A stretch of 64,000 bases of DNA from Gemmata massiliana (lineage in GTDB: Bacteria; Planctomycetota; Planctomycetia; Gemmatales; Gemmataceae). The translations under genes and the position numbers were made by a program. Positions 1 to 64,000 of this stretch are shown one piece after another. The stretch is taken from contig HG799471.1 in the NCBI GenBank assembly GCA_000531095.1, positions 1 to 64,000 of the forward strand. Direction: 5' to 3'. The notes under the pieces were generated by a model. It had not been told where the DNA came from. It made no database searches and saw only the letters and a list, made by a program, of their open reading frames with translations. Numbering within the stretch: position 1 is the stretch's first letter; each line of letters starts with the position of its first letter.

Positions 1-170
1 GGGTTTTTTGTCCGTGAAGTCCGACACCTGCGGGCCTTTCGTTCCCAGAATCTGGTGGAACGAGAGCGGGCACCAAATGATATTCGGAGGGACACGAAGC
101 GAAAAAAGTCCCCGCGCGCTACGCGGACAGTGGGTCCGCATCTAGTCAACTAAGGAGGGCACGCGGAACT
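1..170. other. Upstream region of the sigma factor gene
   Basis: No gene is supported here. An AAGGAGGG ribosome-binding motif lies at about 151-158, some 12 nt before the GTG used for the sigma factor, which is slightly long spacing. The upstream gene lies outside the window. Confidence 0.5.
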
Positions 171-749
171 GTGGAAAACGCGGAGAACGCCAACGAGCGC
201 ACACTGGGGCGGTACCGCGACTACCTCCTGGTACTCGCTCGCCTCCACTTGGGCGCGCGTCTCCGGACCAAACTCGACGCCTCCGACATTGTTCAGCAGA
301 CGATTCTTCAGGCGCACACGCACCAGGCCCAGTTTCGTGGCGCCACTGAAGCCGAGTGGCTCGGGTGGCTGCGGGTGATCCTGGCGAACACCCTCGCGGG
401 AGTGGTGCGCGAGTTCGAGACCGCGGCGCGCGACCTGAGTCGCGAGCGCTCACTCGAAGCGGCACTGGAACAGTCCTCGGCCCGGTTGGAATGTTTGCTC
501 GCGGCCGATCAATCGTCCCCGAGCGGTGGGGCTGTTCGCGGGGAGGAATTGCTCCGCCTGGCACGGGCGCTAAGCCGGCTCCCGGACGATCAGCGACTCG
601 TCGTGGAACTGCACTATCTGAAGGGGCTTCCGGTCGCTGATGTTGCCACGCACGTCGGTCGCACGCGACCGGCGGTGGTCGGGCTGCTCTTTCGTGGGTT
701 GAAGAAGCTCCGTGAGTTACTGCGCGAACCGGAGGAGGGCGCCGCTTGA
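171..749 (+). CDS. ECF-type RNA polymerase sigma factor
   Basis: A 192-residue sigma factor of the planctomycete ECF type, expected to direct core RNA polymerase to a small regulon. Region 2 lies at about residues 15-85 and includes an ASDIVQQT stretch and a GWLRVILANTL helix. Region 4 lies at about residues 130-185, with LPDDQRLVVELHYLKGL and a helix-turn-helix (VADVATHVGRTRPAVVGLL). The linker is short. The start is a GTG; no ATG fits the frame. The stop overlaps the TTG start of the downstream kinase (TTGA, 746-749), so the two are probably translationally coupled. In planctomycetes such sigma factors are often linked to Ser/Thr kinases in place of classical anti-sigma factors, so kinase control is likely by inference. 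The regulon cannot be read from the sequence. Confidence 0.9.
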   Translation: MENAENANERTLGRYRDYLLVLARLHLGARLRTKLDASDIVQQTILQAHTHQAQFRGATEAEWLGWLRVILANTLAGVVREFETAARDLSRERSLEAALEQSSARLECLLAADQSSPSGGAVRGEELLRLARALSRLPDDQRLVVELHYLKGLPVADVATHVGRTRPAVVGLLFRGLKKLRELLREPEEGAA

Positions 750-2980
750 CCCGCAACCCGGCCGAAACCAGCCGCGAGGACCGGCTGAACGAAGTCCTGC
801 TCGCGTACCTGGAAGCACGCCAAACCGGTGCGGAACCGGACCGGTCCGCGTTCCTGGCCGCTCACCCTGATCTTCGGGACGACCTCGCGACCTTTTTCGC
901 CAACCACGACGAAGTCGAGCGCCTGACCGCCCCGGCACGTGAGTGCGGGTTGCGGGGACCAGAACTGGCAACCGGTGTGGAAGGTACCGGTCCCTCACGA
1001 GCAACTCCGCGCTCCGAATTCCGCGCTCCGAACTCCGCGCTCGGCTGCCTCGGTGACTTCCACCTCATTCGTGAAGTGGGTCGCGGGGGCATGGGCGTGG
1101 TGTACGAGGCCGAGCAGATTTCCCTGAACCGTCGAGTGGCGCTGAAGGTGCTGCCGTTCGCGGCGGCCGTCGATCCCCGGCAACTTCAGCGATTCAAGAA
1201 CGAAGCCACGGCCGCCGCGAACTTGCGACACGAGAACATCGTTCCGGTGTTCGCGGTCGGTTGCGAGCGCGGGGTTCACTATTACGCGATGCAGTTCGTC
1301 GAGGGGCAAAGCCTCGCGGCGCTGATCGCGGAACTCCGGCGCCCCAAAACGGATGTTCCGGAAGCGATTCCGGGCATGAGTACCGCGCCTCTCGCACAGT
1401 TCGCGACCGAGCGCGAGTCCGGCGGACCGGCATACTGGGACCGAATCGCGGGACTCGGGCGGCAAGCGGCCGTCGCGCTCGAATACGCGCACCAAACCGG
1501 CGTCGTTCACCGCGACGTGAAGCCCGGGAACCTGCTGCTGGACCCGCGCGGTCAACTTTGGGTTGCCGATTTCGGGCTAGCTCAAGTCATCGGCGATAGC
1601 GGGCTGACGGCCACGGGCGAACTCCTCGGTACGTTGCGCTATGCCAGCCCGGAACAGGCACTCGGCCGGCGCGGGGTCGTGGACCACCGTAGCGACGTCT
1701 ATTCGCTCGGCGCGACGCTTTACGAACTGCTCACGCTCCACCCGCCGTTCGAGGGCCGCGACCGGCATGAACTTCTGCGTCAAATTGCCGACGAGGAACC
1801 CAAGCCGCTCCGCTCGATCAATCCCGCGATCCCGACCGGCCTGGAAACGATCATCCTCAAAGCGTTGAGGAAAGAATCCGCCGACCGCTATGCGACCGCC
1901 CAAGAATTCGCCGACGATCTCCAGCGGTTCATCGACCGGCGACCGATTCTGGCGCGCCCGCCGAGTTTCGCCGAGCGGTTCCGCATGTGGGTTCGGCGCC
2001 ACCCGTCTACCTTGTTCGTCTGCGCCGCAGTGTTGATCCTCGTGACTGCCGGTTCGCTGCTGAGCGCGGCGCTCGTAAGTGCGGAGCGGGACCGGACGCT
2101 GGCAGAACACCACCGGGCCGAGGATCTGTACCAGCGCGAGCGACAGCGCGCGGAAGAAGCCGAAGCGCGACTCGTGCTCGCGCGCCGGGCCGTGGACGAA
2201 CTGTTCCGGGCGAGTGAGGAAGAACTTGCCGACCGCCCGGGTACGGATCACTTGCGCAAGCGACTGCTCCGTTCGGCCCTTGCGTACTACCAAGAACTGC
2301 TCATCGAGTTGCGAGATAATTCCCGCGCCCAGGCCGAACTCCTCGACACGACCCGGCGCGTGGAAACGATCCTGGCCGATCTCGCGGCCCTCCGCGCCGC
2401 CACGCACTTCCATCTGCTCTGCCAGCCGGTTGTGCTCGACGACCTGGACCTGAACCCCGGACAGCGCACCCGGATGAAAGACCTCACCGCGCGCACGGCG
2501 AAGCAGTGGGCGGAGTGCATGCGCGACATCGGCCGCATCGCACCCGCTGAGCGCGGGCGCCGTGCCGTTGCCCAGGCGCGGGCCAACGAAACTGACCTCA
2601 ACTCCATCCTGACTTCGGGCCAGCAGGGGCGTCTGCGCCAGATCGGGTTGCAGTCCGAAGGGCCGAGCGCGTTCCGCGACCCCGAAGTGGCATCCACGCT
2701 CGGGCTGTCGCCCGACCAGCGCGGGCGCATCCGGGTGATCGAAGACGACACAATGTACGGCTGGATGCGCGGCGCGTCTCAGGGCAAGTTCGAGTGCTCC
2801 GACGAAACCAAAGAGCAGTCCACCAACGAACGCATTCTCGCGGTGCTCACCGGCACACAGGCCCAGAAGTGGCGCGAAATGACCGGCGAGCCGATCAAAG
2901 GCCCGCTCGCGCCGTTCGGTGCAAGCGGGCACGCACCTCCGAAAAAGTCCCCCAAGTCGAACACGAAACCCGCACCGTAA
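746..2980 (+). CDS. Membrane Ser/Thr protein kinase coupled to the sigma factor
   Basis: A 744-residue PknB-type kinase. The kinase domain spans about residues 103-395: glycine loop GRGGMGVVYEAE (112-123), VALK lysine (134), HRDVKPGN (255-262), DFG (275-277) and GTLRYASPEQ (295-304). One transmembrane segment at 421-444 follows a basic RRHP, and a charged coiled coil (445-510) comes next. The outer part carries repeated short motifs of the Spy/CpxP LTxxQ kind: LNPGQR near 568, LSPDQR near 652, LTGTQ near 700. This suggests a periplasmic sensor region, by inference. Start is TTG at 746, overlapping the sigma factor stop. The linker before the kinase domain (residues 86-100) is encoded by three tandem 14-bp repeats. 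It probably phosphorylates the sigma factor or a partner. Confidence 0.9.
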   Translation: MTRNPAETSREDRLNEVLLAYLEARQTGAEPDRSAFLAAHPDLRDDLATFFANHDEVERLTAPARECGLRGPELATGVEGTGPSRATPRSEFRAPNSALGCLGDFHLIREVGRGGMGVVYEAEQISLNRRVALKVLPFAAAVDPRQLQRFKNEATAAANLRHENIVPVFAVGCERGVHYYAMQFVEGQSLAALIAELRRPKTDVPEAIPGMSTAPLAQFATERESGGPAYWDRIAGLGRQAAVALEYAHQTGVVHRDVKPGNLLLDPRGQLWVADFGLAQVIGDSGLTATGELLGTLRYASPEQALGRRGVVDHRSDVYSLGATLYELLTLHPPFEGRDRHELLRQIADEEPKPLRSINPAIPTGLETIILKALRKESADRYATAQEFADDLQRFIDRRPILARPPSFAERFRMWVRRHPSTLFVCAAVLILVTAGSLLSAALVSAERDRTLAEHHRAEDLYQRERQRAEEAEARLVLARRAVDELFRASEEELADRPGTDHLRKRLLRSALAYYQELLIELRDNSRAQAELLDTTRRVETILADLAALRAATHFHLLCQPVVLDDLDLNPGQRTRMKDLTARTAKQWAECMRDIGRIAPAERGRRAVAQARANETDLNSILTSGQQGRLRQIGLQSEGPSAFRDPEVASTLGLSPDQRGRIRVIEDDTMYGWMRGASQGKFECSDETKEQSTNERILAVLTGTQAQKWREMTGEPIKGPLAPFGASGHAPPKKSPKSNTKPAP
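1003..1044 (+). repeat. Three 14-bp tandem repeats inside the kinase gene
   Basis: Units AACTCCGCGCTCCG, AATTCCGCGCTCCG and AACTCCGCGCTCGG follow head to tail. Because 14 is not a multiple of three, the repeats encode different residues in turn (ATPRSEFRAPNSALG). They lie in the linker between the N-terminal segment and the kinase domain. The look is that of an intergenic-type repeat absorbed by a tolerant linker. Confidence 0.8.
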
Positions 2981-3029
2981 TTCCGTGCCCGACGCGACCG
3001 CGCGCGGACACGCTCCGGGAGGAATATTA

Positions 3030-6000
3030 ATGTTTAGACGACTCCTGACGCGAGCCGCTGCACTATGTTGCGGGCTGCTCCTGCTCGCTGCACTGCTTAG
3101 CGGCGCGCACCCGCTCCGGCACGCGGCGGCCGAAGACCCGAAGCCGCAAGCGGAAAACGCTTTCGGGCTCACGAAAGTGTGGGCCGTTCACCTCGATATT
3201 TCCGCGAAGGAATTCGACGCACTGCAACCCGCGCTCGGCGGATTCGGCTTTCCCGGTGGCCCGCCCCCGAAGAAGGAAGAGAAGAAAGACGACAAGAAGC
3301 GCGACACCGAGAAGAACCTGTTCGGGACCGACTTCCCGTGGGTCGAGGGGGACGTCGCGGTTGGGGGCAAGTCGCTGAAAAAGGTCGGGGTGCGTTACTC
3401 CGGCGACATGAGCTACTTCGTCTCCGCGCGCGGGCTGAAGCGGCCCCTCAAGATTGCGTTCGACAAGTTCAGCACCCAGCAGCTCGACGGGCGGTCCGCC
3501 GTTCAACTGAACGCGATGCCGCTCGACCCCACAAAAGCGCGCGCGGCCCTTGCGAACTCGATCTTCCGCGCGGTGGGCGTACCGGCGCCGCAAACCGCGT
3601 TCGCGGAAGTCACGCTCACGGTTCCGGGCAAGTACGACAAGGAGTTCGTCGGGCTGTACACGGTGGTTGAGAACGTGGATTCACAGTTCCTCACCGCGCA
3701 CTTCGGCAGTGATAAGGGCTTGTTGATGAAGCCGTTCCGCGTGCGCGGAATCGACGCTCTCGGCGACGACTGGGAGCGCTACAAGGGCCAGTACCAACCG
3801 CACCGCGACGCGACGAAGGCCGAAGCACAGCGCGTCATCGACTTCGCCAAATTGGTCAACCAGTCCACGGACGACGAGTTCAAAAAGCAAATCGACTCGT
3901 ACCTCGACGTGGATGCGTTCCTGCGCTTCCAGGCGGCGAATGCGTTCGTCTCGAATATGGACAGTTTCTTCGCCGTGGGGTGGAACTATACGCTCTACCT
4001 CGACCCGAAGACCAACAAGTTCGCGTTCATCCCCGGCGACCTGGAGGGCACCTTCGCGAGCCCCTCGTTTCTGGGAACGCCCGATCAACTCATGGACCTG
4101 AGCGTCACGAAGCCGTACCCGGGGGAAAACAAGCTGCCCGACCGGTTACTCGCGATCAAGGAGGTCAACGAGAAGTATCAGAAATTGCTCAAGGAGCTTT
4201 CCGCGACGGCCTTCACGAAGGACCAGCTCCTGAAGGACGCGGACGCGATCGACAAAGCGACAAAAACCGCGCGCGAAAAGGAAACGAAGGCGGTGACGGC
4301 CCGCAAAGAGCCCGCTCCCGGTTTTGGACCGCCCAGCGCAATGGGACCGCAAGCGCCGGACGTGAAAACGTTCGCCGAGAAGCGCACCGCGTCCGTCGCC
4401 GCGCAAGTGGCGGGGAAGAGCAAAGGGTTTGTCCCGCAATTCAACTTCGGCCCGCCTCCCGGTGGAGGCGGGTTCGGAGGCGGGAACAGTCAGCCGATCG
4501 ACGAGAAATCGTTCCGTGAAACCGTACAAGTTCCGCCCGAGTTCGAGGCGACGCTGTTCGCGGTTCCGCCGAAGGTGAACTACCCGGTCGCGATTGCCGC
4601 CGAGCCGACGGGCGCGATCTACGTCGCGGTGGACGAACAGGGGTCACTGGGCCGTACCCCTGGGGGCGGGAAGATCCTGCGGTGTGTCGATAAGGACGGC
4701 GACGGCAAGGTGGACGACGTCACGGTGTTTGCGAAGGTCGAGCACCCACGCGGGGTGTGTTACCGCAATGGTTCGGTCTGGGTGATGCACCCGCCGACGC
4801 TCTCGGTCTTCCACGACGACAACGGCGACGGCGTGTCCGACCGGCAGGAAGTGCTCGTCACCGGGCTAACGACCGAGCAGGTCACCACCCGCGGCGGCGA
4901 CCACACGACCAACTGCGTCCGCATGGGGATCGACGGCTGGCTCTACATCGGCGTCGGGGACTACGGCATCAAGGAGGCGAAGGGGAAGGACGGCAAGACG
5001 ATCGTGCAGCGCGGCGGAGGGATCGTCCGCGTGCGGCCCGACGGCACGGACCTGGAAGTTTACTGCACCGGTTTGCGGAACCCGTTCGATCTCGCGATCG
5101 ACCCGTTCATGAACCTGTTCACGCGCGACAATACGAACGACGGTGCCGGGTGGGACACCCGCGTGAGCCTGCTGCGGCAATCCGCGCTGTACGGCTACAC
5201 GCAACTGTTCGCGAACTTCACCGACGAAATCATGCCCACGCTCGGTACCTTCGGCGGCGGCGGGGGAACGGGTGGTGTGTTCGTGCAGGACTCGCGGTGG
5301 CCGGCCCAATATCGCAATGCGCTGTTTACGGGGGATTGGGGGCGCAGTGAGGTCTACTTCCACGATCTAAAAGCGAACGGACCAACGTTCGACCTGAAGC
5401 AAGAGGTGTTCATGAAGATGCCGCGTGCCACCGGCATGGACATCGATGGCAGCGGGCGGTTGTTCGTGGCGAGCTGGCGGAACGGCTCGGCGGTGGGGTT
5501 CGAGGGGCCGAACATCGGGTTCGTCGCCCGCGTCACGCCCAAGGGATTCAAGGCGGAACCGTTCCCGGCTCTGAAGAGCGCCGGACCTGCACAACTCGTC
5601 AAGTTGCTGAGTGCCTCCAACGCAGTGACGCGAATACACGCTCAGGGCGAAATCCTGCACCGCGGGAAGAACGCGGACACCACCAAGGCACTTATCGCGC
5701 TGGCCGTGGATGCGACTGCCGCTCCAGAATGTCGCGTTGCTGCGATTTACACGCTGAAACAGCTCGACGGTAAGGATTCGCACGCAGCGCTGCTGAAGCT
5801 CGCTGAAGACGCGGTGGTCCGCGAATCGGTACTGCGTGCGCTCACGGACCGGAAGGGCGAGTGTGCGGGACTCGACGCGAAGGTGTTCGTGGCCGCCCTT
5901 TCCGACGAATCGCCCCGCGTGCGGGCGCAGGCGCTCATCAGCCTCGGTCGACTGAACGATCCAGCCGCGGCTAAGAGCATCATTCCACTCACCGCGCGCC

Positions 6001-7013
6001 CGAAGGGATCGGCGATGCCGACCACGAAGCCGCTCCAAAACCAACCCGACCCCGACCGCGTCGTTCCGCACCTGGCGGTCCGGGGTCTCGTTGCGCTCAA
6101 CGCGACCGATGCGTGCCTCGAAGCCCTCGACGGCCCGCACTGGGAAGGTGCGCTGTGGGCACTGCGGTACGCACACGACCCGAAGGCGGTCGAAGGGCTT
6201 ATCAAGAAACTCGGCTCGGTCCGCACGCCCGAACTGCGGCGCGGGATTCTGGTCACGCTGATCCGGCTCTACCACCGCGAAGCCGATTACAAGGGGAGTT
6301 GGTGGGGCATCCGCCCGGACAACACCGGGCCGTACTACGACCGCGTCGAGTGGGACATGAGTAAACGAATCGGCGCCGTCATTACGGCCGCGGCGCTCGA
6401 CGGCGACAAGGAGACGGTCGCGTTCCTCAAGAGCGAACTCGTGCGGCACAAGGTCGCGCTCGCGGGCATCCCGGGCGGAACTGAGATCGCGAAGGGTGAA
6501 AAGGAGAACCCGATCGTGCTACCGAAGGCCGATCCGAAGAACCCGAATCAGATCGGGAACACCACATACGAAACCGCCGCGAAGCTCGTTTTGGCCGCGA
6601 AGGGTGACGCTAAGAAGGGGGAGGTGCTGTTCAAGTCGCAGTCGTGCATCGCGTGCCACACGACCGCCGACGGCCAAACCCCCAAGGGACCGCACCTGGT
6701 GGACATCGGCAAGCGGTATAAGCCGGACGAACTGGTGGAATCGATCCTGAAGCCGAGTGCGAAACTCGCCCAGGGGTACGAGACGTACCGGTTCGTCACC
6801 ACCGATGACCGCGTGTTCCAGGGGTTCGTGGTCGGCGAGCGGGCCGACGCCACGATCATCCGCGAATCGACCGGGGTGCAGCGCGAACTCAAGCGCAGCG
6901 AAATCGCCTCGCGCCAGCAGCAGAAACCGTCGGCCATGCCCGAGGGCCTTGCTGCAAACCTGACGCCCCCAGAACTCGCGGACCTCATTGCTTACTTGCA
7001 ATCGTTGAAGTGA
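3030..7013 (+). CDS. Secreted CotH - PVC-type dehydrogenase - cytochrome c fusion protein
   Basis: A 1327-residue exported protein. The start at 3030 is chosen because it follows a GGAGGAAT ribosome-binding site and opens a signal peptide (MFRRLLTRAAALCCGLLLL..., cleavage near AAAED). An in-frame start at 2919 would put 37 residues ahead of it. Domains in order: CotH-like kinase region (about 40-470, including a Pro/Gly/Lys-rich patch near 75-95); PVC-type membrane-bound dehydrogenase beta-propeller (about 500-880, with Asp-rich DKDGDGKVDD calcium-like loops); HEAT-like helical repeats (about 880-1130); and a C-terminal heme module with CIACH (C1206, C1209, H1210). The last two parts are the usual PVC architecture; CotH in the same chain is less usual. 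Likely role: periplasmic oxidation of a sugar-like substrate with electron transfer to heme. The substrate is unknown. Confidence 0.85.
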   Translation: MFRRLLTRAAALCCGLLLLAALLSGAHPLRHAAAEDPKPQAENAFGLTKVWAVHLDISAKEFDALQPALGGFGFPGGPPPKKEEKKDDKKRDTEKNLFGTDFPWVEGDVAVGGKSLKKVGVRYSGDMSYFVSARGLKRPLKIAFDKFSTQQLDGRSAVQLNAMPLDPTKARAALANSIFRAVGVPAPQTAFAEVTLTVPGKYDKEFVGLYTVVENVDSQFLTAHFGSDKGLLMKPFRVRGIDALGDDWERYKGQYQPHRDATKAEAQRVIDFAKLVNQSTDDEFKKQIDSYLDVDAFLRFQAANAFVSNMDSFFAVGWNYTLYLDPKTNKFAFIPGDLEGTFASPSFLGTPDQLMDLSVTKPYPGENKLPDRLLAIKEVNEKYQKLLKELSATAFTKDQLLKDADAIDKATKTAREKETKAVTARKEPAPGFGPPSAMGPQAPDVKTFAEKRTASVAAQVAGKSKGFVPQFNFGPPPGGGGFGGGNSQPIDEKSFRETVQVPPEFEATLFAVPPKVNYPVAIAAEPTGAIYVAVDEQGSLGRTPGGGKILRCVDKDGDGKVDDVTVFAKVEHPRGVCYRNGSVWVMHPPTLSVFHDDNGDGVSDRQEVLVTGLTTEQVTTRGGDHTTNCVRMGIDGWLYIGVGDYGIKEAKGKDGKTIVQRGGGIVRVRPDGTDLEVYCTGLRNPFDLAIDPFMNLFTRDNTNDGAGWDTRVSLLRQSALYGYTQLFANFTDEIMPTLGTFGGGGGTGGVFVQDSRWPAQYRNALFTGDWGRSEVYFHDLKANGPTFDLKQEVFMKMPRATGMDIDGSGRLFVASWRNGSAVGFEGPNIGFVARVTPKGFKAEPFPALKSAGPAQLVKLLSASNAVTRIHAQGEILHRGKNADTTKALIALAVDATAAPECRVAAIYTLKQLDGKDSHAALLKLAEDAVVRESVLRALTDRKGECAGLDAKVFVAALSDESPRVRAQALISLGRLNDPAAAKSIIPLTARPKGSAMPTTKPLQNQPDPDRVVPHLAVRGLVALNATDACLEALDGPHWEGALWALRYAHDPKAVEGLIKKLGSVRTPELRRGILVTLIRLYHREADYKGSWWGIRPDNTGPYYDRVEWDMSKRIGAVITAAALDGDKETVAFLKSELVRHKVALAGIPGGTEIAKGEKENPIVLPKADPKNPNQIGNTTYETAAKLVLAAKGDAKKGEVLFKSQSCIACHTTADGQTPKGPHLVDIGKRYKPDELVESILKPSAKLAQGYETYRFVTTDDRVFQGFVVGERADATIIRESTGVQRELKRSEIASRQQQKPSAMPEGLAANLTPPELADLIAYLQSLK

Positions 7014-7029
7014 TTCCGCGCTCGTTCGC

Positions 7030-7076
7030 ACCGTGTTCTGTTGAGTGATCCCGGCTGTCGCTCAATAGAACACGGT
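7030..7076 (+). terminator. Hairpin downstream of the CotH/PVC fusion gene
   Basis: Arms of 16 nt (7030-7045 and 7061-7076, ACCGTGTTCT...) pair with a single mismatch around a 15-nt loop, 17 nt after the stop codon. There is no strong U-run, so it may stabilise the mRNA 3' end rather than terminate alone. Confidence 0.55.
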
Positions 7077-7299
7077 ACACACCTCCCAGATAAAATCCGT
7101 CGCCCGCGCTCCCGAACACGATTCGTCGCACGCATTAAACGGCCATTATGAGAAAAGAATTGCTATTCGTGAGTAAGTCCCCTCTTGCTCTCCTCGGTGC
7201 GCGAGGGTAAATTTCAACTCAACTCGCAAAATTCGCCCAACGTCGAACTCGCGTTCACGCAAACCTTCTTCTTCCCATTTCATCTCATGGAGATGTCCC

Positions 7300-7617
7300 G
7301 TGCCCGTACGTCCCACGTCTCACTTCACCTGGCAAGTGCTCCGTACCGCGAAGCGCAGTAAGAAGCCCCTTAACGGCCGCGCACTGCGCCTGGTCCCCAC
7401 GCGCAACACCAAGGACGGCTCGTTCCTGACGGTCCTGGTCACCGACGGGCTCCTCGAGCGCGTGAGCGGCACCGATGCCGATCCGTTCGAGGCGACCTAC
7501 ACGCTGACCGAGAAGGGCAAGTTCGCCGCGGAATACGGCGAGTACGAATTCGACCTCAAGCGCCCCGAACCGGAAGCGGCCCAACCCGCCCCGACGCGCA
7601 ACGGGCGCGGTCGCTAA
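7300..7617 (+). CDS. Small conserved-looking protein of unknown function
   Basis: A 105-residue soluble protein. The GTG start is preceded by GGAG at 7289-7292 with 7-nt spacing; the nearby ATGs (7287, 7293) are out of frame. Residues 7-80 look like one compact alpha/beta or winged-helix-like unit (FTWQVLRTAKRSKKPLNGRALRL ... LTVLVTDGLLERV ... YTLTEKGKFAAEYGEYEFDL), where LTEKGKFAAEYG resembles the tail of a wHTH. The C-terminus is Pro/Glu/Ala-rich and ends in RNGRGR. A good terminator follows. I do not recognise the family. A nucleic-acid-binding role is only a guess. Confidence 0.6.
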   Translation: MPVRPTSHFTWQVLRTAKRSKKPLNGRALRLVPTRNTKDGSFLTVLVTDGLLERVSGTDADPFEATYTLTEKGKFAAEYGEYEFDLKRPEPEAAQPAPTRNGRGR

Positions 7618-7637
7618 TCGCAAGAACCGACACGAAC

Positions 7638-7671
7638 GAGCACCGGGCCGTGTGAGCACCGCCCGGTGCTC
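7638..7671 (+). terminator. Rho-independent-like terminator
   Basis: Perfect 11-bp stem (GAGCACCGGGC at 7638-7648 with GCCCGGTGCTC at 7661-7671) followed by TTGTATT, just after the stop of the 105-residue protein gene. Confidence 0.7.
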
Positions 7672-8020
7672 TTGTATTCACTTCCCACCCGTGCCCCAGT
7701 TCGGCTCTGCACTTCCATAGCTACTTCAAGCTAATTGAACTTATTTGCATCGAATCGTCACCGGTCATTTTGTTTACAACCACCGGGAGGAACACCTCCC
7801 GGCATTGCTGCTTGATCGGCTATACCAACCCATCCTTCTGAAAGGTCGCCTGTCCTAGAAAACCGCTAATCACCTTCACTTATCCAGTCGTTCTGCTGAT
7901 CGGATAGTCGTGCGGATGGCTGCTCGCGACCTCAGTATATATATAATCCGATTTGCTCCTGGGACCGCGTGCGGACGGAACGCACGACTACCCGAGTTGA
8001 GTAAACACCCCCAATTTCAG
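7672..8020. other. Gene-poor, lower-GC region
   Basis: About 350 nt with no convincing gene. It contains a short perfect hairpin CCGGGAGG-AACA-CCTCCCGG at 7783-7802 and an AT-rich patch near 7930-7960 that could hold a promoter. Nothing else was recognised. Confidence 0.5.
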
Positions 8021-8194
8021 ATGACCCGCCCACAAGCAACGAATTTCAATCCTTGGAGCTCGAATCCGCGTAACGACTTAGACGTCGCGTTCCAGACGCG
8101 ACAACTTGACGAATGGGAATCGCGCCTGAACGCGGCCTACGAAGCAAGCGCGCTCCCAAAGAACCGCCGGCCGAAGAATTGGACCGGTTCCTGA
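8021..8194 (+). CDS. Doubtful small gene, possibly a broken remnant
   Basis: A 57-residue reading frame from ATG 8021 (MTRPQATNFNPWSSNPRNDL...). An overlapping frame from ATG 8113 to the stop at 8220 gives a plausible protein end (PKEPPAEELDRFLIELRLPSA). The first frame reads well up to about EWESRLNAAYEASA, the second from about KEPPAEELD onward. This is what a single-nucleotide frameshift near 8140 in an older gene would leave. No family recognised. It may equally be non-coding DNA between repeats. Confidence 0.3.
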   Translation: MTRPQATNFNPWSSNPRNDLDVAFQTRQLDEWESRLNAAYEASALPKNRRPKNWTGS

Positions 8195-8235
8195 TCGAAC
8201 TGCGTTTGCCGAGCGCGTGACCCGCAGAAACAAAA

Positions 8236-8350
8236 GAGCCGCGGATAACGCAGATTACGCGGATCAAACAGCAGAGCGTTTTTAGCCCCGTCGGGGCGGT
8301 AGCGCGTAGCCAGGGGTGAAACACTAGCACAACCCCTGGCGGGACTGTGG
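8236..8350. repeat. Two dispersed repeat fragments
   Basis: At 8236-8268 lies GCCGCGGATAACGCAG followed by ATTACGCGGATCAAA. A related segment occurs at 19206-19238, also next to a gene boundary. At 8283-8345 a second palindromic-looking unit (AGCCCCGTCGGGGCGG ... CAGGGGT ... ACCCCTGG) lies just downstream of the glutamate dehydrogenase gene, where it could also act as a transcript end. Confidence 0.55.
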
Positions 8351-8392
8351 GTACCTCTCACTACTTTACGGTCACGGCCCGCCCCCGAAATG

Positions 8393-9685
8393 TTACGGGT
8401 ACAGGCCGCGCTTGCTCTTTTCGCGCGCCACCTTCTGCACGCCCAGGCTCAGCGCCGCGAGCCGGTTGCCGATCTTCCGCGCCTTGGCCTCGTCGCGCAC
8501 CCGCTTGAATGCCCCGAGCATCAGCTTCTTCAACTGAGCGTTGACTTCCTCCTCGTCCCACATGAACTGCGCGAGATCCTGCACCCACTCGAAGTACGAC
8601 ACCGTCACGCCGCCCGCGTTGCACAGGATGTCCGGGATGACGAAGACGTCCGTGTTCGCGAGGATCGCGTCGGCCTCCGGGTCGGTCGGGCCGTTCGCAC
8701 CCTCGGCCAGCACGCGGCACTTCAACTTCCCCGCGTTCTCCGCGGTGATGACCCGCTCCATCGCGGCCGGGACGAGCACCGTACACGGCGTGGTGAGCAG
8801 TTCCGCGTCCGGGATCGCTTCGGCCTCCGGGAACCCGACGATCGTCTTCCGCTCGTTCTTGGACACGTACTCGTTGAGCCGCGCGACGTTGATGCCGCGG
8901 TCGTTGCGGATCGAGCCGTAGCGGTCGCCGATCGCGATCACCTTGGTGCCGAGCTTGACCAGTTCGTCGCACGTCACCGAGCCGACGTTACCGAACCCCT
9001 GGACCACCGCGGTCGCGCCCTCGGATTTGATATTTAGTTCGTCGAACGCCTCGGAAATGCAGTACACCACCCCGCGCCCCGTAGCCTCTTTGCGGCCCAC
9101 GCACCCGCCCAACTCGACCGGTTTACCGGTCACGATCTCGGGACAGGCGTACCCCACCTTCATCGAGTACGTGTCGTAGATCCAGGCCATCGTCTGTTCG
9201 TCGGTGCCCATGTCGGGCGCCATCACGTCCACGCGCGGGCCGATGATGTTCTGAATCTCGTCCGTGAACCGGCGCGTGAGGCGCTCCTTCTCTCCGCCCT
9301 TCAGTTCGGCCGGGTCCACCGCGATGCCGCCCTTCGCACCGCCGTAGGGCAGGTTCATGATGCCGCACTTCCAGCTCATCCACATCGCGAGCGCGGCGAC
9401 TTCACCGAGATCCACGTTCTTCGCGTACCGCAGCCCACCCTTACTCGGGCCGCTCGTGAGCGAGTGCTGCACGCGGTACCCCACGAACACTTCCGTGTGG
9501 CCGTCTTCCATGCGCACGGGCACGGCCACGATCTGGGACCGCTTCGGCACCATGAGCCGCTCGGCGACGCCCTTGTCGAGGTCGATCACCCGCGCGACGT
9601 TGCGCAATTGCTGGCACGCCATCAGGTACGTTGGCGAGCTGATGAACGGATTTGAGGCCGGATTGCCCGGGGGCATCGCAGACAT
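8393..9685 (-). CDS. gdhA: Glutamate dehydrogenase (Glu/Leu/Phe/Val dehydrogenase family)
   Basis: A 430-residue enzyme that interconverts glutamate and 2-oxoglutarate plus ammonium with NAD(P). The substrate domain shows GPSKGGLRY (79-87) and PYGGAKGGI (113-121), where K118 is the expected active-site lysine. The Rossmann domain carries GFGNVGS near 235. The length is normal for hexameric bacterial GDH. The ATG at 9685 is preferred because GAGG lies 8 nt upstream. A GTG three codons earlier has no such site. The gene stands alone. The upstream region holds a GCTAACATTT direct repeat about 125 nt from the start. The NAD versus NADP preference was not determined. Confidence 0.93.
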   Translation of the reverse strand: MSAMPPGNPASNPFISSPTYLMACQQLRNVARVIDLDKGVAERLMVPKRSQIVAVPVRMEDGHTEVFVGYRVQHSLTSGPSKGGLRYAKNVDLGEVAALAMWMSWKCGIMNLPYGGAKGGIAVDPAELKGGEKERLTRRFTDEIQNIIGPRVDVMAPDMGTDEQTMAWIYDTYSMKVGYACPEIVTGKPVELGGCVGRKEATGRGVVYCISEAFDELNIKSEGATAVVQGFGNVGSVTCDELVKLGTKVIAIGDRYGSIRNDRGINVARLNEYVSKNERKTIVGFPEAEAIPDAELLTTPCTVLVPAAMERVITAENAGKLKCRVLAEGANGPTDPEADAILANTDVFVIPDILCNAGGVTVSYFEWVQDLAQFMWDEEEVNAQLKKLMLGAFKRVRDEAKARKIGNRLAALSLGVQKVAREKSKRGLYP

Positions 9686-10123
9686 GATCTGCACCTCGAA
9701 CGGGGAGAGGAACCGTTACTTTGGCACTACGGGATTATACGCCGGGTTACTGGCCACTCGGCCGGCCCCATGTGATTCGGAAGCCCAGAGATACCTCGGA
9801 TCGGAAGCGAGCTAACATTTGCTAACATTTCCTGACCGACGAACCGGCGTGAGTCTACTCAACGATTACAATCCACAGTAACTCTTTATTCCCCAAATTC
9901 TTACGTGCAAATACGGCCACCCCACGCCTCGTGTGATCGGCCGATTTCCGCTAACAAGCGTTAACACCCCCCGCTCTTTCTCCCTGTTTCTGCTCACTGA
10001 ACGCACGCGATTGCATCCGCTCGAAGTTTGTTCGCGGCCGCCAGTACCCCGCGAACGCGCCACCTCGACAGATAATATACAAAATGACACGTAAAGTCCA
10101 GAACCGATGTGAATCTTTTGGTC
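9686..10123. other. Intergenic region carrying the GCTAACATT repeat
   Basis: Over 400 nt between gdhA and the membrane protein gene without a credible gene. It is lower in GC than its surroundings. Besides the 10-mer repeats at 9811-9830 and 9950-9967 it contains no recognisable feature. The gdhA promoter should lie in the part nearest 9700-9800. Confidence 0.5.
9811..9967 (+). repeat. GCTAACATT cluster, copy A
   Basis: GCTAACATTT occurs at 9811-9820 and again at 9821-9830, exactly 10 nt apart, followed by GCTAACAA at 9950 and GTTAACAC at 9960. Comparable clusters occur at 44731-44820 and 49052-49131, all on the same strand. Confidence 0.75.
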
Positions 10124-10143
10124 CACAGGGCTTCCGCCCTGTG
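10124..10143 (-). terminator. Hairpin at the 3' end of the membrane protein gene
   Basis: Perfect 8-bp stem CACAGGGC-TTCC-GCCCTGTG, 21 nt past the stop of the minus-strand gene at 10165. The following bases on that strand are A-rich, not a clean U-run. Confidence 0.45.
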
Positions 10144-10164
10144 CCTTCTTGTTCTTCTTTGTGT

Positions 10165-12813
10165 CTACCTCTCCTGTATGTGGAAGTTTTGGATGAAGTA
10201 GCACCTCTTCCAATGATCGCCCGGGAAATACCACGGGGGCGGGGTACACCGGATGCGCACGGTCGTGCGCCCGGGGGGCAGTTCCGCGCGGAGCAATTGA
10301 CTTTGCATATGGCGCGACCGATTCTGGCTGTCGTCCTCGTGCGGTTTCTCGACCTCGAACGCCCCGTTGGTGAGCCCCGGCAGCCCGGAGACCGAGAAGT
10401 GGTACTCGCCGACCACATCGACCCCGACCTGGAACGTGAGGTCGACGCTCCGGGTCCGGTCGGTCGGGTTAACGAGAACGAGGGTGGACGTGTAGCTCCC
10501 CCACAGTAGCAACTCGCCGTCATAAAACGGCTCGTCCAGCGAGAACCCTTTGAGCCACAACGGGACGATCAGTTCGCGCTCCACCCGGGCCTGGCGCTCG
10601 AACTCCTCAGCCCCGACCAAGCGCTGGTAGGCGTCCCGGTACGGCCGCAGATCGAGGAAAAACTGCTTGCCGTCGCTGTGGACCACTTCCGGGAGCCGGG
10701 CCGCGCTCTGTTTAACGAGGTCGGCGTAGATCGCGTGGACGCGCTCGCGCGGGTTCACCACGCTCACCGGCTCGGTTTTTCCGGGTTCGACGCGCCGCGG
10801 GAGGTACCCGCGCCCGTCGATGAACAGCCCGTCGAACCCCCGGACCACGACGCGCCGGAGGAACTCGTTCGGTTTCTCGAACGACACTTCGCGCTGCCAG
10901 CAGTCCGCCTCGCGCCGCTTGATCGCGCCGAAGCTCCACGTCGGCGTGTCGGTCATGAGGTACCCGCGTGCGTGCTCGTAGGCCTGCATCTTCTGCACGG
11001 GCGGGCTCTCGGGGAACGCGATGTAGGGCAGGCAGAACACGCGCGCGTTAGGGGACCGCTCCTCGATCTCCTGGAAGAACTGTCGGTCGGTCCGGAACCG
11101 CTCCGCGTGCTGGTTCGTGACCGTGATGACCTTCTGTTTGAACCAACTGTACGGGGTCTGGTCCAAGAAACCGATCAGGAACACCGCGGCGAGCGCGGGG
11201 TAGCGCGCCGGCAGCGTCGCGCTCTCGAGCACCCGGTGGCACCACGCCCCCGCGCGCCTCGACGTGAAGTACAGGGTCCCCGCGACAATCCCGCCCGAAA
11301 CGACCACCGAAAGCGCCAGAGCAGCCGCCAGTACGGGCAACAACGAACCGAGTGACTCGTGGTCAATCACCCCGACCGCGCCCAACACGGCGACCACGAT
11401 TGTGCCAATGAGCGGGGGCAGCGGGAGCGACCAAATGATGTACTTCCACCGAATAATGGACCAGCGCCCGGTGTGCGTGAGCAGGTACCGGTCCAACCAC
11501 CAGAGCGCCGCGAACAGGCACAAGAATCCGATAAACACGCTGATGCGGTTGTACGCGCGGATCTGGGCCGACACCAGCAAGTTGAAGAGCGACCCGAACC
11601 CGCCGACCGTGGCCAAGAGCACCAGAAACAGCACCAGCCCCACGAGCGGGCCTTCGGGCCAGCGCCGCCGGTGCGGGAGCACCGCCATCACCAGGAGCGC
11701 CACCAGCCCGGACCCGCCGACCACGCCGAGCGCCCCGGCACTTTCGCTATCTACGGGGCGGCTCGGCGTGCTGTACAGCGTGCGGAGCTGCGAGAAGATG
11801 GTCAGGTTGTGATCGTTCGCCGGGAGCAGCAGGTGCGCGAGCTTCAGTCCGTAAGTCTCGGCCTCCTCGGGCCACCGGTCGGTGATCGGGTTCGCCCCGT
11901 ACCGGGACTGGTACACAACCGTTGGGTAGTGGAACGCGACCCCGACCGCGACAACCGGCGCCACAACCCACGCGGCCGAAATCACCCCGCGCGAGGTGCG
12001 AGCCAACAGGCTCGCGTACACTCCGGAAAACGCATACGTCGCGCACGCGAAGAAGGCGTAGTACGCGCCCGCCGATGCCGTGAGCGCCCCGAGCGCGAGC
12101 GGCCACAGCGCGCTAAACGACGTGAACCGGCGCCGGCGCGTGCCGTCCGGTTGGAGCGGGTACAGAGGGAACTCGCCGCGGCAGAGCGCCAGTGCCGGCA
12201 TCAGCGACAGCGGAACCACCCAGTACGCCGCGAGGAAGTAGTGATACTGGTAGCGCTCCTGGTGGTACGGCAGGAACGCATACAACAGCCCACCCACCGC
12301 CGCCGCGGGAAGCGAGAGCTTGAGCCAGCGCAGCACGAACATCCCCGTCAGTACCGTGAGCGGGTACGTGAGCAGGTTGTAAATGTTGTACGCGACGAGC
12401 AAATCGGGCGTGACACGGCTAAAGAGCCACAGGAGCCCGAAGTGCAGGTAGTCGATAATGGGGAAGTCGTACAGTTCCTGGACGCCCGGCGCGCCCATCC
12501 GGTCGTTGTGCCAGTGGGTGCCGTTCTCGACGATGTTCTTCGCCAGCGGCAGGTACAGGAGCGAGTCGAGATCGTAGTAAAACGGTGCGTGCAGATCCTG
12601 ACTGTCGAGCCGCAACCCAGCGGTCACCAGGACGCTCGCCAGAATCATACTTCCCGCGTACCACACGAACCGCTCGCGGCGCGTCGGGACCGGTGCGAGG
12701 TCGGCTGGCGCGACCGGCTCGGGGCGCGTGGTTGGAACCGGAGCCACAGACGAGACTGCGGGCGACTCGGTCACTGAGTTCGTAGCGGAAACAGGAATTG
12801 GCGGTTCGGACAT
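10165..12813 (-). CDS. Large polytopic membrane protein, possibly a GT-C type glycosyltransferase
   Basis: An 882-residue protein with a cytoplasmic Pro-rich N-terminus (1-50), about ten or more transmembrane helices (50-550) and a soluble C-terminal part (about 560-882). The first predicted external loop has acidic residues (FYYDLDSLLYLPLAKN) and a conserved-looking patch (GTHWHNDRMGAPGVQ), as in GT-C enzymes that use lipid-linked sugars. The C-terminal region includes GFDGLFIDGRGYLPRR and an Ig-like beta-rich end. The ATG at 12813 is chosen; an upstream GTG would add 21 basic residues. It is divergent from the epimerase at 12880. GT-C assignment is inference from topology; a plain membrane protein of unknown role remains possible. 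Confidence 0.65.
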   Translation of the reverse strand: MSEPPIPVSATNSVTESPAVSSVAPVPTTRPEPVAPADLAPVPTRRERFVWYAGSMILASVLVTAGLRLDSQDLHAPFYYDLDSLLYLPLAKNIVENGTHWHNDRMGAPGVQELYDFPIIDYLHFGLLWLFSRVTPDLLVAYNIYNLLTYPLTVLTGMFVLRWLKLSLPAAAVGGLLYAFLPYHQERYQYHYFLAAYWVVPLSLMPALALCRGEFPLYPLQPDGTRRRRFTSFSALWPLALGALTASAGAYYAFFACATYAFSGVYASLLARTSRGVISAAWVVAPVVAVGVAFHYPTVVYQSRYGANPITDRWPEEAETYGLKLAHLLLPANDHNLTIFSQLRTLYSTPSRPVDSESAGALGVVGGSGLVALLVMAVLPHRRRWPEGPLVGLVLFLVLLATVGGFGSLFNLLVSAQIRAYNRISVFIGFLCLFAALWWLDRYLLTHTGRWSIIRWKYIIWSLPLPPLIGTIVVAVLGAVGVIDHESLGSLLPVLAAALALSVVVSGGIVAGTLYFTSRRAGAWCHRVLESATLPARYPALAAVFLIGFLDQTPYSWFKQKVITVTNQHAERFRTDRQFFQEIEERSPNARVFCLPYIAFPESPPVQKMQAYEHARGYLMTDTPTWSFGAIKRREADCWQREVSFEKPNEFLRRVVVRGFDGLFIDGRGYLPRRVEPGKTEPVSVVNPRERVHAIYADLVKQSAARLPEVVHSDGKQFFLDLRPYRDAYQRLVGAEEFERQARVERELIVPLWLKGFSLDEPFYDGELLLWGSYTSTLVLVNPTDRTRSVDLTFQVGVDVVGEYHFSVSGLPGLTNGAFEVEKPHEDDSQNRSRHMQSQLLRAELPPGRTTVRIRCTPPPWYFPGDHWKRCYFIQNFHIQER

Positions 12814-12879
12814 GCGGGGTCTCAAAACTGCACGAAGCCAAGAACCGTCACCCCGAATAGTTAGGGCAACAGGCACCCA

Positions 12880-13734
12880 ATGTCACCCCTGATCCGGCCG
12901 ACCGGTCCACAACTCGTACTCGGGTGCGGCTATTTGGGTCGGCGCGTCGCGTTGCGCTGGTTGGCCGAGGGCCGGTCCGTGGCCGCGCTCACGCGGAAAA
13001 ACGCCGACGCGCTGCGGGGCGCTGGCATCGAACCCATCACGGGCGACATTCTCGCCCCAGAGAGCTTGCATACACTCCCACACGCGAACACCGTGCTGTA
13101 CGCAGTTGGCATGGATCGCAGCGCGGGACGGTCCATGCGCGAGGTGTACGTGACGGGTCTGGCACACGTTCTAACTACGCTCCCACCGTACAGCCGGTTC
13201 ATTTACGCATCTAGCACGAGTGTGTACGGCCAAACTAACAGTGATTGGGTAACGGAATCCGCGCCGACGCAGCCATCAGAGGATTCGGGCCAGATCGTAC
13301 TCGAAGCCGAACAACTGCTTCGGTCTCAAAAGCCCGATGCGATCATCCTCCGGTTCGCGGGGTTGTACGGCCCGGACCGGCTCCTGCGCAAGCAACCGGT
13401 CCTGAAGGGCGAACCGCTCGTGGGCGATGCGGACAAGTGGCTGAACCTCGTTCACATCGCGGACGCGGCTTCTGCCGTGCTCTGGGCCGAAGCGCACGCC
13501 GTTCCCGGAGAAACGTACAACGTCGCCGACGGCACCCCGGTATCCCGACGCGACTTCTACACGCGCCTCGCCGAGTTGCTCCGCGCCCCGGAAGCGAAGT
13601 TCGACTCGCGGCCCGAACCCGGTGCCCCGAACCGACGCATCGACGCGACGAAGCTCCGCGCACTCGGGTGGATGCCTGCGTTCGCGAGTTACCGCGAAGG
13701 CTTGACCGCGGCGGTCGCGGAATCGACCATGTAA
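12880..13734 (+). CDS. NAD(P)-dependent epimerase/dehydratase (SDR family)
   Basis: A 284-residue extended-type SDR protein similar in layout to YeeZ-like proteins. The nucleotide-binding motif is LVLGCGYLGRRVA (residues 12-24), and YASSTSVYGQT near residue 110 supplies the catalytic-region Ser/Tyr. GLYGPDRLLRK and VADGTPVSRRDFY are typical of sugar-nucleotide or small-substrate epimerases. The substrate cannot be told. It starts 66 nt from the divergent membrane protein gene, so both promoters must share that gap. The downstream DUF1080 gene begins 22 nt after its stop and may be cotranscribed. Confidence 0.85.
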   Translation: MSPLIRPTGPQLVLGCGYLGRRVALRWLAEGRSVAALTRKNADALRGAGIEPITGDILAPESLHTLPHANTVLYAVGMDRSAGRSMREVYVTGLAHVLTTLPPYSRFIYASSTSVYGQTNSDWVTESAPTQPSEDSGQIVLEAEQLLRSQKPDAIILRFAGLYGPDRLLRKQPVLKGEPLVGDADKWLNLVHIADAASAVLWAEAHAVPGETYNVADGTPVSRRDFYTRLAELLRAPEAKFDSRPEPGAPNRRIDATKLRALGWMPAFASYREGLTAAVAESTM

Positions 13735-13756
13735 CCTCCTCCAACAAAGGTGCCCC

Positions 13757-14869
13757 ATGATGTTCCGCTTACTCGCCGTCTGCACCGCACTCGCGGTCGC
13801 GCCCCCCGCGTTCGCCGAAGACAAAGACAAACCGAAGCCGAATCCGCTCACAGCCAAAGAGATCGCGGACGGCTGGATTCTGCTGTTCGACGGCGAAACC
13901 ACGTTCGGGTGGAAGATCGACGGGACGGCCGGGGTGAAGGACGGGGCACTCGTGCTTGGGGGGGCGAAGCTCACAACGGCCGTGAGTACGACCACATTTT
14001 CTTCCTACGAACTGCAAATGCAAACCAACGGCGCGGGCTCGGTCAACCTGCGTTCGAGCAAGGGCGGTTCTCACAGCGCGGGGCTGAGCAAAGGACCGTC
14101 GACGGTTCACATAACGGTTGTTGGGAGCGACGCTGGTGGCTCCTCACTGGAAAATCGCACGACGGTGGACCCGAACACCGGAACCCACACGAACATCACG
14201 GTAGCCATGAGCGGTCCGGCCGAACTCCGGCTCGAAGTTCCCGCCGGTGGGAGCCTTTCCGTTCAGTCGATCAAACTCCGGCCCGAGTGCCCGAAGTCGC
14301 TCTTCACCGGGAAGAACCTCGACGGCTGGAAGGTCAACGCGGCCGACCCGAAGCGGATGGCGTCGAAGTGGGACGTGACAAAGGGCGGCGAGTTGTCGCT
14401 CAAGAACGGCCCGGGCGACCTCGTGACGGAGAAAGAGTTCGACAACTTCGTGCTGCAACTGGAATGCAAGACACTCGGCAAGGCGCTCAACAGCGGGGTG
14501 TTCTTCCGCTGCATCCCCGGCCAATACCAGAACGGGTACGAGGCCCAGATCCACAACGGCTCCAAGGACGACGACCGCACCAAGCCCGCGGACTTCGGCA
14601 CGGGCGCGGTCTACCGCCGGATCGCGGCGCGGAAAGTGGTGGCCAACGACAACGAGTGGTTCACGATGACGGTCGTGGCCAACGGCAAGCGCATCACGAC
14701 GTGGGTGAACGGCTACCAGACCGTGGACTGGACCGACGACCGCAAAGAGAGCGACAACCCGCGCCAGGGCTACCGCGCCACGAAGGGGCCACTGTCCATC
14801 CAGGGCCACGACGCGACCACGGACATCCTGTTCCGCAACATCCGGATCGCGGAGTTGCCAGGGAAGTAG
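13757..14869 (+). CDS. Exported DUF1080 (3-keto-disaccharide hydrolase-like) protein with two copies of the domain
   Basis: A 370-residue protein with a signal peptide (MMFRLLAVCTALAVAPPAFA). Two DUF1080-type concanavalin-like units follow: residues 25-170, opened by GWILLFDGETTFGWKI, and residues 175-370, opened by SLFTGKNLDGWKV. The second is complete and contains LNSGVFFRCIPGQYQNGYEAQIHN and GTGAVYRR, typical of the family. The first is shorter and divergent. The family is known for glucanase/lectin-like folds acting on keto-sugar glycosides. Periplasmic carbohydrate processing is inferred. The next gene, an oxidoreductase of the Gfo/Idh family, is convergent. Confidence 0.85.
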   Translation: MMFRLLAVCTALAVAPPAFAEDKDKPKPNPLTAKEIADGWILLFDGETTFGWKIDGTAGVKDGALVLGGAKLTTAVSTTTFSSYELQMQTNGAGSVNLRSSKGGSHSAGLSKGPSTVHITVVGSDAGGSSLENRTTVDPNTGTHTNITVAMSGPAELRLEVPAGGSLSVQSIKLRPECPKSLFTGKNLDGWKVNAADPKRMASKWDVTKGGELSLKNGPGDLVTEKEFDNFVLQLECKTLGKALNSGVFFRCIPGQYQNGYEAQIHNGSKDDDRTKPADFGTGAVYRRIAARKVVANDNEWFTMTVVANGKRITTWVNGYQTVDWTDDRKESDNPRQGYRATKGPLSIQGHDATTDILFRNIRIAELPGK

Positions 14870-14943
14870 GCGAACCCCGACCGCAAGGTCGGTGGGTAAC
14901 TGGGGCGCGGCCCGTCACCCACCGACCTTGCGGTCGGGGTTCA
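14870..14943. repeat. REP-like inverted repeat (GACC variant)
   Basis: Arms at 14870-14897 and 14917-14943. Each half is itself a hairpin, CCGACC-GCAA-GGTCGG or its complement, giving a GNRA-type loop. Other copies in the window read CCGCCC-GCAA-GGGCGG, so both sides of the stem changed together. It lies between two convergent genes. Confidence 0.9.
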
Positions 14944-14955
14944 CCGTACCGTGTC

Positions 14956-16707
14956 TCACGCCTTCTTCGTCGGGCCGTGCTTCGTTTCGGGCACGTCGCT
15001 CTTGGTCACGTCGAACCACGCATCCTCGAACACGATCCGTTCCTTCTTCGCCATCGCCATGTTCGCGGTCAGCGCGAGGATGGCATCGGCCATCGCGACC
15101 TCGCCGTGGCACCGCGGGATGATGTCCTTGTGGACGAACTCGCCCTTATCATTTTTCGTGTAGTCCACCTTCCCGCCCTTCTTCTGCCACATGCGCAGGC
15201 AGTAGGCGAAGTGCTCCATCTCGGTGCGGTACCCGCGCACGGCGCTGTCCCAGCCCACGCTCGCGCCCTTCGTGATCGCCGCGCCACCGCCGCCGCCCCA
15301 AGTGCTCGTCGCTTCCATTGCCGGCTTGCTGCCTCCGGCGCCGGTCACGGTCACTTTCGTCTCGCGCCCGCCACTGCTGCCTTTACCCGGTTCCGGTTCC
15401 TTGTACAGGAACACTTCTGCTTCCTTCGAGATAATCATGGTGCCGCGACTGCCCATGACGCACTCGCCGTAATCCTCGAAGCTGTTCGTGTTGAACGACG
15501 AGTACGTGACGATCACGATGTCGTTCTCGTTCGTGCCCCCCTTCTTGGCCTTCGGGTGGTCCTTACCGGGGAACTCGAAGGTCACGAACACACCGTCGTC
15601 GCTCTCGCGGTCGTTCTTCTTCGGCCCGTAGAAGAACTTCCCACCGATCCCGCTCACCGCGATCGGGTGAACGTGCCCCAAAATGATCGAGGACGCATCG
15701 AGTTGGTGGCTCCCGAGTTCGGCCATCAGCCCGCCGCCGGTCTTGTCGTAGAGGCGCCAGCGCACCAGTTCGGTGATGCTCTCGTACCCGAGGTCGCGCA
15801 GCTTCTGCGGCTCCTTCAGGAATGGCTCGGCGTCCTGCTTGGGGACCGGCTTGCACCACCCGTCGCGTAGAGCGGGCAGATCGAACGGCTTACCGTTGAT
15901 GTCGTTACCCGTCGCGAACTTCTCGCGCTCGGCCGGGCTCGCGCTGAACGGCCACGAGTTGTTGCGCGGCCACTGCGCGCGGATGTGTTTGATGTCGCCC
16001 AGGATACCGGTCTGGAGCACCTCAATGGCGTGGGCGTAAAGCGTGCTGTAGTGCCGCTGGTGGCCGACGGAGAGGAGCAGGCCCTTCTCCTTGGCGTAGT
16101 TCGTCATCTCCTTGCACTTGCTGATGGTGCGGGCCATCAGCTTTTCGCACAGGACGTGCAGACCGGCGTCCATGCACTTCTTCGCGATCACGTCGTGCGT
16201 GTGCAGCGGGGTCGCGATGACGACCATTTCGAGGCCGAGTTTCTTCGCGTCCGCGAGCAGTTCCTCGACGGTATCGTAGCGCGCGATCTTCTTGGCCGCG
16301 TCCTTACCGTAGATGTTATTCAGCCCCTTGCGCGGGCTGGGCGTCTTCTCACCCTCGAAAATGCGATCCAGGTTCGACGGCCGGATGTCGCACACGGCGA
16401 CGATCTGGTTGTACTCCTTGTTGTGGTCGCCCACGAGGACGCCGCCCTCGTCCCCGCACCCGATGAGGGCGGTCTTCACCGCGTTGTTACCCAGCCACGA
16501 CTGGTAGCCGTAGTACACCGCGGCCGACACCGGCACGACTGCGCCGGCGGCCAGGCCCGCCTTAAGCAGATCCCGGCGGTCCGGGTTGGACGGGTCGGGG
16601 CCGACCGCTACCGAGTTCATCTTGCCGGCGCGGGCGAGGTCGCCGACCGTTTGCTCGAAGTTCGCTTTACCGGCAGCCTTCTGCTCGGGGGTCAGATCGA
16701 GAGCCAT
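14956..16707 (-). CDS. Exported Gfo/Idh/MocA family oxidoreductase
   Basis: A 583-residue NAD(P)-dependent oxidoreductase. The ATG at 16707 is used because GGAG lies 7 nt upstream; 61 further residues upstream in frame look non-coding. A twin-arginine signal is embedded after a 40-residue leader (NPDRRDLLKAGLAAGAV, 41-57), suggesting export in folded form with cofactor. The Rossmann motif is ALIGCGDEGG (80-89), with CEKLMA (the EKP position) further on. The chain is much longer than the typical 340-450 residues, with a Gly/Ser-rich insert near residue 440. Substrate unknown; sugar-like substrates are usual. The leader ahead of the Tat motif is typical of planctomycete members. Confidence 0.88.
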   Translation of the reverse strand: MALDLTPEQKAAGKANFEQTVGDLARAGKMNSVAVGPDPSNPDRRDLLKAGLAAGAVVPVSAAVYYGYQSWLGNNAVKTALIGCGDEGGVLVGDHNKEYNQIVAVCDIRPSNLDRIFEGEKTPSPRKGLNNIYGKDAAKKIARYDTVEELLADAKKLGLEMVVIATPLHTHDVIAKKCMDAGLHVLCEKLMARTISKCKEMTNYAKEKGLLLSVGHQRHYSTLYAHAIEVLQTGILGDIKHIRAQWPRNNSWPFSASPAEREKFATGNDINGKPFDLPALRDGWCKPVPKQDAEPFLKEPQKLRDLGYESITELVRWRLYDKTGGGLMAELGSHQLDASSIILGHVHPIAVSGIGGKFFYGPKKNDRESDDGVFVTFEFPGKDHPKAKKGGTNENDIVIVTYSSFNTNSFEDYGECVMGSRGTMIISKEAEVFLYKEPEPGKGSSGGRETKVTVTGAGGSKPAMEATSTWGGGGGAAITKGASVGWDSAVRGYRTEMEHFAYCLRMWQKKGGKVDYTKNDKGEFVHKDIIPRCHGEVAMADAILALTANMAMAKKERIVFEDAWFDVTKSDVPETKHGPTKKA

Positions 16708-16846
16708 GATTCCACTCCGGGGAGGTAGCTGTATTGTCCGCTCGAAAGCGTGTATTTGGGAAGAAGAAAAGTCGCAGAGGCTCGTCAGAACTCGGGCGTC
16801 GTGTGCCGGCGCCGCATCGAGCGAACCGGCACACCAGGAACCGCTA

Positions 16847-18085
16847 TCAGGCCGGGCAGCCGTTGCACTTGCAGAACGGGCGGAGCACAATCGCGTCCAG
16901 CCCGAGCCAGCGCCCCGTGGGGTAGCACGCGAGTGCGAGAAGCGCGAGCGCCTCGATCACGTTTTTGTTGATGAACAACGGGTTGCCCTCGGTGTTTGGC
17001 GGGGGCGGGTACCACGGGAACGCCGGGTGCGTCAGGTACGTCATCACCAGGAACCCCGCTGCGAGCACGCACGCGACGCGGGTGAGCAGCCCGCCCATGA
17101 GACACGCGCCGACCGCGACCAGAAACCACATCGTCACGCGGTCCATGCGCTGGCCGCGGCTCAACAATGTGGGGTCTTCCTCAATGGCCTTGCCGTCGTT
17201 CAGTTCTTTCTTGAGTTCGGCAATAAATGCGTTTGCGTCGCGCGCCAGATCCGCCTCGGCGGTGATGAACCCGTTCCGCAATTCGGCGACGCGCTTGGAG
17301 TCGGTACCGGTGCCGTTCCCCAACCCGAGCGATTGCCGCTCTTCCGCTTCTTTGGCTTCTTTCCGCACCGACTCCAGCAACTCGATCCGTTGCGGTCCGG
17401 TGAGTGGCACGTCCCCGTTAATCTGTTTCACTTGAGCCGGGCGCGTGTCAATACCACACACCCACCGCGCGTAAGTGGCTTTGGCCGTTTTGATAAGTAT
17501 CTGACTTTCTTGACTATCGAGCCGCTCGGCCTTCTTTTGCGCCGCCACACGCGCCGCATCCGCTTTGGCCTTTGCCGCTTCTCTCGCCGAGTCGGTCTTT
17601 GCTACGGCCAGTTCTTCGGCCTCGGTTTCGTCTGCTTTCTTCCGATCTTTCTCTGGTTCGTCTTTGATCGCATCAATCAGCTTGGCCGCTTCCTCTGGAC
17701 ACTTCGCAACCTGCTCATCCAGTGACAGCTTGTCGAAGTCCGCGCGAGGAATCGGCCCCGGTACTTTCACCTTCGTCGCGATCTCCGCTTCGGGATCAAA
17801 AAACTGCTTGCGCATCTGCGCCCCGACCGGCCCGGGCGCGAATTTGAAGTACGGTTCGCTGCTGAAGGGGCGGGTATTCGTATTCGCATCGGTTACCCCG
17901 GTGTGAATCGAGTGGATCTTGTGCAACCCCTCGAACGTGAAGTGCCACCCGATCGCGATCCGCAGCGCGAGCAGGAAGAACACTCTCAGGGACCACTTGT
18001 TCGTGGCGGTCGCGACTACGAGCGCGATCAGCGTTCCGGCGAGGCCCGCGTACAGCACGCTGAGCGGAATCGGCAGGTGACTCAT
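16847..18085 (-). CDS. DoxX-like membrane protein split by a long coiled-coil insert
   Basis: A 412-residue protein. Two transmembrane helices at about 6-25 and 33-52 (ending GWHFTFEGLHKIH, the typical first DoxX helix) are followed by about 250 soluble residues. These include a highly charged Ala/Lys/Glu coiled coil near 150-210. Three or four helices then follow (about 312-395, FLVAVGACLMGGLLTRVACVL ...), and the end is CKCNGCPA. The DoxX/TQO fold therefore appears interrupted. The start is 6 nt from the stop of apbE, so the genes form an operon. A role in respiratory-chain or thiol redox chemistry fits the flavin transferase neighbour, but is inference. Confidence 0.7.
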   Translation of the reverse strand: MSHLPIPLSVLYAGLAGTLIALVVATATNKWSLRVFFLLALRIAIGWHFTFEGLHKIHSIHTGVTDANTNTRPFSSEPYFKFAPGPVGAQMRKQFFDPEAEIATKVKVPGPIPRADFDKLSLDEQVAKCPEEAAKLIDAIKDEPEKDRKKADETEAEELAVAKTDSAREAAKAKADAARVAAQKKAERLDSQESQILIKTAKATYARWVCGIDTRPAQVKQINGDVPLTGPQRIELLESVRKEAKEAEERQSLGLGNGTGTDSKRVAELRNGFITAEADLARDANAFIAELKKELNDGKAIEEDPTLLSRGQRMDRVTMWFLVAVGACLMGGLLTRVACVLAAGFLVMTYLTHPAFPWYPPPPNTEGNPLFINKNVIEALALLALACYPTGRWLGLDAIVLRPFCKCNGCPA

Positions 18086-18091
18086 GAGTAA

Positions 18092-19189
18092 TCAGTCCGC
18101 GTGATCCGGAGGAGAGTAGACGTCCGGGGCAAGGTTGAAGCTACGGAGGGTGATCCCCTCGCCCCCCTTCGTCGGAGACGGGGGAGCAGAATCATTAGCC
18201 AAACTTGACCCCTCCCGGTTCGGCGGAGGGGTCGGGGAAGAGTCTTCTGAAGCCACAACCGCACCCAGCGCGGGCCGCAATCGGGTGAGTGTTTCCGCGC
18301 CCGCCGCACCCAACACAAACGCGGCTGTGGACATCGCGTCGGCTTCCGCGGCGGTCGGGGCGATCACACTCGCGCTCGCGGTGCCGAAAGCCGGCCAGCC
18401 GGTGCGTGGGTCGAGCAAGTGGCCCAGTTTCTGACCTTTATACTCGAAGAACTGGAAGGTGGCCGCGGAAGTCCCCAACCCGGCACTGAAGAGCCGCACT
18501 GTGCCGAGCGATTCGCCGTCTTCGGAATCGGGTTTCGGGTTCTTCAGGCGGATCGGCCAGCCGCGGGAATCGCCCGGCGGTCCGCCGATCGCGCACACGC
18601 TGCTCCCGCCTCCGTGCAACAGCGCGGACCGCACGCCCCACTTGGTGCGCAGCAGGTCCGCGGCGCGATCGAGTGCGTATCCCTTCCCCACTGCGCCGAG
18701 ATTCAATTCCAGTCCCGAGACTCGAAACTTCACTGCTCGCTGTTCGGCGTCCAACAGCACGTGCCGGGCGCCGGTCGCGCGCATCGCCTCGACCAAGTCT
18801 CGCGGAGCGGGCACATCCGGTTCGCGCCGAAAAAAGCCCCACGCTTTCGTCAGCGCCCCGGTCGCGATGTCGAACGCGCCACCGGTTTCCTTCGTCCAGA
18901 TCGCGCAGCGGGAGAGCAAATCGAACAACTGCGGCTCGATCCCCACGAAGCCCGCCGACGCCGATGCGTTCACGCGCGACACTTCCGAGTGATCGCGGTA
19001 CACGGTCATCTGGTCTTCGAGTTCGTCAATGAGATCGAGTGCGTCTTCCGCGGCAGCAACGGGATCGGTGTGCGAACCGACGGGAATGGCGACTTCAAAC
19101 GTGGTCGCCATCGCGCGCCGCGACACGCGGACGAGCGAGAACTCGCCCGGCGCCTCCGGCTCATCGGCAAAGAGATAATCGAGCAGCAT
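18092..19189 (-). CDS. apbE: FAD:protein FMN transferase
   Basis: A 365-residue ApbE-type flavin transferase that attaches FMN to threonine in target proteins outside the cytoplasm. Seen motifs: RRAMATTFEVAIP near 25, NLGAVGKGYALDRA near 167, HLLDPRTGWPA near 265 and AEADAMSTAAFVLG near 287 (metal and FAD site). No clear signal peptide is present, which is unusual for this enzyme. Near the C-terminus a segment of about 30 residues rich in Pro/Ser/Gly (SSPTPPPNREGSS ... SPTKGGEG) is encoded by a GC-rich palindromic repeat at about 18163-18240 and is not part of the normal fold. Immediately upstream of the DoxX-like gene. Confidence 0.88.
   Translation of the reverse strand: MLLDYLFADEPEAPGEFSLVRVSRRAMATTFEVAIPVGSHTDPVAAAEDALDLIDELEDQMTVYRDHSEVSRVNASASAGFVGIEPQLFDLLSRCAIWTKETGGAFDIATGALTKAWGFFRREPDVPAPRDLVEAMRATGARHVLLDAEQRAVKFRVSGLELNLGAVGKGYALDRAADLLRTKWGVRSALLHGGGSSVCAIGGPPGDSRGWPIRLKNPKPDSEDGESLGTVRLFSAGLGTSAATFQFFEYKGQKLGHLLDPRTGWPAFGTASASVIAPTAAEADAMSTAAFVLGAAGAETLTRLRPALGAVVASEDSSPTPPPNREGSSLANDSAPPSPTKGGEGITLRSFNLAPDVYSPPDHAD
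18160..18240. repeat. Palindromic repeat inside the apbE coding sequence
   Basis: Inverted pairs ACCCCTCCC (18208-18216) with GGAGGGGT (18224-18231) and CCCCC with GGGGG further left. The stretch translates to a low-complexity Pro/Gly segment and resembles dispersed intergenic repeats of planctomycetes rather than protein-coding DNA. Confidence 0.6.
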
Positions 19190-19200
19190 GAGAAAGGCAG

Positions 19201-19325
19201 AAGAGCGGCCGCGGATAAACGCAGAAAACGCGGATCAAACCAAGAGAAGAATTCAGGATAAACAAGATTTAATCCTGTCTATCCTGTTAATCCTGTCAAA
19301 AATCCTTCTCTCAAATCCTGTCGTT
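19201..19325. repeat. Dispersed intergenic repeat with ATCCTGT units
   Basis: The left part (19206-19238) matches 8236-8268 in being CCGCGGATAA-CGCAG-...-ACGCGGATCAAA. The right part (19254-19325) is AT-richer and contains ATCCTGT several times (AATCCTGTCTATCCTGTTA, then AATCCTGTC and AAATCCTGTC). No gene is present between apbE and the DUF4912 gene. Confidence 0.65.
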
Positions 19326-19361
19326 TATCGCGTGAATCGGCGACCGCTCTCGGTCTGGAAA

Positions 19362-20702
19362 TCACACTTCGTTCATCTGGTCGTGGATCATCGGGTCGAG
19401 GTGCTTCGTGTTGCGCTCGACGGCGAGGACGATGGTGCGCTCCTCGACGCCGTCCGCACTCGCGGCCACGGCGGGGATGATCTGCCGACTGTCCGGCAAG
19501 TTGAACGTCATCCGGAACGTGCCGTCCGAGTTCAGCTTGATCGGATCGTTATTGAGTGTCAGGTGCGCGGCCGGATCGGTACGGCCGAACACGATCAACT
19601 TCGCGTCGATCTCGAAGAAGAACTTCTTCACGCTCCCCGGCGGAACGGCCCCGGTACCGAACGCGGTCTGCTTGGGCGGCCCGAGCGGGCGCCCGAGGCG
19701 CTCCTCGAACAATTCCCGGAGTTCCTGGTTCCCGCTCGACTCGAACCCGCTGGACATCGCGAGGATGCGCTCTGCCTTCCACTTCGCGTCGTCGTCGTCC
19801 CAGCCCGCGTCCATGCCCTCGACCGATTCGCCCGCACCGGCCTTCGGCGGGGTCACCACGTTCGAGCGCGCGAGCACGTAGAAATCGCCGCGTTTTGAGA
19901 CGTAACCGATGTCCGCCCGGTACGCGCGGGGCGGCTGCGGCACGTCGATGTACCAGTTCTGCCCCGTCCCGTGGAGCATGATGTCGCGGATGGGCGTTTC
20001 GGAGGTACTGGTCGTGTCACCGCTGGTCACATCGAACAGCCGGATGATGAGCTTCGCACCGTGCCAGTCCTGGCGGAGTGCCGCTTCCGCGCGCTGCACG
20101 GAGTGACTGGACAGCTCCCAGTAAGCGTTCAACCAGTACGGGTTGGACACCGCGAGTAGAATCCGGTCCTTCGTGACCGGGTTGAACGGTTTGTTCGCGG
20201 TCGCGTCCTTCGCCGATTCACGCGGCGGAACCAGTGACTTCGTCACCGGCTTGGCAGCAGCGGCAGGTGTGGGCTTCGGTTGAACCAGTGGTTTAGTGAC
20301 CTGAGCCACGGGCGCCTTGTGCGAACCGTTCGCAGCCGGCTTGCTCGCCACAGGTGCGGCCGGCTTCGCCTTTGCGCCGGGCTTGGCAGCGGTCGAATTC
20401 TTGGCAACGACTTTAGGTTTGGGCTTCGGCGTGGTAGCCTTTACCGGCTGGGCCGGACGTACCGGTGCGGCCTTTTCGGGCTGGGCCTTCTTCACTTTCG
20501 TGACTTTGGCCGCTACTTTTACGGTCGGCTTGGCCGCAATTTTAGCCGGCTTTGCCACGGGCTTCGCAGCAACGGGAGCTTTAGAAAGTGCTTTGAGGAG
20601 AGCGGGCTTATCCATGCCGTCCCAGCCGCGGACCCCGCGGCGTCGGGCCAGTTCAGCCAGTTCCTTCTTGGACCGGTCGGTCAGCGAGCCAGCAGTCTTC
20701 AT
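19362..20702 (-). CDS. DUF4912 domain protein with Lys/Ala/Pro-rich linker
   Basis: A 446-residue protein. The ATG at 20702 follows GGGGAG (10 nt). Residues 8-42 form a SAP/Rho-N-like helical unit (SKKELAELARRRGVRGWDGM). Residues 43-185 are a low-complexity AKP-rich linker reminiscent of histone H1-like tails. Residues about 190-330 are the DUF4912 domain (NPYWLNAYWELS, WYIDVP, YRADIGYV). The C-terminal 100 residues look like a second beta-rich unit (KLIVFGRTDPAAHLTLNNDPIKL). The function of DUF4912 proteins is not known. The combination of a nucleic-acid-type N-terminus and a basic tail suggests DNA or RNA association, as inference only. Confidence 0.8.
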   Translation of the reverse strand: MKTAGSLTDRSKKELAELARRRGVRGWDGMDKPALLKALSKAPVAAKPVAKPAKIAAKPTVKVAAKVTKVKKAQPEKAAPVRPAQPVKATTPKPKPKVVAKNSTAAKPGAKAKPAAPVASKPAANGSHKAPVAQVTKPLVQPKPTPAAAAKPVTKSLVPPRESAKDATANKPFNPVTKDRILLAVSNPYWLNAYWELSSHSVQRAEAALRQDWHGAKLIIRLFDVTSGDTTSTSETPIRDIMLHGTGQNWYIDVPQPPRAYRADIGYVSKRGDFYVLARSNVVTPPKAGAGESVEGMDAGWDDDDAKWKAERILAMSSGFESSGNQELRELFEERLGRPLGPPKQTAFGTGAVPPGSVKKFFFEIDAKLIVFGRTDPAAHLTLNNDPIKLNSDGTFRMTFNLPDSRQIIPAVAASADGVEERTIVLAVERNTKHLDPMIHDQMNEV

Positions 20703-21287
20703 CGGCGAGCCACTCCCCGCACAGCGTAGGCGGTTGTGGGACGGTCTGGTAACATCCGTGCCGAAACAGCCGCGGCTCCGGGTTCCGTCCCGGCGAGGTC
20801 GATCACCTCGGCGTAATAACAATTTCGCCGGGCGACGCTCGAGTCAGTACCCGAGCAACAATAATACGGAACCCAAATCCTAACGCGAAGAACAGTGAGC
20901 GAAGACGTCCCGCCCAAATGAGTCCATTCGCATGGCAGCGAACATTCGACTCGAACAGAGCAGAAAGTCTATTGTGGTAGGCACTCTGCGTTCGTCGGCC
21001 CGTTACGAACACAACTTATACTAAAACAAGCCGACGATCTTTTGTCTGGGCGGGGAGCATTCCTAACTCGTTGCTCATCATAGGAAAACGCGGGGCGGCG
21101 TGTCAATGTGATTTGGCGGCCGGAACTGGTTTACGGGACTGATTTTGCCCCACCTGCGGGGCGTTGAAAATGATACAACGCTCAAGAATTGCGCATTCGC
21201 TCCCTTAAACCCCACCTAAACCGCCCTCACTAAAGCGATCCAACTGACGACAAATCATCAAGGAAAGCCTTTAGTTTCCAGCCTCTC
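20703..21287. other. Long divergent intergenic region upstream of the ATP synthase operon
   Basis: 585 nt with no credible coding frame. It separates the DUF4912 gene (minus) from the first ATP synthase operon gene (plus) and should contain both promoters. AT-richer stretches lie at about 20810-20880, 20990-21030 and 21220-21260. No conserved operator or riboswitch was recognised. Confidence 0.5.
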
Positions 21288-21806
21288 ATGGCACTCAGCC
21301 GTGCTTGTGAAATATTTCACGAGATGCGGATTGACTTTGCCTCTGAGTTACTCACAATACGCCCTTGTTCACGAAAACACTCTGGGCGGAACCGCGACGT
21401 GGGGGCAGCCGCAAAGGTCGCTGTGCTGGTCGCCGGGGCGGTTGTTGCCGCGGGAATCGGGTTCGTTGTCACGGGCTGGATTGCTAGCCAGCCACCCGTC
21501 CTGACAGTTGTCGCTGCGACCGCTTTGTGCCTGTCATCTGCCATTGCGACGTTTTTGCTCGCGGATGCGGTTTTTCGGCACACGCCACAGTTCGGCCCGA
21601 TTGCTGTCCTGATGGGCACCGGGGTCCGGATGGCAGTAGCGGTCGTCGGGGTTTTGCTGCTGAGCGAGGCACTTGCGAAATACGGCACACCGCGGGACGA
21701 GTTTGCCGGATGGGTCGCTTATCTGTACATCGCCACTCTCGCAATCGAATGCGGGTTACTGATGTACGGCAGCAAGACTCAAGTGATTCCGGAGAAGGCG
21801 CCGTGA
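21288..21806 (+). CDS. Small membrane protein heading the ATP synthase operon (subunit I-like)
   Basis: Up to 172 residues with four transmembrane helices (about 40-68, 72-95, 103-125, 140-160). By position and topology it corresponds to the AtpI/AtpR-type accessory proteins that sit before atpB and aid c-ring assembly or ion uptake. Sequence identity to AtpI could not be established. The N-terminal 37 residues before the first helix look atypical and no ribosome-binding site precedes ATG 21288. A GTG at 21399 (MGAAAKVAVLVAG...) is a reasonable alternative start. Its stop overlaps the GTG of the next gene (GTGA). Confidence 0.65.
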   Translation: MALSRACEIFHEMRIDFASELLTIRPCSRKHSGRNRDVGAAAKVAVLVAGAVVAAGIGFVVTGWIASQPPVLTVVAATALCLSSAIATFLLADAVFRHTPQFGPIAVLMGTGVRMAVAVVGVLLLSEALAKYGTPRDEFAGWVAYLYIATLAIECGLLMYGSKTQVIPEKAP

Positions 21807-22060
21807 ACCGCGACCGCGGCACGAGCGATTACAGCGGACTGGCCCTGATCGGGACCGCGGTAACCGAACTCGTCGCTCCCATTCTGATCGGGGTCTGGAC
21901 GGACAACCGATTCGGCTGGGCGCCGTGGGGATTGGTGATCGGTACGACGATCGGGTTCGTGGGCGGCATCGGGCACCTGTTGCTGATCGCCAGCCGCGCG
22001 GACAAAACGAACAAAACGAAGTCGGGCGAGAGCGACGGACCGAGTAAACCGCTCTCTTAG
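21803..22060 (+). CDS. atpZ: AtpZ/AtpI family protein
   Basis: An 85-residue, two-helix membrane protein (helices about 11-32 and 40-65) with the family layout SGLALIGTAV ... GVWTDNRFG-APWGLVIGTTIGFVGGIGHLL. AtpZ/AtpI proteins accompany F1Fo operons and are linked to Mg/Ca transport and c-ring assembly. The GTG start overlaps the preceding stop by 4 nt; no ATG is available. The C-terminus is short and charged. Confidence 0.8.
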   Translation: MNRDRGTSDYSGLALIGTAVTELVAPILIGVWTDNRFGWAPWGLVIGTTIGFVGGIGHLLLIASRADKTNKTKSGESDGPSKPLS

Positions 22061-22102
22061 CACCACGCGAGAGACGGTACCGGACCGGGGAGAGGATCGA
22101 TC

Positions 22103-22966
22103 ATGGCGCAGGATCCGCTCGAACACGTACTCGACCACGCCTGGGTCGGGCCGATCACGAAGCACCAAATTTTGCTCGTGGTTGCGGCGATTGCTGTCGC
22201 TGTTCCGTACATCTTGCTCGCGCGTCGCGTGAAGGACGGCACCCCGCCCCGCGGACCGTTCTGGAACTTCCTCGAAATGCTCCTGCTGTTCATCCGCGAC
22301 GAGGTCGCGCGGCCGAACATTCACGGCGGGCACGATCACGACGAGGCGCACGGCGTTCACGACGCCATTACTGAACAAACTCACGCGCATCACGGCGCGG
22401 TGGCCAAACCGCACGTCCACTTCGCGGACCGCTATGTACCGTTCTTGTGGACCCTGTTCCTGTTCATCCTCGGGTGCAACCTGCTCGGGATGGTGCCGTT
22501 CCTCGGCTCCCCGACGGCGGAACTGAGCGTCACACTCGTTCTCGCGCTCGCGGTGTTCTTCGTGATCCACGTATCCGCGATCATTAAGCTCGGCATCGGC
22601 AAATACGTGATGTCGTATGTCCCGCGGCTCAAGGGCGACAACCTCGTAATGACCCTGTTCCTTTCGGTGCTGATCGTTCCACTCATCACCGTCATCGAGG
22701 TGATGGGGGCGTTCATCCGGGCCGGGGTGCTCGCGATTCGTTTGTTCGCCAACATTTTCGCCGGGCACGTCGCGTTGGGCGTGATCCTGATGTTCGCCGT
22801 CGCCGATCCGGTGGCGGGTGGACTTTCTCCCGGGGGCACGGTCGCGGCTGTTGTTATGGCCACCGCCCTCAGCGTACTCGAACTGTTCGTCGCCTTCCTG
22901 CAGGCGTTCGTCTTCGTCCTGTTGACGTCGATTTTCTTGGGCATGCAACTGAACCCGGAACACTAA
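22103..22966 (+). CDS. atpB: ATP synthase Fo subunit a
   Basis: A 287-residue polytopic subunit forming the proton half-channels against the c-ring. The essential arginine is in GVLAIRLFANIFAGHVAL (about residue 213), and the last helix carries LELFVAFLQAFVFVLLTSIFLG. A His/Asp-rich hydrophilic stretch lies between the first two helices (HGGHDHDEAHGVHD, about 73-86), an unusual metal-binding-like segment. GGAGAGG lies upstream of the ATG. Confidence 0.95.
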   Translation: MAQDPLEHVLDHAWVGPITKHQILLVVAAIAVAVPYILLARRVKDGTPPRGPFWNFLEMLLLFIRDEVARPNIHGGHDHDEAHGVHDAITEQTHAHHGAVAKPHVHFADRYVPFLWTLFLFILGCNLLGMVPFLGSPTAELSVTLVLALAVFFVIHVSAIIKLGIGKYVMSYVPRLKGDNLVMTLFLSVLIVPLITVIEVMGAFIRAGVLAIRLFANIFAGHVALGVILMFAVADPVAGGLSPGGTVAAVVMATALSVLELFVAFLQAFVFVLLTSIFLGMQLNPEH

Positions 22967-23029
22967 CCTCGGTCGCGCCCGGCCGCGTGCCGGTGCCTTC
23001 CAACCCCGTGTAGAAAGGGACCGACTGCT

Positions 23030-23371
23030 ATGAAACTCGCTTGCCGTATCGCCCTCGCGCTCGTCCTGCTCACCGTCAGCGCCCTGCCCGCCCTGGCCGC
23101 GGCTGATCCCGCCGCCCCCGCTGCGGCCCCGTCCGCGTCCGCGGCCAACTCCGGCGCGGGCCTCGGTGCCGGTATCGGTGCCGGGCTGGCAATCGTCGGT
23201 GCGGGTATCGGGATCGGGCTGGTCGGCTGGTCGGCCCTCGCCGCCATCGCCCGTCAACCGGAACAGAAGGGTGCGATCCAGGTTAACATGATCGTTCTGG
23301 CCGCGCTCGTTGAAGGTGCCGCCATCATCGCGCTGCTCGTGATCTGCTTCGCGCTCGTCGGCAAAGCCTGA
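23030..23371 (+). CDS. atpE: ATP synthase Fo subunit c with N-terminal extension
   Basis: A 113-residue c subunit, about 35-40 residues longer than the usual 75-80. The extension is a signal-peptide-like segment (MKLACRIALALVLLTVSALPALAAA) and an Ala/Pro-rich spacer. Helix 1 is Gly-rich (41-65), the polar loop is ARQPEQ (74-79), and helix 2 carries the ion-binding glutamate E95 in LVEGAAII. The residues after E95 are Gly-Ala, not the Ser/Thr of sodium-type c subunits, so proton coupling is expected. Confidence 0.95.
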   Translation: MKLACRIALALVLLTVSALPALAAADPAAPAAAPSASAANSGAGLGAGIGAGLAIVGAGIGIGLVGWSALAAIARQPEQKGAIQVNMIVLAALVEGAAIIALLVICFALVGKA

Positions 23372-23415
23372 TCCGCCCCGGAACTGACCTAACCCTGAAG
23401 TGGGGAGATGGCACC

Positions 23416-24009
23416 ATGACCACCTTCGTCCGGACGGCGGGCGCGATCGCCGCTGTCCTGCTGTTACCGGCCCTGGCGGTAGCGGCCGATGCCCCCAGCG
23501 GGCAGAAGAACATCCTCGAACCCAACCTCGTCAACTCGATCGTGACGGTGGTCGTGTTCGGCGCGCTGCTCGCGATCCTGTACACGTTCGCGTGGGGGCC
23601 GATCCTCAAGGGACTTCAGGCCCGCGAGGAGGCCCAGTTCCAGGCCATCGCCGACGCGAAGAAGGCGAAAGAAGAGGCCGCGGCTCTACGCACGCAGCTC
23701 GCCGCGGAAATGGCCAAGGCCGCTGACCAAGTACGAGCAATCATGGATGAGGCCCGGCGTGACGCCGAAGCCCTGAAGGTTGCCGAGCGTGAGGTTGGGG
23801 TCAAAGAGGCTCAGGCCGAGCGCGAGCGAGCGGCCCGGGATCTCGCGAGCGAGCGAGACGCTCTTCTCAAGGAAGTGAGCCAGCGGGCCGTGGACCTGGC
23901 CTCCATTATGGCGACCAAGGCCATCCGCCAGCAAGTGACGATCGAGAAGCAGAGCGAGCTGGTGAACGAATCGATCGCGGAACTCAACACGAGCGCGAGC
24001 CGGGCGTAA
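23416..24009 (+). CDS. atpF: ATP synthase Fo subunit b with signal-like N-terminus
   Basis: A 197-residue peripheral-stalk subunit. One transmembrane helix (about 39-61, NSIVTVVVFGALLAILYTFAW) is followed by a long charged coiled coil. An additional hydrophobic segment at 8-24 ending LAVAADA resembles a cleavable signal peptide, as in the c subunit. Spacing to atpE is 44 nt. Confidence 0.92.
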   Translation: MTTFVRTAGAIAAVLLLPALAVAADAPSGQKNILEPNLVNSIVTVVVFGALLAILYTFAWGPILKGLQAREEAQFQAIADAKKAKEEAAALRTQLAAEMAKAADQVRAIMDEARRDAEALKVAEREVGVKEAQAERERAARDLASERDALLKEVSQRAVDLASIMATKAIRQQVTIEKQSELVNESIAELNTSASRA

Positions 24010-24134
24010 GCCACTGAGTTTGATGCTTCCCCGCTGTTCCCCGTGAGCAGCGGTAACGAGTAACGCCTTCGCCCCTGGACCGCACGCACATCGGTGCGGC
24101 GAGGGGCGGGTTCTTCGGTTCCCCCGGAACACAC
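24010..24134. other. Gap between atpF and atpH
   Basis: 125 nt without a gene. It contains GC-rich sequence that can pair locally (CCCCGCTGTTCCCCGTGAGCAGCGG). No start codon with better context for atpH was found upstream of 24135. Confidence 0.4.
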
Positions 24135-24749
24135 ATGGCGAACGTCGAAACCAAGCACGAGACCGTTCTGGACGTGGGAACCACGCGGTCGCGGCTCGCG
24201 CGCATCTACGCCGAGGCGCTGCTCGCGGCCGCGGCCCAGAAATCCCCCCAAGCCATCGACGAGGTCGGTGCCGAAGTGTCCGACTTCGTCCGCTCGGTGG
24301 TGATCGAGAATCCCAGTGTCGGGACGTTCATCGCGAACCCCACCGTCGGCAAGAAGGCGAAGACCGCGGCGCTCGCGGCGGCCCTGGACGGCCGCGCCTC
24401 CGAGTTGCTCCGCGGGCTGGTCACCGTCCTCGCACACAACAACCGGCTCGACCTGCTCCGCGGGATCGCTGCCGCGTACCGCGGGTTGCTCAACGACCGC
24501 GCCGGCCGCGTGTTGGTGCGGGTCACCAGTGCCGCCCCGCTCTCGGGTACCCAGCAATCCGAACTCACGACGGGCCTTCAAAAGCTCCTGCGTCAAGAAC
24601 CTGTTTTGGACGTGCGAGTGGACCCCGACCTGCTCGGCGGGCTGGTGATCCAGGTGGGCGACTCGGTCATCGACACCTCCGTCCGCACGCGGCTCCGGTC
24701 TCTCCGTACACTCTTGCTCGATAAGGGCGGCAGCAATGGCAACAACTAA
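24135..24749 (+). CDS. atpH: ATP synthase F1 subunit delta
   Basis: A 204-residue OSCP-type subunit linking the peripheral stalk to F1. Features: [14 protein letters not shown] at the N-terminus, and the typical C-terminal [25 protein letters not shown]. About 20 residues precede the conserved start. The stop overlaps atpA by 14 nt. Confidence 0.93.
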
Positions 24750-26466
24750 AATCAGCGCCGGCGAGATCATCAGCGTTCTGACCCACGAGATCAGCAGCTT
24801 CGACCGCAAGGTCGAGACGCGCTCGGTCGGGCAGGTTCTCGAGGTCGGTGACGGGATCGCCCGGTGCTACGGGCTGTCCGAGGTCATGGCCGGCGAACTC
24901 GTGGACTTCCCGCAAGCCGGGATCAAGGGCCTCGCGTTCAACCTCGAAGAGAACTCGGTCTCCGTCATCATCCTCGGCGACTACCTGAAGGTCACCGAGG
25001 GGATGGAGGTCCGTACCACGGGCGAACTGCTGTCCGTGCCGGTCGGCGAGGGCATGATCGGCCGCGTGGTGGACACGCTCGGGAACCCGGTCGACGGCAA
25101 GGGGCCGATCGCGACCACGAAGCGCCGGCTCGTGGAAAGCCCGGCCCCCGGGATCGTCGACCGCCAGCCCGTGAAGCAGCCGCTCCAAACGGGTATCAAG
25201 GCCATCGACTCGATGACCCCCGTCGGCCGCGGCCAGCGAGAACTGATCATCGGCGACCGCAAGACGGGTAAGACCGCCATCGCGATCGACACGATCATCA
25301 ACCAGAAGGAAGAGAACGTCATCTGCGTGTACGTCGCGTGCGGGCAGATGGAATCGAAGGTCGCGGGTGTAGTCGAGATCCTGCGGAAGACGGGCGCGAT
25401 GGATTACACCATCGTCGTCGTCGCGTCCGCGTCCGACGCGGCCCCGCTCCAGTACCTCGCCCCCTACGCGGGCGCGGCGATGGCCGAATACTTCACCTAC
25501 GAGCACGGCCGCGACACGCTGTGCGTGTACGACGACTTGTCGAAGCAAGCCGCCGCTTACCGTCAACTCTCGCTGCTCGTGCGCCGGCCCCCGGGCCGCG
25601 AGGCATACCCCGGTGACGTGTTCTACGCCCACTCCCGCCTGCTCGAGCGGTCCGCGAAGCTGGCCGAAAAGTGGGTCATCGTCGACAGCAACACCGACGC
25701 AACGAACGTCGCGGCTCATTGGGGTATCAACAAGGCCGGCAACCCGATCGAGAAGCGCGGCCCCGGTGACGAGGGCATGGTGTACGTCGGCCCGGGCGAA
25801 AAGGGCGGGTACGACCAGGCCAAGCACGACCTCAAGGCGTTCCCCGGCGCGAAGATCGTGAAGGTCGCGGGTAGCGGCGGGTCGTTGACCGCGCTGCCGA
25901 TCATCGAGACGCTCGAAGGCGAAGTGTCGGCGTACATCCCGACGAACGTGATCTCGATCACCGACGGCCAGATCTACCTCCAGCCCGACCTCAAGAACGC
26001 GGGCGTGCTGCCCGCGGTGGACGTCGGTATCTCGGTGTCCCGCGTCGGTGGGAACGCCCAGATCGGTGCGATGAAGCACAAGACGGTCGCCGGCGGTCTG
26101 AAGCTGGCACTCGCCCAGTTCCGCGAACTCGAAGCGTTCGCGCAGCTCGGTACTGACCTCGACAAGGTCACGCAGGCCCAACTCGACCGCGGGTACCGCA
26201 TGGTCGAGATCCTGAAGCAGGGCCAGTACAAGCCGCTGAACGTGATCGACCAGATCATGATCATCTACGCCGGTAATAGCGGCGGGCTGGACAAGGTCGA
26301 CCGCAAGCAGGTGAAGGCCTGGGAAGAGCAGTTCCTCAAGTTCATGAAGGAACAGAAGCCGGAAACCCGCGCTCTGCTCGCCAAAGAAAAGAAGATGTCC
26401 GACGAGGTCATCAAGGCACTCGACACGGCCATCGCCGAATTCCAACCGCAGTTCAAGGCTTACTAG
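24736..26466 (+). CDS. atpA: ATP synthase F1 subunit alpha with a long insertion
   Basis: A 576-residue alpha subunit, compared with about 500-515 usually. Walker A is GDRKTGKT (173-180). The nucleotide-binding domain and C-terminal helical domain are well conserved ([19 protein letters not shown], 401-419; ISVSRVGG). The additional length is one block at residues about 311-380 (nt 25666-25875), between [13 protein letters not shown] and [12 protein letters not shown], which are normally nearly adjacent. The insert is hydrophilic and Gly/Lys/Asp-rich and includes [20 protein letters not shown]. The frame is continuous with no sign of an error. The ATG lies inside the end of atpH. Confidence 0.96.
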
Positions 26467-26474
26467 CGATATTT

Positions 26475-26547
26475 GGCGAACCCCGCCCGCAAGGGCGGTG
26501 GGTGTGGGTAAGTGACAACCCGCCGCCCTTGCGGGCGGGGTTCGCTC
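26475..26547. repeat. REP-like inverted repeat inside the ATP synthase operon
   Basis: Arms at 26475-26502 and 26520-26547, each built on CCGCCC-GCAA-GGGCGG or its complement. It starts about 10 nt after the atpA stop and precedes the small inserted gene. It could lower readthrough from atpA to atpG. Confidence 0.9.
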
Positions 26548-26567
26548 GGCTCTAACAAGAAGGGAGG

Positions 26568-26840
26568 ATGGCACAATTCGTATGGATCGACTGGAACCTA
26601 TCGAAACTGGCAATGCACCATCTCTCCCCGGACGAGGTGGAGTTCGCGTGGGAGCACCGGACCGACGCGGACGAGTGGGTTGAACCGGAACCGGGCGTCG
26701 AGAGCTACGGCCGCGCCCCGAACGGCCGGTGGGTGAAGATCATCTGGCGGTACAACGGGTTCGGCGACGGGGATCTGATCTTCGTCATCACCGCGTACCA
26801 CATGCCGCACCCGCCCCCGCGGACCGGCACTAAACACTAA
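26568..26840 (+). CDS. Small protein of unknown function inserted in the atp operon, BrnT/DUF4258-like in outline
   Basis: A 90-residue soluble protein. The pattern of an N-terminal DWN-KL-HHLSPDEVEFAW helix, then RWVKIIWRYN and DLIFVITAYHM strands, resembles BrnT/DUF4258-type RNase-toxin folds. The resemblance is by eye and weak. No antitoxin gene accompanies it. GGGAGG abuts the ATG directly. It lies between a REP-like repeat and atpG, a place where no ATP synthase subunit is expected, so it looks like an insertion. Confidence 0.55.
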   Translation: MAQFVWIDWNLSKLAMHHLSPDEVEFAWEHRTDADEWVEPEPGVESYGRAPNGRWVKIIWRYNGFGDGDLIFVITAYHMPHPPPRTGTKH

Positions 26841-26860
26841 ACACCAAACACCGCTCCAAA

Positions 26861-27766
26861 ATGGCAAACCTTCGTGTCCTCGTGAAGCGCCGCAAGGCCG
26901 TGCGGAACATCCGCAAGATCACGAAGACGATGGAACTGATCGCGACGTCCCGGTTCCAGCGCGCCCTCAAGCGCGCACAGGAAGCCGAGTCGTACACGCG
27001 CAAGATCGCCGAACTCGCGGCCGACCTGAGCAAGAACGCGAGCGAAGTGAGCCACCCGCTCCTCGCCACGCGCCCGGTGAAGAAGACACTGGTGCTCGTC
27101 ATCACCGCGAACCGTGGGCTGTGCGGCGGGTACAACGGCGGCGTCCTCCGCGAAGCGGTACAGGTCACGCGCCAACTCGCCGCGACCACCGCGCCCTTCG
27201 ACCTCGAAGTGGCCGGCAAGCGCGGGATCGCGTTCTTCAAGTTCCAGGGCGTCCCGCGAACGCGAGAGTACACGAACTTCGAGGACAAGCCGACGTTCGC
27301 GGAAGTGGACGCGGTCGCGAGCCGGTACATCGACCTCTACATCTCCGGGCAGATCGACGAGGTGAAGGTCGCGTACACGAAGTTCATCACTGCGGCCCGG
27401 CAACAAGCGGTCGTGGAAACGCTGCTCCCGCTATCGTCGGTCGAGGTCGCGTCGAGCAAACCCTCCACGGCCACAGCGACGCCGGAAGCGGGTGGGGCCG
27501 ACACGAAGACCGATTACGAGTTCATCCCGGACGCCGCCGAGATCCTCGAAGAACTGGTTCCGGCTGCTCTGAAGGTGCGGCTGTTCAAGATGTTCCTTGA
27601 CGCGGCCGTGAGCGAGCAGATCGCCCGCCGCGTCGCGATGAAGGCCGCGACCGAGAACGCCGGCGACCTCATTAAGGACATCACGCGGGTTTACAACCGC
27701 ACGCGCCAGGCGAACATCACGAAGGAGATCTCGGAACTGATCGCCGGGTCCGAGGCGTTAAAGTAA
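26861..27766 (+). CDS. atpG: ATP synthase F1 subunit gamma
   Basis: A 301-residue central-stalk subunit. N-terminal coiled coil KAVRNIRKITKTMELIATSRFQRA, conserved ITANRGLCGGYN (about 82-93), and C-terminal helix with MKAATENAGDLI and NRTRQANITKEISEL. A variable Ser/Thr/Ala segment (about 203-220) lies in the globular part. Complete. Confidence 0.95.
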   Translation: MANLRVLVKRRKAVRNIRKITKTMELIATSRFQRALKRAQEAESYTRKIAELAADLSKNASEVSHPLLATRPVKKTLVLVITANRGLCGGYNGGVLREAVQVTRQLAATTAPFDLEVAGKRGIAFFKFQGVPRTREYTNFEDKPTFAEVDAVASRYIDLYISGQIDEVKVAYTKFITAARQQAVVETLLPLSSVEVASSKPSTATATPEAGGADTKTDYEFIPDAAEILEELVPAALKVRLFKMFLDAAVSEQIARRVAMKAATENAGDLIKDITRVYNRTRQANITKEISELIAGSEALK

Positions 27767-27818
27767 GAGCGAAGGTCGCCGTATGGTTCCGTTCCTGGGT
27801 TGAAATCCCGGGGAGTAA

Positions 27819-28304
27819 ATGGCTGAGGGCCGCGAAATGCCCGAGCGCCGAAAGTTGACGTTTGCCACACTCGACGACGCGGTTCGCGACGCAGAAGATT
27901 TACTCGCGAAGGGGTACGACAAGGCGGGTAACTGGGATCTGGCGCAGGTGTGTTTTCACCTCGCCGAGTGGATGCGGTTCCCGCTCGAGGGCTTTCCACG
28001 GTTACCGCTCGTTTTGCGACCCGCGTTCTGGTTGGTGCGGGCAACGGCTGGCAAGAAAATTCGGAACAAAGTCCTCGCCAAAGGCTTCCCGGCAGGCGGG
28101 CAGACGCTGCCCCAGACTGTGTTCCAACCCGGTGGCGACGCGAACGCGGCCGTCGCGAAACTGAAGGACGTCGCCGAGAGATTTCAGGGGCACACGGGAC
28201 CGATTCACCCGTCACCCCTGTTCGGTCCGCTTAACAAAGGTGACGCGCTCCAGCTTCAACTACTGCATTGTGCCCACCACCTGAGTTTCTTGATTCCGAA
28301 GTAG
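27819..28304 (+). CDS. DUF1569 domain protein (DinB-like fold)
   Basis: A 161-residue protein, or 155 residues from the ATG at 27837. The family signature is RRKLTFATLDDAVRDAEDLL, then NWDLAQVCFHLAEWMRF and, near the end, LQLLHCAHHLSFLIPK, with the His residues (HLAEW, HCAHHLSF) arranged as in DinB-type metal-binding four-helix proteins. Biochemical role unknown. It separates atpG from atpD, which are normally adjacent. Its stop codon lies inside a 21-nt inverted repeat, so the C-terminus was probably set by the repeat. Confidence 0.8.
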   Translation: MAEGREMPERRKLTFATLDDAVRDAEDLLAKGYDKAGNWDLAQVCFHLAEWMRFPLEGFPRLPLVLRPAFWLVRATAGKKIRNKVLAKGFPAGGQTLPQTVFQPGGDANAAVAKLKDVAERFQGHTGPIHPSPLFGPLNKGDALQLQLLHCAHHLSFLIPK

Positions 28305-28360
28305 GTCGGGCTGTGCCCGACGCCACGCAACGAACGAGTGTCGGGCACAGCCCGACCTAC
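28301..28360. repeat. 21-bp perfect inverted repeat (GTAGGTCGGGC type)
   Basis: Arms 28301-28321 and 28340-28360, beginning GTAGGTCGGGCTGTG and pairing perfectly around an 18-nt loop. It lies between the DUF1569 gene and atpD and supplies the TAG stop (28302-28304). It resembles a mobile palindromic repeat and could act as a hairpin in the operon mRNA. Confidence 0.9.
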
Positions 28361-28395
28361 AAAACTACAGAATACCACGCGAGTTCCTGGAGTAA

Positions 28396-29859
<1,464 letters not shown>

Positions 29860-29871
29860 CTTCTGCCGCGA

Positions 29872-29901
29872 CGAGTGACGGGGCACATTCCCCGTCACTC
29901 G
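29872..29901 (+). terminator. Hairpin between atpD and atpC
   Basis: Perfect 12-bp stem CGAGTGACGGGG / CCCCGTCACTCG around CACATT, followed by CGACCGTTTCTTC. It lies 12 nt after atpD. As atpC follows in the same direction, it may attenuate or process the transcript rather than end it. Confidence 0.65.
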
Positions 29902-29963
29902 CGACCGTTTCTTCACTCCTACGACCACACATGGCTGGCGCGCGTCAGCCGGAGCCGAACCAG

Positions 29964-30383
29964 ATGTCGAACACCGCGAGCGGGCCTCTCCGCTTAATCG
30001 TCGTCACCCCGGAACGGGCCGTGCTCGATGAGGCCGCGGAGATGGTTATTCTGCCGATGATTGATGGCGAACTCGGGGTACAGCGGGGCCGTGCTCCGCT
30101 CATCGGCCGTCTGGGAGCCGGTGAACTGCGGCTCAACAGCGAATCGGGCGTCACGCGGTGGTTCATCGACGCCGGCTTCGTGCAGGTGCGGTCGAACGTG
30201 GTCACCGTGCTGACCGCGAAGGCCCGGCCAGCGTCTGAAGTCACGCCCGAAATGGTGATCGCCGCCGCGAACGAGGCTGCCGCGCTCCCCGCGACGAACG
30301 CCGTCGAGCGAGCGAACAAGGCGAAGGCCAACGATCGCGCGTCCGGTCTCAAGAGAGTCGCCGACAAGAACATCGGCGCGTAA
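29964..30383 (+). CDS. atpC: ATP synthase F1 subunit epsilon
   Basis: A 139-residue central-stalk subunit. The N-terminal beta-sandwich is intact (LRLIVVTPERAVLDEAAEMVILP, DGELGVQRGRAPLIGRLGAGELRL), and the C-terminal helical hairpin is Ala/Lys-rich. ATG 29964 is preferred: GGAG at 29951-29954 gives 9-nt spacing. ATG 29931 is in frame but has no such site. In most homologues the position after GELGV is a His-rich loop; here it is QRGRAPL. Confidence 0.9.
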   Translation: MSNTASGPLRLIVVTPERAVLDEAAEMVILPMIDGELGVQRGRAPLIGRLGAGELRLNSESGVTRWFIDAGFVQVRSNVVTVLTAKARPASEVTPEMVIAAANEAAALPATNAVERANKAKANDRASGLKRVADKNIGA

Positions 30384-30416
30384 CGCAGCATTCGGCGTCT
30401 CCTTCGTGGCGCACGC

Positions 30417-31286
30417 ATGCCAGACGCCTTCGCACTCCTTCGATTCCCTATCGCCCGGGTCGCGTTTACAGTCGGCCCGGTATTTGTAGTTCACCTCGCT
30501 CTCGTTGCCGTTCCATTCGTCGAGTTCACCGTCTGGTCAGTCGTGACGATGCTGGTGGTAAGCCGACTCATCGGCCTGGGTGTGACCGCCGGGTTCCACC
30601 GCTGCCTCACGCACCATTCGTTCAAAACGTCGCGCGGGCTTCAATTCGTACTCGCGGCCGTCGGTTGCGCGGCACTCCAAAAGGGGCCATTATGGTGGGC
30701 GGCCCAACACCGGCTGCACCACAAGCACTCGGACACGCCCGACGATCCGCACTCCCCGGTCGCAAAAAGCTTCTGGCACGCTCACTTCGGATGGCTCTTT
30801 ACGCGCGACCCGGGAGTTTCAGACACACGTTCGATCCGCGATCTCACAAAGTACCCGGAGTTGGTCTGGCTCGATCGCCTGTGGGTACTTCCCGGCTTGC
30901 TCCTCGCGGCCGCCTGCTACGCCCTCCTGGGCTGGAACGGGTTGGTGTACGGCTACTGCTTAACAACGGTGCTGGTGCTACACGTCACGTTCGCGATCAA
31001 CTCGGTGGCCCACCTGTTCGGCCGGCAGCGGTTCGGCACGGGGGATGGCAGCCGGAACAATGCCCCGCTAGGCATCCTGGCCTTGGGCGAGGGGTGGCAC
31101 AACAACCACCACCGCGCGCCCCACTCGGCGCGACACGGGTTCGCGTGGTACGAGTTCGATGAAACCTACGTGTTCATCCGCGTGCTCGCACGGCTGGGGG
31201 TCGTGTGGGACGTGAAACTCCCGCCTCCAGAGATACTGAAGAGCGAAGCAATTTCCGCCCGCCAGTGCTCCCGACTTGGAACTTGA
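30417..31286 (+). CDS. Acyl-CoA/fatty acid desaturase
   Basis: A 289-residue integral membrane di-iron desaturase. The three histidine boxes are HRCLTHH (61-67), HRLHHKH (98-104) and HNNHH (228-232). Four transmembrane helices flank them. It resembles stearoyl-CoA delta-9 desaturases, shortened at both ends. It introduces a double bond into acyl chains, using oxygen. It starts 33 nt after atpC and ends 20 nt before the stop of the convergent RNA ligase gene. Confidence 0.9.
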   Translation: MPDAFALLRFPIARVAFTVGPVFVVHLALVAVPFVEFTVWSVVTMLVVSRLIGLGVTAGFHRCLTHHSFKTSRGLQFVLAAVGCAALQKGPLWWAAQHRLHHKHSDTPDDPHSPVAKSFWHAHFGWLFTRDPGVSDTRSIRDLTKYPELVWLDRLWVLPGLLLAAACYALLGWNGLVYGYCLTTVLVLHVTFAINSVAHLFGRQRFGTGDGSRNNAPLGILALGEGWHNNHHRAPHSARHGFAWYEFDETYVFIRVLARLGVVWDVKLPPPEILKSEAISARQCSRLGT

Positions 31287-31306
31287 CCGGAAGTGACGAT
31301 CGGTAG

Positions 31307-31951
31307 TTACTCCCAGTAGTCTTGCCACCGCGTGCCAAAGGTGGCCTTCAGGCGCGTGAGGTACGCATACGTCTTCACCTTCACCATCCACACGTCCCCT
31401 CCCCCGCTACCGCCCTTACACACGACGCCCTCCGCAACGCCGTACTTCCCCTCGCGCACCGCTTCGAGGAACGCGCCGGTGAGTTTCCCGGTGTAAACGA
31501 CACGCGGCGACGGGAGGTGCCCGAAGTCGGCCACGAACTGCGTTGGTGAAACGAAGCCGTAACCCTCGGCCCACACGTCGAAGAGGAGCGTCTGTTTCTG
31601 GTCACCCGGCTTATGTGCGCCGGCAAACGAGTTCGGTCCCAAGAACTCGGTGAACACCTTGATCGAAGTGAACGGCGAGTAGTTGGCGTGTTCGCGCAGG
31701 ATCGCGTCCAACGGCTCCGCGGTCGTGGCGAGAAATACGGGTGCGGCCTCTTCTAAGCCGGGGTGCGCGGCGTTGAACTCCGCGGTACCGGCCTCGGTTA
31801 GATTGAACTCGTCGCGCCGCGAACCAAATGCGTGCCAGCTGAAGTCGCGCTCCCAGCACCAGTGCAAGTTGGTGCCATCGAGTTTATCGAACGCGACGCA
31901 CCGGCCGATCGGCGCGGCGTCGCTCCCGGGCATCTTCGGGTAGTGGAGCAT
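31307..31951 (-). CDS. RNA ligase family protein
   Basis: A 214-residue nucleotidyltransferase of the RNA ligase (Rnl2-like) superfamily. The adenylation motif is DKLDG with K23 as the likely AMP-accepting lysine. SRRDEF (about 44-49), VFTEFLGPNSFAG (about 98-110), EGVVCKG and VKVKTYAYL near the C-terminus match motifs Ia to V. No additional domains, so the C-terminal partner-binding region is minimal. Substrate (nicked RNA, tRNA repair) is not shown. It has a weak ribosome-binding site and sits downstream of the sterol genes on the same strand, separated by a long inverted repeat. Confidence 0.8.
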   Translation of the reverse strand: MLHYPKMPGSDAAPIGRCVAFDKLDGTNLHWCWERDFSWHAFGSRRDEFNLTEAGTAEFNAAHPGLEEAAPVFLATTAEPLDAILREHANYSPFTSIKVFTEFLGPNSFAGAHKPGDQKQTLLFDVWAEGYGFVSPTQFVADFGHLPSPRVVYTGKLTGAFLEAVREGKYGVAEGVVCKGGSGGGDVWMVKVKTYAYLTRLKATFGTRWQDYWE

Positions 31952-31986
31952 AATCCGAAAGGACGCGCAAGTCTGAGTATGGGTTC

Positions 31987-32100
31987 AGAGTGTTTCACCG
32001 CAGAGGGCGCAGAGAGCGCGGAGAAAGGCCGAATGAGAAATGATCTTTCCTGCCTTTGCTTTGCTCCGCGCTCTCTGCGCCCTCTGCGGTGAAACACTCT
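31987..32100. repeat. 37-bp perfect inverted repeat
   Basis: Arms 31987-32023 and 32064-32100 pair perfectly over 37 bp (beginning AGAGTGTTTCACCGCAG) around a 40-nt loop. It ends 2 nt before the stop of the oxidosqualene cyclase gene, so it probably forms the 3' hairpin of the sterol transcript. It looks like a dispersed palindromic element. Confidence 0.95.
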
Positions 32101-32102
32101 TG

Positions 32103-34061
32103 CTAGAGAGCAGCCGCGAGTGCCCACACGGGGAAGTACTCGCGGTAGAGGTCGTAGTCGAGCATCGCCGTGCCGAAGAACACGCCGTTCACGGCTTCGC
32201 GTGGATGCCTACCCGCTCCTGATCGGTGCGCGGCAAGCCACTCGACCCCGCGGCAAACAGCAGTGTGCTTAGCCCCGACCACTTCGCACAGCGCGAGCAC
32301 AGCCCAACTCGTCATCGTCGCCTGCGATTCGGGGTGTTCAACACACTCCTGACGCAAGCAACTGGTGTAGTGTTCGCCCCACCCGCCATCCGGCTTTTGA
32401 TGACGAATCAACCAGTCCGCGGCCCGTTGAAGCGCGGGGTTACTCCCATAGCCGGCCGCACGCAGTCCGCGAACTGCGTGGAACGTGCCGTAGGTAAAGT
32501 ACACGCCCCAGGCGCCGGGGAACGCACCGCCCGAGTGCTGGCGACCGAGCAGGAATCGCGCGCCGCGCCGGATCGCGCGGTCGATTCGGTTTGTGGCGTG
32601 GTGCGGGACCGCCACACGGAAGCGCGAGAGGGCGACTAAACACGATCCGGTGCATTCGATGTACGACTGGTCCGTCATGCACCGCGTGAACATTTCCGAC
32701 GGGTTCAGCCGTTCGAGCCAGCGCGGGCTGCGTGCGCGCTCGTAAGACCCGAACCCGCCGTCGGGGTTCTGGCGCGAGAGGATAAAGTCCGCCGCGAGCG
32801 CGAGTCGCGTGTCTGAAATACGTTCGCGCGAGTCGAGTTCCAATTCCGGCGCCGCGTGCATCCCTAGAACCGCAGACAGTGCTTCCGCGGTGCAATCGCT
32901 CACCGGCCACGAGTGCGCCGAATCGCCCAAACACCACCCGCCGAGTGCGCGATCGGGGAACATCGGGTCGCGCCCCGCGACGGGCTTCATAACTTGCTGT
33001 TCGGCCAAGAAGCGGTACGCGCGCAAGAGCGCGTCACGGTTGGCACGCACCGCACCGGGATCGGCGAGCAGCGATTCAACGGCGAACCCGGTGTCCCACA
33101 CGCGAGTGCGCCCACCGGAGTAGCGGAGGCCGCGGGCTGCATCGTCCCAGCGGTAGGCCTCGAACCCCTCGACGCACTTCGCAATCAGCGCCCGGTCCGC
33201 TCCGCGTGCGTGCAGCGCGAGCACGTTTAGCACGCCGTTCACTGGCGAGAGTGTGAGGCGATCGGAAACGTCGAGGTCGAGTTGGATCAGATGCGCGCAC
33301 CGTTGCAGCGCGCTCTCACGCAGCCGCCGGATCGGGAACCGGTCGTACCACCCCATGACCCGCTCCGCAGCGCGAATGAGCAAGTTCGGCGGCTCGAAGG
33401 CGTCGCTCGGTGCGAGGTGATACCGGTGCTCGCGGAACGACGCGGGCGGCCCGGCCGATCCGTAGAGTTCGTGCCGGAGTTCGTCACCGAGGGAACCGAG
33501 CGCGAACCGCGCGTGGCTCCCCTGAAGGAGCGACATCGCGAGGTAGACATACCGCGTATGGCAGTAGAAACGAATGGGGTGAACGGGGAATGCGCGTGGC
33601 AGAAGTGCGAGTTCCGGCACGAGCGGCCGAAGCCCGTCGCGCCCGTAGAGCCCGAGCAGCGTGAGCCAGAACTTCCCCCACGTCGGTGCGGACAGAATAC
33701 CGCCCGGCTGAGCGTGCAGCCAGTTCCGGGCGCGAACGGCGAGCGGGTGGTCGGCACTCACACCGAGACAGCGCATCGCGACGTAGACCAAGCTCGTCAC
33801 GAACACCGAACCGGAGTGTTCGAGGTGCAGACCGAAGGCCCCGTCGGAAGTTTGTGTGCGCTCGAAGTGGGTAAGTATCTTGGCCGTATCTTCGGCCGAA
33901 AACGGGAGGCCCACAACGTGCCGCGTGATCGCCACCTGCGCGGTGACGACGGGGCACCAAATCATCTCCCCTTCCCAGTACCCATCGAGAGTCTGTAGGG
34001 CGCGGAGGTGCTCGGCGGCGCGTTCGGTAGCGGTCGAAAGTTCGTGCGGTACGGCGTTCAC
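32103..34061 (-). CDS. osc: Oxidosqualene cyclase (lanosterol/parkeol synthase type)
   Basis: A 652-residue terpenoid cyclase that folds 2,3-oxidosqualene into a tetracyclic sterol. The catalytic motif is VSDCTAE (387-393), the form found in sterol synthases with D389 as proton donor; squalene-hopene cyclases have DxDD in this place. QW-type repeats include RQNPDGGFGSYERA, RQHSGGAFPGAWG and HQKPDGGWGEHY. The length is close to other bacterial cyclases and shorter than eukaryotic enzymes. The GTG start lies 4 nt after the stop of the epoxidase gene, so they are cotranscribed. Gemmata obscuriglobus is known to make lanosterol and parkeol from such a pair. Which product forms here cannot be read from the sequence. 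Confidence 0.93.
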   Translation of the reverse strand: MNAVPHELSTATERAAEHLRALQTLDGYWEGEMIWCPVVTAQVAITRHVVGLPFSAEDTAKILTHFERTQTSDGAFGLHLEHSGSVFVTSLVYVAMRCLGVSADHPLAVRARNWLHAQPGGILSAPTWGKFWLTLLGLYGRDGLRPLVPELALLPRAFPVHPIRFYCHTRYVYLAMSLLQGSHARFALGSLGDELRHELYGSAGPPASFREHRYHLAPSDAFEPPNLLIRAAERVMGWYDRFPIRRLRESALQRCAHLIQLDLDVSDRLTLSPVNGVLNVLALHARGADRALIAKCVEGFEAYRWDDAARGLRYSGGRTRVWDTGFAVESLLADPGAVRANRDALLRAYRFLAEQQVMKPVAGRDPMFPDRALGGWCLGDSAHSWPVSDCTAEALSAVLGMHAAPELELDSRERISDTRLALAADFILSRQNPDGGFGSYERARSPRWLERLNPSEMFTRCMTDQSYIECTGSCLVALSRFRVAVPHHATNRIDRAIRRGARFLLGRQHSGGAFPGAWGVYFTYGTFHAVRGLRAAGYGSNPALQRAADWLIRHQKPDGGWGEHYTSCLRQECVEHPESQATMTSWAVLALCEVVGAKHTAVCRGVEWLAAHRSGAGRHPREAVNGVFFGTAMLDYDLYREYFPVWALAAAL

Positions 34062-34065
34062 GGTA

Positions 34066-35382
34066 TCAGTTCGTGAGGGCTTCGCGGGCGAACCAGCCGG
34101 CCCAATCCGCGAACCCCGCTACGGCGCCGAACGTGTACGCCAGCGGTCGGCGCCCGACCTCGGTGACGACCCGGCGCGACGCAGCAACCAGGAGGCGCGC
34201 GAACGTGACGCTGAGCGCGGCCCGGCGTGTTTCCCGAACAGCGAGCAGGCGCATGGTGTCGTGTCGGGCCGCCGCGGACGAGCGCCAGGTGTGGTAAACG
34301 GCTTCACGCAGCTCCGTGCTCCCCGCGTCCGCCCCCACGAATAAATCGTAAAGGCCCATCGAGAGCAACTCGGGCACGCGGCCCCGCGCGCGCCGAACGG
34401 AAGCGTATTCTTCAACCGAGCGCGATTTCGCGAGAGTGACCGCATCAAGGAACCCGACCGACATCCCGACCGCACAAAGCGGGTGGCAGTGACCGACCGC
34501 GTCGCCCACCAGTGCCATCCCGTTCCGCCCGTACTGTTTCCGGCGCATCCACTGGTTCGCCGCGACCGCCGGGGGACCGCTTGCGAGCGCCCGTGCGCAC
34601 GCTTCATGAACAGTTCGCGGAAGCGCATTCTGGTAAGCGGCGAGCAATTCGGCCGGGTTCCGCACCCACGCGACGCGGTCCGCGGGCACGTCGAAGCAGA
34701 CGCGCGCCTGGTGCTCATCGACCCGGAACGCGAGCACCGGACCGGGACCACCGAGGAACACGTTGCCGAATTCGGTGAACGGCAATGCGGCCGCGTCGAT
34801 CAGCACGCCGAGCATGTACGAGACGGGCTGGCTCCCGCCCGAGTGCCCGAGCGTTTGCCGCACCACGGATTGCCTGCCATCCGCACCCACGACCAACCCC
34901 GCCGCGACCTCGATAGTTCTCCTGCGATCCGGCGTCGCGACCGTAACCCGCCCCCGGGCGACATCGGTGACCCGGCACCCCGCAAGCACGGTCACGTTGT
35001 GTTCACACGTGAGCCGCTTCTGAATCGCTTCGACGATGAGGTGGTGCTGACACCCGACCGCGCGCTCGCCGCCGACATACGGTAACACGATGGGATCGCC
35101 GTCTTTGGGGAAGATTGCGAACCCGCGACCCGAGGCGTGCGGGATCGCATCGCGTGCGAAGTCAACGCCCAGGTCCGCGAGAATGCCCGCCCCGGTTGGA
35201 TGAAGCCACTCGCCACCGAGCCGATGGGTTTGCGGGCGCGCATCGACCAAACACACGCGAGCGCCAGCCCGAGAAAACGCGAGTGCGGTTGCGGTCCCGA
35301 CCGGCCCGCCGCCGACAATGGCCACGTCCGCGTCCAGGAGCGCGGGGAAGACCGGTTGTTCGTCCGAACCGGAATGAGGCAT
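34066..35382 (-). CDS. sqmo: Squalene epoxidase (FAD-dependent squalene monooxygenase)
   Basis: A 438-residue flavoprotein that converts squalene to 2,3-oxidosqualene with O2 and NADPH-derived electrons. FAD sites: GGGPVG (24-29), GADGRQS (166-172) and GDAVGHCHPLCAVGM (293-307). The last fits the GDA-x4-HPL-x3-GM pattern of squalene epoxidases. The C-terminal 90 residues are hydrophobic and basic, consistent with membrane association. It lies directly upstream of the cyclase. The assignment rests on motifs plus context; a general UbiH/geranylgeranyl reductase-like monooxygenase is the alternative. Confidence 0.85.
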   Translation of the reverse strand: MPHSGSDEQPVFPALLDADVAIVGGGPVGTATALAFSRAGARVCLVDARPQTHRLGGEWLHPTGAGILADLGVDFARDAIPHASGRGFAIFPKDGDPIVLPYVGGERAVGCQHHLIVEAIQKRLTCEHNVTVLAGCRVTDVARGRVTVATPDRRRTIEVAAGLVVGADGRQSVVRQTLGHSGGSQPVSYMLGVLIDAAALPFTEFGNVFLGGPGPVLAFRVDEHQARVCFDVPADRVAWVRNPAELLAAYQNALPRTVHEACARALASGPPAVAANQWMRRKQYGRNGMALVGDAVGHCHPLCAVGMSVGFLDAVTLAKSRSVEEYASVRRARGRVPELLSMGLYDLFVGADAGSTELREAVYHTWRSSAAARHDTMRLLAVRETRRAALSVTFARLLVAASRRVVTEVGRRPLAYTFGAVAGFADWAGWFAREALTN

Positions 35383-35740
35383 GAGACCAGCCGTGGCCGC
35401 GGTACGGGCTGAGTGAATCGTCCGAATGACACAGGTCTGTTATCGCACGGAACCGCGCCCGCGACCATCCCAACCTCGTTTCCGCTCCCTTCAACCAGAG
35501 GGGAACGTGTAGCTCCCCGACGCAGCGCGGATTGTAACTTGGGGGGCGCATCTTGAAATGTTTACACTACCCACAGTTGAACGTGGGAAAGGCTAATGTG
35601 TGAGAGGGATTCGTGTTACGCCCGGTCGGATCGCTTTCGGGACCGGCGGCACGGTCGTTGCGAACGAGTACGAGTTGCGCCAACACAAATGCACTCGATG
35701 CGCCACCGCCCCAGAACCGTCACAGAGCAAGAAACGAACG
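35383..35740. other. Divergent intergenic region upstream of the sterol genes
   Basis: 358 nt between the epoxidase (minus) and the two-gene cassette (plus). It should contain the sterol operon promoter near 35400-35560, where an AT-rich stretch TGAAATGTTTACACTA lies at 35556-35571. An upstream frame extends the plus-strand gene to a GTG at 35600, but the additional residues look non-coding. Confidence 0.45.
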
Positions 35741-36052
35741 ATGCCAACGACCACCAGCACACCTCTCCGCGACCGGTTCACTCGTCTCGCCTCACGGTGG
35801 AGAGACGAGTCGGTTCACATGTCGAATACCGCGCAAATGGCGATGCTCCGCTCCTACCAGCAGATCATCGGGATGGGTGAACCGGCCGTGCCGCTTCTAT
35901 TGGAAGAACTCCAGCGGGAACCGGACCACTGGTTCTGGGCACTGGAGGCAATCACCCAGGAAAGCCCCGTCCCGCCAGAAGCCAAAGGGAAGCTGAACGA
36001 AACGGCCCGCGCCTGGATCGAATGGGGCTGCCAAAAGGGATACATCTCCTGA
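35741..36052 (+). CDS. Helical protein of a conserved two-gene cassette, function unknown
   Basis: A 103-residue soluble, probably all-helical protein. The core is RDRFTRLASRWRDESVHMSN, then AYQQ-type segment RSYQQIIGMGEPAVPLLLEEL and EPDHWFWALEAITQ, followed by PVPPEAKGK and a C-terminal WIEWGCQKGYI. From memory this sequence type is found in many phyla next to a gene like the following one. The family has no assigned role. A longer frame from GTG 35600 exists, but ATG 35741 begins the recognisable protein. The stop TGA overlaps an ATG (TGATG at 36050-36054), suggesting coupling. Confidence 0.7.
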   Translation: MPTTTSTPLRDRFTRLASRWRDESVHMSNTAQMAMLRSYQQIIGMGEPAVPLLLEELQREPDHWFWALEAITQESPVPPEAKGKLNETARAWIEWGCQKGYIS

Positions 36053-36076
36053 TGGACCCACCCCGACTTCCCTCAA

Positions 36077-36487
36077 TTGACCGCGACTAACCACCGGGAC
36101 ACGAGTCCCGCGGACCGACGCTACAACTGCGTCGCGTGGGCGGCAGAAGATACCGAGCACTGGTGGGAACCCGGAGTTTTCTGGAGCCCCCAGGATTGGC
36201 CGGTCGACGATTCCGGCATCGGAGCGCTGGAACGTGCGTTCCTTTCGCTCGGGTATGAGGATTGTGGAACGAACTGGAGCCTCGAACCCGGCTACCTCAA
36301 AGTCGCGCTCTACTCCTCCGGCGGGTTCACGTACACGCACGCGGCTCGGCAGCTCTCATCGGACAAGTGGACGAGCAAATTGGGAAAGAGTGTGGAGATC
36401 GAGCACGATACCCCCGATGTCGTCGCTGGAGGCTTGTACGGAGAAGTGGTGCAGATCATGAGAAAGGCGATCCCGCCGAGCGAGTAA
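36077..36487 (+). CDS. Partner protein with Cys/His motif, probably 5'-frameshifted
   Basis: Residues from TTG 36077 give 136 aa. The core is RRYNCVAWAAEDTEHWW (C18 in this numbering), YTHAARQL (H88) and SDKWTSKLG, EIEHDTPDV, YGEVVQIM. The Cys and His placement is suggestive of a papain-like or NlpC-like fold, but this is not proved. The natural start seems to be ATG 36052, overlapping the upstream stop. In that frame translation ends after 12 codons at TAA 36088-36090, and removing one A there joins it to the rest (MDPPRLPSIDRDY-HRDTSPADRR). Either the gene is inactivated by a 1-nt insertion, or TTG is used, or the base is an assembly error. Confidence 0.65.
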   Translation: MTATNHRDTSPADRRYNCVAWAAEDTEHWWEPGVFWSPQDWPVDDSGIGALERAFLSLGYEDCGTNWSLEPGYLKVALYSSGGFTYTHAARQLSSDKWTSKLGKSVEIEHDTPDVVAGGLYGEVVQIMRKAIPPSE

Positions 36488-36506
36488 TCGCACGTTCCGC
36501 CCTTCC

Positions 36507-37610
36507 CTACTTCAGCGCCCACTCGAAGAACGCATACAGCAGTTCGTTCGATTCCGCATTCGGCGAATGCTCCTTGCGGTTGGTCATCGCGACACGGTTC
36601 TCGGCACCCAGCAACTTGTTCACCGCGACACTGTGGTTCAGCGCCTTCCAGCGCTCGGGTGGGTCTTCGGCGCCGCCGGACACAAGGAACGGCCGTGGTG
36701 CCAGTAGCGCGTGCAGGTCGGTGAGGTCGCGCTTGTCTTCCACCAATTTCTTGTACGATCCCGTGTGGGGGTTCTTCTCGTTCGGGATACCCGGTTTGCG
36801 CTGTTCCTTCAGGGAAAGGTCGAAACCCAAATACCACGGTTCCCAATAATTCACGTTGCTCCGCGCTTCGTCAAACACGATGCCCGGATCGGACCACGCG
36901 CCGCACGCGAACTTGTCGTGCAGAGCCGCCGCGAACATCGCCCACTTGCCGCCGTAAGAGTGCCCCAGCACACCGATGCGTTTCGGATCTACGTTCGGCA
37001 TGTTCACGAGCGCGTTGTAACAGTTCGCGGCCTCGTAAGCGTGAAACGACAGCGGCTGAATCCGACACTTGTCTTTAGTGGGGTAATACGTGTTCGGGTC
37101 GCCGCCGAGCGACAGTGTGACGAACCCGCGCTTGGCGAGCTGAATGGCAAAATCCCGGAACTCTGTCTTCCCCCTTCCGATGGCGGTGTTGGCCTCGTAA
37201 AAGACGACCACCACAGCGGGAAACGGCCCCTTCCCCGCCGGCACGAGAAGGTACGCATCTTCGACCACGCGGCCGGGAGCGGTTTCGATCGCGAGCTTGT
37301 ACTGCGTGACGCCGTCACGGTCCTCCTTCGCGCCGAGTTCAACCTTCGGCTTCTCAATCAGCGCGGGCCATTCGCCCATTTGTGCGTGCCAGTATTTGCG
37401 GATCTCCTCCCGGCGCTTCTTCCAGTCGGTCGCGGTCTTTACATCGATACCGTCATCGAACTTCAGCGGCGAACGATAGCTGCCGAAATCGTTGGCCAGT
37501 TCCTTCGGTGGCTTGAAATAGGGAGCGAGTTTCGCTGGCGGCTCGTAGGCCAGTACAGGTGCGCAAACGAGGGGCGCAAGCGCCACGAGGAGCCAGCGCG
37601 AAGTTCGCAT
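36507..37610 (-). CDS. Secreted acetylxylan-esterase-like alpha/beta hydrolase
   Basis: A 367-residue protein. ATG 37610 is preferred (GAGGAA 7 nt upstream) and opens a signal peptide MRTSRWLLVALAPLVCAPVLA. The alpha/beta hydrolase core has the nucleophile elbow GHSYGG (Ser near residue 217), an acidic loop GAEDPPERW and a late His in RKEHSPNAES. It belongs to the large planctomycete group of exported esterases acting on acetylated polysaccharides. Specificity not shown. Convergent with the cassette above. Confidence 0.8.
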   Translation of the reverse strand: MRTSRWLLVALAPLVCAPVLAYEPPAKLAPYFKPPKELANDFGSYRSPLKFDDGIDVKTATDWKKRREEIRKYWHAQMGEWPALIEKPKVELGAKEDRDGVTQYKLAIETAPGRVVEDAYLLVPAGKGPFPAVVVVFYEANTAIGRGKTEFRDFAIQLAKRGFVTLSLGGDPNTYYPTKDKCRIQPLSFHAYEAANCYNALVNMPNVDPKRIGVLGHSYGGKWAMFAAALHDKFACGAWSDPGIVFDEARSNVNYWEPWYLGFDLSLKEQRKPGIPNEKNPHTGSYKKLVEDKRDLTDLHALLAPRPFLVSGGAEDPPERWKALNHSVAVNKLLGAENRVAMTNRKEHSPNAESNELLYAFFEWALK

Positions 37611-37827
37611 GCCACAGTTCCTCACGAAGCACGGCTGTGTAAATGTGTGCCTTTGGATTTGATGGTAGCGACCAGAAGTCCGTGTCGCATGTCAAAACGC
37701 TACACACATCAAGGCAACATAGCAGCCCGAATCGCGTCCATACCACGATTCGCACCCGGTAGAGAAGTTGGGTCGCATCTCGGTGCGGCCTGTGGGATAA
37801 TCCGGCACCTCGCGGAGACCCCTCCCA

Positions 37828-40800
37828 ATGCGCACAGCATTCACTTTCAGCCTCCTGGTCACGTTTCTCGGCACAACGTTCGCGCCCGCCGCAGACCCGC
37901 TCCCCTACAAGGTCGGCACGGCGAAAGTCGATATCACCCCGACCCACGCGATTCGTCTCAACGGGTTCGGTTTCCGCCGCACGGAATCGGAAGGCACGTA
38001 CCACAAGATCCACGCGCGGGCGCTCGCCATTAACGACGGCAAAGCGCCCGTCGTGCTCATGACCGTGGACGTTCTCGGCATTCCGGCCGACGTCTTCGAC
38101 GAGGTCGCGAAGCGCCTGGCGAAGAAAGTAGGCCTCAAACCGGAACGGCTCGCGATTACCGCGACGCACACGCACACCGGCCCGATGATTACGGGCGCCA
38201 ACCCCACTCTCTTCGGCGTCCCCATTCCGAAGGAGCACCAAGCGAACATCGATAAATACACACCGGTGTTCCTCGACAAGTTGGAAGAAGCGGCCCTCAC
38301 CGCACTCAAGGACATGAAACCCGCGAAGCTGGAGTGGGGTGTTGGGAAAGTCGGGTTCGCGATGAACCGCCGCACGAAGAACGGCCCGACCGACCACGAC
38401 CTACCGGTTCTGATCGCGCGCGACGAAAAGGGTAAGGCCCGCGCAACGTACCTCGACTACGCCTGTCACTGCGTCACGCTCTCACACAACAAGATCGGTG
38501 GCGACTGGGCCGGGTTCGCGGCCGCGGCGATCGAGGATAACTTTGATGGCGCCGTGGCGCTCGTCGCCATCGGTGGCGGCGCGGACCAGAACCCGTCGTC
38601 GGGGGTGACGGGGGCAAAAGAAGACGTCGCGAACGCCCAGGGGCGCGAGATCGCGGCCGAGGTCCGGCGCCTGTCACAAAACTTCCTGGCCCCGGTAACG
38701 GGCACGGTCACTGCGAAAGTCACCGTGATCGAACTGCCGCTCGCGACTCTCCCGACACAAAAGGAGTGGCAAGAAAAGGCCAAGCGAATGGACGCGATCG
38801 GGCACCACGCCCGCGTCGCGCTCGCGAAGCTCGATCGAGGAGAGAAACTCCCCACAAAAATCACGTATCCGGTCCAAACGTGGGCGTTCGGCGAAGCACT
38901 CGCGATGGTTCACCTGCCCGGCGAGTTAGTGGTCGATTACCCACTCCGGTTGAAGAAGGAACTCGACGGCCAGCGCGTGTGGGTGACCGGTTACGCGAAC
39001 AACGCTCCGTGCTACATCCCCAGCGAGCGCGTGCTGAAGGAGGGCGGGTACGAGGGCGGCGGTGCGATGATCTACTACGATCTGCCGGCCGCGTTCGCGC
39101 CAGGGTTGGAGGACAAGATCATCGGCGCGGTAAAGGAACAAATTGGGAAAACGTTCGCGGCGAAATTCGATCCGAAGAAAACCGGCGACACTAAACCGCT
39201 CTCGCCCCAACAGTCGCGTTCCCTCATCAAAACGAAGCCCGGGCTTAAGGTCGAACTCGTGGCCGCGGAGCCACTCATCGCGGACCCGGTGGCGATCGCG
39301 TTCGGGCCGGACGGCAAGCTGTGGGCCGCGGAAATGGCCGACTACCCGAGCGGTAAGAGTCCGCTCGAACCGGGCGGGCGCATCGTGTTCCTCGAAGACA
39401 CGAACGGCGACGGGATCTTCGACAAGAGCACGGTGTTCCTCGACAACCTCCCGCTCCCCACGGGCGTGCTCCCCTGGCGCAAGGGCGTGCTCGTCTGCGC
39501 CGCCCCCGACATCCTGTTCGCGGAAGACACGGACGGCGACGGCGAGGCCGACAAAGTCACGAAGCTCTACAGCGGATTCGGCACCGAGAACCAACAGGGG
39601 CGCGTGAACAGCCTCCAGTACGGGCTCGATGGCTGGGTGTACGGCTCGTGCGGTCTCTTTGGGGGCAACATCACCTGCGGGCTGACGAAAAAAGTAGTTG
39701 CGCTCGGCGACCGTGACTTCCGCATCCGCCCGGACACGGGGGAACTCGAACACGCGACCGGGCGCACGCAGCAAGGGCGCGTTCGGGACGACCGCGGGAA
39801 CTGGTTCGGCTGCGACAACAGCACACTAATCCGGCACTACGTTCTCGACGACCACTACTTGCGCCGGAATTCGTTCGTGAGCTACCCGAACGTAATGGTG
39901 AACGTCGCCCCCACGAACAAACTGTTCTCGCTGAAATCGGACGCCCAGCGGTTTGCACTGTCCGGCCCGCCGAACACGATCACTGCAGCGTGCGGCCTCG
40001 GCATTTACCGCGACACCCTCTTGGGCCAGGAGTATTACGGCAACTCGTTCACGTGCGAGCCGGTCAACCTCCTCGTCACGCGCCGCGTCCTGAAGCCGAG
40101 TGGTTCCACATTCATTGGTGAGCGCGCCAAAGACGAAAGCGATAGCGAGTTCCTCGCCTCGACGGACGGCTGGTTCCGACCGGTCCACATCACGACCGGT
40201 CCGGACGGTTGCTTGTTCGTTGCGGACATGTACCGCTACCTGATCGAGCACCCGCGCTGGATACCGCCCGCGGACCTCGCCAAGATCGACATTCGCGCCG
40301 GCGCAGGTTTGGGCCGCATTTACCGCATCGCGCCAGAAAAATCGTCGCCACGTCCCTGGGTACAGCTCGACAAACTCGACACCGCGGGGCTGGTCGCAGC
40401 CCTCGACAGCCCGAACGGGTGGCAGCGCGACACGGCAATGATGTTGCTCATCTGGAAGGACGACGCAAAGGCGAAAGAACCGTTGGAGAAGATGGTTCTC
40501 GAATCGAAGAACAGCCTCGCTCGAATGCAGGCGCTCTGCACGATCGACACGTTGGGAGGTCTGAAACAGGAATTACTGGTAACCGCACTCGGAGATTCAG
40601 ACCCAGTCGTTCAGCAGCACAGCATACGCCTCGGGAAGAACCTCTATGCGAACAAAGACCGCCTTCGAGCGCGGCTCGCGGAAGTGATCCTCACCGCGGA
40701 CGCGAGCACGCAGCTTCAAGTCGCTCTCTCCGTGGACGACCCGCACATTCTCGAGCTCCTTTTGCAACGTGCTTCCTCTGATACGTTCCTGCGCGCGGCC

Positions 40801-43251
40801 GTGGTGAGCAACCTGAATAAAGACAACCTCGCGGCCTTCGCGCGAATGAAAGTGCTCTCGTCCCCCCAGTTTACGCGCGACCTCTTTGCCACGGCCGCGG
40901 GCCTCGACAGCGGATCAGCGCTCCCGCAGTTGCTCGAAATTGCCGCGAAGCCTAAAGGAGGCATTCACGAATCTTGGCAACTCGCGGCGGTCACCGGCGC
41001 ACTCGATTCCCTGGAACGACAGGGGAAAACCTGGGACAAACTCGATCCGGAACTTCAGAAATTCATAGACCCGGTGATCGCGTTCGCGCGAAAGGTCATT
41101 GAGAAAGACGACGCGACCGAAGCCGACCTGCTCACCGCACTGCCACTCCTCGGCCGTGATCCGGCCACACGCACCGATGATCTGAAGCGCCTGGCCGAGT
41201 TGCTCGCCGCGACGCGCCCCGCCGCGGTGCAGTCGGCTGTCGTTACTGCACTCACGCGCAAGTCGGACGCCTCCGCGCCCGCGACGCTTATTGGTGCATG
41301 GAAGAGCGCGACACCCGCCCTGCGTACACGCATACTCGATGCCCTCCTCAGTCGCCCCGCGTGGCACCCGGAACTGCTCAGCGCCATCGAAAAAGGAACT
41401 GTGCTCGCCGGGCAAATCGACGCGAGCCGCCGCCAACAACTCGCCGACTCACCGGACGCCGCGATCCGCTCGCGCGCGGAGAAGTTGTTCTCGGGCGGAA
41501 CCAACGCCGACCGGCAGAAGATCATCGACGATTATAAATCGGCCCTCGCGCTGAAGGGCGACCGGACACGCGGAAAGGCCGTGTTCGCGAAATCGTGTTC
41601 CGCGTGCCACGTGCTCGAAGGTGTCGGGAGCGCGGTCGGCCCGGACCTCGCCGCGCTCGCGAACAAGTCACCGCTGTACCTGCTTTCCGAGATCCTCGAT
41701 CCCAATCGGAACCTCGATTCGCGTTACTCCGAATACAAGGCCGTGACGAAGGACGAGCGCACGGTGAGCGGCATCCTCGCGGTCGAAACGGGCACGAGCG
41801 TGACGCTCCGCGGTCAGCAGGCCAAAGAAGAAGTGATCCTCCGGTCCGAAATTCAGGAGCTTCGCGGCACCTCGAAATCACTCATGCCCGAGGGGTTGGA
41901 AAAGGACGTCGCGAAGCAGGATATGGCGGACCTGATCGCGTACCTGACCGCGAACGAGCCGCCGCACAAAGCGTTCGCGGGCAACGCCCCGGCCGAAATT
42001 ACGGTCTCCGACAATTCCCTGACACTCCCGGCGACGAAGTGCTTCGTTTACGGCGACGCGATCGTCTTCGAGCCGGACTTCCAGAACATTGGATACTGGA
42101 ACCGTGATGCCGACTTCGTCGCGTGGAAGGTGAAAGTCGACAAGGCGCGCGAGTTCGACGTGTACCTCGATTACGCCTGCGCGAACGACTCCGCCGGCAA
42201 CCTCTTCGCGGTCGACGGCACGGAACCGGCTCTGCGCGGGAAGATTGCAGCCACTGGCGGCTGGGACCATTACGCCCTTGTGAAACTCGGCACGATCAAA
42301 CTCCCCGCTGGCGTCGGGCGCATCACCTTCCGCGCCGACGCGACCGTAAAGAACGCGCTGCTCGACCTACGCACGCTTTACCTCGTCCCTCCCGGAGCGA
42401 AGCCGAAGGTCGCCGAGACGAGTGACGAACCACTGTCACCGGCAGAAATCGCGGCGCTCATCCTCGACGACGCGACACCACGCGACCGGCGCGAAACGCT
42501 GGTGAAACAAGCGATTCCGCTCGCACCGGACGTGATCCGGTCAATGGTCGCGAACCTCCCTGCGAACGACGCGAAGGAGGAGTATCGCCGAATCCCGTGG
42601 GTGTGGCGCGTGGCCATCGGTGCGGGCCGCATCAACGACGCAAAGGTACTCACGGGCCTTCTCGACGTCTCGTTCCCCAAAAAGGGTGAAGCTTTGCGCG
42701 ACTGGCAAGCCGTCGTTCTCGGCGGCGGAGTAATTAACGGGCTGAGCCTCGAAGGAAAATGGCCTGCCGCACGGCTCGCAGAATTAATCCGCTCCGATGC
42801 GGAACTGGCGAACCGCTGGGCCGAGTGCCTGAAACTGTCGCACGCGATGGCCGACGACGAAAAAGTCCCCACCGGTTCGCGATACGATGCGCTCCGCGTC
42901 GTCGCCCTCGACGAGTGGAAGGCGGCCGAACCGCGGTTGCGCAAGTACCTCGCGAAATCCGCCCATGCGGAGCTTCAGCAAGGTGCGGTGAGCGGACTTG
43001 TGGACGTTGACCGCACCGAGGCCACCGCGCTTCTGATCCACGCGCTACCCGATCTGACGGCCGGGAACCGCAAACTGGCGATCACCGGCCTGCTTCGGAC
43101 GCCCGCTCGCGCCGCGGCCCTTCTCGACGCGATCGAAAAAGGAACCGCGAAACCGGAGTGGGTCGAGAAAGAGCACCGCGCCGGTCTTCTTGAACACCCG
43201 GACCAGGCCGTTCGTACCCGCGCCGCAAAGCTCGTCGGCGACGGACGATAA
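37828..43251 (+). CDS. Giant exported ceramidase-like - PVC dehydrogenase - cytochrome c fusion
   Basis: A 1807-residue protein with signal peptide MRTAFTFSLLVTFLGTTFAPA. Residues about 25-450 are neutral/alkaline ceramidase-like: the metal-binding ATHTHTGP (about 112-119) and YACHCVTLSHNKIGGDWAGF are visible. Residues about 470-830 form a PVC-type dehydrogenase propeller (LIADPVAIAFGPDGKLWAAEMADYP; DTNGDGIFDKSTVF). HEAT-like repeats (about 840-1220) follow. The heme module carries CSACH (C1257, C1260, H1261) and the PEGLEKDV-DMADLIAYL tail. After it comes a carbohydrate-binding-like region (1390-1550) and more helical repeats to the end. No internal stop or frame change was seen. Predicted periplasmic and heme-bearing. 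Fusing amidohydrolase and dehydrogenase chemistry is unusual. Confidence 0.85.
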   Translation: MRTAFTFSLLVTFLGTTFAPAADPLPYKVGTAKVDITPTHAIRLNGFGFRRTESEGTYHKIHARALAINDGKAPVVLMTVDVLGIPADVFDEVAKRLAKKVGLKPERLAITATHTHTGPMITGANPTLFGVPIPKEHQANIDKYTPVFLDKLEEAALTALKDMKPAKLEWGVGKVGFAMNRRTKNGPTDHDLPVLIARDEKGKARATYLDYACHCVTLSHNKIGGDWAGFAAAAIEDNFDGAVALVAIGGGADQNPSSGVTGAKEDVANAQGREIAAEVRRLSQNFLAPVTGTVTAKVTVIELPLATLPTQKEWQEKAKRMDAIGHHARVALAKLDRGEKLPTKITYPVQTWAFGEALAMVHLPGELVVDYPLRLKKELDGQRVWVTGYANNAPCYIPSERVLKEGGYEGGGAMIYYDLPAAFAPGLEDKIIGAVKEQIGKTFAAKFDPKKTGDTKPLSPQQSRSLIKTKPGLKVELVAAEPLIADPVAIAFGPDGKLWAAEMADYPSGKSPLEPGGRIVFLEDTNGDGIFDKSTVFLDNLPLPTGVLPWRKGVLVCAAPDILFAEDTDGDGEADKVTKLYSGFGTENQQGRVNSLQYGLDGWVYGSCGLFGGNITCGLTKKVVALGDRDFRIRPDTGELEHATGRTQQGRVRDDRGNWFGCDNSTLIRHYVLDDHYLRRNSFVSYPNVMVNVAPTNKLFSLKSDAQRFALSGPPNTITAACGLGIYRDTLLGQEYYGNSFTCEPVNLLVTRRVLKPSGSTFIGERAKDESDSEFLASTDGWFRPVHITTGPDGCLFVADMYRYLIEHPRWIPPADLAKIDIRAGAGLGRIYRIAPEKSSPRPWVQLDKLDTAGLVAALDSPNGWQRDTAMMLLIWKDDAKAKEPLEKMVLESKNSLARMQALCTIDTLGGLKQELLVTALGDSDPVVQQHSIRLGKNLYANKDRLRARLAEVILTADASTQLQVALSVDDPHILELLLQRASSDTFLRAAVVSNLNKDNLAAFARMKVLSSPQFTRDLFATAAGLDSGSALPQLLEIAAKPKGGIHESWQLAAVTGALDSLERQGKTWDKLDPELQKFIDPVIAFARKVIEKDDATEADLLTALPLLGRDPATRTDDLKRLAELLAATRPAAVQSAVVTALTRKSDASAPATLIGAWKSATPALRTRILDALLSRPAWHPELLSAIEKGTVLAGQIDASRRQQLADSPDAAIRSRAEKLFSGGTNADRQKIIDDYKSALALKGDRTRGKAVFAKSCSACHVLEGVGSAVGPDLAALANKSPLYLLSEILDPNRNLDSRYSEYKAVTKDERTVSGILAVETGTSVTLRGQQAKEEVILRSEIQELRGTSKSLMPEGLEKDVAKQDMADLIAYLTANEPPHKAFAGNAPAEITVSDNSLTLPATKCFVYGDAIVFEPDFQNIGYWNRDADFVAWKVKVDKAREFDVYLDYACANDSAGNLFAVDGTEPALRGKIAATGGWDHYALVKLGTIKLPAGVGRITFRADATVKNALLDLRTLYLVPPGAKPKVAETSDEPLSPAEIAALILDDATPRDRRETLVKQAIPLAPDVIRSMVANLPANDAKEEYRRIPWVWRVAIGAGRINDAKVLTGLLDVSFPKKGEALRDWQAVVLGGGVINGLSLEGKWPAARLAELIRSDAELANRWAECLKLSHAMADDEKVPTGSRYDALRVVALDEWKAAEPRLRKYLAKSAHAELQQGAVSGLVDVDRTEATALLIHALPDLTAGNRKLAITGLLRTPARAAALLDAIEKGTAKPEWVEKEHRAGLLEHPDQAVRTRAAKLVGDGR

Positions 43252-43253
43252 CG

Positions 43254-44480
43254 TTACTGCTTGTACTCCGCGCCGACCCCGCGGAGCACTTCGTAAATCT
43301 GCGCCGCGTAGCCTTCCGTCGAATGACGCTGGCGCGCGGTGTGCCAGCCCGCATCGCCGTGTTCCCGGGCCAGTTCCGGCGCCTCGACGTAGCGGGCCAT
43401 GCACTCGGCCAGCGCGTCCGCGTCACCGCGATACAAGAGACCGGTGCGGTTCGGGTCGATGAGTTCGCTGGTGCCCCCGCTGTCGTAGCCGATCACCGGG
43501 CGGCACGCGGACATCGCCTCCGCGGTCACGCGGCCCATCGCTTCGTTCCGCGAGCACATCAGCGCACAATCGGCGGCCAGGAACGCCCGCTCCGGATCGG
43601 GCACGAACCCCCAGAACTCGATCCGGTTCGCGGCGACCAGATCGCTCGCGAGCGCACGGCAATGATCGAAGTAGCCCTGGTCGCCCGTCCCGCCCGCGCC
43701 GCCTACAAGCAACAATCGCGTATCGGGGAAACGACTCGCAATCTGGCTGAACGCCCGGATCGCGATCGCCTGCCCCTTGCTCTCACGGAACCGGCCCACG
43801 AGCACGAACGTGAACGGCTGGTGTCGGGTTCGTGCGCCCTCGGCCACTCGCCGGCGCGCGTCGAATACCGCTTCTTCGGCCACGCCGTTGTAGATCACGT
43901 GCGAGTTCTTCAGGCGAGTCTTGCGCAGTGTGGCTCGTTGTAACGCCTTGGACACGAAGATCGTGGCGTCCGCGGTCCGCAACCCGAGCCGGAACATGCG
44001 TGACCCGAAGTCGGGCCACAGGTCGTAATCCCGGTTACCGAACTCGCGGATGTGCCAGACGTGCGGCAGCCCGAGTTCCGTTGCGGCCATCGCCCCGATC
44101 GCGAATACGGACGAGTTGGAGTAAATCAGGTCCGTGTTCCAGCGGCTCATCTGAGCGGTGATCGGGCGCAGGTTCTTTGCGTTGCGGTAGATTCGCGTCG
44201 CGGCGTCCTGCGGTGTGCGGTTGGTGGAAACCCACCACTCGAACGGGAGCACCGCGGTCGGCACGCTGAGCTGAGCGAGCGTGTCCAGTAGGTCACCTCG
44301 ATCGGGACAGATCACGTGCGCCCGAACCCCGTACTTGCTGAGCCCCTGAATGAGGTTCACCAGCGACCAATTGGCGCCGTACAGCTCCGTGTAATGCGTG
44401 ATGAATGTGATGCGCGGCCCGGGGGCGGGTGCGAAGCCCGCGCCGCCCAGGTCCGGGGTCGATGGTACGTTAATCATCAT
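43254..44480 (-). CDS. GT4 family glycosyltransferase
   Basis: A 408-residue GT-B fold enzyme transferring sugar from a nucleotide donor. N-terminal GxxG-type start FITHYTELYGANWSLVNLIQGL, LLVGGAGGTGDQGYFD in the donor domain, and the retaining E-x7-E motif in SRNEAMGRVTAEAMS with VIGYDSGGTSEL. It acts in cell envelope or exopolysaccharide assembly by analogy; the acceptor is unknown. It converges with the ceramidase fusion, whose stop is 2 nt away. The upstream region carries repeat cluster B. Confidence 0.88.
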   Translation of the reverse strand: MMINVPSTPDLGGAGFAPAPGPRITFITHYTELYGANWSLVNLIQGLSKYGVRAHVICPDRGDLLDTLAQLSVPTAVLPFEWWVSTNRTPQDAATRIYRNAKNLRPITAQMSRWNTDLIYSNSSVFAIGAMAATELGLPHVWHIREFGNRDYDLWPDFGSRMFRLGLRTADATIFVSKALQRATLRKTRLKNSHVIYNGVAEEAVFDARRRVAEGARTRHQPFTFVLVGRFRESKGQAIAIRAFSQIASRFPDTRLLLVGGAGGTGDQGYFDHCRALASDLVAANRIEFWGFVPDPERAFLAADCALMCSRNEAMGRVTAEAMSACRPVIGYDSGGTSELIDPNRTGLLYRGDADALAECMARYVEAPELAREHGDAGWHTARQRHSTEGYAAQIYEVLRGVGAEYKQ

Positions 44481-44983
44481 ATCGGTCGTCCGGATTGTAA
44501 CGCCTCGAGGCGGTCCGCGCGAGTCACTACGACAATGCAGCTATGTCCCGCACGGTTCAACCGTTGCGGCGCGACCCGATCGCGAACGAAACGCCCTCTC
44601 ATCAACAATACGAACATGGGTTCGATGTGAGACCTGTGGTTCCGCGATCAGGGCCGAGGTACTTCGCGTTCCCGCCCGATTCGTCCACACGAGATCGTCA
44701 ACCCGGTACAACCTACGCTCCATCTCGGAGGTTAACATTTGCTAACACATTGGCCCCGCCTGCCGGAAAAGCACGAAAACCATTGGCGAAATGCAATTCG
44801 TTACAGAGAACGGCTAACATTCACGCCTCCGGGCACCCCTTTTTGTTACACGAATCGAACCGCTACCAGCACACTACGCCCGATCCAGGCATTCTACGCC
44901 CATCAAGCCAGGTCAATCAATACCACTAGTGAAAATATTACCACATAAACTATGACTGCATGCCCACCCTTCTCTTTTACCGC
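44481..44983. other. Intergenic region with repeat cluster B
   Basis: 503 nt without a convincing gene. It holds the GCTAACATT cluster at 44731-44820, then lower-GC sequence. A plus-strand open frame here (44543-44929) has no codon bias or recognisable product and was rejected. Confidence 0.5.
44731..44820 (+). repeat. GCTAACATT cluster, copy B
   Basis: GTTAACATTT at 44731 and GCTAACACAT at 44741 are exactly 10 nt apart; GCTAACATT follows at 44813. The sequence CACGCCTCC... then CCCTTTTTG after the last copy resembles the CACAACCACC ... CCCTTTCC of copy C. Confidence 0.75.
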
Positions 44984-45622
44984 CTATTCCTTCCCCAACA
45001 CCAGATCCACGAGCCAGCACCCGCGCACATGCGGCGCGTTGGTATCGCGACAGTGGTCCAGCACATTGGCGTCGTCACAGCCCGCGTCCTGGAGCGCGTC
45101 GGCGAGGATTGGCATCGCGCTGAAGTCACGCGACTCGTACATCTGCCCCGCCAGCGCGACGGCCATAGAGGTGCGCCACGCGGGAGAGAACGACACAGTG
45201 CGGAAGGGGTTTCCGAAGATGTCGCGTGCCAGACGGCTGAGCGTCCATTCGGAGATCGGTCCGAGCATAACTCTCACGTAGCCCAGAACACCCTCTGCGG
45301 CCCAAGCAGCGTCGTCCTCGGTTGTGAGTTCCGCTGCCCGAATTGTGTTTCGCATGACACTTTCATTGACCGACAGTACCCCTTCGATGTCTACTCTCGC
45401 CCGTTCTCGCGCTGCGCGCAACGCAGTCCCATCGACTTTGCGATCCGCGTACTCCTCACTGAGACCGAAGACGGAGTCCGCTTGAGGATACGATTGATAG
45501 TGACTGACCAACCTCCCACACGCGACAGCAAACAGTCGCAACTGGCGCGCACTCGCCCGATCCTGAGCAAACTCCAGCATCGTTCTTGAGGCTTCGCACA
45601 CCAGCCATTCTGCTTCGGTCAT
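44984..45622 (-). CDS. Member of a Gemmata-type paralogous family (MPILADALQDAGC family), copy 1
   Basis: A 212-residue soluble protein. It opens MTEAEWL and has RQLRLFAVACGRL near 30-42. Its C-terminal quarter is strongly conserved with two other proteins in this window: W-RTS, YESRDFSAMPILADALQDAG, then LDHC and HVRGCWLVDLVLGKE. Conserved Cys and His (C...HC...H-x3-C) could bind metal, by inference. No known domain recognised. It lies alone between two repeat-bearing regions. Confidence 0.75.
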   Translation of the reverse strand: MTEAEWLVCEASRTMLEFAQDRASARQLRLFAVACGRLVSHYQSYPQADSVFGLSEEYADRKVDGTALRAARERARVDIEGVLSVNESVMRNTIRAAELTTEDDAAWAAEGVLGYVRVMLGPISEWTLSRLARDIFGNPFRTVSFSPAWRTSMAVALAGQMYESRDFSAMPILADALQDAGCDDANVLDHCRDTNAPHVRGCWLVDLVLGKE

Positions 45623-46051
45623 CTCGTTCCCTTCCCGATCTCAGCATGACCGATTCCGTGCGGACCGTAAGCACAGGGCGCACGGCGTTTCCGCCTTGTG
45701 CTACGCCAGTCGGCCCCTACCGAGCCAAAAGCAAATACCCCCAATGTCTTTCACTCCGCGGAGCGGCCGGAGTTCGTTGCTCAGGGCTTCCACCCTGGGC
45801 ACTGTGTTCCGGCGCCCTCATAGACTGAACCGGTTCGGGTTCACCAGCGGACTTTGCAAGGCCGTGCGGGTGCCCGACTAACATGGCACACATCTTTCGA
45901 CAGGGGGTCGATGTTTCCGAGACCACCTGGACCTCACCCAATAGCTCGGGACATTCCGATTTCTTCTTGAAGCTCACCTGAAGCGCGGGTACGCTCTCAC
46001 ACATCCGCCGGTATCGCCCACCCACCAAAACCTCCCTCCACGGCCTCTCCC
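45623..46051. other. Repeat-rich intergenic region
   Basis: 429 nt without a gene. It contains an imperfect hairpin at about 45671-45700 (GCACAGGGCG ... CGCCTTGTGC) and a GC-rich segment at 45745-45815 with CTCAGGGCTTCCACCCTGGG, a short palindrome, ending in GGCGCCCT. These resemble dispersed planctomycete repeats. The promoter of the DUF1501 gene should lie near 45900-46040. Confidence 0.5.
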
Positions 46052-47476
46052 ATGCTCCGGGTTCTTGGCCACTCATCGGCCGCGTGCGACGGTATTAGCC
46101 GACGCGACCTCCTGCGAGCCGGTTCGCTTGCCGCATTCCTGCCCGGAGTGATAAGTCCCTCCGTCGCTGCGGCGAGAAGAACAAACGAGGCACCTGCCGC
46201 CACGAAGAAAACGCCGCACGCGAAGGCGGTCATCCTGCTCGACCTCTTCGGCGGCCCGAGCCACATCGACACGTTCGACATGAAGCCGGACGCGCCGCCG
46301 GAGATCCGCGGGGAGTTTAAGTCGATCCCCACCGTGTTGCCGGGTGTGCGGGTCTGCGAACACCTGCCGCTCCTCGCGCGCCGGCTCGATCAAATGGCGG
46401 TCGTGCGATCCGTGTCGCACAAGTACAACTCGCACAACCCTTACGGCGTGATGACCGGCTTCGACGGCGGTCACGACCAAACCGACTACTTCGCGCGCCC
46501 CACGAACCACCCCAGCGTGCCGAGCGTGTGCCAGTTCTTCGGCGTCGGGCGCGGACACGACCTGCCCGGCTACGTCATGCTTCCCGCAGCGCCCGGCTAC
46601 ACGCAGGGGCTGCGCCGGGCCGGACCGTATGGCGGCTACCTCGGCCCCCGGTTCGATCCCGTATCCAGCACCGCCGACGCGCACGCGAGCGAATCGATCA
46701 CCGAGAGCAAGGACTTCTACAGCCACACCATTACCCCACTCGGCGAACCGCGATTGCCCAAGATCGACGGCGGGATGACGCTCGACGCACTGAACACGCG
46801 CCGGTCGCTCGTGCAGCAACTCGACGCGAAAGCCGCACAACTCGACGCCCACCACGCGACCCGGCGCGACGCCGCGTTCGACCTGCTGCTTTCGCCCAAA
46901 GCGAAGACCGCGTTCGACCTGTCGCACGAGCCGCACAAGCTCCGCGACCGTTACGGCAACGACCTTTTCGGCCAGAGCGTGCTGCTCGCGCGGCGGTTGG
47001 TCGAAGCGGGTGTCACGTTCGTCACCATTCACACCGAAGCGCGGCCCAACGGTCACTGGGACACGCACGAAAACAACTTCAACATGCTGAAGGGGGTGCT
47101 CCTTCCGTTCCTCGATCGTGCCCTCTCCGCGCTGATCGACGACCTCCGGGAACGCGGGCTGCTCGACAGCACGCTCGTCGTGGTAACCGGTGACATGGGC
47201 CGCACGCCCCGGGTTAACGGCAAGGCGGGCCGCGACCACTGGCCGCAGTGCGGGTTCTGCCTGTTCGCGGGCGGCGGAACGAAGCCCGGTGTGGTTCACG
47301 GCACCACGGACAAGATCGCCGCGTTCCCGGCCGACCACCCGGTTTCGGCCGGCGACCTCGTTTCGACCGTGTACGAACTGGTCGGCGTCGACCCCGAAAG
47401 CATGGTGCCCGACCACACCAACCGCCCCCAACACATCTCCCACGGCGGGAAACCGATCCGTGGAATATTGAGGTGA
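46052..47476 (+). CDS. Tat-exported DUF1501 protein, copy 1
   Basis: A 474-residue protein of the DUF1501 (sulfatase/alkaline-phosphatase-like) family. Tat motif SRRDLLRAGSLAAFLP at about 15-31. The core shows VILLDLFGGPSHIDTFDMKP, VTGDMGRTPR and GRDHWPQCGF, as in metal-dependent hydrolases of this fold. Planctomycete DUF1501 genes usually accompany DUF1549/DUF1553 cytochrome-domain partners; none is adjacent here. The stop codon lies within a REP-like repeat, so its last codons border that element. Confidence 0.85.
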   Translation: MLRVLGHSSAACDGISRRDLLRAGSLAAFLPGVISPSVAAARRTNEAPAATKKTPHAKAVILLDLFGGPSHIDTFDMKPDAPPEIRGEFKSIPTVLPGVRVCEHLPLLARRLDQMAVVRSVSHKYNSHNPYGVMTGFDGGHDQTDYFARPTNHPSVPSVCQFFGVGRGHDLPGYVMLPAAPGYTQGLRRAGPYGGYLGPRFDPVSSTADAHASESITESKDFYSHTITPLGEPRLPKIDGGMTLDALNTRRSLVQQLDAKAAQLDAHHATRRDAAFDLLLSPKAKTAFDLSHEPHKLRDRYGNDLFGQSVLLARRLVEAGVTFVTIHTEARPNGHWDTHENNFNMLKGVLLPFLDRALSALIDDLRERGLLDSTLVVVTGDMGRTPRVNGKAGRDHWPQCGFCLFAGGGTKPGVVHGTTDKIAAFPADHPVSAGDLVSTVYELVGVDPESMVPDHTNRPQHISHGGKPIRGILR

Positions 47477-47546
47477 ACCCCGCCCGCAAGGGCGGCGGGT
47501 GGCACTACTTGTGAGAGGTACCCGCCGCCCTTGCGGGCGGGGTTCA
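47474..47546. repeat. REP-like inverted repeat between the DUF1501 genes
   Basis: Arms 47474-47500 and 47520-47546, built on CCGCCC-GCAA-GGGCGG and its complement. The TGA stop of the preceding gene is the first three bases of the repeat (TGAACCCCG). Confidence 0.92.
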
Positions 47547-47574
47547 CCCGATCCAAGTCGACCAGGAGGTACCC

Positions 47575-48963
47575 ATGCTGCGTTTCGGTGACTCGGCTCG
47601 ACTCGGTCGGCGGGACTTTCTCCGCGTCGGGTCACTCGCGCTCGGCGGGCTCTCGCTGGCGCAATGCGTTCCCACCGCACGGGCCGGCACGAAGCTCTCC
47701 GAGGCCGGTAAGCCGGTCACGGACAAGTCGGTCGTGTTCCTCTTCCTCCACGGCGGACCGAGTCAGTTCGAGACGTTCGACCCGAAGATGAGTGCGCCGG
47801 TCGAGATCCGCAGCGCGACCGGGGAGATCAAAACCGCGATTCCGGGTGTCACGTTCGGGGGCACGTTCCCGAAACTCGCCCAGAGAGCCAACCGATTGTG
47901 CGTCGTGCGGTCGTTCGTACCCGGTGACGCGAACCACGACATCAAGACCATCGTCGGCAAGGACTCGTTCGGCGCGAACCTCGGCAGCGCCTTCGCGAGT
48001 GCCGCGGGTAGCAACAACCCCGCGACCGGAATGCCGCTCAACTGCGTGCTGTTCCCGCGTGCGGTCGATCCCGCAGCGGGAATAGAACAGAGCGGGTTCG
48101 GCAAGTTTAACGCGCACGGACCGTTCCCCGCGAGCACGGCCCCGTTCCAACCGGACGGCAACGGCGCACTCAAGAACGACATGAAGCTCAACCTGCCGAT
48201 GGACCGGCTCGACGACCGTCGCGCGCTGCTTACCGGCTTCGACCAAGTCAAAAAGGGGCTCGAAGTCGACGCGCTGGACGCGGCCCGGCAGAAGGCGTTC
48301 AGCATCCTCCTCGGCGGCGTCGGGGAAGCGTTCGACATCGGCAAAGAAGACGTCAAAACGCTGGAAAAATACGACACCGCGCGCCTGTTCGACGTGACGA
48401 AGATCGACAAGAAGTGGAACAACCACCAGCACTACACCGACAACGCCAAATCGCTCGGCAAGCTCATGCTGCTCGCGCGCCGACTGGTCGAGCGCGGGGC
48501 GGGGTTCGTCACGGTCACCACGAACTTCGTGTGGGACATGCACGCGGACCAGAACAACGCCCACATGACCGAGGGCATGGGCTACATGGCCCCGTCGCTC
48601 GACCACGCGGTGAGCACGTTTCTCGACGACCTCCGCGCACGCGGACTGGAAGACAAGGTGCTGCTCGTGGTGTGCGGGGAAATGGGGCGCTCGCCGCGCC
48701 TCAACGCGAAGGGCGGGCGCGACCACTGGGGCAACCTGGGGCCGCTGCTGCTCGCCGGCGGTGGGTTGCCGGAGGGCGCGGTGATCGGCAAGTCGTCCGC
48801 GAACGGCGGCGACCCGAACTCGGAACCGGTCGGCGTCCAGAACCTGATCGGTACTGTCATGCACACGCTGTTCGATGTGGGCAAACTCCGGGTCACACGC
48901 GGCGTCAGCCGGGAATTACTCGCGATGGCGGACTACACGCCAATTCGCGGGTTAAACGGCTAG
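47575..48963 (+). CDS. Tat-exported DUF1501 protein, copy 2
   Basis: A 462-residue DUF1501 protein with Tat motif GRRDFLRVGSLALGG (about 11-25). Core motifs VVFLFLHGGPSQFETFDPK, LLVVCGEMGRSPR and GRDHWGNLGP parallel copy 1, but overall the two are only moderately similar. AGGAGG lies 6 nt before the ATG. The two genes probably arose by old duplication and share a transcript interrupted by the REP-like repeat. Confidence 0.87.
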   Translation: MLRFGDSARLGRRDFLRVGSLALGGLSLAQCVPTARAGTKLSEAGKPVTDKSVVFLFLHGGPSQFETFDPKMSAPVEIRSATGEIKTAIPGVTFGGTFPKLAQRANRLCVVRSFVPGDANHDIKTIVGKDSFGANLGSAFASAAGSNNPATGMPLNCVLFPRAVDPAAGIEQSGFGKFNAHGPFPASTAPFQPDGNGALKNDMKLNLPMDRLDDRRALLTGFDQVKKGLEVDALDAARQKAFSILLGGVGEAFDIGKEDVKTLEKYDTARLFDVTKIDKKWNNHQHYTDNAKSLGKLMLLARRLVERGAGFVTVTTNFVWDMHADQNNAHMTEGMGYMAPSLDHAVSTFLDDLRARGLEDKVLLVVCGEMGRSPRLNAKGGRDHWGNLGPLLLAGGGLPEGAVIGKSSANGGDPNSEPVGVQNLIGTVMHTLFDVGKLRVTRGVSRELLAMADYTPIRGLNG

Positions 48964-49051
48964 AAGATCGTCACCACATACGCACGAAATTCGCACAGAC
49001 GGATGCGATATCAAATCCGCGCCGCGTATCATTCGTGGTGGACGGCGCGAT

Positions 49052-49131
49052 GCTAACATTGGCTAACATTCCCGGATTGTGGCGTTCAAAACTGCGATTT
49101 CCCTGCGAATTTTGCCCGGCGCGGCTAACAT
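49052..49131 (+). repeat. GCTAACATT cluster, copy C
   Basis: GCTAACATT at 49052 and 49062 (10 nt apart), third copy GCTAACAT at 49124, then CCACAACCACCGCCCACCC. It lies between two convergent genes, so it is not a promoter of either. Confidence 0.78.
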
Positions 49132-49218
49132 CCACAACCACCGCCCACCCTTTCCGACTCAATTCACTCCAAAAAGGCCAGACTACTACGGCATTATACA
49201 AGTGAACAAAAGATCATT

Positions 49219-50004
49219 TCAAGGGCGGCGGTTCGTATTTTTCACCTTACCGAGCCACTCGATGGGAATCGGCAACGCGAGCAACTCTCGACGCGACAGC
49301 GGCCGGCGCGCGGTCGCGTACACGTTCGCGCCGTAGAACCGCACGGCTTCCGCATCGGGATTGGTGTAGCACCAAATCTGGCGATTGCGGATCACGTCTC
49401 GAACGTACTGCGGAGAGGTGGGGCCGGGGATCGGTGCAACGGTCACGAGTTCCCACTGCCCGTTGAGGAACAGACACATCTGCGTCTTGTTCAGCACCAC
49501 GCGACGCGGTGGTTCCGGCTCGCGACGCTTGCGCGGAACGTACCGGCTCGCACGGAGCAGGCCCGATTTCGGACAGACGTACCACTGGTGGTAGCGGTCG
49601 CTCGTGCGCAGGGATTGGCCGTAATTGCGGTAGTGTGGTTGACCGCGACACGGCTCGCCGTCGATCAGGATCACGTCCGTAACGACGTACTGGAAGAGGT
49701 GCGTAAGGATGTGATTTTGAACGACATTTCCGCGATCAACGAACTGGCAGATCTCCGAATAGATCTTGTTCCACGGGCGCCCGACGTTCGTTTCGAGGAA
49801 CCGGCGGAGCGGGCCGAGGTGCTCGTTGAAAGATTTCCTCCCGTGTCCGTAACTGCTTTTGATGCCTTCGCGTTGAGGTGGGTCGTCGCCCGCGTCTTCG
49901 TAATGTTTTAGCTGCTTGCGGTAGCCCTTGCCGGGCCAACTCTCCGCGCGCCGGCGGCCGAGGCGCGGACGCTCGACCAGCACTTTTCCCATGTCCGCCC
50001 GCAT
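49219..50004 (-). CDS. Conserved-looking protein of unknown function
   Basis: A 261-residue basic soluble protein. ATG 50004 follows AGGAG with 5-nt spacing; a further ATG (MGKVLVERPRLGRRR) lies four codons on. Notable segments: RADMGKVLVERPRLGRRR, REGIKSSYGHGRKSFNEHLGP-type stretch, LRRFLETNVGRPWNKIYSEIC, then YVCPKSGLLR. The N-terminal half is rich in Arg and His. No known domain or catalytic motif recognised. The opening VERPRLG and the PLRRFL-WNKIYSEI core look like a family signature recalled from planctomycete and myxobacterial genomes, but this is from memory. It stands between two convergent-side repeats and no operon partner is evident. Confidence 0.65.
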   Translation of the reverse strand: MRADMGKVLVERPRLGRRRAESWPGKGYRKQLKHYEDAGDDPPQREGIKSSYGHGRKSFNEHLGPLRRFLETNVGRPWNKIYSEICQFVDRGNVVQNHILTHLFQYVVTDVILIDGEPCRGQPHYRNYGQSLRTSDRYHQWYVCPKSGLLRASRYVPRKRREPEPPRRVVLNKTQMCLFLNGQWELVTVAPIPGPTSPQYVRDVIRNRQIWCYTNPDAEAVRFYGANVYATARRPLSRRELLALPIPIEWLGKVKNTNRRP

Positions 50005-50065
50005 GACGACTCCTGTTAAAGTCACAGGAGCGGACACCCTTCGTCAACACGCGGTTCGCAAGAAT

Positions 50066-51007
50066 TCACGCACGTTCCACACTATGCCCGGTAGAAATGC
50101 GCGTTACAAAGCACGGAACTCGGCTCCGGAACCGCAGCGTAAGTGACAGCGCCGTATCGCTATCGGGGGCGATCGCGAACACCGTCGGCCCCCACGAACT
50201 CTGCCCCACCCCTCGCACGCCGGTCGCGCGCACGTCTTCGATCAGCGCCGCAATATCGGGTGAAGCGTACTCCCCGCCCTGGGCCGCACTGAACGGCGCG
50301 CCGGCTTTCCGGTTGAACTCGTGAACCGCTTCGCCGAAGGCGTCGATGTCCTCACGCTGCGCGGCGGGCCAAAGTACAGTTTCGGCCAATCGTCTCAGTG
50401 CCTCCGGATCACCCGGAACCGCGGTCGCAAACGCCTGGCGCTCGCTAGCCCCGTGCCAGTGCCCGGCAACGGCCGGTGTGAACAGCACCACGCGCCATTC
50501 GCTCGGTAGCGGGAGCTGGCCGAACAGCGGGGAGACGCCCTCTCTCGGCAGTTTGCCCCGATCGATGAGCAACCCGCCCTGATCGAAGCCGTGAACACCG
50601 ATCGCGGACCGTTCCCCGCGCCCGATCCGCGCCGCGAGGTCCGTCGAGAGCCGCTCTTCGCCCTCTCCGGTCGCGACGGCCAGCGCCTTCGCAACCGCCA
50701 AACCGAGCTGCGTCCCCACGCCCAGCCCCGTATGTTCCGCCGGACAACGTTCCACTAGCACTTGAAACGGCCGCCGGCGTTCTTCGGGCAGTGCGAGCAT
50801 GGATCGCATCGCGAAGACCTGCGCCCGGCTCGCGAGCGGCCCCTCGAACTGCCACGAATCTGCGGGCCGAACGGTCACGACCACGCCGGGCTGTTCGATC
50901 ATCAGGCCCGCGCCGCCGAAGGCCCGGGAACCGACTTCGGATTCACCCGCGACTGGCACCCGAAACAACCCGAAGTGCAACCGGCTCGGCGCGACCACGC
51001 GAATCAT
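50066..51007 (-). CDS. mptG: Beta-ribofuranosylaminobenzene 5'-phosphate synthase
   Basis: A 313-residue GHMP-kinase-like enzyme catalysing the first committed step of tetrahydromethanopterin synthesis, joining 4-aminobenzoate with PRPP. Features: APSRLHFGLF (6-15), GHMP-type glycine loop EHTGLGVGTQLGLAVAKAL (91-109), and C-terminal GVGQSSWGPTVFAI. Planctomycetes are known to carry H4MPT-linked C1 genes. The start ATG overlaps the upstream stop (ATGA), so it is coupled to the DUF447 gene. Confidence 0.85.
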   Translation of the reverse strand: MIRVVAPSRLHFGLFRVPVAGESEVGSRAFGGAGLMIEQPGVVVTVRPADSWQFEGPLASRAQVFAMRSMLALPEERRRPFQVLVERCPAEHTGLGVGTQLGLAVAKALAVATGEGEERLSTDLAARIGRGERSAIGVHGFDQGGLLIDRGKLPREGVSPLFGQLPLPSEWRVVLFTPAVAGHWHGASERQAFATAVPGDPEALRRLAETVLWPAAQREDIDAFGEAVHEFNRKAGAPFSAAQGGEYASPDIAALIEDVRATGVRGVGQSSWGPTVFAIAPDSDTALSLTLRFRSRVPCFVTRISTGHSVERA

Positions 51008-51573
51008 CGACCCGCCTCCACTTCGCGCAACTTCGCTTCGAGCAGGTCCATTGCGGCGTGTTCGTCCGGTCCGCCCGTTTTGCCCACAATTACCCGGAGC
51101 TTCGCGAACTCGGCCGCGACTTCCGTGAGGGGGAGAAAGTGTAGTCGCGTCGCAAGAATCGCGGCCTCAACGACCGCGTGCTTCGCGCGGTTGAAGCCGA
51201 AGAAGTCGCGCGTGCGCCCCGCGTGAACCACTTCGGCTTCCAGAGTCACGCGCTCGCTGGACGCATCGACTGATTTCACCACGAACTCGAAATGCCGGCA
51301 CGAATCGGTCAGCACGAACCCGCGCACGCGATCGGCCGGGCGTGTTGGCGGGATAGCGCCCACGGCCCCGATCGCGGCCCGTGCCAAAAGTAGCGAGTCG
51401 TCGGTCACGTGGAGCACGCCCTCGCGGTGGCGGAGCAAGTTCTGGTACGTATTGGACGTTGGAAACGGGCGGAGTGTGAACCGCGCGAAGTCCGGGCCCA
51501 CGCGCGGCCCCATCGGTGCGAGGTGCGGCGCGCCGGTCGCATCGAGTGTGGTTACAAGACCTTCGAGAATCAT
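51004..51573 (-). CDS. DUF447 family protein (H4MPT-associated)
   Basis: A 189-residue protein with a flavin-reductase-like split-barrel look (MILEGLVTTLD, HLAPMGPRVG, RPFPTSNTYQNLLR, GVLHVTDDSLLLARAAIG, FEFVVKSVD). DUF447 proteins regularly cluster with methanopterin genes in methylotrophs and planctomycetes; the exact reaction is not settled. ATG 51573 is used. Upstream in frame the sequence translates to a repeated NLELGTW from a heptamer array and is not coding. The GGAA of the nearest repeat unit lies 6 nt before the ATG and may act as ribosome-binding site. Confidence 0.8.
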   Translation of the reverse strand: MILEGLVTTLDATGAPHLAPMGPRVGPDFARFTLRPFPTSNTYQNLLRHREGVLHVTDDSLLLARAAIGAVGAIPPTRPADRVRGFVLTDSCRHFEFVVKSVDASSERVTLEAEVVHAGRTRDFFGFNRAKHAVVEAAILATRLHFLPLTEVAAEFAKLRVIVGKTGGPDEHAAMDLLEAKLREVEAGR

Positions 51574-51579
51574 CACGGG

Positions 51580-51667
51580 TTCCAAGTTCCAGGTTCCAAG
51601 TTCCAAGTTCCAAGTTAACACCGTCACAGCTCTGTGAGATCTTCAACCTGGAACCTGGAACTTGGAA
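51580..51667. repeat. Heptamer array with inverted partner
   Basis: Five TTCCAAG units (one TTCCAGG) at 51580-51614, then 32 nt, then three inverted units CCTGGAA, CCTGGAA, CTTGGAA at 51647-51667. The whole fits the 95-nt gap between pabB and the DUF447 gene and can fold into a hairpin. Confidence 0.9.
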
Positions 51668-51668
51668 C

Positions 51669-53105
51669 TCACAAACTTCGCAGTAATCCGGCGGCTTTGT
51701 GCAGGGTTTCTTCGTACTCGCGTGCGGGGTCGCTGTCGGCCACGATTCCCCCGCCCACGGGGAACTGCACCCACCCGCGACCCGCGGTGAACGTCCGGAT
51801 CAGGATATTCGTGTCCATCGCGCCGTCGAACCCGATCCAGCCGAGGCTGCCGCAGTACGGTCCGCGTGCGGTCGGCTCCAGTTCCGCGATGATCTCCATC
51901 GCCCGCACTTTCGGCGCGCCCGTCACGCTCCCGCCGGGGAACGTCGCTCGGAGCAAATCGAGCGGACCAAGCCCGGCGCGAAGCTTCCCGCGAACTTCCG
52001 AAACGAGGTGATGCACGAAACGGAACGTTTCCACTTCGCACACGCGCGGCACCTTCACCGACCCGAACTCGCAAACCCGGCCGATGTCGTTGCGGAGCAG
52101 GTCCACGATCATCACGTTTTCGGCCCGGTCCTTCGGGCTGGTGGAGAGGTCGCGGATCAGGGCCGCGTCGTCTTCGGGCGTCTTTCCGCGCGGGCGCGTG
52201 CCCTTGATCGGTCGCGTTTCGACTGCGCCGTCGGGGTGGACACGCAAGAAGCGTTCCGGCGACGCGCTGAGAATCTGGAACTCGCCAAGGTCGAAGTACC
52301 CCGCAAACGGGGCCGGGTTCAAAGCACGAAGCCGGCTGTAGAGTTCGAGCGGGTGTTCGCGGAGCGGTGCGAGTAGTCGCTGCGAGAGATTCACCTGGAA
52401 GCAGTCGCCCGCGTGGACGTATTCCACCGCGCGCCGGACCGCGGCCTCGTAGCCGGCGCGGTCGAAGTTGCTCGTAACGCCGGGGAAACCGGGGAGCGGG
52501 TGTTGGGGGGCGAGTGCGGATTCAGGGAGATCCGAAAGGTACTCTCGATCACACAATCGCATTTCGTAGGGGCGAGACAACCAAGCCAACACGTCGCGTA
52601 AGCGGCTACCGGCGCGTTCGACCTGTTTCGGCCACTCAATCCCTATCTCGCCGGTTGACACGATCCAAGCACGACGTTGGTGGTGGTCGAATGAAAACAC
52701 CCAGTCGTAACGGCCTAGTGCGAGTTCCTGCACCTCGAATTCATCGAACTTCGTAGCGTGGATTCGCTCGAAGTGACGTCCCAAACCGTAACCGAACAGT
52801 CCGGCGTATCCCCCTTGAAACGGTGGTAGCCCCGAAATGGCAGCAATATGACGCGGCACGGTCTCCATCTGGCGCCGACTGGCGAAATCACTGGCGATGC
52901 CGTAGGGATCGGCACTCACATACGAGTACCGCCCACGGTCGGCGTGCTTTTCGGCGGAATCGAGGAACAACAGGTGCGGGAGGTGCGCCAGTTTGCGTGC
53001 GACGGCCCACGGGTCCGGGGGCGGAACGAGTTCGACCGCGAGCGGACCGCCCGGCGGTGTCGGCACGGGCACCGCGTCGAACTGGAGTGGGGGGCCGGAA
53101 TCCAT
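51669..53105 (-). CDS. pabB: Aminodeoxychorismate synthase component I
   Basis: A 478-residue chorismate-binding enzyme making 4-amino-4-deoxychorismate for pABA. ATG 53105 starts MDSGPPLQF; an upstream in-frame start adds Arg/Cys-rich residues that look non-coding. Conserved blocks: AGDCFQVNLSQRL, RPIKGTRPRGKT, MIVDLLRNDIGRVCEFGSV, FPGGSVTGAPKVRAMEII and QFPVGGGIVADSDP. Anthranilate synthase is the alternative, but PIKGT fits PabB. It precedes the DUF447 and mptG genes on one strand, so its product would feed methanopterin as well as folate. Confidence 0.87.
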   Translation of the reverse strand: MDSGPPLQFDAVPVPTPPGGPLAVELVPPPDPWAVARKLAHLPHLLFLDSAEKHADRGRYSYVSADPYGIASDFASRRQMETVPRHIAAISGLPPFQGGYAGLFGYGLGRHFERIHATKFDEFEVQELALGRYDWVFSFDHHQRRAWIVSTGEIGIEWPKQVERAGSRLRDVLAWLSRPYEMRLCDREYLSDLPESALAPQHPLPGFPGVTSNFDRAGYEAAVRRAVEYVHAGDCFQVNLSQRLLAPLREHPLELYSRLRALNPAPFAGYFDLGEFQILSASPERFLRVHPDGAVETRPIKGTRPRGKTPEDDAALIRDLSTSPKDRAENVMIVDLLRNDIGRVCEFGSVKVPRVCEVETFRFVHHLVSEVRGKLRAGLGPLDLLRATFPGGSVTGAPKVRAMEIIAELEPTARGPYCGSLGWIGFDGAMDTNILIRTFTAGRGWVQFPVGGGIVADSDPAREYEETLHKAAGLLRSL

Positions 53106-53438
53106 GCAGTGAAGTATACAGCGCGCGTCCGGTGGCACACCGCGAGTCCGCACCGGCTGTGATCGGTTGTTGTGTGCTGAGGCACGGTGAACCCCGTACG
53201 CAAGTTAGGCGGTCATTCCACCCGCCGCCCTTGCGGGCGGGGTTCACCAATACCCGTTTGCGCAGTGCAACCCACCGCTCTTGTGGGCGGGACTCGCCAG
53301 CAACCGCGCAACCTATCACCGGCCAGCTCACACCGACCGTTCGCCAAGCCCCTCAGAGAATGCGCTTCTTGGCTGGCTCGGCGACCCAACTCGCTTATAC
53401 TGATCGGCGCCCACCACACCTCCCGGCGGGTGCGTTTC
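53106..53438. repeat. Intergenic region with degenerate and intact REP-like copies
   Basis: A degenerate half (53186-53213, CCCCGTACGCAAGTTAGGCGG) faces an intact half (53219-53248, CCGCCC-TTGC-GGGCGG). A third half lies at 53271-53297 (CCGCTCTTGTGGGCGG). It is followed by ordinary sequence up to the LON-domain gene. No gene here. Confidence 0.75.
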
Positions 53439-54107
53439 ATGAATGACGATGCGCTCCGCGGGTTCACCGGTTCCGTCCGGTTGTTCCCGCTCCCGAACCT
53501 CGTGCTGTTCCCGCACGTCGTGCAGGGTTTGCACATTTTCGAGCCGCGGTACCGGCAAATGACTGCTGACGCGCTCGCGGGCGACAAACTTATCACAATG
53601 GCCCTGCTCTGCGCCGACCAGGACGAACCCGCTCCGCGCCCGCCGATTGAACCGGTTGTGTGCATCGGGCAGATTGTGTGGTCGGAAAAGCTCATCGACG
53701 GGAAGTACAACCTACGGCTCCGCGGGATCAGTCGCGCACGCATCCTTGCGGAACTGGATCACGACGTGCCCTACCGCACGGCCCGCGTGGAACTGATCCC
53801 CGACACCGCGCCGGACGACCTCGCCTTACTGACGCGCTTGCGGCGCGAACTCGCAAAGGCAGTCCTGCCGCGATTCGAGAATGATTCGCCTTCCAAGCGC
53901 CAACTCGAAGAACTCTTCGACGGCGACATGCCGCTCGGCCACGTATGCGACGTGCTCGCGTTCGCGCTGCCGTTGCCAGTCGAACTGAAACAATCGCTCC
54001 TGGCGGAACCGCACGCGGACCGGCGCGCGACGACCATTGCCGACGCCCTCCGCGTCTCCGCGGCCCGCGCCGACCGCCCGTTCCCCCCGCCGTTTAGTGC
54101 GAATTAG
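53439..54107 (+). CDS. LON-protease substrate-binding-domain protein
   Basis: A 222-residue stand-alone LON N-terminal-type domain protein. VRLFPLPNLVLFPHVVQGLHIFEPRYRQM (about 13-40) is the signature, followed by IGQIVWSEKLIDGKYNLRLRGISRARI. No ATPase or protease part. Such proteins are thought to bind unfolded substrates or to affect cereblon-like processes; the bacterial role is unclear. ATG 53439 is the first reasonable start; longer upstream frames run into repeats. Confidence 0.85.
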   Translation: MNDDALRGFTGSVRLFPLPNLVLFPHVVQGLHIFEPRYRQMTADALAGDKLITMALLCADQDEPAPRPPIEPVVCIGQIVWSEKLIDGKYNLRLRGISRARILAELDHDVPYRTARVELIPDTAPDDLALLTRLRRELAKAVLPRFENDSPSKRQLEELFDGDMPLGHVCDVLAFALPLPVELKQSLLAEPHADRRATTIADALRVSAARADRPFPPPFSAN

Positions 54108-54204
54108 CCGCGGTATTTTGTGTCGGGCTGGGCGCGTTCGTATAAATCACCCCACGGTCAGTTGCTGAAGAGCCGAAACCACGACTCTCCCAGGAGAACT
54201 CGCA

Positions 54205-54720
54205 ATGGCACGCACCGTCACGTTCAAGGGCAACGCGGTCGAACTGGCAGGTAACGAACTGAAGGCCGGCGACACCGCCCCGGCTTACACTGGCCTGCAA
54301 GGGCTTTCGGCCGTCACGCTCGCGGACACCCCGGCCAAGGCCCGGTTGTTCAGCGTTGTACCGTCGCTCGACACCGGTGTTTGCAGCATGCAGACCAAGA
54401 AGTTCGACGAGGGCATCAAGGCACTCGGCGACACGGTCGCGTGCTACACGGTGAGCCTCGACCTCCCGTTCGCGCAGAACCGGTTCTGCACGAGCGAGGG
54501 CATCGCGACGATGAAGACCGTTTCGGACGTTCACGACCACTCGTTCGGCAAGAACTGGGGCGTCCTTATTGAAAAGGGGCTGCCTCTGAAGCTCCTCACA
54601 CGCGCCGTCTTCGTTGTCGACGGCGCCGGAAAGGTGACCTACGCCGAATACGTTCCCGAAGTGACCAACCACCCGAACTACGACGCCGCGCTCGCCGCGC
54701 TCAAGGCCGCCGCGAAGTAA
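54205..54720 (+). CDS. tpx: Thiol peroxidase
   Basis: A 171-residue Tpx-type peroxiredoxin reducing H2O2 and alkyl hydroperoxides with thioredoxin. Peroxidatic C60 in SLDTGVCSMQTKKF and resolving C95 in NRFCTSEG. Full length, GGAG upstream. Single gene with its own terminator. Confidence 0.96.
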   Translation: MARTVTFKGNAVELAGNELKAGDTAPAYTGLQGLSAVTLADTPAKARLFSVVPSLDTGVCSMQTKKFDEGIKALGDTVACYTVSLDLPFAQNRFCTSEGIATMKTVSDVHDHSFGKNWGVLIEKGLPLKLLTRAVFVVDGAGKVTYAEYVPEVTNHPNYDAALAALKAAAK

Positions 54721-54740
54721 CACGCTGACGAGAATACAAA

Positions 54741-54776
54741 CGACCGGGGCGGGAAGATGTCTTCCCGCCCCGGTCG
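54741..54776 (+). terminator. Rho-independent terminator of tpx
   Basis: Perfect 16-bp stem (CGACCGGGGCGGGAAG with its complement) around ATGT, followed by TTTCGTT, 20 nt after the stop. Confidence 0.9.
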
Positions 54777-55017
54777 TTTCGTTCGCACATATCCTTTTTA
54801 CAATTCAATTTTCTGCTCGCCCATCTTGCCCAGTTCCACCGGAAGATGGCGAACTATGGCCGAATGTGCAGACTCTACCGCTTGTAGCGACTACTGCCGG
54901 CTGTCCGGGTTGTGCCGCGACCTAAAACAGTTTGTTCGGCGTTTGGCACGAATTACTCTGATGTAGACGCACGCCCGCGCCCGGGGCGCAGAGAAATGCA
55001 CCATTGGAGATCGCACC
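54777..55017. other. Promoter region of the Tyr-rich exported protein
   Basis: 241 nt with no gene. AT-richer sequence at 54786-54830 follows the tpx terminator. TTGGAGAT at 55003-55010 serves as ribosome-binding site for the next gene. Confidence 0.45.
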
Positions 55018-55983
55018 ATGAACCTGACCCGATGTGCGGGGCTCGCACTGGCACTCGGCACCGCCCTCGCCGCGCCGAGCCGCGCCACGGCCGCCTGGGA
55101 CAACGTGTTTCAAGTGTGCTGTAACGACTGTAACAAGCCGCGGGCCAGCTACTACGCCGCGCCCGAAGCCTGCCCCCAACCGTGCCCGCAGCCCGAGATG
55201 CGGGTGAGCTACGTGCAGCGCAGCTACTACCAACCGGTCACCGAGTACGTCCGCAAGAGTTACTATGAGCCGGTGACGAAGAAGGTGACGAGCTACTACT
55301 ACGAGCCGGTCACCGAGTACAAGTACAGCACCTACTATGACCCGTGCACCGGGTGCCCGCAGAAGGTCTGCACCCCGACGACCGCCTACAAACTCCGCAG
55401 CCAGTGCAACTCGGTGACGAGCTACGTGGAGCGGTGCGCGATGGTCCCGGTCACGACCCTGAAGCAGGTCAACTACCAGCAGCCGGTCGTGAGCTACTAC
55501 TACCCGCCGGCCCCGACCGGCACGAGCTTCTACCCGCTCCCACCGATGGGCGCCCCGAGCGGCCCGACCGTCGAACAGTTCCGCGAAAGCACCCCCGGCG
55601 TGATGCCCGGCGGTGGGTCGGACAGCACGATTCCGCCGACGAACGTGCCGTCCACGCCGAACAACATGTCGAACCCGCGCCCGAGCACCGCGAAGGTGCG
55701 CCCGGAGCGCACGGTGAGCCGCAGCAGCGTCGTGTCGGTGCGCGGCGAAGTGGTCCTCAACGACCAGATCACCCCGCGGGCCGGAGCGAAGGTCGTGTTC
55801 ATGAACGCGGAGAAGCCGGACCAGAAGCAGTACGTGACCGCGAACGCCTTCGGCGAGTTCGACCTGCGCCTGCCGGCCGGGGACTGGTACCTGTACGTCG
55901 GCGAGGGCACCCAAGCGACGTACCACAAGAAGATCAGCGTCGGCGACCGCGACACCGTGGACTACAAGGTCGTGAGCCGCTAA
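55018..55983 (+). CDS. Exported Tyr/Cys-rich repeat protein with C-terminal regulatory-like domain
   Basis: A 321-residue protein with a signal peptide (MNLTRCAGLALALGTALAAPSRATAA). Residues 28-165 hold repeats of YYEPVT/YYQPVT type (SYYEPVTKKVTSYYYEPVTEY) with many Cys and Tyr. Residues 165-235 are Pro/Ser/Thr-rich. Residues 240-321 are a carboxypeptidase-regulatory-like beta domain (VVSVRGEVVLNDQITPRAGAKVVFMN ... FGEFDLRLPAGDWYLYVGEG). This looks like a cell-surface or wall protein of the planctomycete proteinaceous envelope. Molecular role unknown. Confidence 0.8.
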   Translation: MNLTRCAGLALALGTALAAPSRATAAWDNVFQVCCNDCNKPRASYYAAPEACPQPCPQPEMRVSYVQRSYYQPVTEYVRKSYYEPVTKKVTSYYYEPVTEYKYSTYYDPCTGCPQKVCTPTTAYKLRSQCNSVTSYVERCAMVPVTTLKQVNYQQPVVSYYYPPAPTGTSFYPLPPMGAPSGPTVEQFRESTPGVMPGGGSDSTIPPTNVPSTPNNMSNPRPSTAKVRPERTVSRSSVVSVRGEVVLNDQITPRAGAKVVFMNAEKPDQKQYVTANAFGEFDLRLPAGDWYLYVGEGTQATYHKKISVGDRDTVDYKVVSR

Positions 55984-55992
55984 CCGATTGAC

Positions 55993-56066
55993 AGCGAACC
56001 CCGCCCGCAAGGGCGGTGGGTGGGGCACATAAACCCGACCCACCGCCCTTGTGGGCGGGGTTCACC
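55993..56066. repeat. REP-like inverted repeat
   Basis: Arms 55993-56021 and 56038-56066. The left half is CCGCCC-GCAA-GGGCGG; the right reads CCGCCC-TTGT-GGGCGG, one base different in the loop only. It lies between convergent genes. Confidence 0.92.
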
Positions 56067-56073
56067 TCACCGA

Positions 56074-56991
56074 TTAACCGAACGCCGCGCTCAAGCGCAG
56101 GTGCTGTTCGAGGTCCAGCGCTTCGCTCCGCAGGGTGCCGTCGATCCCCAGTTCGGCGAGCTTCGCGTCCACGTCCTTCTTCTCGCGCGCCCCCGACGGC
56201 CAGCCGACCAGCGCCTGGCGCAGGTTCTTCCGCCGGTGAACGTACAGGTCGCGCAGGAACACGCGGAACTTCATCACGTCGCCGACCTTCGCGCGCTTCT
56301 CCGCGTTCGGCTTGATGAGCACGATCGCCGAATCCACCTTCGGGCGCGGGTGGAAGTTCGAGGGGAGCACCTTGCGCACGGTCTCCACGTCCGCGACGCT
56401 CTGCACGAGCACCGACAGCGCGTTGTAGTCCTTCGTGTTCGGCACCGCGCGCATCCGCTCCGCGATCTCCCACTGCACCATCACGACCATGCGATCGATG
56501 TCGGTCCGGGTGATGAGCAGGTTGCTGATGAGCGGCGTGGCGATCACGTAGGGCAGGTTCGCGACCAGCTTCTTGCGCGTGCAGTTCGCCCCTTTCACGG
56601 CCTCGTCCCAGGCGACGAGCATGTCGGGGTTCAGCTCGTTCTTCTTCGCGAGCGCGTCGCCGAACACGAACTTCACGTTCGGGCGCTCGCCGACGATCTC
56701 CTTCGCGACCGGTTGGAGCGAGCGATCGATCTCTACCGTGACCACCGCACCCGCCACGTCCGCGAGCTTGGCCGTGAGCGAACCGGTGCCGGTACCGACC
56801 TCCAGAACCGCGTCGCTCTGGTCGAGTTCCGCGGTGCGGACGATCAGGTCGAGCAGGTTCAGGTCGATGAGGAAGTTCTGGCCGAGTTTGCTCTTCGCCT
56901 CCAGCCCGTAGGCTTCAAAAAGCCCGTGCAGGTACGAGAGCGTTTGACGCGGCGCGGGGGCGGAACCAGGAGCAGGCGGGGTGTCTGACAT
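56074..56991 (-). CDS. rsmA: 16S rRNA dimethyladenosine transferase
   Basis: A 305-residue KsgA-type enzyme that dimethylates A1518 and A1519 of 16S rRNA (E. coli numbering). Start context KSKLGQNFLID (34-43), SAM-binding EVGTGTGSLT (64-73), catalytic NLPY (145-148) and the C-terminal helical part YVHRRKNLRQAL. A Pro/Ala-rich leader of 15 residues precedes the domain. Confidence 0.95.
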   Translation of the reverse strand: MSDTPPAPGSAPAPRQTLSYLHGLFEAYGLEAKSKLGQNFLIDLNLLDLIVRTAELDQSDAVLEVGTGTGSLTAKLADVAGAVVTVEIDRSLQPVAKEIVGERPNVKFVFGDALAKKNELNPDMLVAWDEAVKGANCTRKKLVANLPYVIATPLISNLLITRTDIDRMVVMVQWEIAERMRAVPNTKDYNALSVLVQSVADVETVRKVLPSNFHPRPKVDSAIVLIKPNAEKRAKVGDVMKFRVFLRDLYVHRRKNLRQALVGWPSGAREKKDVDAKLAELGIDGTLRSEALDLEQHLRLSAAFG

Positions 56992-57001
56992 ACGACTCCG
57001 A

Positions 57002-57043
57002 GCGAACGGGCAGAACCGAGTATTAACGCTCTGCCCGGTTCGC
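57002..57043 (-). terminator. Hairpin at the end of ribE
   Basis: Arms GCGAACGGGCAG (57002-57013) and CTGCCCGGTTCGC (57031-57043) pair with one bulge, immediately after the ribE stop. Confidence 0.6.
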
Positions 57044-57646
57044 CTAAATGGTGAGGCTAACTCGTTTGAACAGTTTCTGAACGTGCTTGGCGAGCAGGTC
57101 GAACTCCAGGTTCACCGCGTCGCCGGGCTTCTTGAACCCGAGCGTGGTGTGGGCGCGTGTGTGCGGGATTAGCATGATGCTGAACCGGTCGCGTTGCACG
57201 TCCACGAGCGTGAGGCTCACGCCGTCCACGGCGACCGAGCCCTTACCCACGAGCAGATCCTCGAATTCTGCCGGGAACCCGAACCAGACCGTGATCCACT
57301 CGCCGGTCACGGTTTCTTCCAGCACTTTTCCGACGCAATCGACGTGGCCGGTCACGAAGTGCCCGCCGAGCGAGTCCCCCACGCGGAGCGCGCGCTCCAG
57401 ATTCACGCGGTCCCCGACCGCGAGTCGACCGAGGGTGGTTTTCACCAGCGTTTCCGGGCCGACTTCAAAGTCGAACGTGTCGCCCTCGCGCGCGACGACC
57501 GTGAGGCACGCGCCGCACACCGAAACGCTTTCGCCCAATTGCAGCCCGGGCGCGAGGCCGGGTTCGGCGACGCGCAACCGGCGCCCGCCCTGCACGTCCG
57601 TGACTCCGCGCACTTCACCCAACGCTTGTACGAGGCCAGTAAACAT
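57044..57646 (-). CDS. ribE: Riboflavin synthase alpha chain
   Basis: A 200-residue enzyme making riboflavin from two 6,7-dimethyl-8-ribityllumazine molecules. Two lumazine-binding barrels: MFTGLVQALG at the start and GHFVTGHVDCVGKV (about 98-111) in the second half. The GESVSVCGACLTVVA and GSVAVDGVSLTLVDV blocks match in each half. Complete. It lies upstream of rsmA with a hairpin between. Confidence 0.95.
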   Translation of the reverse strand: MFTGLVQALGEVRGVTDVQGGRRLRVAEPGLAPGLQLGESVSVCGACLTVVAREGDTFDFEVGPETLVKTTLGRLAVGDRVNLERALRVGDSLGGHFVTGHVDCVGKVLEETVTGEWITVWFGFPAEFEDLLVGKGSVAVDGVSLTLVDVQRDRFSIMLIPHTRAHTTLGFKKPGDAVNLEFDLLAKHVQKLFKRVSLTI

Positions 57647-57748
57647 AGAGCGTCTACAGATGTTACGGCGAGCAGCGCTGTCGGATGCGCGCGCACGCCC
57701 GTGCGAACCGATACAAAATACGGAGTCATTCTAGCAGAGGATTTGCTG

Positions 57749-58732
57749 ATGGGGATGCTGGACCACTGGCAACCGGTCCTGTTGAGCCGACGTTTGCGCA
57801 ATAAACCCGTAGGGATCGTCGTAGCCGGGGCGCCGGTGGCCCTGTTCCGTACCGCAGACGGTCGGCCCGCCGCGCTCTCCGACGTGTGCCCGCACCGGCG
57901 CCTGAAGCTCAGCGCGGGAGACGTGGTCGGCGACCGGCTCCGGTGCAAGTACCACGGGTGGACATTCGACGCTTGCGGGAACGGCGAAAGCCCCGCCACG
58001 CCGAAAATGACGACCTGCATGACGAGCTTCGACGTGCGCGAGGAGCACGGGCTGGTCTGGCTGAAGACGCGCGACAGTTCCCCGGAGTTCCCGGTCATCG
58101 ACCCACAAGGGTTCTTCCCGATCTGTACGCTCGAACATACTGTTCCAGCCCCTCTGGAACTCTCAGTCGATAATTTCAACGAAATCGAGCACAGCGGCAC
58201 CGTTCACGACACCTTCGGCTACGATCTGGACCGGCTGCACGAGGTCAAAGTCGAGTTCGAGTCGACCGACGACACTGTGCGCGTGACGAACGCCGGACCG
58301 ACGAAGCGCCTCAACCGCATTTTCGCCTGGCTCCTCGGGGTGCGCGCCGGCGACATCTTCCACGATCACTGGACCACCCGGTTCTCGCCGGTGTACTCCG
58401 TATTCGACCACTGGTGGACCAGCCCGGACGGGTCGCGCGAGTCGATGGTGCGCTGGCGCCTCTACATCTTCTTCGTGCCGCAGGACGACAAGACGACGCG
58501 GGTGTTCTCGGTCACGTTCGCGAAGTCGAAGTACCCCGGTCCGGCGGGCGCGCTGCGATTAGCCCGCGGGTTCATGCGCCGCGAGATCGACCGCGAGGTC
58601 CGCGCCGACGTGACGATGCTCCACCACATGGCCGATTTCGGTACCAGCATCGAGGGGCTGAAACTGAGCCGGTTCGACAAGGTGCTCGGACTGACCCGCG
58701 AGCGCATCGCCCGCATTTACCGTGGGGTTTAA
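57749..58732 (+). CDS. Rieske non-heme iron oxygenase
   Basis: A 327-residue ring-hydroxylating-type oxygenase. The Rieske cluster ligands are in CPHRRLKLSAGD...RLRCKYHGWTF (C47, H49, C66, H69). The mononuclear iron site is DNFNEIEHSGTVH (E145, H148, H153). ATG 57749 follows AGAGG. No dedicated reductase or ferredoxin gene is adjacent. Substrate unknown: the type includes enzymes acting on lipids, carotenoids and sterols, so a link to sterols 22 kb away is a speculation only. Confidence 0.85.
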   Translation: MGMLDHWQPVLLSRRLRNKPVGIVVAGAPVALFRTADGRPAALSDVCPHRRLKLSAGDVVGDRLRCKYHGWTFDACGNGESPATPKMTTCMTSFDVREEHGLVWLKTRDSSPEFPVIDPQGFFPICTLEHTVPAPLELSVDNFNEIEHSGTVHDTFGYDLDRLHEVKVEFESTDDTVRVTNAGPTKRLNRIFAWLLGVRAGDIFHDHWTTRFSPVYSVFDHWWTSPDGSRESMVRWRLYIFFVPQDDKTTRVFSVTFAKSKYPGPAGALRLARGFMRREIDREVRADVTMLHHMADFGTSIEGLKLSRFDKVLGLTRERIARIYRGV

Positions 58733-58761
58733 GGGAGCGCCCGAACTGCGTTAAACAAAAA

Positions 58762-58785
58762 ACGGGAGGCATTCGCCTCCCGTTC
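58762..58785. terminator. Bidirectional terminator
   Basis: Perfect 10-bp stem AACGGGAGGC-ATTC-GCCTCCCGTT between convergent genes. On the minus strand it is followed by a T-run, making it strongest for the cytochrome gene. Confidence 0.85.
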
Positions 58786-58809
58786 GCGTTGGTCGAGTTG
58801 TTGAGTAAA

Positions 58810-59619
58810 TCAGTCGTCGAAGCGGAACTTGCCGTGGCAGTTGGTACAGGCCGCTTCGAGAAGCGCCAGCTTGCTGCGCAGCATTTTGAAGTCCGGGGTC
58901 TTCTTCGTCGCTTCGGCCACGATCTCCTTGCTCAGATCGACCGACTGCTTGCTGATCGCCTTCCACTCCTTCTCGGTCTCCGGCTTGGTTCGAGCCTTCT
59001 CGTTCGGGTAGTGGAGGATGTATTCGTTAATCACCGCGGACCGCACCGCCAGAATCTCGACGGCGGCCGGGTCGAGCTTCACCGTGCTCCCCTTCGCGGT
59101 CCAGTCCTTCAGGTCCTTCTCGATGTTCAGGCCGCTCGGCATCTTGAGGACTTGCGTGTTGGTGAACAACTTCATGGTGGTCGGCATGTAGGTCACGTCC
59201 TTGTCCTTGGCCGCCTCGAACGCGGGGAGCGTGGGCAGGTCGCCGCCGGCCTTCCCAGTGCCCGGCTTGACCGCGAGTTTCTTCGCGAGTTCCGCCGCGT
59301 CCTTGTACTTCTTCGCGTGAATGGCCTCGCCGACCTTGATGACGTCGGCCTTCAGGGTCGCGTCGCCGAGCACGTCGGCGTAGGCGGCGAGGATCAGCGT
59401 GGCACCGACGGCCGGCTTCGCGGACCGGGCCGACGGTTCCTCCGCCTTGGCGAGTTCGTTGAGCCGGGTTTGGAGGAACTTGAGGTCGGCGTCCGCGGCC
59501 TTCTTGTACGAATCCTTCGGCAAATCCGGCGTACCGGCCGGCGCCGGGCCGCTCACGAGGCACAGGCCCGCAGCAGCCACCACGGCGCAGCCGACGAGGG
59601 TGCGGAGAGAATTGGTCAC
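58810..59619 (-). CDS. Exported monoheme c-type cytochrome-like protein
   Basis: A 269-residue protein. The GTG at 59619 has GGAG 8 nt upstream and begins a signal peptide (MTNSLRTLVGCAVVAAAGLCLVSG). The chain is mostly helical, with a single CTNCHG heme motif close to the C-terminus (CxxCH, ending KFRFDD). This resembles cytochrome c'-like four-helix proteins, where the heme site is also C-terminal. Electron carrier in the periplasm by inference; partner unknown. Confidence 0.75.
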   Translation of the reverse strand: MTNSLRTLVGCAVVAAAGLCLVSGPAPAGTPDLPKDSYKKAADADLKFLQTRLNELAKAEEPSARSAKPAVGATLILAAYADVLGDATLKADVIKVGEAIHAKKYKDAAELAKKLAVKPGTGKAGGDLPTLPAFEAAKDKDVTYMPTTMKLFTNTQVLKMPSGLNIEKDLKDWTAKGSTVKLDPAAVEILAVRSAVINEYILHYPNEKARTKPETEKEWKAISKQSVDLSKEIVAEATKKTPDFKMLRSKLALLEAACTNCHGKFRFDD

Positions 59620-59763
59620 GAACGTGTCTCCTTGATCGGGATGCGAACGGACGACCAACAGGTGGGTAGAATACGGGACCGCGGCGCTCGCCGGCAGTCA
59701 CGCCCGAGTATTATCGCACCCGCGCCATCGAGAGGGGAGTCCCGCCAGTAGAAAAGCCGCAAG

Positions 59764-60528
59764 TCACGGCTTTCCCAGCACCAGATCCACGACCCAGCAC
59801 CCGCGCACGTGCGCGCCCGGCGTGCGGCAGTGATCGAGGATGTCGCTGATTTCGCACCCGGCGTCTTGCAGAGCGTCGGCCAGAATCGGCATCAGGGAAT
59901 AATCCTGGGTCGCGTAGATTATTCGCGCGAGGCACGTCGCGTTGGAGGTGCGCCAGCTCGGGTCGAAGTCGATCCACCCGAACGGATCACCAACGATCTC
60001 GTGTAACAGGTCCGTGAACCGAACGTCGTGGGCTTCGCGCTCTTGAACGGCTTCGGCGCTGTCCCCCGAAGCCAGCGCAAGCAGCACGTTCTGGAAGATC
60101 TGGTGCCGACTGCGTTTCCCTTCGAGCCAGAGCGCGAGATCGATGAGCGCCCGCTCCGCCGCCATTTCCCCAGGCGACTGAAGCGAGTGGTGCGAGTGCG
60201 GGCGCACGTACCACACGTCCCAGGCCCCCCAGCGGCGGCTCCAGTTGTACGTGTCCCAGAGTTGAGAATTGCCTCGACACGGCGCCGCCGGATTCGGGCC
60301 ATCGACAACGAGTTCGGTCTGCTCGAACGCTTCCCGGTGCCACGGTTCCGGGCACAGCGCCAGCACATCCCGGCAGCACGCGAGCGCGAACAGGCGCCAC
60401 TTCCGGTCCGAAATGTCGGTTTCGACCGCGAGCAGTTCGGAACAGCGGGTCGCCGCGCGCCACTCCTGCTCCGCGTGCCACAATTCCGCGGCCCGCTCCT
60501 GGCGCCGGCGATCGGATCGCTTGGTCAT
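59764..60528 (-). CDS. MPILADALQDAGC family protein, copy 2
   Basis: A 254-residue member. ATG 60528 follows GGAGGG and starts MTKRSDRRRQERAAELW. KWRLFALACCRDVL near 65-78 is the family helix, and the end is ATQDYSLMPILADALQDAG, DILDHC, HVRGCWVVDLVLGKP. It is longer than the other two, with a middle region of about 60 additional residues. It is followed on the same strand by nothing close. Function unknown. Confidence 0.75.
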   Translation of the reverse strand: MTKRSDRRRQERAAELWHAEQEWRAATRCSELLAVETDISDRKWRLFALACCRDVLALCPEPWHREAFEQTELVVDGPNPAAPCRGNSQLWDTYNWSRRWGAWDVWYVRPHSHHSLQSPGEMAAERALIDLALWLEGKRSRHQIFQNVLLALASGDSAEAVQEREAHDVRFTDLLHEIVGDPFGWIDFDPSWRTSNATCLARIIYATQDYSLMPILADALQDAGCEISDILDHCRTPGAHVRGCWVVDLVLGKP

Positions 60529-60566
60529 GTTCCCTCCGCCGCGTGTCACGGCGCCGGGGACCGGAG

Positions 60567-61199
60567 TTACGACTTTCCGAGAACGAGATCGACCACCCAG
60601 CACCCCCGAACATGGAGGCCGGCACCGTGGCAGTGGTTCAGGACGTCCGTGTTACTGCACCCGGCGTCCTGGAGGGCATCCGCCAAAATGGGCATCGCGC
60701 CAAAGTCGCGCGACTCGTACATTTGCCGCGCGAGCAGCGTGGCCGTTTGTGTGCGCCAACGTTTGTCGAACTTCACCCTCTTAAACGGGTTGCCCGCAAT
60801 GTCCCGGAAGATGTCGGCTCGAACGAGGTGCTGGGCGGTCGTTACGCCCTGGTCGCCGATTGGTGGCGGAGCGAGGCTCGCATCGTTGAGGCAAAAGCCG
60901 TCCACACAGTCACCCATCTGGGCCGAATTCGTCCAAAGGAGATAACTGGCGAGCGTTCCGGCAATAATCGAACGCGACCCATCGAACATCATGTCGAGTT
61001 GATTCTTGTGCGCGTGCCCGTCAACGAACTGCTCCGCGAGTACCGCGGCGTGCCGCACCAGTGGGTTCGTCACGCGGACCCAGTTGTACCGGCACCACGC
61101 GACCATAAAGAGCCGTAACTTCCGTGCCGACATCGTTTTCGCCGCGAAACCCGCCAGCCGGCGCGCGTCCGCCGATCCGAACCACTCCTCTTCGGTCAT
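60567..61199 (-). CDS. MPILADALQDAGC family protein, copy 3
   Basis: A 210-residue member starting MTEEEWFGSADARR. KLRLFMVAWCRYNW near 27-40, then DIAGNPFKRVKFDKRWRTQT and the conserved end (YESRDFGAMPILADALQDAG, DVLNHC, HVRGCWVVDLVLGKS). It shares strand with copy 2 and lies 38 nt upstream of its start, suggesting tandem duplication and a common transcript. Confidence 0.77.
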   Translation of the reverse strand: MTEEEWFGSADARRLAGFAAKTMSARKLRLFMVAWCRYNWVRVTNPLVRHAAVLAEQFVDGHAHKNQLDMMFDGSRSIIAGTLASYLLWTNSAQMGDCVDGFCLNDASLAPPPIGDQGVTTAQHLVRADIFRDIAGNPFKRVKFDKRWRTQTATLLARQMYESRDFGAMPILADALQDAGCSNTDVLNHCHGAGLHVRGCWVVDLVLGKS

Positions 61200-61252
61200 T
61201 GTCCGTTCCCCATCGGCTAACCGGCCGCGCCGACCTGTTGTAAAGTAATTTC

Positions 61253-62359
61253 ATGACGAACGCGAACGCCGAACTTCCCCCGCCGCCCGTCCAGTACCGC
61301 GAGCCGGTGTCCATTGGGACAATCAAACTCGCCTCGCGGTTCAACCTCGCACCGCTCGCGGGGTATACCAATCTCCCGTTTCGTCTGTCCGTTCGCGAAC
61401 TCGGGGGCGTCGGGCTTTGTACCACCGACCTCGTCAACGCCCGCGCGATCGTTGATGGCATTCAGAAGACGATGATTCTGCTCGCCACGGACCTGGCCGA
61501 GCGCCCGCTGTTTGTCCAGATCTTCGGCTCCAAGGCCCACGAAATGGCCGGCGCTGCGAAGTGGCTCGTCGAGCGCAAACTCGCCGACGGGATCGACATC
61601 AACATGGGCTGCCCGGTGCGGAAGGTCGTGAAGACCGGCGGCGGGTCGTCCATGATGTGCGACACCACCGGTGCGACCGTCGATCTCGTCCGGCAGGTGG
61701 TCGAGGCCGTACCGGTTCCCGTGAGCGTGAAAATGCGTCTCGGCTGGGACGACGACAACCTGAGTGCCCCGTACTTCGCGCGGGAGTTTGAGAAGGTCGG
61801 CGTCGCGGCGCTCACCATTCACGGCCGCACACGCGAACAGGGGTTCTCTGGCGGCGTGAATCACGAGGGCATCCGGCGCGTCGTGGAGGCGGTCGAGCGC
61901 ATCCCGGTCTTCGGCAACGGCGACGTGCGTTCGGTGTGGGACGCGGCCCGGATGATCGCCGATACCGGCTGCCACGGCATCGCGATGGGGCGCGGCGCGC
62001 TCGCGAACCCGTGGATATTCCGCCAGTTCGATTCGTGGGTGCGAACGGGCGATCCCGGTCCGCGCGGAACCTACGCGGAGCGCCTCGCGTTCATGCGCCT
62101 CCACCTGCGCCGGTTGGTCGAATGGAAGGGGAGCGAGAAGAACGGCTGCGTGCATTTCCGCAAGGTCGCGACGTGGTATACGAAGGCCCTGCGGTTCCCG
62201 AAGCGCGTTCAGCAGCAGCTCGTGATGCTCTCGGGACTGGACGAGTTCGAGGCGATCATCGCCCCGTTCGCATCAGGTTCAGCGCCCGAAGGCTGGACCG
62301 AATACGATTCCCAGCAGGCACACATCGCGGTCCCCGCCGGACCGATCGCCCACTGGTAG
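61253..62359 (+). CDS. dusB: tRNA-dihydrouridine synthase
   Basis: A 368-residue FMN enzyme that reduces uridine in tRNA. LAPLAGYTNLPFR (32-44), IDINMGCPVRKVVKTGGG with catalytic C120, VKMRLGWDD and GNGDVRS are present. The C-terminal part is longer than usual and ends in a unique tail. The Dus subclass (B-like) is inferred from overall form. Confidence 0.9.
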   Translation: MTNANAELPPPPVQYREPVSIGTIKLASRFNLAPLAGYTNLPFRLSVRELGGVGLCTTDLVNARAIVDGIQKTMILLATDLAERPLFVQIFGSKAHEMAGAAKWLVERKLADGIDINMGCPVRKVVKTGGGSSMMCDTTGATVDLVRQVVEAVPVPVSVKMRLGWDDDNLSAPYFAREFEKVGVAALTIHGRTREQGFSGGVNHEGIRRVVEAVERIPVFGNGDVRSVWDAARMIADTGCHGIAMGRGALANPWIFRQFDSWVRTGDPGPRGTYAERLAFMRLHLRRLVEWKGSEKNGCVHFRKVATWYTKALRFPKRVQQQLVMLSGLDEFEAIIAPFASGSAPEGWTEYDSQQAHIAVPAGPIAHW

Positions 62360-62397
62360 GCGAGAAGGTTAGGCGCTGAAAGTGAGCTTTCTGCTCG

Positions 62398-62489
62398 TGG
62401 CACAGGCCTCTGGCTTATGTGAGCGCCTCCACAGGCCGGAGGCCTGTGCCACCAAACCAAAAACAAACCCCGCCCTTGTGGGCGGGGTT
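62398..62489. repeat. Two adjacent palindromic repeats
   Basis: First: TGGCACAGGCCTCTGGC (62398-62414) pairs with 62435-62451 with one mismatch. Second: AACCCCGCCC-TTGT-GGGCGGGGTT (62466-62489), a solitary half of the REP-like family with the complementary loop. They lie between dusB and the convergent MmgE/PrpD gene. Confidence 0.85.
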
Positions 62490-62506
62490 CACCAAGCAGT
62501 TGCCGA

Positions 62507-63880
62507 TCACGCGAAGAGCGCAATCAGGTCGGTCACGCTCGTCAGTTTCTCCAGATCCCAGCAGCGGGCGAGAATCTCGTCGGCCTTGGCCTTGCCGTAC
62601 TTCGGCTCCGCCACGCGGCGGAACTTCGTTTCGACTTCCGCGTCGGTCATTGGGTTCCCGGCGTGCCCGCGCGGGAACTCGACCTCCTTTACCAGCGTGC
62701 GGCCGTCGTTTAGCGTCACCGTGATGCGGTTCGGGATGCCGGTCGGGTACCGCGGGTCGAGCGTCCCGTCGTGCCGGATCTTCACCTTCCCCGTGAACGC
62801 GACCAGTTTCGGGTTCGTGAAATGGTCGTCGTCGAACGTTTCCAGGTACACGTCGCCGTCGTGCAGCGCCGCGGCGGTGCAGTACGGGAGGCTGTGGTCG
62901 GCGGTCTCGCGGGTCTTCGGCGCCCACGCTTCCGGGTACTTCCCGATGATGTTGTAGCTCGCCTCGAACGTCGCGATGTCGATGCTCGCGACCTGCGACA
63001 CGTCGCCCTTCAGTTCCGCGCGAATTTGCAGTGCGGCGTCGATGGCGCTCTGGGAGTGGTACTCCGCCGGCCAGAACTTGATGTACGTCTTGTTAATCAT
63101 GAAGCCGTCGGCATTGCCCGGCTCGCTCCCGAACGGCGCCGGGGTGAACGCCTCGCGCGCTACCAGTTTGAAGAACCCGAGGTCGCCCTCGAAAATCGGC
63201 GCCGGACCGGTCATCCCGTCGGCCGCGAGAGTGGCCGCGAACACGCCGTTGCGGGCCGCGTTCGCGAACGCGCACCCCTTCCACATGCTCAATTCGCCCG
63301 ACCGCGTTTGGCGCAGTGCGACGTTGCACACGCCGGCCAGACCGACGGTGTGCGTGAGTTTCGTCACGTCGAGCTTCATCAACTTCGCCGCGGCCGTAGC
63401 CGACGAGATCGCGCCGTAGGTGACGTGGTCGACGCCGTGCTTCCGGAGGCTGGCCGCGTCGCAGAAGCGGCACTGGATCTCGTAAGCGAGCACCGCGGCG
63501 GTGATCAGATCCTTGCCGCCCGCGCCGACCGATTCGCCCACCGCGAGCACGGCCGCGAGGTTGTCGCTGGGGTGCGCGGGTTCTTTGCTCAGATAGGTGT
63601 CGTTGAAGTCGAGGTAGCGGATGAGCAGCCCGTTCACGAACGTGGCCCACTCGACGCTCGATTTGCCCCCCGCGAGGATCGACGCCCCGGGGTTACTCGA
63701 CACGCGGGCCGCGCACTTCTTCGCGATCGCGTAGGCGTCCGACGGCATCGCGCCGATGGCGGTGGCGAAGGAGTCGATGAACCGCCGCTTCACCTCGTGA
63801 ACGGCTTCCTTCGTGAGCTTGTCGAACGTGAGGTCGTGTGCGTAACCGGCCAGCCGAGCGGCGAGCGTTTGAGGGGGCAT
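62507..63880 (-). CDS. MmgE/PrpD family protein
   Basis: A 457-residue protein of the 2-methylcitrate dehydratase/cis-aconitate decarboxylase type. ATG 63880 (MPPQTLAARLAGYA) has AGGGA 8 nt upstream. Typical blocks: GLLIRYLDFNDTYLSKEPAHPSDNLAAVLAVGE, SLRKHGVDHVTYGAISSATAAAKLM and RITVTLNDGRTL. Other enzymes of the methylcitrate cycle are not in the window, so the substrate remains open. Confidence 0.88.
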   Translation of the reverse strand: MPPQTLAARLAGYAHDLTFDKLTKEAVHEVKRRFIDSFATAIGAMPSDAYAIAKKCAARVSSNPGASILAGGKSSVEWATFVNGLLIRYLDFNDTYLSKEPAHPSDNLAAVLAVGESVGAGGKDLITAAVLAYEIQCRFCDAASLRKHGVDHVTYGAISSATAAAKLMKLDVTKLTHTVGLAGVCNVALRQTRSGELSMWKGCAFANAARNGVFAATLAADGMTGPAPIFEGDLGFFKLVAREAFTPAPFGSEPGNADGFMINKTYIKFWPAEYHSQSAIDAALQIRAELKGDVSQVASIDIATFEASYNIIGKYPEAWAPKTRETADHSLPYCTAAALHDGDVYLETFDDDHFTNPKLVAFTGKVKIRHDGTLDPRYPTGIPNRITVTLNDGRTLVKEVEFPRGHAGNPMTDAEVETKFRRVAEPKYGKAKADEILARCWDLEKLTSVTDLIALFA

Positions 63881-64000
63881 CGCGAACATCCCTATCGAGG
63901 TAACGAATCGTTGGGATGTTGTACGGAAGCGAAGAAGCTCTACCCGCGCGCGATAACGGCGTGCGGCGCAACGGCCCAAAGCGGAGATTCGACGGGTGCG
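63881..64000. other. Window end upstream of the MmgE/PrpD gene
   Basis: 120 nt with no supported feature apart from the region that must hold the gene's promoter. Confidence 0.4.

Follow-up and report, generated by a model that had tools for sequence, protein, structure and literature searches.

Sterol synthesis is rare among bacteria and known from Gemmata, where Gemmata obscuriglobus makes lanosterol and parkeol. The sqmo-osc genes of this species were reportedly the subject of work by Pearson in 2003. In the same organism the co-located sqmo-osc genes have proved essential, and growth under terbinafine or zaragozic acid is rescued by exogenous lanosterol; the organism is also described there as a sterol maker, unlike its hopanoid-producing relatives (Rivas-Marin 2019, PMC6606645). 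Two Gemmata genomes bearing an oxidosqualene cyclase (OSC) were recorded by Wei 2016 (PMC4919349). Here we analyze a pair of genes of this kind in a window of 64,000 nucleotides from Gemmata massiliana (contig HG799471.1, positions 1 to 64,000), and compare it with its relatives. The window's genome is referred to as G000, and the relatives are given as G-numbers. Like sqmo-osc of G. obscuriglobus, the pair consists of adjacent genes for a squalene monooxygenase and an oxidosqualene cyclase in a planctomycete host; it differs in belonging to another species. A preliminary description of this DNA had presented such a pair as known in Gemmata, in agreement with both papers (PMC6606645, PMC4919349), and the pair itself adds a species to a kind of pair already recorded in the genus. 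The gene-level pattern of sterol and hopanoid genes across the family is an addition to the statement on G. obscuriglobus in PMC6606645, and the comparative results are the part that specialists might not expect, judging from the open-access papers with which we compared them. The features of the locus are as follows.

34066..35382, minus strand: predicted squalene epoxidase (squalene monooxygenase), 438 aa, over the Pfam SE cut-off and with SQLE as best match in profile and fold searches
34462..34506, minus strand: epoxidase motif GDA-x4-HPL-x3-GM, read from the sequence, with key residues invariant in 14 homologues
34062..34065, minus strand: gap of 4 nt between the epoxidase stop and the GTG start of the cyclase
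32103..34061, minus strand: predicted 2,3-oxidosqualene cyclase (OSC; lanosterol synthase type), 652 aa, GTG start, assigned by TIGR03463, tree and active site
32883..32903, minus strand: VSDCTAE catalytic motif of the cyclase, read from the sequence
31987..32100, no strand: palindromic repeat with 43-nt arms directly after the cyclase, a member of a dispersed family
31307..31951, minus strand: ORF of 214 aa beside the sterol pair, with a KLDGTN motif

The 4 nt that the preliminary description had placed between epoxidase and cyclase are indeed all that separates them, and from this spacing we infer that the two genes form one co-transcribed operon. A scan of the sterol pair locus found no consensus promoter or terminator. 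Both genes are under purifying selection, with dN/dS values of 0.09-0.15 among the three closest genomes. The strong hairpin noted earlier after the cyclase is very stable and in the right place, but it is longer than the 37 bp then assigned to it, with arms of 43 nt each (31987-32029 and 32058-32100) that are 95% complementary. Its stability (MFE -92.7 kcal/mol, where shuffled sequences average -42.0; z -12.2) and its presence at the matching site in G400 and G402, with arms 96-100% complementary, would suit a transcription terminator or a regulatory RNA dedicated to the sterol operon. We consider this unlikely: there is no T-run in the sequence directly after the stem, the terminator scan has no hit at 31987-32100, Rfam gives no match, the repeat was not found at the corresponding site in G401, G403 and G415, and kindred palindromes recur elsewhere in the window's genome. 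The more economical reading is a REP-like dispersed palindromic element that lies after the operon and is not special to the sterol locus. Members of the palindrome family (TTTCACCGCAGAGGGC...), REP- or MITE-like, are seen at 31987-32100 of the window and also in L062, L064, L065, L066 and L067. Beyond the repeat, the ORF at 31307-31951 is kept beside the sterol pair in G400, G401 and G402. The label of RNA ligase once given to it is not retained, since the ORF has no match in Pfam, NCBIfam or PDB and the one argument for the label is a KLDGTN motif seen by eye.

The gene at 32103-34061 encodes a protein predicted to act as a 2,3-oxidosqualene cyclase. It scores 981.9 bits against the NCBIfam oxidosqualene cyclase model TIGR03463 (cut-off 851), and its closest solved structure is human lanosterol synthase (1e-107), compared with 4e-40 for a squalene-hopene cyclase (SHC). 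An assignment to the SHCs was rejected: the hopene cyclase model TIGR01507 gives 222 bits, below its cut-off of 431, and VSDC replaces DxDD. Trees set the OSCs, that of the window among them, apart from the SHCs. In the more careful one, sampled without Methylococcales and myxobacterial OSC sequences, the cyclase clusters with human and plant OSCs, and the split between OSCs and SHCs has 100/100 support; a long-branched Streptomyces OSC was placed there among those of Gemmataceae with weak support. In human numbering, the active site retains H232, W387, D455, C456, Y503, W581, F696 and Y704, and differs at Y98 (Met), W230 (Tyr) and F444 (Leu).

The gene at 34066-35382 encodes a predicted squalene epoxidase, with 80.8 bits against Pfam SE (PF08491; cut-off 20.1) over model positions 2-258 of 276, and also with a match to Pfam FAD_binding_3. 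Its three FAD-binding motifs are GGGPVG (GxGxxG), GADG (DG) and GDA...HPL...GM (GD), with key residues invariant or nearly so; the last, spelled GDA-VGHC-HPL-CAV-GM (GDAVGHCHPLCAVGM, at 34462-34506), has its GDA, HPL and GM residues invariant across the epoxidase alignment. A profile built from 14 homologues reaches human SQLE at 3.8e-41, but the ubiquinone hydroxylase VisC/UbiI no better than at 8e-18. The predicted structure (mean pLDDT 86), which has C-terminal helices at 387-407 and 414-435, gave the same picture in a fold search, where three SQLE entries top the ranking (TM 0.76-0.79; for 6c6n, TM 0.79 and E 4.8e-27). A UbiH/COQ6 ubiquinone hydroxylase was rejected, with 73.1 bits for TIGR01988 against a cut-off of 224.65. 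Because the epoxidase motifs (GDA, HPL, GM) are conserved across homologues, and VSDCTAE likewise (15/15 Gemmataceae cyclase homologues), neither is a chance occurrence. The preliminary description had named both enzymes from these motifs, the cyclase as the VSDCTAE form of sterol synthases rather than the DxDD form; both names hold, the cyclase falling outside the SHCs and the flavoprotein lying nearer to human SQLE than to ubiquinone hydroxylases by sequence and by predicted fold.

In the proposed route, the epoxidase would convert squalene to 2,3-oxidosqualene using FAD and O2; the aspartate of VSDCTAE in the cyclase would open the epoxide, and the chain would fold into the protosterol cation, giving lanosterol, probably with parkeol. 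Each of the 17 genomes checked, including the window's, has genes of the squalene/phytoene synthase type. The sequence itself shows the families of both enzymes, their residues and their linkage; activity and product we deduce from homology, from V453 and from the biochemistry of G. obscuriglobus, and on these grounds lanosterol/parkeol is most likely the product. The exact mix is uncertain, because T381 corresponds to a Gly, in a loop that is shorter by one residue, and C449 to a His. With these two residues differing from those of lanosterol synthases, the main product might be another one, for instance cycloartenol or another triterpene alcohol; this is quite improbable, as the product-controlling G/H/V are identical in nearly all homologues of the genus Gemmata and G. 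obscuriglobus produces both lanosterol and parkeol. His at 449 is the residue cited for cycloartenol synthases, but among the bacteria that Wei et al. tested residue 453 alone followed the product, with V453 going with lanosterol and I453 with cycloartenol (PMC4919349). The alternative of a hopene cyclase that uses squalene, next to an unrelated flavoprotein of the ubiquinone hydroxylase type, has next to no chance: these enzymes belong to the same superfamilies as the pair (Pfam SQHop_cyclase domains matched by the cyclase, FAD_binding_3 by the flavoprotein), but the TIGR01507 and TIGR01988 scores far under cut-off, VSDC with no DxDD, the OSC/SHC split and SQLE as best profile and fold match all speak against it. 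Beyond the entry pair, we see no downstream route in the window's genome, because ERG4/ERG24 was not found there and the best P450 it has does not resemble CYP51; CYP51 was rejected for this protein, which matches no PDB CYP51 at 1e-20. We are thus highly confident that this planctomycete of the Gemmata type carries at the locus a two-gene operon for entry into sterol synthesis, predicted to lead to lanosterol and probably parkeol, in a lineage where sterol has apparently replaced hopanoids.

This last point comes from a homology survey of 95 Gemmataceae genomes (cyclase E <= 1e-100, epoxidase E <= 1e-30), in which many assemblies are fragmented and some genomes incomplete. Cyclase and epoxidase co-occur in the identical 15 of the 95 genomes, of which 12 belong to the genus of the window, an overlap with a probability of 9e-18 under random placement, and much less extreme given the relatedness of the genomes. 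The nearest relative compared (G400) has proteins 92% (OSC) and 96% (epoxidase) identical to those of the window; for G401 the values are 73% and 78%. Twelve of the 15 OSC genomes are without any hopene cyclase over the model cut-off, and the same 12 are without HpnH, compared with 58 genomes with such an SHC among the 80 that lack OSC (Fisher p for OSC versus SHC, uncorrected for phylogeny: 2e-4 family-wide and 0.045 within the genus). With SHC and HpnH missing from most pair-bearing genomes, sterols appear to have taken the place of hopanoids in this lineage. The replacement is not absolute, because G408, G417 and G484 carry both pathways. In two genomes of the window's genus, G410 (92% complete) and G416 (only 68%), the searches found neither OSC nor hopene cyclase nor HpnH. 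Matches from other parts of the phylum that are ~33% identical (L010-L013) were rejected as OSCs, as DCTA occurs in no cyclase of L010-L038; where the motif can be read, it is DxDD-like.

The former hopanoid locus is still recognizable in the window's genome. Where relatives keep an intact SHC, HpnH comes directly after it; an FAD oxidoreductase gene lies upstream of the SHC in G407, G408 and G417, and several of these relatives have leuS on the downstream side. In G000, G400 and G402 this FAD gene and leuS flank an SHC-like gene, and HpnH is gone:

L099:11567-13606 (G000:C5:556566-558605), minus strand: SHC-like protein of the window's genome, with DTES/DTDS instead of DxDD
L131:8637-10499, plus strand: SHC-like protein of a relative, with DTES/DTDS instead of DxDD
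L130:9919-11709, minus strand: SHC-like protein of a relative, with DTES/DTDS instead of DxDD

The SHC-like proteins of these three genomes branch inside the SHCs of the genus on a long branch. In them DTES or DTDS replaces DxDD, Arg stands at the equivalent of W387, and the score against the SHC model is 319 bits (cut-off 431). The locus thus resembles the SHC-HpnH hopanoid locus of Gemmataceae in its flanking genes, and differs from it in the missing HpnH, the DTES/DTDS motif and the Arg, while its protein remains under purifying selection. Its dN/dS across the three species (0.11-0.16) is similar to that of OSC and below that of intact SHC (0.18-0.23), which argues against a decaying pseudogene. 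From the motif changes, the score below the cut-off and the low dN/dS, we therefore conclude that the protein is maintained and has probably lost normal SHC chemistry. The modified gene was not found in G401.

Longer pathways are found in Methylococcales, Calothrix sp. NIES-4105 and myxobacteria, which have the entry by epoxidase and OSC in common with the present pair (PMC4919349, PMC10202945). The window's genome differs from them in showing the entry pair only, and the extended set appears in another genus of the family, in G484, a MAG (95% complete, 4% contamination, 550 contigs):

L157:3758-10362 (G484:C162), minus strand: five-gene sterol cluster with OSC, delta14-sterol reductase, ERG2/Sigma1R, SdmA-like Rieske oxygenase and CYP51

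G484 thus adds to the entry pair candidates for CYP51, delta14-reductase, ERG2 and an SdmA-like protein, all on a single contig and a single strand. The ERG4/ERG24 reductase scores 381 bits, with a delta14-sterol reductase as its top PDB match (5e-140), and ERG2/Sigma1R 197 bits; the Rieske protein is closest to SdmA (420 bits, under the 600 cut-off of that model), and the best match of the P450 is a CYP51 (7e-121). The G+C of the sterol contig (0.63) fits the other G484 contigs read, with mis-binning still possible. ERG4/ERG24 was found in none of the 14 other OSC genomes, and a search for ERG2 in 392 genomes of the phylum, a sample without G484, gave no match in the genomes or in the controls and so says nothing about absence. 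A P450 of G437 was rejected as CYP51, as other P450s outscore CYP51. The survey suggests that some Gemmataceae relatives carry a longer sterol pathway. OSCs are also borne on plasmids: one in Streptomyces sp. YIM 121038 (plasmid pSSP121038, L169) is 45% identical to that of the window, and one in Planktothrix agardhii (plasmid p2, L170) 40%, both close to genes for squalene synthase and an FAD oxidoreductase, and in Planktothrix also to P450 genes.

Three relatives have a further candidate enzyme near the epoxidase:

L092:7268-8221, plus strand: sterol-methyltransferase-like SAM methyltransferase of G414
L091:8278-9186, minus strand: sterol-methyltransferase-like SAM methyltransferase of G412
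L162:12934-13836, minus strand: sterol-methyltransferase-like SAM methyltransferase of G484

In G412 and G414 the gene lies between epoxidase and cyclase, and G484 has a homologue near its epoxidase, 51% identical to that of G414; at 1e-40 it is in no other of the 95 Gemmataceae genomes. An approximate segment of yeast ERG6 is 42-44% identical to the three proteins, and RebM 39-41%. The stretches SFHFAIF and IEAGCHMP recall SMT motifs, a likeness to the bacterial sterol C24-methyltransferases (PMC10070321), from which the three proteins differ in that no match to Sterol_MT_C was reported and a RebM-type methyltransferase ranks first among their PDB matches. The main paper on bacterial SMTs uses neither the word Gemmata nor the word planctomycete (PMC10070321). 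As a lead only, the protein may be akin to sterol C24-methyltransferases, possibly as a new branch.

For the history of the family, we propose tentatively, and at somewhat less than even chances, that the gain or retention of epoxidase and OSC accompanied the dismantling of hopanoid synthesis, with SHC in the window's lineage not just lost but turned into a conserved protein devoid of DxDD and presumably with a new role, and that the minimal pathway of Gemmata is perhaps reduced and not primitive, since sister lineages carry longer sterol pathways. Bacterial sterols are relevant to the origin of eukaryotic membranes, and to whether steranes can serve as fossils of eukaryotes. In Gemmataceae, close relatives are predicted to be sterol-only, hopanoid-only, both or neither, a natural comparison; because they span all four gene states, the replacement of hopanoids by sterols is testable within one family. 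The set of CYP51, delta14-reductase, ERG2 and SdmA-like protein of the G484 type would widen the candidate bacteria for demethylated sterols, and the relatives bearing the methyltransferase would widen those for side-chain-methylated sterols.
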